45,973 nucleotides of DNA, taken from NCBI GenBank assembly GCA_903822545.1, contig CAIJPN010000004.1:1-45973 (forward strand), given 5' to 3'. Source of the stretch: an uncultured Anaerolineae bacterium. Lineage in GTDB: Bacteria > Chloroflexota > Anaerolineae > Anaerolineales > Villigracilaceae. The notes below the pieces were generated by a model, which was given only the letters and a program-made list of their open reading frames with translations, was not told the origin of the DNA and made no database searches. Position numbers and translations under genes: made by a program. This document shows positions 1 to 45,973 of this stretch, in pieces (within the stretch, counting starts at the first letter, position 1; each line of letters opens with the position of its first letter).

Positions 1-432
1 CAACGCATCGGCGGCATCCTGCGGCTGGGGCAGGTTCAGCGTCCCTTGCAGGCGTGCCCACAATTCATCTGGGGTTGGGAAAACATTCAAATCTTGCTCC
101 AACCCGGTGATGTAATCGTGCTCGATGATCTTTTTCCCGTTGCTGGCATAAGCAAACTTCACCCCCAGCATTTCAGCGTATTGCATGGCCTGGGCCATCC
201 CATCCGCGGCGTTGACATAATCCGCTTTAGCTTCCACCACCGCGATCGGGATATTGCGCCGGATGAACAGCACATAATCAGGGCGTAATCCCGTTTTGCG
301 GGTGTGCTGCCCGCCAATGGGCACAATCCGCCCCGGGGTCAACACATACTGTTCCCGAATGGAATCATCATCCCATTGGGCAGCTTGCAACTTCGGCAAA
401 ATGTAAGTTCGGCAGGTATCAGCTTCGCTCAT
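1..432 (-). CDS. hsdR: Type I restriction endonuclease HsdR, N-terminal part (runs off window)
   Basis: Minus-strand frame open from an ATG at 430-432 to the window edge, 144 codons and incomplete. The translation begins MSEADTCRTYILPKLQAAQW and carries the HsdR N-terminal nuclease signature: an aspartate in the stretch LRPDYVLF, then, after IPIAVVEAKADY, the E-x-K pair of a PD-(D/E)xK nuclease. This family makes the ATP-dependent translocase and cleavage subunit of type I restriction systems and acts with HsdM and HsdS. The helicase motor would lie outside the window, so whether the gene is intact cannot be told. It stands next to integrase remnants and a tRNA gene, a usual setting for defence genes on islands. 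A stand-alone DEAD/DEAH helicase with the same nuclease domain is the main alternative. Confidence 0.8.
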   Translation of the reverse strand, partial: MSEADTCRTYILPKLQAAQWDDDSIREQYVLTPGRIVPIGGQHTRKTGLRPDYVLFIRRNIPIAVVEAKADYVNAADGMAQAMQYAEMLGVKFAYASNGKKIIEHDYITGLEQDLNVFPTPDELWARLQGTLNLPQPQDAADAL

Positions 433-611
433 AAAACCAACCTGTTGAAATAGACACCAAAAATATCCCGTATATCACAGCAATCCGTTGATTAAGTTTA
501 TAAGAGTTCTCACTCCCCGTCAAATGACAAACATCCTTTTGTTAGATTTACCTGGAATGTGCACACTGTTGTGAACTGAACGAACAGTATCAAAAAAGCT
601 GTTTCCAATTT

Positions 612-770
612 TTGCAGTTCAAAAGAACTACGCGAGATTGCCAAACAAATACCACACGGATTTCGATGCAAGCACGCACAAGGCGCAAGCACAGATACGA
701 GCTGGTCAATAGTGGCGAGTTGCCATCAATCCACATCGGCCATTTGTTTGTTGCGGGTTCCCGAGGACAA
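612..770 (+). pseudogene. Excisionase / helix-turn-helix remnant
   Basis: In one plus frame the peptide YELVNSGELPSIHIGH can be read (around 699-746). It closely matches the recognition-helix and wing pattern of excisionase-family HTH proteins, whose usual form is Y-x-L-I-x-S-G-E-L-P-A-x-x-I-G. A possible first helix, SSKELREIAKQI, appears just upstream in a different frame, so the gene seems frameshifted. The reading then runs into the integrase fragment in yet another frame. Such small proteins control integration and excision of mobile elements. The call rests on a short motif only, and the 5' limit is uncertain. Confidence 0.4.
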
Positions 771-1218
771 ACTCAATCTTTACCTGATAGGAAAGACCAG
801 GTACAGCCGCCGAACCATCAACATTGGCCCAGATTTGGTGGAGATGCTGACGGCGCATCGGCAAAACCAGATCGTCCAAAAGCAGTTTACGGGTAGCAAG
901 TGGCAGGATTGCGACCTGGTCTTCACCAACACCATAGGCAATCCACTCGATCAACGCAACATGCAGCGGGATTTCGACGCAATGCTTATGGACGCCGGCC
1001 TTGCCAAAATCCGCTTCCATGATCTTCGTCACAACGCTGCCTCCATGATGCTGGCGAACAGTACCTCCGTTGTGAGTGTTTCCCGTTACCTGGGGCACTC
1101 ATCCCCGCAAGTGACAATGGAAATCTATGCTCACCTGGTTCCGGGTGGTTTTGGTGACATTGTCAGGGCAATGAACAACCTGCCATTGGGTCAGACAATA
1201 GAAATCCCCGCAGTGTAA
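712..1218 (+). pseudogene. Tyrosine recombinase (integrase) C-terminal fragment
   Basis: The frame shows the C-terminal catalytic half of a phage-type tyrosine recombinase. A T-R-Y-S-R-R-T-I stretch is followed by a helix ending in LVEMLTAHR. Next come box II with H-D-L-R-H (in RFHDLRHNAASMML), the L-G-H-S-S motif, and the tyrosine nucleophile in TMEIYAHL. The SAM-like N-terminal core-binding domain and the box I arginine region are missing, and the first residues do not look like integrase, so this is a truncated, probably inactive gene of 168 codons. It lies on the plus strand, pointing at a tRNA-Arg gene about 150 bp away, as expected of an island integrase left beside its attachment site. 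A terminator follows the stop directly. Confidence 0.75.
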
Positions 1219-1224
1219 AAGCAC

Positions 1225-1264
1225 ACCCCCGGCCTTATCAGAAGGTCGGGGGTATGTTTTTTTG
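1225..1264 (+). terminator. Rho-independent terminator after integrase remnant
   Basis: A GC-rich inverted repeat (ACCCCCGGCCTT pairing with AAGGTCGGGGGT, one mispair) encloses a short loop and is followed shortly by a run of seven T. It begins 7 nt after the integrase fragment's stop codon. Confidence 0.8.
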
Positions 1265-1339
1265 TTTAAACGGTTAGAATAAGTTGCACCGATTTGCACC
1301 GAGCATCCCTGGAAATTGTTTTTTACCCCTATATACGGC

Positions 1340-1366
1340 GATGTGGGGGCCTTTCGCCCCCACATC
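1340..1366 (-). terminator. Perfect hairpin just downstream of tRNA-Arg
   Basis: Two perfectly complementary 11-base arms (1340-1350 and 1356-1366) enclose a 5-base loop, 4 bp beyond the 3' end of the minus-strand tRNA. The position fits the terminator or processing hairpin of the tRNA transcript. There is no clear T-run on the minus strand after it, so rho-independent termination is not certain. Confidence 0.5.
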
Positions 1367-1369
1367 TAG

Positions 1370-1442
1370 CGCCCCAGGCAGGACTCGAACCCGCAACCTA
1401 CTGATCCGAAGTCAGGCGCTCTGTCCATTGAGCTACTGAGGC
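1370..1442 (-). tRNA. tRNA-Arg (anticodon TCG)
   Basis: A complete cloverleaf can be folded on the minus strand. The acceptor arms are GCCTCAG and CTGGGGC. The D stem is GCTC/GAGC. The anticodon loop CTTCGGA places TCG at positions 34-36. The T arm is GCGGG-TTCGAGT-CCTGC. The gene is 73 nt with discriminator G and no encoded CCA. The outermost anticodon-stem pair (C-T) is a mismatch. Anticodon TCG reads CGA, and CGN by wobble. Its 3' end faces the integrase remnant, so it is a plausible old attachment site. Confidence 0.93.
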
Positions 1443-1569
1443 GTGAGCCGGATTATACCATTCTCTTTTCCATCCCGCGCAAAGGGTGAGCAGCACAACA
1501 GTGATGTGACTTTCAGAAAAGCCCGCAGGCCGGGGTATTCAGTTCCAGCGTGCTTTTATGCTAAAATTC

Positions 1570-1585
1570 ATGTAACCGGTTACAT
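1570..1585. promoter_or_regulatory. Palindromic LacI/GalR-type operator
   Basis: The 16-bp sequence ATGTAACCGGTTACAT is a perfect palindrome with a central CG step. This is the known form of operators bound by LacI/GalR-family sugar regulators (the GntR-type gluconate operator is very similar). A TAAAAT hexamer at 1562-1567, able to act as a -10 box, sits directly before it, so a repressor bound here would block the promoter. The next reading frame (GTG at 1600) is a MutS-family pseudogene rather than a sugar gene, and no LacI-family gene is present in the window. Confidence 0.6.
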
Positions 1586-1599
1586 AGCTCAAATTCAAG

Positions 1600-2208
1600 G
1601 TGTTTCAAATACAAAAACATGCCCAGCCTGGCATCAGCCTGTTGTATCCATCTGATAACGTTGATCGTTCAGCATTCCAGCACTGGAGCAAAAACGCGCT
1701 GGCCGACCTGGCCGTGGATAAGCTGGTCAAAGCCTTGTGTCATGGCCCGGCCTATGAACATTCGGTCAGGGAAATCCTGGTAACGTTGTGCAGCGACCCG
1801 GAAATCATCACTTACCGGCAGGAAACGCTCGAAGATTTCATCGGCAACCCGGAATTTGCCGCCAAACTGGCCGCCCTGTTGCCGCTGATGGAAAGGCTGC
1901 GCGCCTATGCTGGAAACCGGGGCATGGCGCACTTTTGGGGCGTTTAAGCGAACTCAACACCTACCTGGGCATTATCCAGAAGATGCGCGCGGCTTTCCAG
2001 TCGAAATGCTGATGACAAAAGCGACAGCTTGATCGCCAGCCTGGTGGCGGGGGTGGAGGCCGAAGATGCCTCCGAAGCCCAGGATGTGGCCCGCACCTAC
2101 CAGATCAAGCCCGGTCCGCCGCGTGGTTTGAGCTACGCCCGGGGCATAGCTCAGCGGTTCGGCATCAGCTATGAGCAGTTGGCGGAGCGAAAGAAGACGG
2201 TATCGTAA
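1600..2208 (+). pseudogene. MutS-family ATPase, collapsed pseudogene
   Basis: Three pieces of one protein can be read in order. The N-terminal piece (1600-1947, from a GTG) contains LADLAVDKLVKAL, DPEIITYRQETLEDFIGNP and LAALLPLMERLRAY, typical of the N-terminal region of MutS-related ATPases. A second frame then reads LSELNTYLGIIQKMRAAF up to a stop near 2012. Finally the first frame resumes with YQIKPGPPRGLSYARGIAQR and GISYEQLAERKK up to the stop at 2206-2208, resembling the segment that follows the ATPase in such proteins. The whole Walker A/B ATPase core is missing, so there has been a large internal deletion plus frameshifts. Members of this family are usually several times longer. No function is expected. 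The family call comes from memory of the motifs. Confidence 0.55.
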
Positions 2209-2217
2209 CAGTGCTTT

Positions 2218-2658
2218 TTATATTCCGCAGCAGCCGTAGAGCGAGGCCCAGCCAAAACTGGTCACACGCAACGTGTAGTATTGCCCTTTCATGCAGGCAG
2301 GGTGGGTATAGGTGAGATTGTAGATTTTATAGAACAGCCGGTTTTCTACTTCGATGGTCTGTTCGAGCGCCTGCCAGTCAATTTCCACATCAAAACGGGT
2401 GATTTTCATATCGGGCGGGATGTCGACCAGGCGCGGCAGGCTGGAACCGCTCAGGTATTGCAGCTCATGCGCCTGTAAGTAGGCGATCACATTCTGCTTG
2501 TTTTCAAAACGCGCCTCCAGCCAGGCCCAGCCTTCCGGGCCGCAGTTTGGGAAGGCCAGTTTGGGAATCAGGCCAAAGGGCAGGGCAAAGTGCAGCAGCA
2601 CCAGGAAGACAATTGCCAGCAAAAACCAGCTGAAAAGTCGCCTGGGGGTAGGTTTCAT
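2218..2658 (-). CDS. Membrane-anchored hypothetical protein
   Basis: 146 residues, family not recognised. An N-terminal hydrophobic segment (about residues 9-30, after the basic stretch KPTPRR) should act as an uncleaved anchor or signal. The rest looks like a soluble extracytoplasmic domain with cysteines near residue 39 and a C-terminal CMKGQYY...GCCGI region holding three more. The start codon overlaps the stop codon of the molybdopterin oxidoreductase (ATGA at 2655-2658), so the two are translationally coupled. It may be an assembly or anchoring partner of that enzyme. This is inferred only from position and the cysteine content. It does not resemble DmsB, DmsC or a TorD-type chaperone. 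Confidence 0.6.
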   Translation of the reverse strand: MKPTPRRLFSWFLLAIVFLVLLHFALPFGLIPKLAFPNCGPEGWAWLEARFENKQNVIAYLQAHELQYLSGSSLPRLVDIPPDMKITRFDVEIDWQALEQTIEVENRLFYKIYNLTYTHPACMKGQYYTLRVTSFGWASLYGCCGI

Positions 2659-5036
2659 GGGGCTTTGCCCTTTCTGTATTTCTCAACCTGTACCATGATC
2701 GTATGCTGTGCCGTGCCAAAGGCGTAGGGCGTCCATTTTTCGGAGGTCAGGACATTGATGCAGCCGCCGAAGTCGACCCCACTCTGATTGGGAGCCCACC
2801 ACGCGCCCTGGGGGATATCGACCACGCCGGGCAGGATGCGTGGGGTGACTCTCGCGGGAATCACCACTTCGCCGCGCTCGTTCCAGGCGCGGACGAGGTC
2901 GCCGTCGCGGATTCCGCGCTCGGCGGCGTCGAGCGGGTTGATAAAAATCCGCTGCGGGAAGGCCTCGCCCAGCCAGTCGTTGTTGTCGTGGGTGGAGTGG
3001 ACGCGGTGCAGAGTGTGGTGGCCGATAGCCTGCAGGGGAAATTCTTTTTTGTACACGGATTTCACGGACGGACACGGATTTTCACGGATTTTTTCTTTTT
3101 GATTTTCTCCGTGTGAATCCGTGTAATCCGCGTAATCCGTGTCCCCAAATGGATGTTCCCACTCTTGAATATATTTCGGGATGGGCGGGATTTCGATTGG
3201 ATTGTTTCGGTCAAATAACTGCGTCGAAAAGATTTCGATTTTGCCGGAGGGGGTTTTTAACGGGAATTGCTCGGGATCGCGGCGAAAATCTTGGAAGGCG
3301 ATGGCGGGTTTGGTGACGGGGTTGGAGTAGGCGCCGATATTCGATACTAGAAATTCGTCGAGGGTGGGCAAATCGGGGAAACGGGTTGAGCGCCAAACCG
3401 ATAAACAATACTCCACCCAGGCTTTTTCGTCGCGGCCTTCGGTGTAGGCGTTGCCGATGCCGAGACGCTGGGCGATTTCGGCGCAGATTTGGTAGTCGGA
3501 TTTGCATTCGCCGGGCGGGTCAACCAGTTTGGGCTGGAGGATGACTTCATCGGAGTATTTCCAGCCGTCTTCCACACCCCAGGTTTCGAACTGGGTGCAG
3601 GCGGGCAGGATGATGTCGGCGAAGCGGGCGGTGGGGGTCAGGAAGTTGTCCTGGACAACAAGGAATTCGACTTTGGATTCATCGCGCAGGATTTCGGCGG
3701 AGCGGTTGACGTTAGCGTGCTGGTTGATCAGGCAGTTGGTGGCGACAGCGTAGATTAACTTGATGTCGCTGGTCAGGCTGGGGACGCCGGTGACGCCGTC
3801 AGCCTGGGTCATCCCGGCTATCGCCGGGACTTTGCTCTTTCCACGGAGGACGGCTTCGGTCCAGAGAAAGACGGGGATGGCCGCTTTAACGGGATTCTGC
3901 CCGGTGGGGAAAACAGTCCACAAACCGCCGCCATCCGGGGCTTGCAATCCCAATCCACTTGCCCAGCCGCCCGAAATCCCAAAATTGCCGGTTATGGCGG
4001 CCAGGACACACCCGGCGCGGACGACTTGCTCGCCATAGGCGCGGCGCTGCATGCCGTAGCCCTGGTAGAGCACGGCGGGGGTGAGCGTAGCGTATTCACG
4101 GGCGATGCGGGCGATGGTGGCGGCGGGGACGGCGGTGATGGCGGCGGCCCATTCGGGGTTTTTGGGTAAACCGTCGCGCGCGCCAAGCAGGTAGTCGGTG
4201 TAACTTTCGTCGTTTTCGTGGCCGGGGGGTAAATGGTCTTTGTCCCAGCCGAGGCAGTAGCGGTTGATGAAGGCGGTGTCGAGCAGACCTTCGGTGAGCA
4301 GCACGTAGGCCATGGCGGTCAGCATGGCGGCGTCGGTGCCGGGGCGGATGGGAATCCACTCGTCGGCCAGGGCGGCGGCGGAGAGCGAGTGACGCGGGTC
4401 GATACAGACGACTTTGGCCCCATTTTGGCGGGCGAGTTTGATGAAGTAATCGGAGTTGGTGCCGTCGCGCATTTCGGCGGGGTTCCAGCCCCACATCAGG
4501 ATGTAGCGGCTGTTGAGCCAGTCCTGGCGCTGGTTGCCGGTGACGAGCGTGCCCCAGACGGTGGGCGTGGCGGCGTTGATGGCGGCCCACGAGTAGGAGT
4601 TGTAGATGCCGAGGCAGCCGCCGTACAGGTTCAGCAGGCGGCGGGCGGTGTGCGAGCCGTTGAGTTGGTTGTAGGAGCCGGTGCCGTAGGGGACAAACAG
4701 GGCTTCGTTGCCGTAGGCGGCTTTGACGCGCTCGAACTGGGCGGCGATGGTGTCGAGGGCTTCATCCCAAGAAATGCGTGCGAAGTGCGCGGTGCCGCGT
4801 GCGCCGGTACGTTTGAGCGGATGGAGCAGCCGGTCGGGGTGGTACTGGCGGCGCAGATAGGCGCGTCCGCGCGGGCAGGCGCGCAGTTGCGGGGCGGCGA
4901 GGGTATCGGGGCGGTCATCGGTGTCGAGGCGGGTGATGCGTCCATTTTCAACATGCGCGATGAGCAGGCAGCGTCCGCCGCAGTTGTGGGCGGGGCAGCC
5001 GGTGCGGATGGTGGTCAGTGAGCAGTTATCAGTCAT
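2655..5036 (-). CDS. Molybdopterin oxidoreductase, DMSO-reductase family catalytic subunit
   Basis: 793 residues. The N-terminus has a [4Fe-4S] site with cysteines 14, 19, 23 and 54 (the last in ACPRG). The molybdenum-binding region includes YGTGSYNQLNGS and the stretch NSYSWAA around residues 146-152, placing a serine where DmsA/BisC-type enzymes have their Mo ligand. The C-terminal dinucleotide-binding domain ends with QGAWWAP, DFGGCINVLTSEKWTPYA and MVQVEKY. Members transfer oxygen atoms or electrons to S- or N-oxides and related substrates. The substrate here is unknown. No twin-arginine signal is visible, and no Fe-S (DmsB) or membrane (DmsC) subunit follows. Residues about 632-663 are encoded by an inserted palindromic repeat (separate entry). 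The ATG overlaps the final stop of the RAYT pseudogene, and a second diverged copy of this 5' end lies upstream, so the start may be displaced. Confidence 0.9.
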   Translation of the reverse strand: MTDNCSLTTIRTGCPAHNCGGRCLLIAHVENGRITRLDTDDRPDTLAAPQLRACPRGRAYLRRQYHPDRLLHPLKRTGARGTAHFARISWDEALDTIAAQFERVKAAYGNEALFVPYGTGSYNQLNGSHTARRLLNLYGGCLGIYNSYSWAAINAATPTVWGTLVTGNQRQDWLNSRYILMWGWNPAEMRDGTNSDYFIKLARQNGAKVVCIDPRHSLSAAALADEWIPIRPGTDAAMLTAMAYVLLTEGLLDTAFINRYCLGWDKDHLPPGHENDESYTDYLLGARDGLPKNPEWAAAITAVPAATIARIAREYATLTPAVLYQGYGMQRRAYGEQVVRAGCVLAAITGNFGISGGWASGLGLQAPDGGGLWTVFPTGQNPVKAAIPVFLWTEAVLRGKSKVPAIAGMTQADGVTGVPSLTSDIKLIYAVATNCLINQHANVNRSAEILRDESKVEFLVVQDNFLTPTARFADIILPACTQFETWGVEDGWKYSDEVILQPKLVDPPGECKSDYQICAEIAQRLGIGNAYTEGRDEKAWVEYCLSVWRSTRFPDLPTLDEFLVSNIGAYSNPVTKPAIAFQDFRRDPEQFPLKTPSGKIEIFSTQLFDRNNPIEIPPIPKYIQEWEHPFGDTDYADYTDSHGENQKEKIRENPCPSVKSVYKKEFPLQAIGHHTLHRVHSTHDNNDWLGEAFPQRIFINPLDAAERGIRDGDLVRAWNERGEVVIPARVTPRILPGVVDIPQGAWWAPNQSGVDFGGCINVLTSEKWTPYAFGTAQHTIMVQVEKYRKGKAP
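3051..3144. repeat. CACGGAT-type inverted repeat inserted in the molybdoenzyme gene
   Basis: A block of about 94 bp is built from CACGGAT units on its left side and ATCCGTG units on its right side, with an AT-rich centre (poly-T, GATTTTC). The outermost arms are ACACGGAT (3053-3060) and ATCCGTGT (3135-3142). On the coding strand it is read in frame as roughly 32 residues (such as TDSHGENQKEK and NPCPSVKSVYK), rich in charged residues and unlike the rest of the enzyme. It behaves like a small mobile palindromic element. Insertion length and phase have left the frame open. Confidence 0.75.
4969..5034 (-). repeat. Copy A of a 66-bp duplicated segment (molybdoenzyme 5' end)
   Basis: This segment encodes the first residues of the molybdopterin oxidoreductase, including the first Fe-S cysteines. 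By hand alignment it matches 5685-5750 in about 51 of 66 positions, without gaps and in the same orientation. An uninterrupted 18-base identity (CTGATAACTGCTCACTGA) lies at the 5' end. The RAYT pseudogene sits between the two copies. Confidence 0.7.
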
Positions 5037-5677
5037 CAGTTTTTTGGTTTGCGGGCTGGATTTTCGTTGTCATCGTTCCAGCGCGCCGGGTTGGATTCGA
5101 TGTAACGGGTGATGCGGTCTAATTCGGTTTCGTTACGGATGATGTGTTCTTAATAATTGCGCTGCCATAATTTGCCGTTGAACGGTTTCCAGCCCAATTG
5201 TTTGACGCCGCGGATGTATTCGTTGGTTGTCATGGTTTTGAACCATTGAATCATTTGCGACAATGGGGCGTTTGGGCGCTGATGGAAGACGGGTTGGGGC
5301 GAACCTGCGTGTTCGCCCCTTTGGCCGGGAAATATTTCTGCGGACGCGGGGTTATGGGCGATACCGGGGCAGACACGTGGGTCTGCCCCAATGCCGTCCC
5401 CAAGGGTTTCCTCGATAAAAATAATTCCATGAAAATGATTCGGCATGGGCATGAAAATATCCACGGTAACGTTGGGGAATTTGTTGGGCAATTCCAACCA
5501 CCAGCGGACAATCATTTCACCGCCGGGATTTAATTGCATCTCCCCATCCACCACCTCCCCAAACATCATTTCGCGCCCCTGTGTGACCAGGGTGACGAAA
5601 TACCCGCCCGCCTGGCGGTAATCGTAGCCTTTCAGGCGGATGGAGCGGCGGTGGTGGATTTTGGGGTCGAATTTCAT
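5036..5677 (-). pseudogene. REP-associated tyrosine transposase (RAYT), nonsense-interrupted
   Basis: The product begins MKFDPKIHHRRSIRLKGYDY and contains AGGYFVTLVTQGRE, the HUH-nuclease motif in MPMPNHFHGIIF (His-x-His as the metal site), and a late tyrosine in TMTTNEYIRGVKQLGW, the expected nucleophile. It belongs to the Y1/TnpA_REP family, single-strand nucleases related to IS200/IS605 transposases and linked to palindromic REP elements. The frame stops at a TAA near 5150, straight after KLWQRNY, but continues in the same phase as EHIIRNETELDRITRYIESN to a TGA at 5036-5038. That segment is the conserved C-terminal end of the family, where RNYYEHIIR is usual. One substitution, TAT to TAA, therefore explains the break. 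The N-terminal 175 residues keep both catalytic motifs, so partial activity cannot be excluded. Confidence 0.85.
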
Positions 5678-5684
5678 GGGTTTT

Positions 5685-5750
5685 CAGTACCCATTGCAGT
5701 TGCGGGCGAGGTAGCTGGTGCGGACAGTTTTCAGTGAGCAGTTATCAGCC
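5685..5750 (-). repeat. Copy B of the duplicated molybdoenzyme 5' segment
   Basis: Located directly upstream of the RAYT start. In the corresponding frame it reads DNCSLKTVRTSYLARNCNGY and then a stop, against DNCSLTTIRTGCPAHNCGGR in the intact gene. The Fe-S cysteines corresponding to 14 and 23 are lost, so this copy is dead. Part of it (CAGTGAGCAGTTATCAG on the plus strand) may also be a dispersed intergenic motif. Confidence 0.65.
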
Positions 5751-5825
5751 GTCGGTGGTCAGGGGGAGTGAAAAGGCTCAGATATTGGAGATGGAACTAA
5801 TAAAGAAAGGCAGTGCGAGATGAAC

Positions 5826-6023
5826 CTATTTTAGTTTTTTGTCAATCTCCTGTATTTTTAGTTTTGAGATGGTTGCAGATGCGGACTGATAATTTTCTTC
5901 ATAAGGACGATACCAAAATACTATAAGTTCAGATGCGCGATACAAAGCAACATCTAGCTTCTCATGCACCATGGGGTGAGGGTCATGCACTTTAGGTAGT
6001 AGTTCTCTTACACGCTTGACCAA
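5826..6023 (-). CDS. Short hypothetical protein or gene fragment
   Basis: 65 residues from a TTG. The frame stays open upstream for about 45 more codons (to a TGA near 6160) without an ATG, and reads sensibly there (AEIEAAKIALSDVRNSREC). The true gene was therefore probably longer and has lost its 5' end. The peptide is charged and helical in appearance, with LVKRVRELLPK and ELIVFWYRPYEENY. No family is recognised. It abuts the C-terminal remnant of a membrane protein on the other strand, suggesting a rearrangement joint near 6080. Confidence 0.3.
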   Translation of the reverse strand: MVKRVRELLPKVHDPHPMVHEKLDVALYRASELIVFWYRPYEENYQSASATISKLKIQEIDKKLK

Positions 6024-6062
6024 ATCTTTACATTCTCTACTATTTCTTACATCGGACAGGGC

Positions 6063-6194
6063 AATTTTTGCCGCTTCAATTTCCGCGTCGGCCTGTACGG
6101 TTTCGGGTTCGCCTTCGCCGCGCTGGTGTTGGTCTGGGCTTTTAACTCACCGGAACAGCGCGTGCCGCAAATGGGCACGCTGGGGCAGCATTAA
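6063..6194 (+). pseudogene. C-terminal remnant of a membrane protein
   Basis: Reading the plus strand up to the TAA at 6192-6194 gives a hydrophobic helix, LYGFGFAFAALVLVWAF, followed by a short polar tail NSPEQRVPQMGTLGQH. This looks like the last transmembrane helix and cytoplasmic tail of a transporter (MFS-like). Nothing upstream in the same frame continues the protein, since the opposite strand carries the hypothetical fragment. It is probably a leftover end of a deleted gene. The identification is weak because only one helix remains. Confidence 0.35.
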
Positions 6195-6208
6195 AAAATT
6201 GCCAGCGG

Positions 6209-9200
6209 CTATTCCTGCACTTCAAAATCGATCTTGAAACAAGTTCCGTTGCCGCTCTCAATGGACAGGGAACCGTCAATTTGTTGCACCAGCATCGATA
6301 CCAGCTGCATCCCAAAACCTGTTGAATTCTCAATCGAGAAAGTTTCAGGCAAGCCCACGCCATCATCGCCATAAACAATTGAGATCTTCTGGCCCTGCCG
6401 GGTAACCAGCACTGTGATGTTGCCATCCCGCCCCGGGAAGGCATATTTCATCGAATTGGAGGCCAGTTCGTTCAGGATAATGCCAATCGAGGAAAGCAGT
6501 TTGGCATCGAGAAAAATCTCATCCAACTGGGTTTTGAGCGTTATCGAATCCTTCTGGGGGAACAGGCGGATCACTTCTTCAAGCAGTGCCGGGATGTAAT
6601 CCTGGATAGATACTGCGCTAAAATCTTGCGAGCGATAGAGCTTGTCGTACAACACCATCATACTCTGCACCCGCCCCGAAGCGTCTTGCAGCGCTAATTT
6701 GGCGGGGTCATCATCACAAATCTCGGCCTGTAAATTTAAAAGGCTGGTGATGATGTTCATGTTGTTCTTTATGCGGTGATGCACTTCGCGCAGCAGCAAT
6801 TCTTTATCGTGCAGCAGGCTCCTGACCTGGTCCTCTACCTTTTTTTGCTCGGTAAGGTCGGTAATTACAGCAATGGAACCAGCCAGTTGGGATTCTTCGT
6901 ACATGCGCGGCACAGCTGTGATCAAAACCGGCGCAAGACTGCCATCAGCGCGAAGCAAGCTCGTTTCGTAAGTGCTGGTTTTGCCAGACTGGCGCAGCTT
7001 ACGCTGCGCTGCCAGTTCTGCCTGGAATTCAGGCAAAGTCACATCACTGGGGTGTTTGCCAACCAGGTCGTTGGTTTCGTATCCAAACAGCCGCGCATAT
7101 GCCGGGTTGACAAACTCAAAGCGCCCCTCACAGTCTGTAACGGTCAGGCCCTGCCCCATCAGGTTAATGATCTGGGTGGCAAAATCCCGCTGCTCCTGGA
7201 GTTCCTGCTCCATTTTCTTCCTTTCGGTGAGGTCAAAAAACATGGTCAGCAGGTGCGATTTGCCATCCAATTCGATCAACTCACCAGACATCAACCCTTC
7301 CATCAAAACACCATCGCGTGTATGGATTTTAAAAGGTTTGTTCTTCAGGCAACCATTTTCCCGGAATTCTTTCACCATTTCCTGGCGTTCAGCATTATCG
7401 CGGAAAAGCATCAACTCCACCGCCGATTTCCCGATCACATCTTCACGTTGATATCCCAGGGTAGCGCAGAAAGCATCGTTCACATCCACATAAATGCCTT
7501 CATTGAGGGTTGAAATCGCCATCAGCGATGAATTCATTCGAAACGCCTTTGCAAATTTTTCTTCCGAACGTTTTAACGCCGAAATATCTTTGGTTACGCC
7601 GAACAACGCATCCTGCCCATTCCATTTTCCTTTGGTAATATACGTTTCTACTTCAATCAGGCCACCAAGCTTGTCCATGACAGGCACGGGGCATTCGCGG
7701 CGCTTCCCAGATAACATATCCATCACAATCTGCCCGGCTTCGGCCCGGCGCGCCGGGGGGTGAACCATCAAGACATGCTGCCCGGCCAACTCTTCTTCTA
7801 TGTACCTGAGCCGTTTGCAGGCAGTAGCATTGGCCTTGATAATGTAGCCATTCGCATCCAGCACAAAAAGCAGATCATCGACACCATTAAAAAATGTCTG
7901 GAAGTTGTTTTCGCTCTGGCGCAGGGCCTGCTCAGCTTGCCGGCGTTCAGTAACATTGCTGATAAAACCTACCAGGTAGCGAAGCTGCCCATCAGCGTTG
8001 GGAATAGCGCGCAACACCAGTTCCCCCACAAACGTGCTGCCATCCTTGCGCTGGTACACACTCTCAAATACGTTCACTTCCGGGTGGGCGGCCTTTATAC
8101 GCAAGATTTCATTACGGCGATTGGGATCAGCGAAAATCTCTGTGGCAATATTTTTGATTGAAGTACGCACATCTGCGGGCGATTCATAGCCAAACATGGC
8201 AGCAAAAGCCGGATTGACATCAAATACCGAACTACCATCCAGGCTGGATTGAAAAATCGCCACCGGGGCGTTTTCAAACAAATCATGATAGCGTTTCTCG
8301 CTCTTCATGAGCGCTTGCTCGAATTGCTTGCTCTGACTGATATCCTGAATCATCCAAATGGAACCATCTGATGGCCGATCAACATCAATCAAGTGCCCGG
8401 TAAGCCGGCACCAGAAGCGTGAGCCATTCTTCTTTTTCATTTCCACTTCCCTGCTATAGACTTTCCCCTGAGCAAGGTGTGCGAATGATTCATCCCCGAA
8501 CCGTTCAAAATCAGCACGATCTGCGTAAAATACAGACGTTTCCAGACCTGTGGTTTCGCCGGCATGGTAACCAAACATCTCATCGTGGGCAACATTCGCC
8601 CACTCAATCTTGCGATTGCGGACATGGCTGATCCCTGCTGTCACCGTGTCTAAAATCACGCGCAGCTGGCTGGCTAGCCGTTGGATGTACTCATCGGCTT
8701 TTTTACGCTCGGTAATATCTTGGTGCGTGCCATACATTAGCTCTGGTTTGCCGTCAGCGATCCAGCTTGCCACACGGCCACGATCAAGCACCCAAACCCA
8801 TTCCCCGTTCTTATGACGCATGCGCGCTTCACACTGGTAGTAACCCACTTCACCGGCAAAGTGCCGGTTCAATTGTTCTTCCGAAGCTTTCAAATCATCG
8901 GGATGGGTGAACCTGATCCAGGTGTCGATGGATACGGGTGAGATTTCTTCGAGGGTGTAGCCGATGATATTGGCCCAGCGCTCATTGAAAACAGTGCTCC
9001 CGGTCTGGATATTCCATTCCCAGGTGCCCGAGTTGGTTCCTCGCAGGATGTTATCCAGTTTCTCCTTTTCTACTGCCAGGGCCTGCTCAGCCTGTTTGCG
9101 CGCGGTAATATCATGGATGATGGAGTACAGCAGTTGCCGCTCACCGACTTGCAGGGGCGTAGAATATACTTCCACATCACAAATTTGTCCCGAAGCCAGG

Positions 9201-11473
9201 CGGTGCTTGAAGATGAAATAATTGCGCTGTTTTTTTTGCGCCAAATCCATTTCTACGTGGGTCTGCTCTGGCGTGAGCATATTAATCTGGTTTATGTTCA
9301 TCGCCTGGAGGGTTTCAACCGGGTAACCATAAAAGCGCGATGCGGCCAGGTTGGCCTGGACGATATCGCCGCCAACCGGATCAACCAGTAATTTGGCAGC
9401 CGAATGTTCAACGAACATTTGCCGGTACAGGCGTTCGCTTTCCAGCCGGGCGCGGTCGGCCTGCTCACGTTCGGTGACATCCTGTACTGTGCCCGTCACA
9501 GCCAGGACGCGTCCATTCTCATCGCTTAACACCCTGGCACGTTCCAGCACATTGCGCACTTCGCCGGTCGGGCGCACCACTCGGTGACCAATTTCCATAT
9601 CGGCCTGCCCTGCCAGCATTTGCTCGCGCATCTGGATGAACGACTCATAATCATCCGGGTGAATGGTTTTTTCAAAATTTTCGGCGGTCACCGCAAAGGT
9701 TTGCGGGTCAACGCCAAAGATGCGGAAAATTTCATCAGACCAGGTCAGGCGATTGGTCAAGACATCCCAATGCCACGAACCCAGGTGCGCTATGCGCTGC
9801 GCATCTTTGAGCATGAGGACGCTCTGGCGGTGATCTTCAATAGCTTGTTTCTGCTGGGTGATATCGATGATGCTGGCAATAAAATACAGGGGAGCGTTTT
9901 GGTTGCCGCGCACCAGCACGATATTGAGATATACCCAGACGATCGAGCCATTTCGATGGAAATAGCGTTTTTCGAACTGGTAGGCATCATGCTCCCCGGC
10001 CAGCAGGCTGCGAATGCTTTCGTTGCTGATGGACAGATCGTCGGGATGGGTAATATCGCGGAAGTTGACCTGGCACAATTCTTCGGTGGAATATCCCAGC
10101 ATCCTGGCAAACGCGGCATTGGCTTTGATGAACTTTCCATCTGGCGATGTCAACACGTAACCCGCCATGGTTTTCTCGAAAATCATTTGGAAGCTGGCAT
10201 CGCTTTCATCATAGCTGCGTTTTAGCCTGGCTTCGGCCCGCTTGCGTTGGGTAATATCGCTGAAGGAGACTGCGACACCATCGCCCAGTTTGACGGTCAT
10301 GTTGCGAAACCAGCCGGAGACATTGCCAGACTTATACTCCTCTTCCATTTCGTTCCCCTGGCCGGTTTCTACGATGCGTGTATAGCGCTCGAACTGGGCT
10401 TTGTTTTCAAGGTTGCCGGGCAAAACTTGCAAAAGACGCTGACCAACCAGTTTTTCGCGCGGTTGTTTCAAAATCTGACAGGCCACCGGGTTGGCATAGG
10501 TCCAGATAAAATCTACAATCCGGTTATTTTCATCGCGGATGCAGCGCAGCATGGTAAAAGCGTCCAGCGAAATCTCCTGCGCGGCGCGAAAGCGTTCTTC
10601 GCTCTCCTGCAAAGCCGTAAGGGCCTGCGAGTGGGCAATTTGTTCTTTTTCCAGCCGGTTTGTTTGGTCAGCCAGGTGGTTTTGCAACTCCAAATTCAGG
10701 CGTTCGATTTCCAGGGTGGCCTGTTGGCGCTCGGTGATATCACGAATGATCACTTGTGAGGCAGGTTTGCCCTGGTATTGGATGGAGGTGGTAATCGCTT
10801 CAATATTTATGATGTGCCCATCCAGGGTGATAAGCTTCTCATCCAAAATGGTGGATGACTGGTGTTCTTCATAGCTGCGGCGTATACGTTCGGCAACAAT
10901 CTCGTGATAATCGGGATGGACAAACTGCATGTAGGGCTTGCCAACCAGGTCTTCGGGGCCGCTGGCATGTAAAAGTTTGACCAGCGCAGTGTTAACATAT
11001 GCCAAGTTGCCATCAAAATGGATGGCAAGGCTGTCGGGCGAATATTCGACCAGTGTCCGATAGCGGTCTTCACTCTCCCGCAGCTGCATATGAGCCGAAT
11101 GGAGCCGAAAAGCCATCTTGATGGATACCAGCAGGACTGTGGGGCTGCTGTTTTTAACCACGTAACCGTACGAGGTGATGGCTTCGGTTTTTTCGACGAT
11201 CTCTTTTTCGGTATGAGATGAAAGGAAAACAATGGGGATATCATGCGTCTGCAAAATCTGGCTGGCGGCCTGGGTGCCATCCATCCCCTTACCAAGATTA
11301 ATATCCATCAAAATAAGATCAACCGGCTGGTTTTTACTGCAAACCAGATTGACAGCCTTTTCACCGCTGAGAACATGGAGCACCTTATAACCTTCTTTTT
11401 CCAACAATCGTTTTTCCCCAGCGGCAATCAGGGCTTCGTCTTCAACGAGAAGTATTGTTTTAAGGTCAGGCAT
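6209..11473 (-). CDS. Giant sensor histidine kinase: REC + 11 PAS + HisKA_2 + HATPase
   Basis: 1754 residues with no transmembrane segment, so cytoplasmic. Residues 1-120 form a receiver domain with the acidic pair in LLVEDEAL, the phospho-acceptor in LILMDINLG and the lysine in YVVKNSSP. Eleven PAS/PAC units follow (about 130-1545), most closing with a D-I-T-E-R-like motif and linked by short helices (one longer coiled coil after the first). From about 1550 comes a HisKA_2 dimerisation domain with ELLLREVHHRIKNN (candidate phospho-His near 1566). The ATPase domain shows N-E-L-A-S-N, D-D-G-V-G and G-F-G-M. Such proteins sense small ligands, redox state or light through PAS cofactors and phosphorylate a separate regulator. 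The start is well supported: ATG preceded by GGAGGAG. It is transcribed alone, with no adjacent response regulator. Confidence 0.92.
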   Translation of the reverse strand: MPDLKTILLVEDEALIAAGEKRLLEKEGYKVLHVLSGEKAVNLVCSKNQPVDLILMDINLGKGMDGTQAASQILQTHDIPIVFLSSHTEKEIVEKTEAITSYGYVVKNSSPTVLLVSIKMAFRLHSAHMQLRESEDRYRTLVEYSPDSLAIHFDGNLAYVNTALVKLLHASGPEDLVGKPYMQFVHPDYHEIVAERIRRSYEEHQSSTILDEKLITLDGHIINIEAITTSIQYQGKPASQVIIRDITERQQATLEIERLNLELQNHLADQTNRLEKEQIAHSQALTALQESEERFRAAQEISLDAFTMLRCIRDENNRIVDFIWTYANPVACQILKQPREKLVGQRLLQVLPGNLENKAQFERYTRIVETGQGNEMEEEYKSGNVSGWFRNMTVKLGDGVAVSFSDITQRKRAEARLKRSYDESDASFQMIFEKTMAGYVLTSPDGKFIKANAAFARMLGYSTEELCQVNFRDITHPDDLSISNESIRSLLAGEHDAYQFEKRYFHRNGSIVWVYLNIVLVRGNQNAPLYFIASIIDITQQKQAIEDHRQSVLMLKDAQRIAHLGSWHWDVLTNRLTWSDEIFRIFGVDPQTFAVTAENFEKTIHPDDYESFIQMREQMLAGQADMEIGHRVVRPTGEVRNVLERARVLSDENGRVLAVTGTVQDVTEREQADRARLESERLYRQMFVEHSAAKLLVDPVGGDIVQANLAASRFYGYPVETLQAMNINQINMLTPEQTHVEMDLAQKKQRNYFIFKHRLASGQICDVEVYSTPLQVGERQLLYSIIHDITARKQAEQALAVEKEKLDNILRGTNSGTWEWNIQTGSTVFNERWANIIGYTLEEISPVSIDTWIRFTHPDDLKASEEQLNRHFAGEVGYYQCEARMRHKNGEWVWVLDRGRVASWIADGKPELMYGTHQDITERKKADEYIQRLASQLRVILDTVTAGISHVRNRKIEWANVAHDEMFGYHAGETTGLETSVFYADRADFERFGDESFAHLAQGKVYSREVEMKKKNGSRFWCRLTGHLIDVDRPSDGSIWMIQDISQSKQFEQALMKSEKRYHDLFENAPVAIFQSSLDGSSVFDVNPAFAAMFGYESPADVRTSIKNIATEIFADPNRRNEILRIKAAHPEVNVFESVYQRKDGSTFVGELVLRAIPNADGQLRYLVGFISNVTERRQAEQALRQSENNFQTFFNGVDDLLFVLDANGYIIKANATACKRLRYIEEELAGQHVLMVHPPARRAEAGQIVMDMLSGKRRECPVPVMDKLGGLIEVETYITKGKWNGQDALFGVTKDISALKRSEEKFAKAFRMNSSLMAISTLNEGIYVDVNDAFCATLGYQREDVIGKSAVELMLFRDNAERQEMVKEFRENGCLKNKPFKIHTRDGVLMEGLMSGELIELDGKSHLLTMFFDLTERKKMEQELQEQRDFATQIINLMGQGLTVTDCEGRFEFVNPAYARLFGYETNDLVGKHPSDVTLPEFQAELAAQRKLRQSGKTSTYETSLLRADGSLAPVLITAVPRMYEESQLAGSIAVITDLTEQKKVEDQVRSLLHDKELLLREVHHRIKNNMNIITSLLNLQAEICDDDPAKLALQDASGRVQSMMVLYDKLYRSQDFSAVSIQDYIPALLEEVIRLFPQKDSITLKTQLDEIFLDAKLLSSIGIILNELASNSMKYAFPGRDGNITVLVTRQGQKISIVYGDDGVGLPETFSIENSTGFGMQLVSMLVQQIDGSLSIESGNGTCFKIDFEVQE

Positions 11474-11779
11474 GTGTCTCCTCCAGATAAGCTTTGCAGC
11501 ATTTAACAGCCCATTTATACGATAAAACCAGCAAATTGACGATACTTTGCAAAAACGAAACGCCTTTGTGAAAGGTATTCCAGGTTAATCCACCCGTCTA
11601 ATGCGATATCCATCAAAAAATCCCCCAAATTCAGTGGGTTTGGGGTATGCTACAAAAAACATCGACATCATCCAACGATTTTCATCAATCTACACGGCGA
11701 AACCGGTAAAACTTCATTCTGGTAGTATCAGATGATCACGCCACGCTGGCCAAAAATTTCGCAGAATGGAAGGGAAAAC
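11474..11779. other. Divergent intergenic region between the PAS kinase and FAD oxidoreductase genes
   Basis: About 306 bp without a credible gene. It should hold the promoters of both divergent genes. An imperfect inverted repeat, CCCCAAA (about 11624-11630) with TTTGGGG (about 11640-11646), lies in the middle, followed by TATGCT, a possible -10 box on the plus strand. No clear -35 partner was found, so no promoter is assigned. Confidence 0.4.
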
Positions 11780-12889
11780 ATGAAACCAACCGCAGCAGTT
11801 GTCATCATCGGGGCGGGAGTGATCGGGTGCAGCAGCGCCTATCACCTGGCCCAAAACGGCATCAGCGATGTGACCGTCATCGAAATGGAACAGGTCGGGG
11901 CGGGTACATCCAGCAAATCAGCCTCCATGCTCAGCCTGCAATTCGGGCGCGACCCGCTGCTGGCGCGCATGGCACAGTATTCCTACGGGCGCTACATGCA
12001 GTTCGAGCAGGAACTTGGCGCGCGCATCGACTTTCGCAAGACCGGCTGGATCAGCGTGGCATCTGGCGAAGCAGCAGCGCACCTGCGCGAGCACGCCATC
12101 GGGTTGCAGGCGCTCGGCATCGCCACCGAACTGCTTTCGCCCGCCGAAATCAAATATCGCTATCCCGAAATCCGCAGCGACGACCTGGAAGTGGGAATCT
12201 TTGGCCCGGATGACGGCCCATTCGACCCGCACATGATCATGTGGGGCTACATCAAACAAGCCACCACGCGCGGCGTCAGCCTGCAACAGGGGGTTAAGGC
12301 GCGCGGGCTACGCACCGAAAATGGCCGTGTTACCGGCGTGGAAACCAGCGAAGGCTTCATCGCGACCCCGGTGGTGGTCAACGCCGCCGGGCCGTGGGCC
12401 GCCGAAGTGGGACGCTGGGCGGGTGTGGAAATCCCATTAACGAACAAAACCCGCACCATTGTGATGACCGGCCCAGTGCCAGAAATCCCGCCCGGGCGGC
12501 CTTTCCTGGAAGACGAAAATGTAGAATGGTACTTCCGCCCCGAAACCGGCGGCGGCCTGATGGGCATGGGCAACACCCCGGCAAAAAGCCCGGAGGCCGC
12601 GCTGGATACCGTTATGGTGAACAGAATCATCGACCATGCCATGTACCGCATCCCAGCGCTTGAAAGAGCCGCACTGAAGACATCCTGGTCTGGTGTGCGC
12701 CCGCTGACAGTGGATGGCCGCCCCATCCTGGGCGCAGCCCCCAGCCTGGAAGGGTTCCTGCTCAACTGCGGCTGGGGCGGCATGGGCATCATCCAGGCTC
12801 CGGTGGCCGGGCAGTTGCTCTCCGAACTGGTGCGCGATGGGCACACATCCACGTTTGACGGAGCCGAGCTGAACCTGGCGCGCTTCTGA
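11780..12889 (+). CDS. FAD-dependent oxidoreductase (DAO / sarcosine oxidase beta-like)
   Basis: 369 residues from the ATG at 11780, chosen over a frame-extending ATG at 11732 because AGGGA lies 6 nt before it and because the conserved N-terminus starts there. The Rossmann dinucleotide motif is G-A-G-V-I-G-C-S-S-A-Y (about residues 11-21), followed by the acidic end of strand two in TVIEME. A typical DAO-fold C-terminus includes WSGVRPLTVDGRPILG and NCGWGGMGIIQAPVAGQLL, where FAD is held. The family oxidises N-methyl amino acids, glycine or related secondary amines and passes electrons to oxygen or another acceptor. The substrate cannot be read from the sequence. The gene stands alone, so it is not part of a heterotetrameric sarcosine oxidase operon. 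Confidence 0.87.
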   Translation: MKPTAAVVIIGAGVIGCSSAYHLAQNGISDVTVIEMEQVGAGTSSKSASMLSLQFGRDPLLARMAQYSYGRYMQFEQELGARIDFRKTGWISVASGEAAAHLREHAIGLQALGIATELLSPAEIKYRYPEIRSDDLEVGIFGPDDGPFDPHMIMWGYIKQATTRGVSLQQGVKARGLRTENGRVTGVETSEGFIATPVVVNAAGPWAAEVGRWAGVEIPLTNKTRTIVMTGPVPEIPPGRPFLEDENVEWYFRPETGGGLMGMGNTPAKSPEAALDTVMVNRIIDHAMYRIPALERAALKTSWSGVRPLTVDGRPILGAAPSLEGFLLNCGWGGMGIIQAPVAGQLLSELVRDGHTSTFDGAELNLARF

Positions 12890-13056
12890 TTTTTGGCCGG
12901 GTTCAGCAAACGCGTAGGTTTATCGTTGGAGTAGCGGCGGATTATCGTCGGTTTAAAACCATGCCCGCCAAGCCAGGTTTGCGTATGATTATCACTGGCA
13001 CACAAGCCTGGCCCAACCATTTACCCGTACCAGGCTGGCAAAAAGAAAGGAACCCG

Positions 13057-13350
13057 ATGAAACGTGAAGATATCATCCGCATCCTGCGAGAACAGCAACA
13101 AGAATTGGTGGAAACCTACCAGATTGCCTATCTTTCCCTGTTTGGTTCCGTTGCACGCGGTGAAACCCGCCCTGGCGGCAAAGTCGGCATCCTGGTGAAG
13201 TTTGCCCAACCAACCGGCTTTTTCCAACTCCTTGACCTGAGAACACACCTTGAAAATCTGCTCGGCTGCCAGGTTGACCTGGGCAGGCCACAATCCTTGC
13301 GCCCGGAACTCCGAATGATGGTTTTACAAGAAGCCATCCGCGTTATTTAG
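13057..13350 (+). CDS. Nucleotidyltransferase (MNT)-like protein with degenerate active site
   Basis: 97 residues from the ATG at 13057, preceded by AAAGGA. It aligns with minimal nucleotidyltransferases of the MntA type: an N-terminal helix, then SLFGSVARGETRPG (G-S at 30-31), a hydrophobic strand, and a C-terminal half with LENLLGCQVDLG. In active members the G-S-x10-D-x-D signature supplies two metal-binding aspartates. Here the equivalent stretch reads G-G-K-V-G-I-L-V-K-F, so both aspartates are gone and adenylyl transfer is unlikely. MntA proteins usually pair with a HEPN (HepT) toxin gene. None lies nearby. This is a relic antitoxin, or a protein kept for binding alone. Confidence 0.75.
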   Translation: MKREDIIRILREQQQELVETYQIAYLSLFGSVARGETRPGGKVGILVKFAQPTGFFQLLDLRTHLENLLGCQVDLGRPQSLRPELRMMVLQEAIRVI

Positions 13351-13395
13351 AAGCCCTGCCTTTAGGGGGCAGTCCTTAGGCAGCACAATATCCAT

Positions 13396-13441
13396 AAAAA
13401 AACAGGCCTCCGGCCACAACGGCGCGGAAGCCTGTTTTTTT
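13396..13441. terminator. Bidirectional rho-independent terminator
   Basis: The sequence opens with AAAAAAACAGGC and closes with GCCTGTTTTTTT, with additional imperfect pairing between (CTCCG with CGCGG). It lies between two convergent genes and has a T-run in both directions, so it can serve both. Confidence 0.85.
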
Positions 13442-13456
13442 GCGCATTATCGATAA

Positions 13457-14557
13457 CTAGCTTTGATACTCCGTCAAGATATCAATCAACAGGGTTGTGA
13501 ATAAATTAAGATGATGTTCAATGCGCCCGGGGAACAGGCGGTTTATCGTATCAATGGTGTCATATCGAGTGTGGCGAATTTCGCCATTTTCACCCAGGCT
13601 CGGATCAACCTGGGTCATGCCATCCTGTTCACCAAGTTCCCAATTGGTAGCTTCAAAGTAAATAAAGGGAATTTCTTCCAGTTGGAAGGGATCATAATCG
13701 GCACATTCGCAACGTGAACCGTCCGGGTTATCCAGTTCATCGGCGGCGCGAAAATCCAGCAAAAAGCCGCTGTCACTAGCCAGCTCCATCGTCCAATCCA
13801 GCAGCGTGCCAGGGCCATCATCACCATAGATATAAGCCAGGTCTCCCGCAACCAGGCTGTCCAGGTTAACCATCGCAACCGTATCTTCGATCTCGTTACG
13901 GCTCATCTGCTCCACATAAGCATACGAGCCATCCAGGTCATTTTCTTCTGCCCCAAAAGCGATAAAAACCAGGGTATAGGGAGTTTGGCGCGAATAAACC
14001 GCTTCGGCCGCTTCGAGCATAACCGCCACCCCTGAAGCATTATCATCAGCCCCTGCCGCCTCGCTACCCGAATCGTAATGCGCGCCGACAATAATCACCT
14101 GGTTAGAAATTCCCGGCTTGACCGCAATAATATTCTGCGAGCCCAGGCTGTCGCCATCTTCATCTTCAAAAGCAAAAGGCTGGGTCTCTGTGGCATAGCC
14201 GATACCTTCAAACACATCCCGAATGTATTCGGCAGCGGCAGTTTCAGCTTTCGAGCCCGGGCGGCGCGGCCCCAACTGGCCAGATAAATAAGACAGGTGC
14301 TCATACGCGATTTTGCCATTATCGACCGGTGGAAGAACAACCTGGGTGGGTGCTGGGAGCGCGGTTGCAACCGGTTCAACAGCTATCGCAGGCGCCTGGG
14401 TGACAGCTGCGGGGCGGGGTGCCTCGGTGGAGGCCGGGAGTGCAGCAGGTTGGGTGGCAGCCGGCAGCTGGGTGGCAGCCGTGGGCAAGAACTGGCAGGC
14501 AATCAACAGCAGGCAGGTGAGCAGCCATAAAAGGGGTTTGTGCGAAAACGATTTCAT
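13457..14557 (-). CDS. M28-family zinc aminopeptidase lipoprotein
   Basis: 366 residues. A lipoprotein signal ends in L-L-I-A-C with Cys21 as the lipid site, followed by a long Ala/Pro/Thr-rich linker to about residue 78. The peptidase domain has the two-zinc ligands of the M28 family: H160 and D162 in GAHYDSG, the bridging aspartate in GADDNASG (about 171-172), the Glu pair in FGAEEND (about 204-205), D233 in NLDSL, and a late histidine in RHTRYDT. It should trim N-terminal residues from peptides outside the membrane. An SD-like GGGAGA precedes the ATG. It is the last gene of a minus-strand run, 59 bp after a histidine kinase gene, and ends at the shared terminator. Confidence 0.9.
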   Translation of the reverse strand: MKSFSHKPLLWLLTCLLLIACQFLPTAATQLPAATQPAALPASTEAPRPAAVTQAPAIAVEPVATALPAPTQVVLPPVDNGKIAYEHLSYLSGQLGPRRPGSKAETAAAEYIRDVFEGIGYATETQPFAFEDEDGDSLGSQNIIAVKPGISNQVIIVGAHYDSGSEAAGADDNASGVAVMLEAAEAVYSRQTPYTLVFIAFGAEENDLDGSYAYVEQMSRNEIEDTVAMVNLDSLVAGDLAYIYGDDGPGTLLDWTMELASDSGFLLDFRAADELDNPDGSRCECADYDPFQLEEIPFIYFEATNWELGEQDGMTQVDPSLGENGEIRHTRYDTIDTINRLFPGRIEHHLNLFTTLLIDILTEYQS

Positions 14558-14616
14558 TTTTTAATGTCTCCCGAATTCTGAACAGATCAAACAGGTATTT
14601 GATATACGAAAACACA

Positions 14617-16167
14617 TCACCCGGCCAGGGTAAAGGAAAAAACAGAGCCCTGGCCTTCGACTGATTCGGCCCAAATGCGCCCGCCATGCCGCAGGATAAC
14701 GCGCTGGGCCAATGCCAGGCCCATCCCAATCCCCTCAAATTCGCGGGCATGGTGCAGGCGGTGAAAAACCTTGAAGAGCTTATCAGAGTAACGCATATTA
14801 AACCCAACACCATTATCCTTGATATAAAAAATCATCTCGCCGTTTGCCCCACGCTGACTACCAATCGCAATGCGGGCAGTCTCGCGCGAGCGGGAGAATT
14901 TAAAGGCATTGGAAAGCAGGTTGTACCAGACACTGGTGATTAACTCTAAGTCGCCTTTGCAGGCTGGCAAATCATCGAGCTTAAGTTCGTATTTCCCAGG
15001 CTGTTGTTCCTTTTTTAATAACGAAAGCACATGTTTTACCACCTGGTTTGTATCCAGGGTATACATTTTCATCGTTTTGCGATTCAGGTGCATAAATTTG
15101 AGCAAACCATCGACCATTTTGCCCATCAGGCGGGCATTTTCATCGATCAAACCCAACAACCTGATGCTTTCAGGCGTAAGACCCTCAGGGGATTCGCTGC
15201 GGATTATATTCGAATAGCCCACAATGGCCCGCAGCGGGGCGCGCAAATCGTGTGAAACTGTATAACTGAGCGATTCCAGCTCTTTAAGCGCCTGTTCCAA
15301 CTGCATGGTACGCTCATTGACACGCTGCTCCAATTGCCCGTTTAGCTGGGTGATCTGGTTTTCGGCGCGTTTCCGCTCTGTGATATCGATGGTATATCCA
15401 GCCAGCAGGGTTTCTTCATCCAGGGCGATCGGGAATTTGATCGTGGTATAGTTGCGCGGCCCCAGGTCTTCATCCAGGTTAAGAACAACTCCGTTGGAGA
15501 CGACAAACCAGTCGTCGGCGGTGAATTTGGCGGCCATTTCAGCAGGAAACAGATCTTCCATCGTTTTCCCGATCATCTGCGAGCCAGGGATGCCGATCAT
15601 ATCCTTGTAGTTTTCGCTGGCTACCACCACCCGGCTCTCTGATGGGGTCACTTTTTTGATGTAGGCGTAAATGGGTGAGTTGAGGATAAAGCGCGAGAGC
15701 AGTTCCTGGTTCTCGCGCAGGGCCTTTTCTACCAGCATGCGTTCTGCCAGTTCAGCTTGCGCCCGTTTATAGAGCGCTCGCAACAACAGGTGGGTGTTCA
15801 CTCGCGCCAAAACTTCTTTTTCCTGGAAAGGCTTGGTGATGTAATCCACACCGCCAGAAGCAAATCCCCGCATCTTGCTTTCCACATCATCAAGTGCGCT
15901 GATGAAAATAATTGGGATTTCCTGGGTAGTTGGGTCAGCTTTGAGCTGGTCGGCCACGGCATAACCGCTCAGGTCTGGCATCATCACATCCAAAAGCACC
16001 AGGTCTGGAGCAGAGGAACGAGCAGCAGCCAGACCGATCGTTCCGCTTGGGGCCAACCGGACTTTGTAGTTTTTACTCAAAATCTGGTTCAGCAGACGCA
16101 AATTATCTGGCGTGTCGTCAATTATTAATATATCGGCCTGCATTCCAGGCCCAGGAAGGTCCATCAT
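14617..16167 (-). CDS. Hybrid histidine kinase: REC-PAS-HisKA-HATPase
   Basis: 516 residues, soluble. The N-terminal receiver (about 11-128) has the D-D pair in ILIIDDTPDN, acceptor D60 in LVLLDVMMPD and the lysine in YITKPFQEKE. A PAS domain (about 150-270) ends in YTIDITERKR. A coiled coil leads to HisKA with His306 in SYTVSHDLRAPLRAI, and the ATPase has N-L-L-S-N-A-F-K-F, D-N-G-V-G-F and G-I-G-M-G-L. The kinase core resembles phytochrome-like kinases. Because the receiver comes first, it probably accepts a phosphate from another kinase. The REC-PAS half is a close paralogue of that of the kinase encoded just upstream, pointing to tandem duplication. The start has GGAG about 8 nt before it. 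Confidence 0.9.
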   Translation of the reverse strand: MMDLPGPGMQADILIIDDTPDNLRLLNQILSKNYKVRLAPSGTIGLAAARSSAPDLVLLDVMMPDLSGYAVADQLKADPTTQEIPIIFISALDDVESKMRGFASGGVDYITKPFQEKEVLARVNTHLLLRALYKRAQAELAERMLVEKALRENQELLSRFILNSPIYAYIKKVTPSESRVVVASENYKDMIGIPGSQMIGKTMEDLFPAEMAAKFTADDWFVVSNGVVLNLDEDLGPRNYTTIKFPIALDEETLLAGYTIDITERKRAENQITQLNGQLEQRVNERTMQLEQALKELESLSYTVSHDLRAPLRAIVGYSNIIRSESPEGLTPESIRLLGLIDENARLMGKMVDGLLKFMHLNRKTMKMYTLDTNQVVKHVLSLLKKEQQPGKYELKLDDLPACKGDLELITSVWYNLLSNAFKFSRSRETARIAIGSQRGANGEMIFYIKDNGVGFNMRYSDKLFKVFHRLHHAREFEGIGMGLALAQRVILRHGGRIWAESVEGQGSVFSFTLAG

Positions 16168-16277
16168 AACTGAATCTCCGCTGCCATTAGCAGGGTTACT
16201 CTTTGCTGATTCGGGCGAGAATTGCGTTTTTTGTCAGGCAAAATGCGCAATTCTAAACCCAGGGCTTTTTCCAAATC

Positions 16278-18677
16278 TCAAGGCTTAGAGGGGTTTCTCT
16301 GTTCCAATATTTCGAGAATGCGATCTACCAGCTTTTTCATGGCAATTGGCTTGCTGATGTAATCATCTGCGCCCGCTTCCAGGCACTTTTCGCGGTCGCC
16401 CGACATTGCCAGGGCGGTGACTGCAATAATGGGCGTTTTGGCAAGCTTGGGGTCAGGATGGGCACGCAAATGGCGCATGGTTTCCATGCCATCCATGCCG
16501 GGCATTTGGATATCAACCAGGATAATATCGGGGCTGGCAGAGGGTGCACATTCCAACAGTTCAGCCCCGCTGCGCGTTGCCAACACCCTGAAACCTTTTG
16601 CTGACAGGAAATCAGAAATGGTGCTGAGTACCATTTCATTATCATCAGCCAGCATCACCAACGGAGCCTGCCCACTGGAGCCGATAATCATCACAGGCTC
16701 CACCATCCGCGACAGGTTGGCTGCTTTATTCAACTCGGTTAAGAGTTCTTCCTTGCCAAATGGCTTAACCAGGTAGCCCAACGCACCCATGCGAATAGCA
16801 TCGGCGCGGCGTTCTTCCACTGAAACGATGATGACCGGGATTTTGTGCGTGCGCGCATCCGTTTTAAGTGCATTCAGCAAATCGAGGCCTGAACCATCGG
16901 GCAAATGCAGGTCCAGCAAAATGACGCTGGGGCGCAGGAACGCCGCTTTTTCAAGCGCGCCACGGATGGTGGGATGGATTATATTGTGGATATTCAGCTC
17001 TTGAAGGTAGCGTGTGGCGTATTCAGCATCCAGTTCATTATCTTCGATAAACAGTGTGTTCCGAAGAAGCATTTCTGGTTCGTTCGGGAACAGGTTGGGT
17101 GCAGGCCTGGTGACATCGGGAGACCAGGGCAAACTGATGGTAAATCGACTGCCCTCACCGGGAGTGCTTTCCACTTTGACACTGCCTCCATGCAGTTCTG
17201 CCAGGCGCTGGACAAGCGACAACCCCAACCCGGTGCCAGAATACTGGCGCGAAAGGCTGCTATCAAGCTGCACAAACGGTTTGAAAAGTTTAACCATCTC
17301 ATCTGGTTTGATGCCGATCCCGTTATCCCACACAACGAAGCGAATCAACTTCTCTTCCGGGCTGGTAACTACATCCAGTCCCAGGCTGCCACCCTCGGGG
17401 GTAAACTTGACCGCATTGCTCAACAGGTTCACCAGCATTTGCTTCAAACGGCGCACATCGGCGCGGATGATCCCGGCAGCGGGATCAAGGTTGAAACTGA
17501 CATTTTGCTGCCGCTGGCTCGCCACGCCCTTTACCAGTTGCAGGCTCGCCTGGCAAATATCTGAAACCGAGAACGGCTCAAAACGCATATCCAGTTTGGC
17601 AGCTTCAATTTTAGACAGGTCAAGGATGTCGTTGATCAAATCCAGCAAATGGCGGCCGCTAGTTTCGATGGTTTTTAAGGCCTTGAGTTGTTTGTCATTC
17701 AAAGGCCCGTAGGTGAACAATTGCAAAGCTTCGGAAAGCCCCAAGATACCCGTTAATGGGGTGCGCAATTCATGGCTCATACTCGCCAGGAACTCATCCT
17801 TCAAACGTGAGGCCTTCTCTAGCGCAGCATTGGCAGCGCTGAGTTTGTCACGGCTATCGCGCAAAACTTCTTCAGCCTGCTTGCGCTCGGTGATATCGAT
17901 TGTGTAACCCGCCAGCATGGTTTTCTCTCCCAGGATGATGGGAAATTTGATGGTAGTATAGTTGCGGCCATTCAAATCCTCGTCCAGCTTGATCATGTGC
18001 TGGTGTGAGACAACATCCCAATCATCAGCCATGATTTTTTTCGCCAGGGCAGCCGGAAAAAGCTCTTCCATTGTTTTTCCGGCCATTTTCGAGCCGGGTA
18101 CGCCAATCATTTCATCAAAATTTTCGCTGGCGGCCAAAACCCGGTTTTCAGACGAAGTAACAGATTTGATATAAGCATAAATCGGCGAGTTGTGGATAAA
18201 CAGGTCAAACAAGGCCTGGTTTTCCCGCAGGGTTTTTTCTGCCTGGCGGCGTTCAGCCAGTTCGGCCTGGGCCTGTTTATAGAGCGCACGCAGTGAAAGA
18301 TGCGTGTTTACCCGTACAAGCACCTCTTTTTCCTGGAACGGCTTGGTAACATAATCCACGCCACCCACCGCAAAACCCTGAACCTTGCTATCCACATCGT
18401 CCAGGGCACTGATAAATATGATCGGGATATCATGGGTTACCGGGTCGGCTTTGAGCTGCTCGGCCACTTCATAACCGCTCATTCCCGGCATCATAATATC
18501 CAGCAAAATCAGGTCTGGGGGAACAGAGCGAACAGCCGTCAGCCCAATAGGCCCACTGGGAGCCAGCCGAACTTTGTATTGCCTGGCCAAAATTTGGTTA
18601 AGCAACCGCAAATTGTCAGGGGTGTCATCGATGATGAGGATATCTGCCTGGGGGCCTGGTTTGGTTAATTCTGGCAT
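16278..18677 (-). CDS. Hybrid histidine kinase: REC-PAS-HisKA-HATPase-REC-REC
   Basis: 799 residues, no membrane segment. The order is receiver 1 (about 11-128, acceptor D60), a PAS domain (about 150-270, closing YTIDITERKQ), HisKA with His302 in FLASMSHELRTPL, and an ATPase with N-L-L-S-N-A-V-K-F, D-N-G-I-G and G-T-G-L-G-L. Receiver 2 (about 550-665, acceptor in VILLDLHLPD) and receiver 3 (about 678-795, acceptor in IILVDIQMPG) complete it. Three receivers on one kinase suggest a phosphorelay hub. No Hpt domain is recognisable in the protein. The gene follows the dCache kinase by 27 bp and is followed by its shorter paralogue after 110 bp. A strong ribosome-binding site is not apparent before the ATG. 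Confidence 0.9.
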   Translation of the reverse strand: MPELTKPGPQADILIIDDTPDNLRLLNQILARQYKVRLAPSGPIGLTAVRSVPPDLILLDIMMPGMSGYEVAEQLKADPVTHDIPIIFISALDDVDSKVQGFAVGGVDYVTKPFQEKEVLVRVNTHLSLRALYKQAQAELAERRQAEKTLRENQALFDLFIHNSPIYAYIKSVTSSENRVLAASENFDEMIGVPGSKMAGKTMEELFPAALAKKIMADDWDVVSHQHMIKLDEDLNGRNYTTIKFPIILGEKTMLAGYTIDITERKQAEEVLRDSRDKLSAANAALEKASRLKDEFLASMSHELRTPLTGILGLSEALQLFTYGPLNDKQLKALKTIETSGRHLLDLINDILDLSKIEAAKLDMRFEPFSVSDICQASLQLVKGVASQRQQNVSFNLDPAAGIIRADVRRLKQMLVNLLSNAVKFTPEGGSLGLDVVTSPEEKLIRFVVWDNGIGIKPDEMVKLFKPFVQLDSSLSRQYSGTGLGLSLVQRLAELHGGSVKVESTPGEGSRFTISLPWSPDVTRPAPNLFPNEPEMLLRNTLFIEDNELDAEYATRYLQELNIHNIIHPTIRGALEKAAFLRPSVILLDLHLPDGSGLDLLNALKTDARTHKIPVIIVSVEERRADAIRMGALGYLVKPFGKEELLTELNKAANLSRMVEPVMIIGSSGQAPLVMLADDNEMVLSTISDFLSAKGFRVLATRSGAELLECAPSASPDIILVDIQMPGMDGMETMRHLRAHPDPKLAKTPIIAVTALAMSGDREKCLEAGADDYISKPIAMKKLVDRILEILEQRNPSKP

Positions 18678-18704
18678 GGGTAAAATTCCACATTACGCAA
18701 ATGG

Positions 18705-21296
18705 TTATAGTGAATCGATCAGAGCGCAAATGCCATCATAATCAAAGTGATAGAGCATTTCTGCCAACGTTTTGCTTAGATCAGGATAAGCGTCTTCGAT
18801 TTCCTTGATAAGAGTTTGCATTTTAAGAACGTCCGCTTCAAGAACAGCCCGAAGCAAACTTTGTTTCCATTCATTGGGAGGGGCGGGCAACAATCTCTCG
18901 GCAGTGGATTTTTCCTGCCCGGCCCTGTCTGTGGGTTCCGTTTCAGAGACAAATTGCACACCCAGGTGTTTCTTCAAAATTCCAGCGATCTGGCCCTGAC
19001 GCACCGGCTTACGCAGGAAATCGTCACAGCCCTGGGTCAAGACGGCATCACGAGCGTCATTAAAGGCGTGAGCTGTGAGCATGATAATAATCGTTTTTTC
19101 TCCTTGCGGAGTGGCCTTAATGCGTTTGGTGGTTTCCAAACCATCCAAGAGGGGCATGAACATATCCATAAAGATCAGGTGAGGCTGCCATTCACCCGCA
19201 ATAACCAGGGTTTCTTCCCCATTGACGGCTTCGCGCACATCAAATCCAAAGGATGTCAGCATTTTTGCCAGGAATAGCCGGTTGGCGTCTCCATCTTCCG
19301 CGATCAGCACCCGGAAGGAACGACCATCAGCCGCCACCTGCCCGGGGGCCAGGTGCACATCCATTTCGGGCGCTGTCGAAAGATCGTGGGGGGCGCTGCT
19401 CAAAACCAATATCTCAAAGCTAAAGGTGGAACCCACCCCGGGCTGGCTGTTCACCATCAGCGTGCCACCCAGCAATTCCACATGCTGGTGGCTGATCGTT
19501 AGCCCCAAACCAGTGCCCTGCTGGGACAAATTCGAGTCACGGATCTGCACAAAAGGCTCAAAGATGTGCGTCAGGTTCTCAGACTTGATACCAATACCCG
19601 TATCTTCCACCAAAAATCTCAGGCGGCAGCGCCGGAAGATGGAATCTTCTGGATGGGGCGCATCCTCCACCAGGTAAATTCGCAAGGCCACCCCGCCCGT
19701 CGATGTGAATTTAATGGCATTGCCCATCAGGTTGATGAGTACCTGGCGCAGCTTCCCGTCATCTGATGTGATGAACTGGGGCACATTCGGCGCGTATTCG
19801 ACCATGAGTTTGAGCCCTTTTTGCCTGGCGCGGATGGCGAACATTTCGCCCAGGCCCTTGACCATGTTGTGAAGGTCAAAGGTATGAGCGCGCACATCCG
19901 CCCGCCCCGATTCTATCTTGGACAGGTCAAGGATGTCGTTGATCAGTCCGAGCAAGTGCTCGCCGCTGCGGTTGATTATTTCAACATTTTCGCGCTGTGA
20001 GGGGGTCAGCGTTTTGTCATAAGACATCAACTCACTGAAACCCAGGATGGCATTCAGCGGTGTGCGCAGCTCGTGGCTCATGTTGGCCAGGAAGATGCTT
20101 TTGGCGCGGTTGGCAGCTTCGGCGGCTTCTTTGGCTTTCACCAGTTCCTGTTCGGTGCGGTTCTTGGCTTCCATACTGTTCAGAAACTCGTTAAACCAGC
20201 GCATCAATTTGCCAACTTCGTCTGTGCGGTGTTCATCCAACCGGATGTGCCAGTTGAAAGTCTCGTTTTGGATTTGCTGGAAATACTCGGTGATCTGCGC
20301 CAGTGGGCGGATGATTGTCCGAGAGACAATCATCACAATTAGCCCAATAAATGCCAGGCTCATTACCAAAACCACCAGGGTTACGTTGCGAATCGTATCG
20401 GCGCTGGCTGTCAGGTTTTTGTAGGGAATCAGGCTGACAATCAACCAGCCATTCACATCCGATTTGGTATGCGTTACCAGCATTTTCATACCATTGACAT
20501 CGGTCACAACACTATCGTCGGTCAACTTCCCGATGAAAGCGGGCATCACCGATACGCCAATGTAATTACGATCGGGGTGGTAGATCAGCCGCCCGGCGCT
20601 ATCGATGATAATGAAATAAGCGCCTGACCCTATTTGCAGGCTGGAAAAGTGCTCATAGATGCTGTCTACGCTGTAATTGACCAGCAGCAAGGCCCCCTGT
20701 TTTTCTTGCAAAGTCCTGGCGTCCACGGTTTGGAATAGCCTGGCAGCTGTGATCACTTTGGCATGGGTTGAATTGCTGTTAACATTATCTTCCACCCCAA
20801 CCCAGGTTACCAGGCTCTCAGAAGCCTGCGCCTGTTCTGTGACTTTGTCGAGCACAGCCTGGTTGGTTCCTTCAACATTCAGTGTGTCGCCAACATGATA
20901 ATGTGCGCCGCCGGGAGTGAAAATATCAATCGAAACCAGCCCTTTTGCGCCACTGTACCCGCTAAGGATGTAACCAATGCGTGATTTCGTCGCCAACTCT
21001 GTAAAAATATTTGGCGATTTGGAGACATCATCAATCGCGTTTTTAATATCATCCACACCTGAAATGTTGATAATCAGGCTTTCAATTTCCTGGAAAAGCA
21101 CATCCAGGTAATCCCTTTGGGCATTGACCAGCGCCTGGTTGTAATGCGTAACATCCTGCTCGATCACCGAACGCGAATAATAATCCGAGACAAGGTCCAA
21201 CACCAGCAAAGGCAGGATGCTTGCCAGGGACAGGTACACAGCCAAACTGAGCGCCAGGCTGGGGCTACGCCAGGCGCGCAAAGATTTATTGGGCAT
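18705..21296 (-). CDS. Membrane hybrid histidine kinase: dCache-HAMP-HisKA-HATPase-REC
   Basis: 863 residues. Transmembrane helix 1 (about 13-36) and helix 2 (about 304-326) bracket an extracytoplasmic region of about 265 residues with double-Cache features, such as GAYFIIIDSAGRLIYHPD and WLIVSLIPYKNL near its end. A HAMP domain starts at RTIIRPLAQITEYF. HisKA carries His408 in FLANMSHELRTPLNAIL. The ATPase has N-L-M-G-N-A-I-K-F, D-T-G-I-G and G-T-G-L-G-L. A C-terminal receiver (about 668-790) has its acceptor in HLIFMDMFMPLLDG. A helical tail of about 60 residues ends the protein. The gene start overlaps the 3' end of a sugar-binding lipoprotein gene by 11 bp. The two are therefore co-translated, and the lipoprotein is the likely ligand-presenting partner of the Cache region. 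Confidence 0.92.
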   Translation of the reverse strand: MPNKSLRAWRSPSLALSLAVYLSLASILPLLVLDLVSDYYSRSVIEQDVTHYNQALVNAQRDYLDVLFQEIESLIINISGVDDIKNAIDDVSKSPNIFTELATKSRIGYILSGYSGAKGLVSIDIFTPGGAHYHVGDTLNVEGTNQAVLDKVTEQAQASESLVTWVGVEDNVNSNSTHAKVITAARLFQTVDARTLQEKQGALLLVNYSVDSIYEHFSSLQIGSGAYFIIIDSAGRLIYHPDRNYIGVSVMPAFIGKLTDDSVVTDVNGMKMLVTHTKSDVNGWLIVSLIPYKNLTASADTIRNVTLVVLVMSLAFIGLIVMIVSRTIIRPLAQITEYFQQIQNETFNWHIRLDEHRTDEVGKLMRWFNEFLNSMEAKNRTEQELVKAKEAAEAANRAKSIFLANMSHELRTPLNAILGFSELMSYDKTLTPSQRENVEIINRSGEHLLGLINDILDLSKIESGRADVRAHTFDLHNMVKGLGEMFAIRARQKGLKLMVEYAPNVPQFITSDDGKLRQVLINLMGNAIKFTSTGGVALRIYLVEDAPHPEDSIFRRCRLRFLVEDTGIGIKSENLTHIFEPFVQIRDSNLSQQGTGLGLTISHQHVELLGGTLMVNSQPGVGSTFSFEILVLSSAPHDLSTAPEMDVHLAPGQVAADGRSFRVLIAEDGDANRLFLAKMLTSFGFDVREAVNGEETLVIAGEWQPHLIFMDMFMPLLDGLETTKRIKATPQGEKTIIIMLTAHAFNDARDAVLTQGCDDFLRKPVRQGQIAGILKKHLGVQFVSETEPTDRAGQEKSTAERLLPAPPNEWKQSLLRAVLEADVLKMQTLIKEIEDAYPDLSKTLAEMLYHFDYDGICALIDSL

Positions 21297-22281
21297 TTTC
21301 TGCAGTTACAAGTTTCACATCCAACAGGGTCAATGCATCCACCTTTTCTCCCTGGAGCTTCCGGATGGCAAGCTGTACGCCCGTATAAGCCTGGAAAGCC
21401 GCCTGCTGGTCAATTGTGGATTGAAGTGAACCATCTTTCAGCATGGGCATGGCTTCGGCCAGGGCATCGTAGGCTGCCACCTTGACATCGGTCTTACCGT
21501 TATCTTTAAGGTACTGGATTACGCCGAAAGCCATCATATCGTTAGCGCAAAAAACCAGCTTGACATCCGGATATTCTTTAAACAACCTGGCAGCCAGGGT
21601 GTTGGCATCATCAATCTTCCAGTTGGCCGATTCAGATGCGACAATCTCAATGTTTTTATTCTCAGAAAAAGCCCTCTCAGCGCCAGCTTTACGATCCTGG
21701 GCATTCTTGGCAGTGGTGATGCCTTCCAGGATAATCGCCTGGGCAGGTACACTCACATCCTTGCTGATGTACTGCGCTGAGAGATATGCGCCATCTTCAT
21801 TATCTACGCTAATAAAGGGCACATCCGTCAACCCAATCTTTTCCATCGACTGCGCATCCAGCTGGTTATCAATATTGATGATAACAATGCCGGCATCCTG
21901 GGCTTTCTTCAACACCGGAATCAACTGCACCGAATCTGCCGGAGCAATCAAGATGGCATCCACCTGATCCTGGATCAATTCCTCGATAATGGTGATTTGC
22001 TGCTCCACAGAAGTTTCCTGCGCACCCGTTTTGACAATCAGGTTGATACCCAGTTCCTTCTCAGCTTTGCGGGCGCCCTTTTCCATCTCCACAAAGAAAG
22101 GGTTCGTCAGGGTTTTCATCACCAGGGCAATAGTGTATTTTTCAGCTTCAGGCGTATTGTTACTCTGCGGCGCTTCTGTCACTTCCGGCACCAACAGTGA
22201 AGTGTCAGGCGCTTTCTGCCCACAGGCAGTACCCAACAGGATAATAACCAAAAATAGTGTCGCAAACTGGATTTTTTTCAT
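21286..22281 (-). CDS. RbsB-like sugar-binding lipoprotein, likely receptor for the adjacent kinase
   Basis: 331 residues from the ATG at 22281, chosen because AAGGAG sits just before it and the lipoprotein signal starts there (lipobox L-G-T-A-C, Cys20). The mature protein has the two-lobed type I periplasmic-binding fold of the ribose/galactose family: YTIALVMKTLTNPFFVEMEKG at the first strand-helix, QVDAILIAPADS, IVIINIDNQLD, VKLVFCANDMMAFG and VKVAAYDALAEAM. Such proteins normally feed ABC importers, but no permease or ATPase gene is near. The next gene in the operon is a kinase with a periplasmic sensor, overlapping by 11 bp. The arrangement recalls LuxP-LuxQ and TorT-TorS, where a binding protein acts as co-receptor. 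The ligand, a sugar or similar, is unknown. Confidence 0.87.
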   Translation of the reverse strand: MKKIQFATLFLVIILLGTACGQKAPDTSLLVPEVTEAPQSNNTPEAEKYTIALVMKTLTNPFFVEMEKGARKAEKELGINLIVKTGAQETSVEQQITIIEELIQDQVDAILIAPADSVQLIPVLKKAQDAGIVIINIDNQLDAQSMEKIGLTDVPFISVDNEDGAYLSAQYISKDVSVPAQAIILEGITTAKNAQDRKAGAERAFSENKNIEIVASESANWKIDDANTLAARLFKEYPDVKLVFCANDMMAFGVIQYLKDNGKTDVKVAAYDALAEAMPMLKDGSLQSTIDQQAAFQAYTGVQLAIRKLQGEKVDALTLLDVKLVTAENAQ

Positions 22282-22384
22282 TGTATTTTCTCCTTCGCAT
22301 TTTGCTTCGTACACGAGATAACTCTTTACAATCCCAGCGTGCAGGCTAAGTCCAATCGATTGCGCCTGTCTTCACATAGCACAA

Positions 22385-22390
22385 ATTATA
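22385..22390 (-). promoter_or_regulatory. Possible -10 box for the lipoprotein-kinase operon
   Basis: Perfect TATAAT on the minus strand in an AT-rich stretch, placing transcription start about 95-100 nt before the lipoprotein ATG. The -35 region at 16-18 bp spacing is poor (TGCTGT-like), so an activator would be needed, or the match is chance. Confidence 0.35.
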
Positions 22391-22634
22391 GTTTTAAATT
22401 AGCCCGGTACAGCACGCTGATTCTTTCGTACAATCTGATTCTCCCTCTCTTTTCCCGAATAACAGCCCGGCCTTGATTGACCTTGCAGAACTGAAAACTG
22501 TCTGACTGGGTACAAACCACCATCCACCGGCCAATTTCCACCCGGACCAAACCCACACTTGAGTTAAAACAAAACCAAATTTATAACGGCAAATAGGCAT
22601 TGCCAGGTTAGCAACCCGCATCACGATTTTGCAT

Positions 22635-22640
22635 TACAAT
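22635..22640 (+). promoter_or_regulatory. Possible -10 box for a leaderless MFS transcript
   Basis: TACAAT ends 8 nt before the ATG at 22649, and the intervening CCCCCCAC contains no Shine-Dalgarno sequence. If used, the transcript would start at or next to the A of the start codon. No good -35 hexamer was found at normal spacing. Confidence 0.3.
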
Positions 22641-22648
22641 CCCCCCAC

Positions 22649-23797
22649 ATGATCTACCTGCTGATTGAATTTATCGACGAACTCGTCTTTGGTGTGCACG
22701 AATCCGCCTGGCCGCTCATCCGCGCCGATTTTGGGCTAAACTATGCCCAAATCGGCCTGCTGATGGGCCTGCCAGCCATCATTGCCAGCTTCATTGAGCC
22801 ATTCCTTGGCATCCTGGGCGATACCTGGAAGCGCCGCGTACTCATCCTGGGTGGTGGGGCGTTTTTCGTACTGGCACTGGTACTCACCGGCCTCAGCCGC
22901 TCATTTTTACCACTGCTCTTTGCCACCATCCTGTTTCACCCGGCTTCCGGCGCATTTGTCAGCCTGTCACAGGGTACATTGGTCGATTCGGAACCAGAGC
23001 GCGAAGAACTCAACATGGCGCGCTGGACTTTCGCCGGTTCACTCGGCGTCACTCTCGGCCCATTCCTATTGATGGGTGTCCTGGCATTGGGATTTGGCTG
23101 GCGACCAGCCTTTTTTATCCTGGCCCTGCTTTCCGCCCTGACGCTTTTCTTCGCCATTCGCCACATTCCCCACGCTGAGAATCCTCACGCCGACTTCCCC
23201 AGCGTGGAAGATTTCCTGCAAAATGCAAAAAAAGCCCTGGCACAGCTCCGCAACAAAGCCATCCTGCGCTGGCTGGTGCTACTGGAATTCTCAGACCTGA
23301 TGCTGGATGTGCTGCTCGGCTACCTGGCACTCTACTTCGTGGATGTAGCCGGATTTGCGCCAGGAACTGCCGGGTGGGCCGTTGCCATCTGGACGGTGGT
23401 TGGCCTGTTGGGCGATTTCCTGCTGATCCCACTCGTCAAACGGGTGCGCGGTCTCGACTATCTGCGCATCAGCGTGATCGCCGAACTGATTCTCTTCCCA
23501 CTCTTTCTTCTTTCTTCTCCCCCCTGGCTGAAGCTGGTACTGGTAGCGCTGCTCGGCCTGTTCAACTCCGGCTGGTACGCCATTCTAAAAGCTAACCTAT
23601 ACGCCGAACTGCCCGGCCAGCCCGGTACCGTCCTGGTGTTAGATAACATCGCAGGTATGTTTGGCAAACTCCTGCCTATGGCCCTCGGCCTGGCCGCCGA
23701 TGCTTTTGGCCTGAAAGTAGCCATGTGGCTGCTGCTGGCCGGGCCAGTGGCCTTGTTTATTGGACTCCCACGAAAGGCAGTTGCAAGTGGTAAGTGA
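22649..23797 (+). CDS. Major facilitator superfamily transporter
   Basis: 382 residues with about twelve hydrophobic segments in two halves. The first half has GLLMGLPAIIASFIEPFLGI followed by LGDTWKRRVL, a version of the conserved cytoplasmic loop 2-3 motif of MFS carriers (G-D-x-x-x-R-R). A charged central loop (about 175-205) separates the halves. The second half begins LRWLVLLEFSDLMLDVLLGY. The substrate cannot be told. The family moves sugars, drugs, ions or metabolites by proton coupling. The last codons (SGK and the stop) are supplied by a repeat shared with the hemW leader, so the C-terminal end may have been altered by it. hemW starts 52 bp downstream. Confidence 0.87.
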   Translation: MIYLLIEFIDELVFGVHESAWPLIRADFGLNYAQIGLLMGLPAIIASFIEPFLGILGDTWKRRVLILGGGAFFVLALVLTGLSRSFLPLLFATILFHPASGAFVSLSQGTLVDSEPEREELNMARWTFAGSLGVTLGPFLLMGVLALGFGWRPAFFILALLSALTLFFAIRHIPHAENPHADFPSVEDFLQNAKKALAQLRNKAILRWLVLLEFSDLMLDVLLGYLALYFVDVAGFAPGTAGWAVAIWTVVGLLGDFLLIPLVKRVRGLDYLRISVIAELILFPLFLLSSPPWLKLVLVALLGLFNSGWYAILKANLYAELPGQPGTVLVLDNIAGMFGKLLPMALGLAADAFGLKVAMWLLLAGPVALFIGLPRKAVASGK

Positions 23798-23849
23798 TAA
23801 GTGGAAAGAAAACTTACCACCTACCACCTACCACTCTCCACTTTCCACT
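23786..23849. repeat. Interleaved inverted repeat at the MFS stop / hemW leader
   Basis: The segment is built from GTGGTAAGT- and GTGGAAAG-like units on the left and their complements on the right (ACTTACCAC, CTACCAC twice, CTTTCCAC). GTGGTAAGT (23787-23795) pairs with 23812-23820, and GTGGAAAG (23801-23808) pairs with 23841-23848. The two pairings interleave, so they are either alternatives or form a pseudoknot. It contains the MFS stop codon and ends at the hemW ATG, which has no Shine-Dalgarno sequence. Confidence 0.6.
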
Positions 23850-25052
23850 ATGACTTACTCTCTCTACCTCCACATCCCCTTTTGCCGCCATCGCTGCGCA
23901 TATTGCGACTTTAACACCTATGCCGGGCAGGATGACTCGCTCCCAGCCTATGTCAATGCCCTGTGTAACGAGATCAAAGCTACGGGTAGCTCCATCTCCA
24001 GCCGGGAGAGGGTGGGGGACGAGGGGAGCGTTGCAACCATTTTCTTTGGCGGCGGCACGCCCTCGCTGCTAACAGTAACCCACTACCAGGATATTTTCCA
24101 GAATATTTTTGAGCACTTCACAGTTTCACCCGAAGCTGAAATCTCGCTGGAAGCCAACCCCGGCACGGTTTCGCCGGAATACTTGAAGAGTTTGCGCAAA
24201 ATCGGCTTCAACCGCATCAGCTACGGTGTGCAAAGCACCAACCCGCTGGAATTGCGTATGTTGGAGCGTATTCACGGCTATGGGGATGTGGTGGATGCGG
24301 TGCGCTGGTCGCGGGCTGCCGGTTTTGAGAATTTGAACCTGGACTTGATCTACGGCCTGCCCGAACAGACCCTGGAAAGCTGGCAGCGTACCGTTAAATT
24401 GGTTGTGGGGCTGCGCCCCGAGCATCTCTCCGCTTACGCGCTGACACTGGAGCATGGCACACCCTTTGGCCGCTGGGCCGCCAAAGGGCTTCTCCCCATC
24501 CCCGACCCCGACCTGGCCGCCGATATGTACGAGTGGACGATGGATTTCCTGGCAGGCGAGGGCTACGTGCAGTACGAAATTAGCAACTGGGCGCGAGAGA
24601 ATTCAAAGTTCCAGTGCCGCCACAACCTGCAATACTGGCGCAATCTCAACTACCTCGGCCTGGGCGCGGGCGCACACGGCTATGCTGACGGGGTGCGCTA
24701 CTCCAACGTACTGCGCATCAAAACCTACATCGACCGGCTCTCGCCCCCGCTTCCGTCTTCCGTCTTTCCTTTATCTCCCGCCGTTGTCAACCATCACCGC
24801 AACACTCCCCGCGAAGATATGGCCGAAACCATGATGACCTGCCTGCGCCTGACACTGGAAGGTGTAACCGACGAAACCTTCCGTGCCCGCTTCGGCCTGG
24901 GCTTGCTCGATGCCTACCCGCAAGAAATCAAAAAAATGACCAGCCTGGGACTGCTCGAATGGCACCCCCCTGCCCCGGGGGCAAAAACCCTGCGTCTGAC
25001 CCGTCACGGACGACTGCTCGGCAACCAGGTTTTCATGCAATTTTTGGATTAA
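23850..25052 (+). CDS. hemW: HemW, radical SAM heme chaperone / coproporphyrinogen oxidase-like
   Basis: 400 residues from the ATG at 23850, chosen because the conserved start MTYSLYLHIPFC begins there. An in-frame extension upstream is only the end of the MFS gene and repeat. The radical-SAM cluster is C12-x3-C16-x2-C19 in PFCRHRCAYCDF. The residue two places after the third cysteine is phenylalanine, as in HemW, where true HemN has a fourth cysteine. Also present are FFGGGTPSLL, EISLEANPGTV, GFNRISYGVQS and LDLIYGLPEQT. HemW binds heme and delivers it to respiratory enzymes. Older annotations call it oxygen-independent coproporphyrinogen III oxidase. A linker around residues 290-305 (LSPPLPSSVFPLSPAV) is low-complexity. 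dnaJ-like follows after 4 bp. Confidence 0.9.
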   Translation: MTYSLYLHIPFCRHRCAYCDFNTYAGQDDSLPAYVNALCNEIKATGSSISSRERVGDEGSVATIFFGGGTPSLLTVTHYQDIFQNIFEHFTVSPEAEISLEANPGTVSPEYLKSLRKIGFNRISYGVQSTNPLELRMLERIHGYGDVVDAVRWSRAAGFENLNLDLIYGLPEQTLESWQRTVKLVVGLRPEHLSAYALTLEHGTPFGRWAAKGLLPIPDPDLAADMYEWTMDFLAGEGYVQYEISNWARENSKFQCRHNLQYWRNLNYLGLGAGAHGYADGVRYSNVLRIKTYIDRLSPPLPSSVFPLSPAVVNHHRNTPREDMAETMMTCLRLTLEGVTDETFRARFGLGLLDAYPQEIKKMTSLGLLEWHPPAPGAKTLRLTRHGRLLGNQVFMQFLD

Positions 25053-25056
25053 TCCC

Positions 25057-25743
25057 ATGCGCCCCGATCCCCGCGATGCTTACACCATCCTTGGAATTTC
25101 CTCCCGAGCCAGCGCGGAGGAGATCAAAGCCGCCTATCGCCAGCTTGCGCGCAAATATCACCCCGATTTCAACAAATCACCCATCGCCCAGGCCCGAATG
25201 CAGGATATCAACTGGGCCTATTCCACGCTCAGCGACCCGGTCAAGCGCCTGCAATATGACCAGGCGCGCCGCCCGGCATCTTCCACACCACGCAGCGGCA
25301 CACACTACCAGCCAGGGGCGGCCCCACATCCCACACCAGGGTATTCCCGCCCGGCACCCGCGCCAGCAACACAGCGCTCTCCCGGGCAAACTTCTTCGGT
25401 TGGAATAGTTCTCATGATTCTTTTCTTGCTGCGGGCTGCCACCACCCTGTGTTCCAATAGCATCAATCAGCAGGTGACGCCGCGCACCATCACCTTCGAC
25501 CCGGCGCTGATCACCTCGCTGACACCAGTTGCCACTGCGACAGGAGATATTCGCAGCCAGATTACACCAAAAACAAATTACTGGAAACTGATCCAGGAAC
25601 AATACCCCGATTACAACCTGACCACCCCTCTGGGCCTGAGTTCGGAAGTTTTACACGTTTACCTGCTGGCAAATTACGCGTTGTTGGTAGAAACCCGCAC
25701 ACACGGCATGCTGATTGTCAATACAGCCACGCCATCTCCCTGA
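25057..25743 (+). CDS. J-domain membrane protein
   Basis: 228 residues. The N-terminal J domain (about 6-68) has DAYTILGISSRASAEEIKAA and the H-P-D tripeptide in RKYHPDF, the contact that stimulates DnaK ATPase. A Ser/Pro/Thr-rich linker (about 70-112) leads to one hydrophobic segment (SVGIVLMILFLLRAATTL, about 113-130) and a C-terminal domain of about 95 residues with no recognised family. It lacks the Gly/Phe and zinc-finger regions of true DnaJ, so it is a specialised co-chaperone tethered to the membrane. It lies 4 bp after hemW, presumably co-transcribed. Its stop abuts that of a convergent gene with no gap, so the two transcripts must overlap at their 3' ends. Confidence 0.85.
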   Translation: MRPDPRDAYTILGISSRASAEEIKAAYRQLARKYHPDFNKSPIAQARMQDINWAYSTLSDPVKRLQYDQARRPASSTPRSGTHYQPGAAPHPTPGYSRPAPAPATQRSPGQTSSVGIVLMILFLLRAATTLCSNSINQQVTPRTITFDPALITSLTPVATATGDIRSQITPKTNYWKLIQEQYPDYNLTTPLGLSSEVLHVYLLANYALLVETRTHGMLIVNTATPSP

Positions 25744-26502
25744 CTAATACTTGTTCTTTAACTCTTTCACCGGCAAGATAATTTGCCCCTCGTCCGGGTC
25801 ACCCACGCGGATGATCTCAGCCGGGCGCTTTTCGTGGAGGAACGCCACATACGCGGCAGAAAGGGCATCCAGCGCCTCGGCAGTGTACAGCATCTCGAGG
25901 GGGAGCGCCCCTTTCAACAGCTTGTGGCGTGTCAGTTCTTCAAAAAAATCCATCGGGTCGCGGATGGCGAGGCCCTGCTCGTAGAGTAAAAGCTGGCGCT
26001 GCAGGCGACCTTCCAGCGTGGAGCTGGGAAGTGGCATCTGCCCGGCGAGAGCGGCAAAACAGGCCTGCGGGTGGGTTTCGATCCAACGGCGTTTGGCTTC
26101 CGGCGCAGAATCTGGGTAGAATCCGAGTGATTCCATCCGGCGGTACAGTTCAAATCCCACCTGCACCCAGCCCGAGCTCATCTCACGTTTCGAGGGTGTA
26201 GCCGAAACGTTGATACCGCGCTGGCGCAGTTCATACTCGGCCAGGCGCATTTCTGCGGCGCGCCCGGCCTTGCGGATGGGCGTGAGCGTGGGATGGTTAT
26301 CGCGCACCAGCCCATGGCTGGGGCGCGGCGGTGCATTAACGGCCACCAGCATCTTCTCGTGCGCTGCCAGGAACGAGAGCACATCATCAAGCTCGCCCTC
26401 GGCAAGCGCCGTCAGCCGCCCCAAAGCATCCAGCGCGGCATAAGTGAAGGGCTTGCGCCCTCCTGAAGCATCAATTCCGACAAAAGAAGTATCAAAGAAC
26501 AT
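25744..26502 (-). CDS. DUF429 family protein
   Basis: 252 residues from the ATG at 26502. A longer frame from 26616 adds an unlikely basic leader. The start FVGIDASGGRKPFTYAALDA looks like an RNase-H-like first strand with the aspartate of G-I-D, as in the DUF429 family. VAVNAPPRPSHGL and FIETHPQA-like text (RRWIETHPQACFAAL) in the middle support this. Function is unknown. The fold suggests nucleic-acid or nucleotide processing, but that is family-level inference. The gene is transcribed alone, convergent with the J-domain gene and divergent from the thioredoxin-like gene. Confidence 0.75.
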   Translation of the reverse strand: MFFDTSFVGIDASGGRKPFTYAALDALGRLTALAEGELDDVLSFLAAHEKMLVAVNAPPRPSHGLVRDNHPTLTPIRKAGRAAEMRLAEYELRQRGINVSATPSKREMSSGWVQVGFELYRRMESLGFYPDSAPEAKRRWIETHPQACFAALAGQMPLPSSTLEGRLQRQLLLYEQGLAIRDPMDFFEELTRHKLLKGALPLEMLYTAEALDALSAAYVAFLHEKRPAEIIRVGDPDEGQIILPVKELKNKY

Positions 26503-26659
26503 GGTTTTGCATCGAATCAGGTAGAATTTGGATTCTCGGCACCTTGAGATGCGCTGCACCAGGCCTTCAGGAAAAATTCCGTCAAATACAGTGCAACGCA
26601 TCATTAACACAATCACTATTAATAACTATAGAGGCAAAGTGCAAATTTCGCAACTAAAA

Positions 26660-27199
26660 ATGAGAAGAATCACCCACCTGGTGCTGCTGCTGGCCGGATT
26701 AGGCTGGATTTGGGCCTCTGCCGCGCCTGCCGGGGCCACCACAAGTGGAAAAATCCCCGCACCGCAGGTTGGCTTCCTGGCCCCCGATTTCAGCCTGACT
26801 ACGCTCGATGGCCGGTCTGTGACCCTGAGCGACTTGCGCGGGCAGGTCGTGCTGGTCAACATCTGGGCCACCTGGTGCCCGCCCTGCCGCGCCGAAATGC
26901 CCGCCATCGAAGCCACCTACCGGGCCTACCAAAACCAGGGCTTCGTAGTGCTGGCCGTTAACGCAACCTCTCAGGACAAACAAGCCGACATTCAACCCTT
27001 TATGGATGAATTCGGCCTGAGCTTCCCCGTGCCGCTGGATATCGATGGCGCGGTAACACGCGCCTACCACGTCAGCTCACTGCCCACCTCGTTCTTCATC
27101 GGGCGCGATGGCATTATCCGCGATATGCTGATCGGCGGGCCGATGGCCGAAGCCCAACTGCGCGCGCGCATCCAAAAACTACTGGCGGAGAAACCCTGA
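26660..27199 (+). CDS. TlpA/ResA-like extracytoplasmic thioredoxin
   Basis: 179 residues. An N-terminal signal segment (HLVLLLAGLGWIWASAAPAGA) is followed by the AhpC/TSA-type thioredoxin fold: APDFSLTTLDGRSVTL, then the redox-active W-C-P-P-C (Cys73, Cys76) after VVLVNIWAT, and the cis-proline in SSLPTSFFIGRDG. It should act outside the membrane as a disulfide reductase, typically in cytochrome c maturation or protection of secreted thiols. A GTG at 26639, nearer a GAGG, is an alternative start giving seven more residues. Its TGA overlaps the ATG of the Lgt-like gene (TGATG), so the two are translationally coupled. Confidence 0.88.
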   Translation: MRRITHLVLLLAGLGWIWASAAPAGATTSGKIPAPQVGFLAPDFSLTTLDGRSVTLSDLRGQVVLVNIWATWCPPCRAEMPAIEATYRAYQNQGFVVLAVNATSQDKQADIQPFMDEFGLSFPVPLDIDGAVTRAYHVSSLPTSFFIGRDGIIRDMLIGGPMAEAQLRARIQKLLAEKP

Positions 27200-27936
27200 T
27201 GCTGCCCGTTCTCAACATTGGGCCCCTGGCCCTGCAAACCCCCGGCCTCATGCTGCTGCTGGCCCTGTGGCTCGGACTGTCCCTGGCCGAAAAAACCTGT
27301 CACCGGCATGGGCTGAGTGCCGACCGGCTCTACAGCCTCGTTTTTATAGTAATCCTCGCCGCAGGGCTGGGCGCGCGCCTGTTCTACGCTCTTAATAATG
27401 CGGAAGCATTCCTTGCCAGCCCACTCGGGCTTTTCTCGCTCAACCCAGATATGCTCGACCCCTTCGGTGGGTTCGCGGCGGGACTCATTTCCGCCCTGGT
27501 CATGGGCCGCCGTTATCGCATCCATTTCTGGCCGACACTGGATGCGCTGACGCCCCTTTTCATGCTGCTGACCCTCGGCATTGCCACAGCCCACATCGCC
27601 TCTGGCTCGGCCTTTGGCATGGAAACCTCCCTGCCATGGCCTTTCAGCATCCAACTATGGGGCGCAGCCCGCCATCCCACGCAATTTTACGAACTACTGG
27701 CAGCTTCCATCATCTATGGGCTGCTCTACCGCAAACTGGCCGATTCACCTGCCCCTGCCGGAACGCTCTTCCTGACATTTTCCGCGCTGGTAGCTGGATC
27801 ACAACTCTTCATCCTCGGCCTGCGTGGCGATTCCACCCTGCTGCCCGGCGGATTGCGCCTTGAGCAAATCGTCGCCTGGCTGGCACTGGCAGCCATATTC
27901 TGGGCTTATGACAAGCTGGTCAAAGCTGCGAAGTAA
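27199..27936 (+). CDS. Prolipoprotein diacylglyceryl transferase-like (Lgt family) membrane protein
   Basis: 245 residues with about seven hydrophobic segments. Lgt-like features are the length, G-A-R-L-F-Y-A-L after the second helix, the DPFGGFAAGL stretch where Lgt has its H-G-G-L, and HPTQFYELL. The block that in E. coli Lgt contains essential Arg143 and Asn146 (G-R-x-G-N-F) reads AHIASGSAFGMETSLPW here, with no arginine or asparagine. The family moves diacylglycerol from phosphatidylglycerol to lipobox cysteines. Whether this divergent member does so is doubtful, and it may have a related role with its coupled TlpA-like partner. The window encodes at least two lipoproteins, so a true Lgt should exist in the cell. 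Confidence 0.75.
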   Translation: MLPVLNIGPLALQTPGLMLLLALWLGLSLAEKTCHRHGLSADRLYSLVFIVILAAGLGARLFYALNNAEAFLASPLGLFSLNPDMLDPFGGFAAGLISALVMGRRYRIHFWPTLDALTPLFMLLTLGIATAHIASGSAFGMETSLPWPFSIQLWGAARHPTQFYELLAASIIYGLLYRKLADSPAPAGTLFLTFSALVAGSQLFILGLRGDSTLLPGGLRLEQIVAWLALAAIFWAYDKLVKAAK

Positions 27937-28056
27937 AATCCCCACGCGTATAACAGTTGCGCACCTGTGGCACAGGATGGCATCTCGCATTACCTTTGGC
28001 TGTTGTAATACCCCTCAACCAAAAAATTGACGACAAAAGAAAGTGACTATACGAAG

Positions 28057-28413
28057 ATGGATAAGGTTTTGATCAAAGACTTGCGAGTGGTGGGGATTAT
28101 CGGGATTTATGATTTTGAGCGCACGACCCCACAAGAGATGGTTTTCAACCTGACTCTGTTTACCGACACACGCAAAGCGGCAGAATCGGATGATATTGCT
28201 GATTGTGTGGATTATGAGAAGGTCTCAAACCATGTCAAGGCGCACGCTGAAACGTCGAAACGGTTGACGGTGGAAGCCCTGGCAGAGGATGTTGCCCGGT
28301 TATGCCTGGAGACGCCAGGGGTGCGGGGAGTCTGCGTAAAGGTGGAGAAGACCCAGGCGATTGCGTTCACTGCTTCGGTGGGTGTGGAAATTGAGCGGGG
28401 TGAGGTGAGTTGA
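28057..28413 (+). CDS. folB: Dihydroneopterin aldolase FolB
   Basis: 118 residues from the ATG at 28057. A TTG at 28027 would add ten residues without a better ribosome-binding site. The family pattern is clear: KVLIKDLRVVGIIGIYDFER at the start (the I-G-V-x-x-x-E-R type region), DCVDYEKVSNHVK, LTVEALAEDVARLCL with the catalytic glutamate region, and a final strand AFTASVGVEIER. It cleaves (and epimerises) dihydroneopterin to 6-hydroxymethyl-dihydropterin in folate synthesis. It converges on folE, which makes the first pterin of the same pathway. Confidence 0.88.
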   Translation: MDKVLIKDLRVVGIIGIYDFERTTPQEMVFNLTLFTDTRKAAESDDIADCVDYEKVSNHVKAHAETSKRLTVEALAEDVARLCLETPGVRGVCVKVEKTQAIAFTASVGVEIERGEVS

Positions 28414-28423
28414 TTTAATGGCC

Positions 28424-28448
28424 AGACGCTGCCAGGGCGGCAGCGTCT
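28424..28448. terminator. Perfect hairpin between folB and folE
   Basis: AGACGCTGCC (28424-28433) and GGCAGCGTCT (28439-28448) form a perfect 10-bp stem with a 5-base loop, 10 bp after the folB stop. No T-run follows on either strand, so it may be a factor-dependent stop or a 3'-end stabiliser. Confidence 0.45.
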
Positions 28449-28580
28449 CGGGTGGATGTTCGGGTGTGAGATGTGTGCAGGGGGCAATCTGGTTTGGGCG
28501 TGGAAAATGTTTGTCCTTTTTTCAAGAAAGAACATTGGCTGTTCAAATTCGTATGGGCGAGATGCTATTTCACCCCACTT

Positions 28581-29213
28581 TTAGAGTTGGAGGGGTGATG
28601 CGCCGCGCGAAATATTATCGAGAAATTCCTGGCGAGTAGCGAGGTTGGCGCGGAAGGCTCCGTGCATGGCCGAGGTGGTCATGCGGGCGTTGTGTTTTTT
28701 GACGCCGCGCATCATGGAGCACAGGTGCATGGCTTCGACGACGACGGCAACGCCTTGTGGGTGGAGCAGGTCGCGCAGGAAGTCGGCTATCTGGCGCGTC
28801 ATGCGCTCCTGGACTTGCAGGCGGCGGGCGTACATGTCGACGATGCGGGGAATTTTGGAGAGGCCGAGCACCCGGCCGTCTGGAATGTAGGCAACGTGAG
28901 CGCGCCCAATGAAGGGCAACATGTGATGTTCGCAAAGGCTATAGAATTCGATATCGCGTACGATGACCATTTCATCGTACTGGACTTCGAAGATGGCGTC
29001 GTTGACGAGTCGTTCTGTATTGATGTGGTAGCCTGCGAGGAGTTCTCCATACATACGGGCCACGCGGGCGGGGGTTTTTTGCAGGCCTTCTCGTGTGGGG
29101 TCTTCGCCAAAAGCGGTGAGCATGCTGAGGATGGATTTTTCGATGGATGGGAAGTTGACGTTTTCTTGCCAATCTGGCTCAAGGATGGCATCGTCGAAGT
29201 CGTTTTGACCCAT
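28581..29213 (-). CDS. folE: GTP cyclohydrolase I FolE
   Basis: 210 residues from the ATG at 29213, preceded by GGAGAACCCA. A longer frame upstream overlaps the hpf terminator and is unlikely. The zinc ligands are in [11 protein letters not shown] (Cys, His, His) and HLCSMMRGV (the second Cys). Other conserved parts are [20 protein letters not shown] and [21 protein letters not shown] split across the active-site face. The enzyme turns GTP into dihydroneopterin triphosphate, the first step to folate or other pterins. It is transcribed convergently with folB. A T-run plus hairpin separates it from hpf, so it probably has its own promoter or read-through from there. Confidence 0.95.
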
Positions 29214-29223
29214 TGGGTTCTCC

Positions 29224-29255
29224 AAAAAAATAGGCTGGCCGCGGAGGGCCAGCTT
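29224..29255 (-). terminator. Rho-independent terminator after hpf
   Basis: On the minus strand AAGCTGGCC pairs with GGCCAGCCT (one G-T pair) around a short loop and is followed by TATTTTTTT. It lies 22 bp past the hpf stop and just before the folE ribosome-binding site. Confidence 0.8.
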
Positions 29256-29277
29256 ATTGTAATGCAAGAGGAGATTT

Positions 29278-29847
29278 TTAGCGGACAGATGGCTCGATGA
29301 GACCGTAGGTGTCATCGCGGCGACGGTAGAGTACGTTGACTGCGCTGGCTTTGGCGTTGTAGAAGATGAAGAAGTTGTCGTGGCCGAGAAGTTTCATTTG
29401 TTCGATGGCTTCTTCTTCGGTCATGGGGATGATGTCAAATTTTTTGCGGCGAACGATGACGGGGGCTTCTTCGGTTTCAATTTCTGGCATTGGCTCGATC
29501 TCAGGGGCCACTTCGGCGGCTGATTTGCCATCACCGCGCCCGGTCTGGCGCTTGCCTTTGAACCGCACGATCTGGCGATCCATTTTGTCGGCGGCATCAT
29601 CTACAGATTTACGAATGTCATCCGCGCGTTCTTCGACGCGGAGGAGCAATCCTTTGCCGCGCACGGTCATTTGTGCAACGTAGCGATCGGCAGCGGAGCG
29701 GGCCGATTTAAGGTGGGAAAGGTCTACATGGATTTCTTCGATGCTGCTGAGGTGGCGTTCTATCTTTGCTACTTTCTTTTCGACGTATTCCTGGATACGT
29801 TCTGTAACGTCGAAATCGTGACCAACTATCTCTAACTTGGTTACCAT
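29278..29847 (-). CDS. hpf: Ribosome hibernation promoting factor, long form
   Basis: 189 residues. The N-terminal domain (about 1-105) reads [20 protein letters not shown], with [13 protein letters not shown] at its end, as in S30AE/YfiA proteins that bind the mRNA-tRNA channel of the 30S subunit. An acidic linker (about 112-135) leads to the C-terminal dimerisation domain (about 136-189) with [15 protein letters not shown] and [20 protein letters not shown]. Long HPF alone makes 100S ribosome dimers in stationary phase. A strong AAGGAGG precedes the ATG. It lies 60 bp after comF with no clear terminator between, so it may also be read from the pilus operon. Confidence 0.94.
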
Positions 29848-29906
29848 ATGAGCCTCCTTGAGGAACGGATAGTGTGTGTTGCCCGTGAATTGGGCGGTGA
29901 AAATGG

Positions 29907-30647
29907 CTAGATTTTGTCGAGATCGCTATGAGCAAGGGCGCGAGCGAATGAGTAAGCGTAAACTTGCTTGGCTCCGGCTGTTTTCAGGGCAATTGCTGCT
30001 TCAGAGACAGTAGCGCCGGTGGTAATTACATCATCGAGGATAAGAACGTTTTTTCCAGCTACAAGATGGGGATCGGCCTGGAATGCGCCTTTGACATTTT
30101 CTTTGCGCTGTACAGCGTTGAGCTTAACCTGTGACTGGGTGTGCTTTACGCGCTGGAGGGCATTGGGCTGGCAAATCCAGTTGCCATTCCAAGCCAGGGG
30201 ACGCGCAATCTCTTCTACTTGATTATAGCCTCGTTCGACCCGGCGTTGTTGGCTTAACGGAATTGGGATGATGATTTCAAAATCCCAACCTGTTTTTTGG
30301 AGCGCTGGATACATGATTGTAGCAAGGGTTTCGCCAAGCCAATAGGTGTTTTTGTATTTTAGTCGATGGAGAGCCTGTTGCGCCGGCGGCTTAAAAACAA
30401 CCCACGACCGCATGATGTCATAATGCGGTCGTGAATTTGTGCACGCACGGCAGATTCCATTATTCGCTTGTGGAAGGCCACAAATCTCACAAAGCGGCTG
30501 CGTCAAGGGTGTAAGCGCCTGTTGACAATCATCGCACCAGCGCACGCCCAATTTACCACAGCCTCCGCAAGTGGGTGGGAAGAGGATGTCAATCCCGGCC
30601 CACAATAATCGGTATAACCGATATCGCGTTGGGATTTTGTGATTCAC
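29907..30647 (-). CDS. comF: ComF-like phosphoribosyltransferase
   Basis: 246 residues from a GTG at 30647, preferred because AAGGG lies about 7 nt before it. A TTG at 30668 overlapping tadC is the alternative. The N-terminus carries a zinc-finger-like set of cysteine pairs (CGGCGKLGVRWCDDC and CEICGLPQANNGICRAC). The C-terminal half has the phosphoribosyltransferase fold with NVLILDDVITTGATV, the PRPP loop, and RVERGYNQVEEIARPL. ComF proteins are needed for uptake of transforming DNA in naturally competent bacteria, with biochemical role unsettled. It ends the tad operon, suggesting the pilus and DNA uptake are linked. Confidence 0.88.
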   Translation of the reverse strand: MNHKIPTRYRLYRLLWAGIDILFPPTCGGCGKLGVRWCDDCQQALTPLTQPLCEICGLPQANNGICRACTNSRPHYDIMRSWVVFKPPAQQALHRLKYKNTYWLGETLATIMYPALQKTGWDFEIIIPIPLSQQRRVERGYNQVEEIARPLAWNGNWICQPNALQRVKHTQSQVKLNAVQRKENVKGAFQADPHLVAGKNVLILDDVITTGATVSEAAIALKTAGAKQVYAYSFARALAHSDLDKI

Positions 30648-30657
30648 CTGGTTGCCC

Positions 30658-31596
30658 TTACATGTCAATTGCCATGATCTTCAGAATGGCAGGGGTCATT
30701 AGTACGATGAAAATCGATGGGAAAATAAAGAAAATCATCGGGAAGAGCATTTTTACAGGGGCCTGGTGAGCCTTTTCTTCGGCGCGCTGGCGGCGGAGCA
30801 TACGCATTTGTTCGGATTGAATACGTAACACTTTTGCCATACTAACGCCTAGAGATTCGCTTTGGATAACGGCAGCAACAAAGCTAGTCATTTCGCCAAT
30901 ATCAATACGGTCAGCCATTGAACGTAAAGCTTCGCGTCGCAATTTTCCCAACTGGATTTCTCGAATAGCACGAGCAAAAGCCATGGATAACTCGTTTTCC
31001 CATTTTTCTGCAACGTTGGACATGGCGGAATCAAAACCCAAGCCCGCTTCCACGCAAATGGTAAGCAGGTCAAGAGCATCTGGCATAGCTTTGCGAACTT
31101 CTTCCTGGCGTTTGGTGATTGCGCTGCTCAACCAAAGGTCTGGAAAGAAGTATCCCACGACCAGGCCAATCAGGGCAAACAAAATCGCCTGGGAGACTGG
31201 TTTGTGGGAAACAAATACTGAGATGACAAAAGTCCCAATGGCAGCAACTACTGCAACGCCGAACTTGGAAGTCATGAACATTGGGGGATCGATTGATCCA
31301 GCTTTTCCGGCAAGTTCAAGTTTGCGAGAAATCTGTTCAAGCTGGTTTTGAGGCGTGAAGCGGGTTGCCATGTCCCCAAAACTTTTCAAGATCGGGATAA
31401 TGACACGCTCTTGAAAAGGTTGGGACATTTCAATATCTTCAAGTGTGACCGACTCTCCACGCTGTGTAAATTCGCTTAGCCGGGCTTGCAATGGATCATC
31501 ATCACCCCTGTCCACTCGGCGACCCACATATACCAAGGCTGCCGCGATTCCAATGACTACCACCAGACCAATAATGGCATATACTGACCAATCCAT
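30658..31596 (-). CDS. tadC: Tad pilus inner-membrane platform protein TadC
   Basis: 312 residues of the GspF/TadC type. There is an N-terminal helix (YAIIGLVVVIGIAAALVYVG), two more around 115-150, and a final one near 285-308 (FFIFPSIFIVLMTPAILKIM). The cytoplasmic core contains PDALDLLTICVEAGLGFDSA and a later matching helix pair with FVAAVIQSESLGVSMAKVL. With TadB it forms the membrane platform on which the TadA motor acts to assemble Flp pili. The ATG is one base after the tadB stop, with AGAGGTG as ribosome-binding site inside tadB. Confidence 0.93.
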   Translation of the reverse strand: MDWSVYAIIGLVVVIGIAAALVYVGRRVDRGDDDPLQARLSEFTQRGESVTLEDIEMSQPFQERVIIPILKSFGDMATRFTPQNQLEQISRKLELAGKAGSIDPPMFMTSKFGVAVVAAIGTFVISVFVSHKPVSQAILFALIGLVVGYFFPDLWLSSAITKRQEEVRKAMPDALDLLTICVEAGLGFDSAMSNVAEKWENELSMAFARAIREIQLGKLRREALRSMADRIDIGEMTSFVAAVIQSESLGVSMAKVLRIQSEQMRMLRRQRAEEKAHQAPVKMLFPMIFFIFPSIFIVLMTPAILKIMAIDM

Positions 31597-31597
31597 A

Positions 31598-32551
31598 TTA
31601 CACCTCTATATTGGCAATACCTTGCATAATGGCATAGCCAAATCCAACCATCAAAAGGCTTGCAACCACCGCTGAAACACCGCAAGTAAAGTTGGCAGGG
31701 GTAAAAAGTTCTCCCATATATTCTGGGTTAATAAACCACAAAATACCAAATAAAGCAAACGGAATAAATGTAATGATGCCACCCGACAATTGCACCTGGG
31801 ATGTCATCACTTTCACCTGTCCTTTGATACGAATACGTTCACGAATGGTGAAAGTGATGGAGTCTAGAATATCTGCCAGGGGGCCACCAACTTCGCGTTG
31901 CACATTGATGGCTGTGATTACAAAGTCAAGGTCATCACTGGGAATACGGCGTAAAAGGTTGTCCAGGGCTTTATCCATGGGTACGCCAAGCTGCATTTCT
32001 TGAACCACACGGCGGAATTCTTCGTTGATTGGGGGAGGCAATTCACGGCTGACTGCTTCAAGAGCTTGCATGGTAGAGTATCCAGCGCGTAAACCATTCA
32101 CCATCAAGTTAAGCATATCTGGCAACTGACCGTTAAAATTCGTCAGGCGTCGGCCCTGTTGTGTTCGCAGATATGCGATAGGTAGAACAGCACCAACAAT
32201 TGCCCCAATACCAAAAGAAAGCGGTTGTTGCCCACCTCCAATAAAGCCAGCAAAACCCAACCCAAGCGAGAGGATAACAATCAAGGAGAAAAATTCACCC
32301 GGCTTGAACTTCATGTCAGCCTGGGCCAGGCTTTGGGCAACACGTTCACCCAAACTAGATTTTTCAACTCGTTTATTAACCCATTCAGATATTTGTGATT
32401 TTTGTTGTCCTTGATCGCCTTTGGGCTTGTCTTCTTCGAGATAGCGCCCCAGGCGGTTCTCAACCAGATTGCGCTCACTGGATGATGATACATAAATCCC
32501 AACACCAACCAGGATAACAATGACAACGACGCCTATGACAACATATAGCAT
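31598..32551 (-). CDS. tadB: Tad pilus inner-membrane platform protein TadB
   Basis: 317 residues, GspF-like and paralogous to TadC. The N-terminal helix is VVIGVVVIVILVGVGIYV, followed by a charged cytoplasmic stretch, a helix pair around 95-130, and the T2SF domain with LPDMLNLMVNGLRAGYSTMQ and DDLDFVITAINVQREVGGPL. Helices at the C-terminus are GIITFIPFALFGILWFI and VSAVVASLLMVGFGYAIM. It works with TadC as the membrane platform of the Flp pilus. The gene lies 32 bp after tadA and has AGGTGA before its ATG. Confidence 0.93.
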   Translation of the reverse strand: MLYVVIGVVVIVILVGVGIYVSSSSERNLVENRLGRYLEEDKPKGDQGQQKSQISEWVNKRVEKSSLGERVAQSLAQADMKFKPGEFFSLIVILSLGLGFAGFIGGGQQPLSFGIGAIVGAVLPIAYLRTQQGRRLTNFNGQLPDMLNLMVNGLRAGYSTMQALEAVSRELPPPINEEFRRVVQEMQLGVPMDKALDNLLRRIPSDDLDFVITAINVQREVGGPLADILDSITFTIRERIRIKGQVKVMTSQVQLSGGIITFIPFALFGILWFINPEYMGELFTPANFTCGVSAVVASLLMVGFGYAIMQGIANIEV

Positions 32552-32583
32552 AAAATCACCTGTGGTAACAAATTTTATTAGCT

Positions 32584-34014
32584 CTAGTACCGTCTCCGGT
32601 CACCAACACCAAAGACTGAAGATGGCAAATGAATTCCAGCAGCCTCAATCTTGTCCATAAACTTGGGACGCAAGCCGGTTGGGCGCAAACGACCTAAAAT
32701 TTTGCCATTTTCGATACCGGTCTGCTCAAACACATAAATATCGGTAAGTGTGATGACATCACCCTCCATACCGGTAACCTCGGTAATATTAACAACCTTA
32801 CGGGTGCCATCTCGCATACGCTCCTGGTGGAGGATCACTTCAACTGCCGAAGAAATCTGTTCGCGAATGGCTCGCACCGGCAAATCCATACCTGCCATTA
32901 AACACATTGTTTCCATACGAGACAAAGTATCGCGCGGGCCGTTGGAGTGCGCTGTGGTCATTGAACCATCGTGGCCGGTATTCATAGCCTGAAGCATGTC
33001 CAAAGACTCTGCGCCACGGCATTCCCCTACGATGATACGTTCAGGGCGCATACGAAGGGCATTAATCACCAAGTCTCGAATCGTTACTTCACCACGACCT
33101 TCAATGTTGGGAGGTCGAGACTCAAGCGGTACAACATGTTCCTGTCGTAGTTGCAATTCAGCAGCATTTTCTATAGTTAAAATGCGCTCATCGCTCGGGA
33201 TAAAACCCGAGAGAATATTAAGCATGGTGGTTTTCCCAGAGCCTGTACCACCAGAAACAACAATGTTCATACGAGCAATTACACAGGCTTTCAAGAATTC
33301 AACAGCCTCAGGGGTAATTGCTCCAAAACCGATCAATTGATCAACTGTAATCGGGGATTTGGAAAATTTACGGATGGTAATTGTAGGACCGCAAAGTGCA
33401 ATCGGAGGAATGATAGCATTTACGCGGGACCCATCAGGTAAGCGAGCATCAACATACGGGCTGGATTCATCGATACGACGACCCAATGGTGCCACAATAC
33501 GATCAATAACGCGCATTACATGTTCATTACCATCAAAAGTAACTGGCACACGTACAAGTTTACCTTTACGTTCTACATAAACATTCTTGGGGCCGTTCAC
33601 CATGATCTCACTGATGGTATCATCTTGCAAGAGAGGTTCAATTGGCCCAAATCCCAAAATTTCAGCAGAAATTTGCTCAAAAAGACGCTGGCGCTCTGGG
33701 CGAGATAATACAATGTTCTCTTCGTTTAATATCTGCTCAAAAAGCTCCATAATCGTTCGACGAACTTCGTCCGTCTTGGAAATATCCATAGAAGGATCCA
33801 GTTCGATTAAGAGTTTGTTCTGAACCCGTGTTTTTAGGTCAAAATATGTACCTGCTTGCGGAGAAGCACTGGGAGCACTTACTCGCCTGGTTTGCAAAGA
33901 TGACAAACCGCCCCCTTGGGCACTTTCGCCATGAGAAGAACCAGAGGCAGGCACACCCGTCGGTTGATCAGCCCGGGTTGATTGGCCCTGTTCTATCCGT
34001 TTCAAAAGAGACAT
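32584..34014 (-). CDS. tadA: Tad pilus assembly ATPase TadA/CpaF
   Basis: 476 residues. A Ser/Gly-rich N-terminal stretch (about 10-50) precedes the CpaF domain. Recognisable parts are [20 protein letters not shown], the Walker A motif [14 protein letters not shown], the Asp box region [13 protein letters not shown], the Walker B region [13 protein letters not shown], and the His box [11 protein letters not shown]. The hexameric motor hydrolyses ATP at the inner membrane to drive pilin extrusion and perhaps retraction. GGAGGTAATAG before the ATG gives a firm start. It lies between cpaE and tadB in the same direction with small gaps, so it is one transcript. Confidence 0.96.
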
Positions 34015-34052
34015 CTATTACCTCCACATATACCAAAGATAACATTAAACCG

Positions 34053-35255
34053 CTATTTATTCAATTGGGCGCGGACAGTTTCAGCCACAGCTAAAATGGC
34101 ACGCCCGACAGGTTGGGTTTTGTTGTCGATCATGAATGGAATCCCTCGATTTACTGCTGGAACAACAATACGCTCATCAAATGGAACTACGCCCACTATC
34201 GGCTGCTTCAAGTTCTCACCCACCCTTTCCGGAGCAATCGAGATACGCTTGTCGTAACGATTCATAACAAAACAAATCCGGTCTTTCGGGACTCCAATGG
34301 TAGTAAGTAAATCAAGGAACAGGCGCACATTCTTAATTGATGGAATATCCTGTGTGACCAACAAAACTACAATATCCGCTGTATCCAATGCCGCCAAAGT
34401 AATATCGTTCAACATGCTGGATGTATCAATCACCACATAAGCATACAATCGACGAAAATAATTTACCAGCTTTGAAAAGCTATCGCCAGATACTTGCTCA
34501 GCATGTTCAGGTTTGCTTGGAGCTGCAAGGATGTGCACCCCTGTAGCAGCATGCCTGATAACCACACTTTCTACCACCTCGGGTTCAAGTTCATCTGCTC
34601 TGGGAGCAAGGTCCAAGATATTATTTTTCCCTTGCTCATTCATAAAGATCGCAACATCCCCAAATTGAAGATTGCCATCCAGTAAAGCAACCCGCGTATC
34701 AGCATTATTCAAAGCAATCGCCAGGTTAACAGCTACGGTGGTAGTACCAACTCCTCCTTTTGGGCTGTAAACCATGATAACTTTCCCATTCTGCAAATTT
34801 AGCTTAGAACTCTGCTGAACAGGTGCAGCCACAGGCGTTACAGGTGCAGCCACAACAACTTTCGAGCGCTCAAATCGAGCCATCTCGCCAGCGCGCTGAA
34901 CAGCAGAAATCAAATCATCTGCCATGGGAGGCTTGGTCAGGAAATCTCTTGCGCCAGCCAGCATGGCTCGACGCATATATCCTGGATCACTTTGAACAGA
35001 CAAAATCACGATTTGGGCTGCCGGATCGTTTTTCCGGATTGTCTCGGTCGCAGTAATTCCATCCATATCTGGCATGTTGATGTCCATCAAAACAACGTCC
35101 GGTTTTAACTCAGTTGTCAACTGGACAGCTTCACGGCCAGAACGCGCAGCACCGACTACCTCAATTTCGGGTTCAAATTGAAGCAACTTCCGAACATTTT
35201 CACGGGTTTCAGCAATATCGTCTACTATCAAAACACGAATTTTATCCGCAGCCAT
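34053..35255 (-). CDS. cpaE: CpaE/TadZ-like pilus localisation ATPase with receiver domain
   Basis: 400 residues from the ATG at 35255, chosen because GGAG lies 9 nt before it. A TTG at 35270 is less likely. The N-terminal receiver domain (about 5-120) keeps all phosphorylation residues: the D-D pair in VLIVDDIAET, the acceptor in VVLMDINMPD, and the lysine in FLTKPP. After a Val/Ala/Pro linker comes a ParA/MinD-type ATPase (about 145-400) with deviant Walker A PKGGVGTTTVAVNLA and VVIDTSSML. CpaE/TadZ sets where the pilus is built. In several known members the receiver is degenerate, so the intact acceptor here is notable. The nearby two-component system could in principle phosphorylate it. 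Confidence 0.9.
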   Translation of the reverse strand: MAADKIRVLIVDDIAETRENVRKLLQFEPEIEVVGAARSGREAVQLTTELKPDVVLMDINMPDMDGITATETIRKNDPAAQIVILSVQSDPGYMRRAMLAGARDFLTKPPMADDLISAVQRAGEMARFERSKVVVAAPVTPVAAPVQQSSKLNLQNGKVIMVYSPKGGVGTTTVAVNLAIALNNADTRVALLDGNLQFGDVAIFMNEQGKNNILDLAPRADELEPEVVESVVIRHAATGVHILAAPSKPEHAEQVSGDSFSKLVNYFRRLYAYVVIDTSSMLNDITLAALDTADIVVLLVTQDIPSIKNVRLFLDLLTTIGVPKDRICFVMNRYDKRISIAPERVGENLKQPIVGVVPFDERIVVPAVNRGIPFMIDNKTQPVGRAILAVAETVRAQLNK

Positions 35256-35301
35256 CTTTTGAAGCTCCAAAGGATTATGGTACTCAGATTACATAAAATA
35301 C

Positions 35302-36402
35302 TTATTGGGGAGGAACAGCAACAGAATCGTTCGGTAATCGAGGATCAAGAGGAGCATCGATACGAGGATTTAGAGCATAAGGCAACTTGGCGGGCACCGG
35401 AATAGCATACTGGCTCAATAAATATTGCAAAGTAGCCGCCTCTGTTTCCACACGAGTACCATCATCCGGCGGGCGCAAAGTAAGGGTCAGTTTCGCATTG
35501 CTATAAATCAAATACGCCAGGGTAACAGCATCTTGAGGAGGCACAATCAGGGTTATCAAATCCGGGCGACCAGGGGCAGCATTAACCACTGGTTGTCCTG
35601 GTTGGGGCGTGGGCACAGTAGTTGGAGTAGCTTGGGGAGCTAATTCTGCTGTTGCCTGAGTCTCTTCTTCTTCTTCTGCAAGCTTAAAATCACCGATCTT
35701 CAAAACCTGAATGTTTTGCAAAATCATCTGGGAAACAAGACGAGGCCGCTGAACCTCATTAGGTAGCACATAAAATGCCTGATTGAGAGTTGGATCCAGT
35801 TCGGTGCGACCTTGAACGCCACCTGGAACAACACTTGTCGTTAGCACTGGCAATTGTTCGGGCAGAAAACCGGTGCCGGTAATCACTGCGGTGATATTTG
35901 GCAATGTGGACTGGAACGAGGGATCAACATCCACAAATGTTGTTGTTGCAATCACGTCAACATGGTCACCATCACGAATGGCATAAGCAACCGCCGATAA
36001 ACGTGAAATGGGGATAGAGATCGCGGTCAACCCCGCCGGAATAACCTTTGCAGCCTCAGAACCAGGCTGAAGAATACCAGGCCGTTCAGAGAGCATTTCG
36101 CGTGTAATCGGCATCCCTTGCGCTATGGGGTATTTTGCATACATACCAACCAATTCATCTGGGCTTTGAATCAATTGATCATTCAACTGATCAGCCGGAA
36201 AAGGCATTGAAGATAAAGCCTCTACCGTAATCTGGCTATCCCTTGGGATTGGCTGCCCAGCGATCACAATTGTAATTGGGGGCGGTGTTGGTGTGGGAGT
36301 AGAACCAGCAAGGAAATTACCCCTGAGAAAGAAGAATGCCCCTGCACCCAATACAATGATAACGAGCAGGAACAGTAACAAAATGCGGCTACCACGTCTC
36401 AT
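35302..36402 (-). CDS. cpaB: Pilus assembly protein CpaB/RcpC (SAF domain)
   Basis: 366 residues. A single N-terminal helix (ILLLFLLVIIVLGAGAFFFL) anchors it, then a Thr/Pro-rich stretch. The SAF domain follows: ITIVIAGQPIPRDSQITVEA, YPIAQGMPITREMLSE and GLTAISIPISRLSAVAYAI with GDHVDVIATT. Low-complexity acidic and Pro/Thr linkers (about 225-265) lie before the second part, LITLIVPPQDAVTLAYLIYS. CpaB/RcpC is linked to the Tad secretin or outer channel and may bind cell-wall glycans. In a lineage with an unusual envelope its partner may differ. CAGGAGGATTCT precedes the ATG. It is first of the cpaB-to-comF gene run and sits below the flp terminator. Confidence 0.88.
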   Translation of the reverse strand: MRRGSRILLLFLLVIIVLGAGAFFFLRGNFLAGSTPTPTPPPITIVIAGQPIPRDSQITVEALSSMPFPADQLNDQLIQSPDELVGMYAKYPIAQGMPITREMLSERPGILQPGSEAAKVIPAGLTAISIPISRLSAVAYAIRDGDHVDVIATTTFVDVDPSFQSTLPNITAVITGTGFLPEQLPVLTTSVVPGGVQGRTELDPTLNQAFYVLPNEVQRPRLVSQMILQNIQVLKIGDFKLAEEEEETQATAELAPQATPTTVPTPQPGQPVVNAAPGRPDLITLIVPPQDAVTLAYLIYSNAKLTLTLRPPDDGTRVETEAATLQYLLSQYAIPVPAKLPYALNPRIDAPLDPRLPNDSVAVPPQ

Positions 36403-36438
36403 AGAATCCTCCTGAACAAATTCATTTCTATAATAGTG

Positions 36439-36444
36439 ATTATA
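36439..36444 (-). promoter_or_regulatory. Possible -10 box for the cpaB operon
   Basis: TATAAT on the minus strand, preceded by TG, between the flp terminator and cpaB, about 36 nt before the cpaB ATG. The -35 region at normal spacing is poor. If real, the assembly genes are transcribed separately from the pilin. Confidence 0.4.
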
Positions 36445-36489
36445 CAGTAAAAAACAAAAAGTTTATACTTGCACCTGCATATGAAAATC

Positions 36490-36521
36490 AAAAAGTGGCA
36501 TCTAGTTAGATGCCACTTTTT
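36490..36521. terminator. Rho-independent terminator after flp
   Basis: AAAAAGTGGCATCT (36490-36503) and AGATGCCACTTTTT (36508-36521) form a perfect 14-bp stem with a 4-base loop, ending in a T-run on the minus strand. It lies 18 bp after the flp stop, so most pilin transcripts should stop here. Confidence 0.9.
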
Positions 36522-36539
36522 GATTAACAAAAACCAATC

Positions 36540-36686
36540 TTACAGCTTGGTATTGATGGTGCCGAAAATTCCATTGACGGTGGTGCCAAGCAGGCCAACG
36601 GCCACAATAACAAGAATAGCGATGAATACGAGGATCAATGCGTATTCGACCAAGCCCTGACCCTTTTCCTTAAGAGAGAACAACAT
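36540..36686 (-). CDS. flp: Flp-type pilin
   Basis: 48 residues. A short charged leader (MLFSLKEKG) precedes the prepilin processing region G-Q-G-L-V-E-Y-A-L-I-L-V, with the conserved Glu and Tyr of Flp pilins, then a hydrophobic helix (LVFIAILVIVAVGLLGTTV) and a short tail ending NTKL. The prepilin peptidase should cut after the glycine. It is the major pilus subunit assembled by the TadA-TadB-TadC machine encoded downstream. A very strong ribosome-binding site (AAAGGAGGTG), a consensus promoter and a strong terminator give it a private, high-level transcript. Confidence 0.92.
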   Translation of the reverse strand: MLFSLKEKGQGLVEYALILVFIAILVIVAVGLLGTTVNGIFGTINTKL

Positions 36687-36739
36687 GAGAATTCACCTCC
36701 TTTCTGTTCGCGGATTCTCCATAATCTGGAGTTATCTAG

Positions 36740-36768
36740 ATTATATAACCAGGCTATAAAAATTACAA
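36740..36768 (-). promoter_or_regulatory. Sigma-70-type promoter of flp
   Basis: On the minus strand, TTGTAA (-35, 36763-36768) and a perfect TATAAT (-10, 36740-36745) are separated by 17 bp. The transcript would have a leader of about 45-50 nt before the pilin ATG. Confidence 0.8.
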
Positions 36769-36820
36769 GTGGTTATATTTACAAATATGATAGCAACAAA
36801 AGGCCGCAAACTGCGGAATC

Positions 36821-37867
36821 TTATTGCTTTACAGCAGGGACAGCAAAGGAAATGCGAGTGCCCTTGCCAATCACGCTATCCAGTTCAAAATTGCCCCCCA
36901 CCATTTCAACACGATCGCGAATCAGGTTTAGGCCCAGGCTATTTTTCTGAGCCAGGATTTCGGGGGCAAAGCCTTTGCCGTTATCATCGACAGAAACTTT
37001 TACCATGCTTTCTCCAAAATCAACGAGAACTTTTACGAGGTTAGCCTGGCTATGACGAGATGCGTTTCCAAGCAATTCTTGAAGGGCTCGGAAAACCAAA
37101 ACTTCAATGTAAGATTCCAGGCGGCGCTCCTGTCCTGTGATGTTGATGTTGACATCCAGCCCGGTTTGTTCTTTGAACGTGTCAGCGTAGCGCTTGATGG
37201 TGGGAGCAAGCCCAAGATCGTCGAGCATCATGGGGCGCAGTTCAAAGATAAAGTTGCGTACTTTTTGAAGGGTGCCCATGGCAGCAGCTTTCAGGTTAGC
37301 AAGTTCTTCCCGGGCGCGGGTTACATCGACATCCATTAAACGGGAGGCGATTTCGGTTTGTAGGATGAAGTTGGAAAGCGCCTGTGCCGGACCATCGTGC
37401 ATCAGCCTCGATAATCTCTGACGTTCGGATTCTTGAGCCTGGATAACCATTTCCATGTTGGATTTTTCGTTTTTCGGTGCGGGGCCCGTTCCAGCCGCAA
37501 CAACTTGCGGTTGGTAATCCAGCGCGGTAACGAGTTTTTCTAGCACAGATTTATGCTGGCTGAGGTGGTTCCGATCATTTTGTAGTTTTTCCAGTTGCCC
37601 ACGCATGACAAGCAAGCGCTGCTGGGCATCCAGGGCTGAGTCATAGGCCATTCTAATTTCTTGGGCGCTGGCAGAACCCTGGGACTGCACTTGTTGTAAA
37701 TGCGTGGTGATGGCAGCATTGCGCTGGGTAAGTTTGCTGACTTCAACCTGGCTCTGGTCGATCATGAGTGTCACTTCTCTCAAGGAGCGAGTGGCTTCTT
37801 CCAGGTCGGTTTTGATATCTTTCCGGGCATCTTCCAGCGGGTTGGCCTGTTCATCCACGAATACCAT
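36821..37867 (-). CDS. DegS-like sensor histidine kinase (HisKA_3)
   Basis: 348 residues from the ATG at 37867 (CAGGAG before it). A longer frame to 38155 only overlaps the regulator gene. No membrane helix is present. The first 130 or so residues are a coiled coil (ATRSLREVTLMIDQSQVEVS and following). HisKA_3 has its histidine in RQRLSRLMHDGPAQALSNFI, with FELRPMMLDDLGLAPTIKRY after it. The ATPase shows ALQELLGNASRHSQ, DDNGKGF and SLGLNLIRDRVEMVGG. It is cytoplasmic, like DegS, so it senses an internal or protein-borne signal. It follows its NarL-type regulator gene by 5 bp and precedes the flp promoter, so it probably controls the pilus genes. Confidence 0.9.
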   Translation of the reverse strand: MVFVDEQANPLEDARKDIKTDLEEATRSLREVTLMIDQSQVEVSKLTQRNAAITTHLQQVQSQGSASAQEIRMAYDSALDAQQRLLVMRGQLEKLQNDRNHLSQHKSVLEKLVTALDYQPQVVAAGTGPAPKNEKSNMEMVIQAQESERQRLSRLMHDGPAQALSNFILQTEIASRLMDVDVTRAREELANLKAAAMGTLQKVRNFIFELRPMMLDDLGLAPTIKRYADTFKEQTGLDVNINITGQERRLESYIEVLVFRALQELLGNASRHSQANLVKVLVDFGESMVKVSVDDNGKGFAPEILAQKNSLGLNLIRDRVEMVGGNFELDSVIGKGTRISFAVPAVKQ

Positions 37868-37872
37868 ATTAA

Positions 37873-38571
37873 CTACTCCTGAGTGATGATTTCCTGGTTT
37901 AGTTTCACCCAGCCGCGTTTGAGGGCGTATACAACCGCTTGTGTGCGATCTTCTACCCCAAATTTTCGCAGGATGGATGTGATGTGGTTTTTTACAGTCT
38001 GGTGACTGATCCCTAGCAGGGAGGCAATTTCTTTGTTGCTCATGCCGCTGACAATACAACTGAGAACTTCCATCTCTCGGCTGGAAAGCGGGTGGAATGG
38101 GCTGCCTGGCTCGCTGTATGAGCGCCGGGCGGACTCCAGCTGGCGTTCCATCCACTTTTTAAACTCAGCGAGTATCATGGGTTGTCCGCCCATAACGTAA
38201 TTCCCAATGGATACCTGGCGGATGGCTTCGCACAAATCTTCAGGTTGGATATCTTTGGTGCAGTAGGCTGATGCACCAGCAATAGCCGCATGGAGTTGTT
38301 GTTCTATGTCATCGTATGCTGTCAGGAGGATAACCCGTGTAGGGAGTTTTTCAACGGTAACTTCGTGGGTAACTTGCTGCCCATTTATGCCGGGTAAATT
38401 GACATCTACTATGGCTATTTTGGGGGCGGCCCGGCGGATTAATTCCAGCCCATCTTCACCGTTTGATGATTGGCCGATCACTTTAAAATCATCTTCTATC
38501 GATAAGGTATCTACTATCCCTTGTCGAAAGAGAGGATGGTCGTCGATTACTACAAGTGTGATATCGCTCAT
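37873..38571 (-). CDS. NarL/FixJ-family response regulator
   Basis: 232 residues. The receiver (about 1-120) has the D-D pair in LVVIDDHPLF, the acceptor in IAIVDVNLPG (about residue 55), T in VILLTAYDD and K in YCTKDIQ. The output domain (about 165-225) is a LuxR-type helix-turn-helix with LSSREMEVLSCIVSGMSNKE and ISHQTVKNHITSILRKFGV. It should bind DNA as a dimer once phosphorylated by the DegS-like kinase encoded 5 bp downstream. Its target is not shown by the sequence. The adjacent pilin and Tad genes are the obvious candidates. Confidence 0.93.
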   Translation of the reverse strand: MSDITLVVIDDHPLFRQGIVDTLSIEDDFKVIGQSSNGEDGLELIRRAAPKIAIVDVNLPGINGQQVTHEVTVEKLPTRVILLTAYDDIEQQLHAAIAGASAYCTKDIQPEDLCEAIRQVSIGNYVMGGQPMILAEFKKWMERQLESARRSYSEPGSPFHPLSSREMEVLSCIVSGMSNKEIASLLGISHQTVKNHITSILRKFGVEDRTQAVVYALKRGWVKLNQEIITQE

Positions 38572-38654
38572 ATTTTGCTCAATATTTTTGAGTATAGCAC
38601 ATGAAAGTCGGATAATAAAGTTATTACTTCAATGCGATGTGGATATCCCAATGG

Positions 38655-39887
38655 TCAGCGAATTCTGGGTACGGTATCGGCCCAGAGGCGCGGAGGGCGG
38701 GCCACCCACCAACGGATCCAATAGAGGATGATGAAAAAAACCACAGGTAGGGTCAATAGATTCATCTGCAAACTGCCACCAGGCTGGTATGAGATCAGCC
38801 AGAGGCCTGCCCAAACCAGGAGAAGCAGGATGATGGCCAGCCAGCGTCCAAAAGTCTGCCAGCGTTGTTCCATGACGGAGATGATCAGGATGAAGGCTGG
38901 CAGGTATATTCCCTGGTTTTCAGGCGAAACCGGCAAGCCGAGCAACGGGGTGGCGACAAGGGTTAATGAAATTGTCCAGTAAAGCCAGTAGATGTGCCGG
39001 TTGCGAACTGCGTACCACTCTAACAAAACAACGGCGCCGATAATGCCGATGACAAGTTGGGCAAGCCGGTTGCCCAGGGCCGGGAACCAGGCGGCGAAAA
39101 CGAGCGGCAGGCTGGGCTGGGCTGTGTTTGTTAAGTTTTGGTAGGCTGCGCGCACAAATTGGAGTGGCCAGGCTGGCAAAACAACCAGCGCTGAAATGGC
39201 CAAAAAGATGAAGAGCATTGTGAAGCCTGTCAGAATGCGCCAACGCCGGGCCGATGCGGCCCAAAAGAGTACCAGCAGGATGACAAGGCCAAAGGCTTCT
39301 ATATTCAAAGCGGCCAGGAGCAGCAGTGCTCCGGCCAGTTCATCCAGGTCAACTTCGGCGGCGCGTAAGGCGCTTAGCAGGATGAGCATCTGGATGGGGA
39401 GGGCGCTGGCACGCTGGAAGGCAATGGCTCCTGGCAGCCAGCTGTAGGAAAAGATTACCAGGAGGATGAGGTAGAGCCAGCCCGGTCGCCATTTGCTGAG
39501 TTGCAGGGATAAAAAGAGGGTGCCGGCAGTGCTGGCTTGCAGGAAAATCATCCACAGGGCCAGGGCAGCGCGGCGATCTGTGATGGAGGCGATTGGGATG
39601 TTGAGCAGGATGAAGTAGAGTGGTTCGGCGTAGCGATATTGCTCTTCGCCGGGGCGGGCGGCGCGATTGTAGATTTCGCGCTGGACATCCAGGGTGTTGA
39701 TGTCGCTGTAGGGCGAAATTCCTTGTACGATAAAATTTCGGGTGCTTTTCCAGCCGAGTATGAATTTTTCTCCACCCTGGAAGGCTCGAACCAGGTTCAT
39801 GTTGGCCCAAAACAAGCCGCCCAGCACGGCTACGGCAAAGAAAAAGGTAAATAGCGCGAGTGAAAAAAGCCGGGCGTTTTGTCGCAT
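38655..39887 (-). CDS. Polytopic membrane protein, GT87/DUF2029-like glycosyltransferase
   Basis: 410 residues with about ten hydrophobic segments. After helix 1 a periplasmic loop contains WKSTRNFIVQGISPYSDINT, whose position and S-P-Y pattern match the first loop of GT-C type mannosyltransferases of the DUF2029/GT87 family. RYAEPLYFILLNIP follows before helix 2. Such enzymes transfer sugars from polyprenyl-phosphate donors outside the membrane. The predicted catalytic acid is not certain. It heads towards a methyltransferase/AsnB/GT-C cluster on the same strand, but a 330-bp gap separates them. A clear ribosome-binding site is missing. Confidence 0.7.
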   Translation of the reverse strand: MRQNARLFSLALFTFFFAVAVLGGLFWANMNLVRAFQGGEKFILGWKSTRNFIVQGISPYSDINTLDVQREIYNRAARPGEEQYRYAEPLYFILLNIPIASITDRRAALALWMIFLQASTAGTLFLSLQLSKWRPGWLYLILLVIFSYSWLPGAIAFQRASALPIQMLILLSALRAAEVDLDELAGALLLLAALNIEAFGLVILLVLFWAASARRWRILTGFTMLFIFLAISALVVLPAWPLQFVRAAYQNLTNTAQPSLPLVFAAWFPALGNRLAQLVIGIIGAVVLLEWYAVRNRHIYWLYWTISLTLVATPLLGLPVSPENQGIYLPAFILIISVMEQRWQTFGRWLAIILLLLVWAGLWLISYQPGGSLQMNLLTLPVVFFIILYWIRWWVARPPRLWADTVPRIR

Positions 39888-40217
39888 GGAATTATTTTAC
39901 CAGACCAAGTTTTTATTGGGCTGTATTTTGAAAATGATGGTTGTTTCTAGAAAATTTAATGCTCACCCGCTGTTGGCCAAATGCGAATGCGAGCCGATAT
40001 CACCGATAAGCAGTGTCCGAGGCAGGCGTGATGAATGCGTTCTCACTTACCGGGCAACGCTGTTCGTTGGAGATTACTTCAGAGTGTGGTATTTTTTTAT
40101 TTTTTGGATGGGATTTTGGATTTTTGAACCTTGAAAACAAATTCTATTTCTTCAAAGCCACCAAACCAGTAGCACCAGATCCGCGAGCACAACCAGGGAG
40201 ACAAAATTAGAAGATAA
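39888..40217. other. 330-bp gap with no recognisable gene
   Basis: Reading all six frames gives only short, non-protein-like frames. There is an AT-rich stretch near 40090-40150 (TTTTTTTATTTTTTGGATGGG...), which may be a degenerate terminator or promoter zone. The more GC-rich part (about 39960-40070) resembles former coding sequence, but no family could be named. No hairpin terminator was found. Confidence 0.3.
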
Positions 40218-40961
40218 TCAAGCAGGTTTACAACAAACACATAAAATTGAGACACCAAAAGGGAAATTAATGTGACGCAATAAGATTAATTCAGATCGAA
40301 AAATGGCATAAAGAAAATCATTCATCCAAATAGGATTCATTTGACTTTCGGATGTGATTTTAAAGAATCGCCGGAAATTTTTCAACACCAAACGTCCAGC
40401 CCAGATAGCCGGAAACATAAATGTGTTGGCATAGGTGATTTTTTGGATATCAAAACCGGCATGCTGGACTTTAGTGCTTAATTCATTAGCAGTATAACGA
40501 CGAACATGGTGACTAATTTCATCCTGAAAACTCCAAAGAAACTGATATGCAGGAACAAATATGACCAACATGCCCCCCGGTTTTAAAACACGGAAGATTT
40601 CGCGCAAAGTTTGCTCATCATCCTGCATGTGTTCAAGAATATCGAGAGTGAGAATGACATCAAAACTGGCAAGGCTCAGAGGAAGGTGATAAGCATTTCC
40701 GCAAATTAAATTAGTCAGGTTTCTGGCGCGGCAATAGCCCAATGCATCAGCAGAAAAATCAAAGCCAGTGATATTTTTGTAGCCGAGTTTATTCAAGTAG
40801 GCAACATTGAATCCAGTACCACAGCCAATATCCATAACACGAGCATTAGTATTCACTCGAAGAATTCTCTGCACCCAATCAAAGATAATTTCTCGGCGAG
40901 CTTTATACCACCAATGAGTCGCTTCTACCTGTTGAATATTATCGTAAAGGTTTTTTTCCAT
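40218..40961 (-). CDS. Class I SAM-dependent methyltransferase
   Basis: 247 residues from the ATG at 40961, two bases after the asnB stop. An upstream in-frame start at 41015 would lie inside asnB. The start EKNLYDNIQQVEATHWWYKA is common in methyltransferases of polysaccharide clusters. The SAM-binding motif I is RVMDIGCGTGFNVAYL, with the acidic end of strand 2 in ITGFDFSADA, motif II-like SFDVILTLDILEHM, and a post-motif LREIFRVLKPGGMLVIFVP. The C-terminal part has a hydrophobic segment typical of these sugar- or lipid-methylating relatives. It is probably co-translated with asnB. Substrate unknown. Confidence 0.85.
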   Translation of the reverse strand: MEKNLYDNIQQVEATHWWYKARREIIFDWVQRILRVNTNARVMDIGCGTGFNVAYLNKLGYKNITGFDFSADALGYCRARNLTNLICGNAYHLPLSLASFDVILTLDILEHMQDDEQTLREIFRVLKPGGMLVIFVPAYQFLWSFQDEISHHVRRYTANELSTKVQHAGFDIQKITYANTFMFPAIWAGRLVLKNFRRFFKITSESQMNPIWMNDFLYAIFRSELILLRHINFPFGVSILCVCCKPA

Positions 40962-40963
40962 GG

Positions 40964-42862
40964 TTATCTCTGAATATAATGGTTGTACCACATCTGAAAC
41001 ATGAGTAATGTCCATAATGGTTTGCGATTATCTTTTTTGTGTGAAAAATGATCATCCAACAGGCCTTTGATGTAAGCGTAATTGAACAGTCCCTGCCGGG
41101 TGACGAATGTTTCGGAAAGCATATCGAGCAGCAGGTTTTTCAGGTCGCCTGTCAGCCAGTAGGCAACCGGCATGTTGAAACCTTTTTTGGAGCGTTGGAT
41201 GATTTCTTGAGGCAGGCGGCCACGCATGGCTTTTTTAAAGATGAATTTCCCGGTCAGGCCTTTGAGTTTTAAATCAAAAGGTAGGGCATTGGCAAAGCGG
41301 ACAACTTCGCGGTTGAGCAAGGGCACGCGCACTTCCAAAGAGTTCGCCATGCTGGCGCGGTCTACTTTGTAAAGGATGTCACCTTCGAGGTAGGTGCGCA
41401 GATCATTGTAGAGGATGCGGTTGTAGGGCTCTTCGGCATCGCTGGAGCGGGCGTGGTCAAATGACTGGTAGTAGGTTTCGCGCAAGACTGGTTTGATCCA
41501 GCTTTGCAGGAGCAAATCTTTTTCTTCATCTACAAAAGAGCCCAACCAGCGCTGGTGACGGGTGAGAAGCGGCACTCCACGCCCGCTTAAAAAGCGCCGG
41601 ATGCGAAAGTCGAGGCTGATGTTATCAAATGAAACAGATAACATACCCAGTACGTAAGGGGCCACATGGGCGCGCAGCGTCCAGGGGACGATTCTTTCGT
41701 AATATTCGATCAGGCGGTGGGCAAGCAGGGTTGGATAGCCCGCGAAAAGCTCATCGCCGCCATCGCCACCCAGCACGACTTTGACTTTTTGATGGGCAAA
41801 TTGAGAGAGCAGGAAGGTTGGGATGAAAGATGAATCGGCGAAAGGTTCGTCGAGGATATCCGGGATGCCCTGCACCAGTTCCACGGCTTTTTTGGAGGTC
41901 AGGGTCATTTCGTTATGCTGGGTGCCAAGGTATTTGGATACGATGCGGGCGTAGCGGGCCTCGTCGAAAGAGTTTTCTTCAAAGCCGATGGTGAAGCTTT
42001 CCACTTTTCCAGGGTAGATATCAACCATCATGGCGGCAATCGCGCTCGAGTCGATGCCACCGCTTAGTAGCACGCCCACAGGCACATCACTGACCAGCTC
42101 GCGCTGGACGGCACTGTGCAGGGTGTTGTATAGCCCATCGGCATAGTCATGCCAGTTGACGGGGGGACGGCTTTCGGCCTGGCGAAAGCTCAGGGTGTCG
42201 TAGGTCCGAACCTGGATGCCTCGAGTGCTATACACCAGGATATGTCCGGCGGCCAGGCGGGCAACATTACGCAAGATTGTGCGCGGGGTGGGAACGTATT
42301 CATACGAGAGATATTCATTCAGGGCAATCAGGTCAACATCGCGCTGCACACCCGGGTGGGCCATCACGACCTTCATTTCTGAGCCAAAGACCAGTTGACC
42401 ATCAGGGAGCAGGGTGTAATAGAGCGGTTTAATGCCCATGCGGTCACGGGCCAGGATCAACTCTTTTTTCTGGCTGTCCCAGATGGCAAAAGCGAAGATG
42501 CCGTCCAGGTATTGAACGCAATCGACGCCAAAGTCTTCGTAGAGGTGCAGGATGGTTTCTGTATCAGAGTTGGTGCGGAATTGGTGTCCGCGTTTTTGCA
42601 GGTAGCTTTGCAGGTCGCGGTAGTTGTAGATTTCGCCATTGAAAACGATCCAGCTGGTATCGGTTTCGTTGGAGATTGGCTGGCGGCCCCCGGCAAGGTC
42701 GATGATGGAGAGTCGGCGCGAACCCAGCCCCGCGCGATCATCCAGAAAAATTCCACCTTCATCGGGGCCGCGATGCAGCATGGATTGATTCATGCCCTCC
42801 AGAATGCTGCGCGACAGATTGACTTTTCCATCTACTGCGACAGTACCACAAATTCCACACAT
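40964..42862 (-). CDS. asnB: Asparagine synthetase AsnB-like amidotransferase
   Basis: 632 residues. The N-terminal glutaminase domain begins with Cys2 in MCGICGTVAVDG, the nucleophile that releases ammonia, followed by MLHRGPDEGG and VFNGEIYNYRDL. The synthetase domain has the ATP-pyrophosphatase P-loop GVLLSGGIDSSAIAAM, GGDGGDELFAGYP and YKVDRASMANSLEVRVPLL. The reaction amidates aspartate, or in polysaccharide clusters sometimes a sugar-linked carboxylate. It sits among methyltransferase and glycosyltransferase genes, so a role in modifying a surface polymer is possible. Start: ATG with AAGGCGG 7 nt before it. Confidence 0.93.
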   Translation of the reverse strand: MCGICGTVAVDGKVNLSRSILEGMNQSMLHRGPDEGGIFLDDRAGLGSRRLSIIDLAGGRQPISNETDTSWIVFNGEIYNYRDLQSYLQKRGHQFRTNSDTETILHLYEDFGVDCVQYLDGIFAFAIWDSQKKELILARDRMGIKPLYYTLLPDGQLVFGSEMKVVMAHPGVQRDVDLIALNEYLSYEYVPTPRTILRNVARLAAGHILVYSTRGIQVRTYDTLSFRQAESRPPVNWHDYADGLYNTLHSAVQRELVSDVPVGVLLSGGIDSSAIAAMMVDIYPGKVESFTIGFEENSFDEARYARIVSKYLGTQHNEMTLTSKKAVELVQGIPDILDEPFADSSFIPTFLLSQFAHQKVKVVLGGDGGDELFAGYPTLLAHRLIEYYERIVPWTLRAHVAPYVLGMLSVSFDNISLDFRIRRFLSGRGVPLLTRHQRWLGSFVDEEKDLLLQSWIKPVLRETYYQSFDHARSSDAEEPYNRILYNDLRTYLEGDILYKVDRASMANSLEVRVPLLNREVVRFANALPFDLKLKGLTGKFIFKKAMRGRLPQEIIQRSKKGFNMPVAYWLTGDLKNLLLDMLSETFVTRQGLFNYAYIKGLLDDHFSHKKDNRKPLWTLLMFQMWYNHYIQR

Positions 42863-42877
42863 AGAAACCGCCTTTTC

Positions 42878-43708
42878 TTATCCGGCTGATTCGATTTTTC
42901 GAAAGAGGAACTGGTTATTGCCAAAACCATGCCCGGTTGGCTCAAAATGCAGCAATTCAAAGCCCAGGTTTTGGTAGAAGCTGATAATGCGCTGAGGTTC
43001 CGCCGGTTCATAAGGGTAGCCGCCCAACCAATCGCGCCAATCAACCAGCAAGGACATGCCGCGATATTTTTTATGTTCATGATAGCGCCGGGCCGGGTTA
43101 CGCAGGTGCAGCAGGTCGATTAGCAGGCCAGAAATGAAAAAAAGCGGGAAGAAAATACCTGTCATCAGCCAGCGTCCTGGCGCGCCGGAACAATACGTGC
43201 GTTTGATGATTTTCCAAAGGGCTGAAATCAAGCCCTGGTCGTTGTAAATGGCAATGAACAGCAATCCGCCGGGGCGTAAAACTAGCTGGGCGTTATAAAG
43301 CGCCTGCCAGAGCACTCCGGTATGATGCAAAACACCCCAGGCATAGCTGATATCAAATGTACCGAGGGTTTCCAGGTATTGCCTGTCGAGGATGGAACCC
43401 TGCTCAATGTTCCAGGAGGCATCTTGCGGGTAGAAGCGGCGCTTCAATTCGCGGGTGCAGGCTACAGACTGGGTATCATAGTCAAACGCATGAACGGATG
43501 CACCCATCCGGCGAGCAACAAGACTATGCAGGCCTGAGCCGGAGCCAATATCGAGGAATTTTTTACCGTCAAGGTTGGCCTGGCCCAGGAATTTGCTTAG
43601 TGAATTTTGGGCTTCGGTAATGTGCGATTCGGTCAACACATTCAGGAATTCCTGCCAGTTTTTTCCGAATGGGAATCTTTCCTGGGGGTCTGGGTTATTG
43701 CTGGTCAT
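42878..43708 (-). CDS. Class I SAM-dependent methyltransferase
   Basis: 276 residues from the ATG at 43708, preceded by AAAGGTG at a 6-nt spacing. A GTG at 43717 adds three residues. The SAM motif is FLDIGSGSGLHSLVARRMGA, with HAFDYDTQSV at the end of strand 2 and DISYAWGVLHHTGVLWQAL later. A segment LMTGIFFPLFFISGLLIDLL (about 185-204) is hydrophobic enough to touch or cross the membrane, which suggests a lipid-linked or membrane-side substrate. It precedes asnB by 15 bp on the same strand and is not closely similar to the other methyltransferase of the cluster. Confidence 0.83.
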   Translation of the reverse strand: MTSNNPDPQERFPFGKNWQEFLNVLTESHITEAQNSLSKFLGQANLDGKKFLDIGSGSGLHSLVARRMGASVHAFDYDTQSVACTRELKRRFYPQDASWNIEQGSILDRQYLETLGTFDISYAWGVLHHTGVLWQALYNAQLVLRPGGLLFIAIYNDQGLISALWKIIKRTYCSGAPGRWLMTGIFFPLFFISGLLIDLLHLRNPARRYHEHKKYRGMSLLVDWRDWLGGYPYEPAEPQRIISFYQNLGFELLHFEPTGHGFGNNQFLFRKIESAG

Positions 43709-43723
43709 ATTTTTCACCTTTGG

Positions 43724-43830
43724 TTATGGGGTTGTGCGCCGATACAGGCAATTGGATCCAATGGTTGTTTCATAAGTATAGTGGTTTGCCAGTTCTTGCG
43801 ATAGCCAATTGGGAGATTTTTCGCCAACTG
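43724..43830 (-). pseudogene. C-terminal remnant of a GT-C glycosyltransferase
   Basis: The peptide NWLSQELANHYTYETTIGSN followed by CLYRRTTP and a TAA is about 70% identical (21 of 30 by hand count) to the C-terminus of the protein encoded at 45358 onwards (TWLAQELENNYTYETTIGPN, ELYRRKAP). The DNA shares an uninterrupted CCAATGGTTGTTTCATAAGT. Upstream of the remnant the homology fades within a few codons. It is the end of a lost paralogous gene lying between the membrane protein and the methyltransferase. Confidence 0.75.
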
Positions 43831-43878
43831 TAACTGCCCGGGCTGGCTCTTGCCTGCCAGGTCCGGCGGGCTGGTGAT

Positions 43879-45321
43879 TTATCCGATGGTTTTTGTGCGC
43901 TTTTTCAGCAAAAACCATATTACTAAAATAAGTGCCATGCCAGAGGCAATCCAACTCGCGTAAACCGTTGTGATATACACCTGGTCTGAGCAAGGCATTA
44001 ACAAGAGCATCGGTTTTTCTATTTTTTCGGAATATAACTCAATAATTTGAACGCGCCAGAATTCAAAGTGAAAAAAAAGTTCACCCATGGCAAAAGGCAT
44101 AGCGCTTACCAAAAGAGTCTTGACCCACTTTTCGCTCGAATTTGCCAATTCATCAATTCCAATCATGGAGAGTATTAGAAAAAATGTGAAAGGCATAATA
44201 AGGAATCGCGATGGAACACGTTCAATCCCTATAAGCGGCAGGTGCAACTTATTGAAAATATTATAGACATTACCTAATGATAATAATAAAAATATTCCGG
44301 CGGCTTTCAAAAGATAGGATGGAAATGCAACTTTGCCTCGCCTAAATATAACAGCAATAGATATTATGAAAATGATAAGCGAGACGAATCCGATATAAAA
44401 GTCATATTCCCACCAACCCCATACCCTGTACTCGCGGAAATCTGTAAAACTATAGGCTCGCAGGGCGGTAAATGCATCGAACAAGTAGATGACTGTAGGG
44501 TAACCTTGACCAAATATATCTTTTGATGGGAACCATAATGCGGCAGGCAGCAAACGATTGAGGCCGAGCGTAAAACCAATAAAAATGGATGAAATAATGT
44601 TTGGGTACAAAGTCCACTTGAATAATAGCGTCACTATCAAAAACAATGCACAAATAATTGCAATGTGAACTGAGCCATTAAGGAATAATATGCCAAACAA
44701 TAATGAAATGCCAAGCACCGGCGATTTATTAAAAGATGACCTGTCTTGATGGTTTTCTGTAAACTTGAATAAGAAAATGAAGAAAAACGGGATAAGGAAA
44801 TAGCCAGCCCACTGGAAATGCCCCATCGCAATTTGTGCAGATATGTGTCCATTAAAGTTGAATAATAACCAAAAGAAAAAGAAAGAAAGAAAGCTTACAT
44901 TTAACTTTTTTGCTAACAAGAAAGAACCCCAAAAACCAGCCGCATAGAAAAGTGCAACGTGGATAATGATAAAGACACCATTAGATACCCAGGGCAGAAG
45001 GATAATATCTGGGGTCAGGATAATTTCAGGGTTTGCAAGAAACTTGTCTGTATTATGGTAAAACGATTCACTCCATTGCCACGGGATGGTACTATTTGTC
45101 TGCGCAAAACGCAGCGTATTGAGATAAGCATCCTCTTTTACCCAGTCGTTTGCACTAAGTGATAAATTGCCTGAACTAAAAAAACCGATCCAATAAATAA
45201 TGCCAATAACAAATAGTGTTAAGAATAAATAAGCTCGAAGCCGAACGTGGGTCGGCGTCTTTGCAGACCCCCAAAAAACAGCATCGATGAGGGATTGTGC
45301 CTGTTCAAGAAGGATTTTCAT
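43879..45321 (-). CDS. Polytopic membrane protein, GT-C/YfhO-like
   Basis: 480 residues with about eleven hydrophobic segments rich in Phe and Ile. After helix 1 a large outside loop has LSANDWVKEDAYLNTLRFAQ, an acidic loop like those that bind donor in GT-C glycosyltransferases. Near the C-terminus a second loop (about 420-455) is followed by a last helix and a basic tail KKRTKTIG. It resembles YfhO-type membrane proteins in layout, but the family match is weak, so its sugar-transfer role is inferred. The gene is clearly more AT-rich than its neighbours, suggesting acquisition from outside. The ATG has GGAAAAG before it. Confidence 0.6.
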   Translation of the reverse strand: MKILLEQAQSLIDAVFWGSAKTPTHVRLRAYLFLTLFVIGIIYWIGFFSSGNLSLSANDWVKEDAYLNTLRFAQTNSTIPWQWSESFYHNTDKFLANPEIILTPDIILLPWVSNGVFIIIHVALFYAAGFWGSFLLAKKLNVSFLSFFFFWLLFNFNGHISAQIAMGHFQWAGYFLIPFFFIFLFKFTENHQDRSSFNKSPVLGISLLFGILFLNGSVHIAIICALFLIVTLLFKWTLYPNIISSIFIGFTLGLNRLLPAALWFPSKDIFGQGYPTVIYLFDAFTALRAYSFTDFREYRVWGWWEYDFYIGFVSLIIFIISIAVIFRRGKVAFPSYLLKAAGIFLLLSLGNVYNIFNKLHLPLIGIERVPSRFLIMPFTFFLILSMIGIDELANSSEKWVKTLLVSAMPFAMGELFFHFEFWRVQIIELYSEKIEKPMLLLMPCSDQVYITTVYASWIASGMALILVIWFLLKKRTKTIG

Positions 45322-45357
45322 TGCATCTTTTCCAGGTTGGGGATAGTAACATAAAAC

Positions 45358-45973
45358 CTACGGGGCCTTACGCCGGTAAAGTTCATTGGGGCCAATGGTT
45401 GTTTCATAAGTGTAGTTATTTTCCAATTCTTGCGCCAGCCAGGTGGGATATTCGTCACCAAGCAGTGTATTGATGGTACCGAGTACGACATAACGTGGGT
45501 GTGAGATAAATGCCCTTTCCGGTTGACCCATCAATACCAGGTGAAGCGGCCAGAGAACATCTGCCGACGCACGACGATTGGCAAAATAGTAAGTCTGCGC
45601 CTGGTCTGACCACATGAAAATCGTCTCATCTGGAGTGGTGTGGTCGGCAAGATACTGCGCAGTCAACATTGAGTCGACTTTTTCGGGGCCCGAGGTTGTA
45701 TCGGCCCTGACAAACTGCTCAAGCGTAATCTGCCCGGTAAGATATTGCAGGTAACCGACAAGATAGTCTTTGGAATGGGATGATATTGTGGTTGCCAGCA
45801 GCAAAACCGCCAACAACGCGGGCAACCAATTTAATGAGTTGCGTGCTTTGACAACATACTGCTTGATGGCAGAAAGTTCCATCGCTGCCAGGATGGAAAC
45901 CGGTGGAATGAGCACCAACCCATAATAAAATGCAACCTGGCGTAAAATCCCGGTTCCAATCATGGATACCAAA
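45358..45973 (-). CDS. GT-C family membrane glycosyltransferase, C-terminal part (runs off window)
   Basis: The reading frame is open to the window edge, so only the last 205 codons or so are present. The visible part starts with membrane helices (YYGLVLIPPVSILAAMELSA, then ALLAVLLLATTI) and ends in a soluble outside domain with YLADHTTPDETIFMWSDQAQ, followed by YYFANRRASAD, and a C-terminus ELYRRKAP. This layout, with a C-terminal outside domain including D-E-T-I-F-x-W after the helices, is typical of PMT/ArnT-like glycosyltransferases of the dolichyl-phosphate-mannose mannosyltransferase kind. The catalytic first loop is outside the window. A degenerate copy of its 3' end lies at 43724-43830. 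Confidence 0.72.
   Translation of the reverse strand, partial: LVSMIGTGILRQVAFYYGLVLIPPVSILAAMELSAIKQYVVKARNSLNWLPALLAVLLLATTISSHSKDYLVGYLQYLTGQITLEQFVRADTTSGPEKVDSMLTAQYLADHTTPDETIFMWSDQAQTYYFANRRASADVLWPLHLVLMGQPERAFISHPRYVVLGTINTLLGDEYPTWLAQELENNYTYETTIGPNELYRRKAP

What the first reader, a model, noticed from the sequence alone, without database searches (positions are those of the whole stretch)
4969..5750. RAYT transposase pseudogene lodged between two diverged copies of the host gene's 5' end
Bases 5685-5750 and 4969-5034 match in about 51 of 66 positions in the same orientation. The inner copy encodes the working N-terminus of the molybdoenzyme, and the outer one has lost key cysteines. 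The transposase gene fills the space between and its final stop overlaps the molybdoenzyme ATG. Target duplication of this length is not a known result of RAYT activity. The structure could be an insertion with gene-start capture, or the scar of a tandem gene duplication.
Basis: partly seen in the sequence, partly recalled or inferred. Interest (0 to 1): 0.58.

Follow-up and report, generated by a model that had tools for sequence, protein, structure and literature searches.

The report
Leftover front end of dmsA gene
A broken transposase gene sits between an intact anaerobic-respiration gene and a decayed second copy of that gene's front end; some related bacteria carry similar leftover front ends with other genes in between, so this looks like a scar of gene rearrangement rather than the work of the transposase.

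Summary
In detail: 5685-5750 and 4969-5034 match in 51 of 66 positions, same strand, beyond chance. About 18 of the 66 bases are a dispersed TAACTGA-type heptamer (30 near-matches in the genome, these two included; control 0); the rest is specific to this gene, a DmsA homologue (TIGR02166). Partial copies of the dmsA 5' end also lie upstream of dmsA in G104, G118 and G150, and alone near a contig end in G172, with a HepT-like gene, an antitoxin-like remnant or about 120 bases in between. RAYT is therefore not needed to make such stubs. The RAYT looks like an old neighbour: its two nearest relatives found, in G170 and G272, also adjoin dmsA or its start, though few dmsA loci have one. This dmsA is an orphan: 28 of 29 dmsA genomes in the family carry dmsBC, this one does not; yet it is conserved (omega 0.22, the highest of 15 pairs). 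Best reading: the outer copy is a 5' stub of an older dmsA, left by one-sided or duplicative recombination; the order of events is unresolved.

The parts
5685..5750 (-). Outer copy: decayed 5' stub of dmsA (heptamer tract plus about the first 15 codons of the conserved core); repeat as found by tool 5696-5756
   Evidence: 51/66 identity with the inner copy; 61-nt repeat at 82%; only match of that length in the own genome is the inner copy
5731..5748 (-). TAACTGA-type heptamer tract in the outer copy
   Evidence: exact 18-mer CTGATAACTGCTCACTGA; 30 places at up to 2 mismatches in the genome (both window copies included), 0 in the control
5150..5677 (-). RAYT-like ORF cut short by an in-frame TAA before the conserved YIxxNP tyrosine; frame would otherwise end at 5036
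   Evidence: window ORF itself has no Pfam or NCBIfam match; an intact relative in G170 matches NF047646 (56 bits, cut-off 80) and PF01797 (22.3, cut-off 23); YIxxNP conserved in 22 of 22 aligned sequences
4969..5034 (-). Inner copy: the gene's present 5' end
5015..5032 (-). Heptamer tract in the inner copy; with the bases just before it, it supplies the stop of the RAYT frame, the dmsA ATG and the first codons
   Evidence: most orthologues align only from residue 5-9
2655..5036 (-). dmsA-like molybdoenzyme, 793 aa, intact; no TAT signal noticed by eye
   Evidence: TIGR02166 822.6 bits, cut-off 777.7; PF04879, PF00384, PF01568; omega 0.22 vs G104
2218..2658 (-). Unknown 146-aa ORF where relatives have dmsBC
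   Evidence: no Pfam or NCBIfam match; no dmsBC in the window or in the genome at E<=1e-60

Best explanation
The outer copy is the 5' stub of an older dmsA allele. A segment carrying the present dmsA, with its RAYT neighbour upstream, was joined to the early coding region of that older allele by one-sided recombination (homologous in or beyond the gene, illegitimate at the stub) or by an equivalent duplication. The stub then decayed, the RAYT frame gained a stop codon, dmsBC and the usual upstream motif were lost or never came along, and a heptamer tract at the RAYT/dmsA junction now supplies the RAYT stop and the dmsA start. Shown: the stub, the order of parts, similar stubs in four relatives, RAYT beside dmsA elsewhere, absence of dmsBC and of the upstream motif. 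Inferred: the recombination mechanism and the order of events.
For: Stubs beside dmsA in G000, G104, G118 and G150 (4 of 27 family genomes with a located gene start; the window's own is too decayed for the pattern and is counted) and one in G172, each upstream and on the same strand as dmsA where dmsA is next to it, each ending within about 30 codons. In G150 the stub resembles other alleles (61/72 to G175 and G170) more than its own gene (55/72, rank 7). RAYTs of the window, G170 and G272 form a clade (0.972) and each adjoins dmsA or a stretch matching a dmsA start; L076 keeps a RAYT relic upstream of its dmsA. dmsBC is present in 28 of 29 dmsA genomes, absent at E<=1e-60 only here. Control: of 196 ORFs, 4 had an upstream partial copy at E<=1e-5 and 3 of the 4 are dmsA, but several loci were chosen because they have stubs.
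Against: In this genome the stub is as close to its own gene (27/34) as to G104 and G120 (27/34 each), so a displaced foreign allele is not shown here. RAYT beside dmsA was found in the family only in the window and G170; the window's dmsA is closer to G104, G102, G118, G120 and G013, with no RAYT found within 1.5 kb upstream, than to G170, so the linkage was lost often, transferred, or arose more than once. All stubs are short, which random joining would not favour. Two stubs are weak as protein matches (G118 E 0.011, G104 E 0.027) and rest on DNA identity. No second genome of the genus was among those searched.
Confidence: 0.48

Rival explanations
1. Local duplication within one genome: a small tandem duplication spanning the dmsA start, or a whole-gene tandem duplication later deleted, left a 5' stub; the RAYT was part of the duplicated unit or came in later.
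For: Outer and inner are of the same allele type (27/34, tied best) and share an exact 18-base heptamer stretch. In G118 stub and gene cores lie only 230 bases apart.
Against: No RAYT remnant found in 5690-9000 upstream of the outer copy (best E 1.0). The RAYT frame fills the gap to within 7-18 bases on one side and none on the other, a coincidence if it came later. The G150 stub is not closest to its own gene. The five stubs end within about 30 codons, unlike random deletion of a 790-codon gene.
Confidence: 0.3
2. The first ~30 codons of dmsA are a recurrent attachment-like site for small selfish cassettes (RAYT, HepT, PIN toxin genes), the gene start being regenerated on insertion.
For: By eye, stubs end near two points (about CAACTGCGG in the window and G104; about CACATCGAA in G172 and G150, loosely in G118), and hairpin-ended toxin-antitoxin-like genes face the stub end in G104 and G172/G150. 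Integration within the 5' end of a gene is described for dusA (PMC4482086: listing and start of abstract seen).
Against: No element with a second core copy beyond the four stubs was found in 152 genomes at up to 1 mismatch. Stub and gene 5' ends differ in type in G118 and G150. No integrase was seen between the copies; the one recombinase noticed in the window is a fragment at 712-1218 on the far side of dmsA.
Confidence: 0.1
3. RAYT insertion made a 66-base target duplication or captured the gene start.
For: The RAYT lies exactly between the copies.
Against: [quoted passage not shown] Stubs occur without RAYT. In G170 the RAYT adjoins dmsA with no second copy detected. The copies differ at 15 of 66.
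Confidence: 0.07
4. The similarity is only a dispersed heptamer repeat plus chance.
For: 18 of the 66 bases are a dispersed repeat.
Against: The 46 bases after the heptamer still match 32/46 against a next best of 27/46 in the window, and the outer frame reads KTVRTSYLARNCNG against TTIRTGCPAHNCGG.
Confidence: 0.02

Closest known systems
Homology-facilitated illegitimate recombination leaving remnants of displaced genes (proposed for Vibrio cholerae T6SS immunity gene arrays, PMC5361080; passages seen)
   Same: A remnant of a displaced gene stays beside the incoming homologous module, and the process can repeat
   Different: Here the remnant is a 5' stub upstream of a respiratory molybdoenzyme gene, with selfish genes in between; the mechanism is not demonstrated here (and only proposed there)
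TAACTGA direct repeats (MacGregor 2015, PMC4679880; abstract, passages and section 15 read)
   Same: TAACTGA-like heptamers in forward orientation that end an upstream ORF and adjoin the next start codon
   Different: Here degenerate units in a genome whose relatives are Chloroflexota; the word Chloroflexi does not occur in that paper. Here the tract also encodes the start codon and first codons
RAYT / REP-associated tyrosine transposases (PMC2817692; passages seen)
   Same: HUH motif NHFHG, YIxxNP region, below-cut-off match of an intact relative to NF047646
   Different: No flanking inverted repeat pair found; truncated; adjoins dmsA
DmsA/YnfE reductase A subunit (TIGR02166)
   Same: Score above the curated cut-off, three Pfam domains
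   Different: No dmsBC found in the genome at E<=1e-60; no TAT signal noticed

Membership tests
RAYT (REP-associated tyrosine transposase) | HUH motif | tested here: met
   NHFHG in the window copy; H..H columns conserved except one Tyr in the second His column among 22
RAYT (REP-associated tyrosine transposase) | nucleophilic tyrosine beside the C-terminal NP motif | tested here: not met
   YIESNP is encoded only beyond the in-frame TAA; conserved in 22 of 22 aligned frames; that this is the nucleophile follows the passage
RAYT (REP-associated tyrosine transposase) | curated family score | tested here: inconclusive
   G170 relative: NF047646 56 bits (cut-off 80), PF01797 22.3 (cut-off 23); window ORF no match
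RAYT (REP-associated tyrosine transposase) | two flanking inverted REPs, abundant in the genome | tested here: not met
   no inverted repeats of at least 14 bases in 4900-5900; the palindrome at 5296-5319 inside the ORF is the only copy in the genome at up to 2 mismatches
DmsA/YnfE | TIGR02166 above cut-off | tested here: met
   822.6 vs 777.7 bits
DmsA/YnfE | DmsB and DmsC partners | tested here: not met
   no dmsBC in the own genome at E<=1e-60 or in the window
TAACTGA direct repeats | dispersed tracts of TAACTGA-like heptamers | tested here: met
   30 places vs 0 control for one 18-mer at up to 2 mismatches; perfect TAACTGA tandem copies were not counted
Insertion with target duplication | identical copies flanking the insert, made by the insert | tested here: not met
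   copies differ at 15 of 66; similar stubs occur without RAYT. An old duplication that later diverged is not excluded by identity alone

The most novel reading that the evidence does not exclude
The stretch of dmsA that encodes its iron-sulphur motif acts as a recurrent docking site in this bacterial family: small selfish cassettes (RAYT, HepT-like, PIN toxin modules) enter there and the gene start is regenerated, leaving a 5' stub each time.
Probability: 0.12. Interest if true: 0.6.

Novelty: new variant of a known kind. Interest (0 to 1): 0.36.

Why it matters
Short 5' stubs of one respiratory gene in five genomes of a family, with different selfish genes beside them, would offer a readable record of how a patchily distributed gene is displaced and re-acquired. 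The locus also shows a dispersed heptamer supplying the start codon of a conserved enzyme that has lost its usual operon partner.

Tried and rejected
RAYT target duplication, and chance or dispersed repeat alone, were rejected as above. Heptamers as the RAYT's own REP: 0 of 21 RAYT copies had the heptamer pattern within 300 bases (for one copy, L179, only the start side was examined). A diversity-generating retroelement was set aside by thought only, not tested. A dispersed palindrome inserted in the RAYT ORF: the one at 5296-5319 is the only copy in the genome at up to 2 mismatches. A weak possible stub in G152 (L158, 27 bases) was not counted; nor was a 30-base match on the opposite strand in L157, nor a 25-bit second peptide hit in L075/L156. 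Second hits in the more distant loci L120, L123, L125, L126, L132 and L135 look like starts of neighbouring reductase genes and were not followed. Three loci with dmsBC but little or no dmsA (G149, G011, G061) were fetched; only the last residues of dmsA were found in G061 and none in the other two stretches. The RAYT tree used 18 of the 29 new family loci, two other copies of the own genome, G272 and the window.
Full report
What is there. On the minus strand, in order: a decayed 5' copy of a molybdoenzyme gene (5685-5750), a RAYT-like pseudogene (5150-5677, frame running on to 5036), and the intact gene (5036-2655). The two 5' copies match in 51 of 66 positions and 13 of 15 differences are transitions. 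The repeat is 61 bases at 82%, copies 716 bases apart. In the 5.5 Mb own genome the outer copy matches at that length only the inner one (E 1.5e-10); 15 further matches are 14-32 bases long. The gene is a DmsA/YnfE homologue: TIGR02166, 822.6 bits against a cut-off of 777.7, with PF04879, PF00384 and PF01568.

The heptamer. CTGATAACTGCTCACTGA, present in both copies, occurs at 30 places in the genome at up to 2 mismatches, 5 of them exact, the two window copies included, against 0 for the reversed control. It resembles the TAACTGA direct repeats described in Beggiatoaceae, Cyanobacteria and Bacteroidetes (PMC4679880; abstract, passages and section 15 seen). [quoted passage not shown] One search for papers holding both TAACTGA and Chloroflexi found none in the held library. 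In the window the tract gives the RAYT frame its stop and dmsA its ATG and first codons. Orthologue alignments begin at residue 1-9 of the window protein, most at 5-9. DNA homology reaching upstream of the TIRTGC codons was seen in the heptamer-bearing starts of G120 (L154/L073) and G062 (L156/L075), in the G118 stub, and in G170 by way of its RAYT.

Stubs in relatives. Of 152 family genomes, 29 hold dmsA at E<=1e-200. A degenerate pattern for the core, at up to 1 mismatch, found 31 places in 28 genomes, with 1 hit in the control. 27 are gene starts. 4 are extra copies: in G104, G118 and G150 upstream of the gene (cores 824, 230 and 422 bases apart), and in G172 on a contig that ends about 690 bases after the stub. 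With the window's own (too decayed for the pattern) this makes five genomes with a stub, four of them among the 27 with a located gene start. As DNA matches the G118 stub is 78% over 72 bases and the G104 stub 91% over 34 bases; as peptides they are weak (E 0.011 and 0.027), while those of G150 and G172 are strong (1.9e-10 and 2.1e-15). Between stub and gene lie a HepT-like gene in G104 (PF01934, 84.1 bits), an antitoxin-like remnant in G150, about 120 bases in G118, and the RAYT in the window. In G172 a PIN gene (PF01850, 40.5 bits) follows the stub; G150 and G172 share 79% identity over 319 bases from the stub onward. The antitoxin naming rests on position and similarity of reading frames only. 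A further piece of dmsA in G172, residues 646-793 in G118 numbering, lies with dmsBC on another contig. A short-peptide tblastn over the fetched flanks (1.5-6 kb, where present) gave no further convincing stub, L072 being the same record as G118 (the hits set aside are listed under Tried and rejected). As a control, 196 ORFs of at least 150 aa in the window and 22 other loci (three redundant loci dropped beforehand) were tested for an upstream partial copy: at E<=1e-5 four had one, three of them dmsA and one another ORF in L235. Several of these loci were picked because they had stubs, so 4 of 27 is the fairer count.

Whose stub. Scored against 28 gene starts, the G150 stub is closer to G175 and G170 (61/72 each) than to its own gene (55/72, rank 7). 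The G104 stub ranks its own gene 14th (32/38 vs 34/38, a small difference), the G118 stub 4th (34/53 vs 35/53). The window stub is tied between its own gene, G104 and G120 (27/34). So a different, displaced allele is suggested for G150 and open for the window.

The RAYT. Its best match among the 152 family genomes (77%) lies in G170; its frame ends about 50 bases before the dmsA ATG, same strand. In a tree of 22 RAYTs the window copy groups with G170 (0.935) and then G272 (0.972). The G272 copy was found among 400 genomes of the order; its contig ends just after the RAYT in a stretch that matches the L076 dmsA start in 22 of 28 positions (0 of 20,000 random stretches scored as high). L076 keeps a RAYT relic upstream of its dmsA (85% over 67 bases). 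Against this stands that no other dmsA locus examined had such a RAYT: in the 80 loci only L076 and L097 (same contig as G170) matched, in the 1.5 kb flanks of family orthologues only G170. The window's dmsA is closer to five genomes without one than to G170. So an old linkage, lost often or transferred, is likely but not proven. Between window and G170 RAYT omega is 0.19 at dS 0.92, so the stop is probably late. It lies before the YIxxNP tyrosine, conserved in 22 of 22. The intact G170 relative scores below both curated cut-offs and no flanking inverted repeat pair was found, so the name RAYT is likely, not certain.

An orphan dmsA. In relatives dmsA is followed by a fused dmsBC-like gene. 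Of the 29 dmsA genomes, 28 have dmsBC at E<=1e-60 somewhere in the genome; the window's does not. In G120, which shares the heptamer start, dmsA and dmsBC are on separate contigs with no trace of each other at the facing ends, and an IS66-type transposase (176.1 bits, cut-off 180) precedes dmsA. An upstream motif (ATCACTA, 18-30 bases, TASACT) precedes 15 of 25 orthologues, is missing in 10, and occurs 0 times in the window; reading it as an FNR-type promoter is my recall, untested. The window gene shows omega 0.22 against G104, still low but the highest of 15 pairs (0.12-0.22).

Mechanism. I judge one-sided recombination or an equivalent duplication in the early coding region most likely (0.48), local duplication next (0.30). 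Homology-facilitated illegitimate recombination is proposed for displaced gene modules in Vibrio cholerae (PMC5361080, passages). RAYT target duplication is disfavoured: known IS200/IS605 members make no larger target duplications (PMC2817692, passage), and stubs occur without RAYT. The age can only be bracketed: 15/66 differences between the copies against a silent difference of 0.28 per site between window and G104 dmsA.

Noticed in passing
712-1218 (+): Fragment of a tyrosine recombinase (PF00589, 60.1 bits; TIGR02224 53.9 bits, far below its cut-off) on the far side of dmsA.
   Followed up: partly
dmsA around residues 632-662: Variable stretch at which the alignment of several orthologues breaks; in G172 (L247) a repeat array lies near the same place beside a contig end.
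   Followed up: no
L073 near its 3' end and L248 about 110-140 (G120): The stretch CTTTAGTTTCCGCTAA seen by eye in opposite orientation near the ends where dmsA and dmsBC are separated, perhaps an insertion or inversion boundary.
   Followed up: no
6209-11473 (-): A 1754-aa ORF with repeated PAS-like stretches and a histidine-kinase-like end, upstream of the stub (named by eye).
   Followed up: no
G033 and G138 dmsA: In both genomes a contig starts at dmsA residue 299, which may mark a repeat that breaks assemblies.
   Followed up: no
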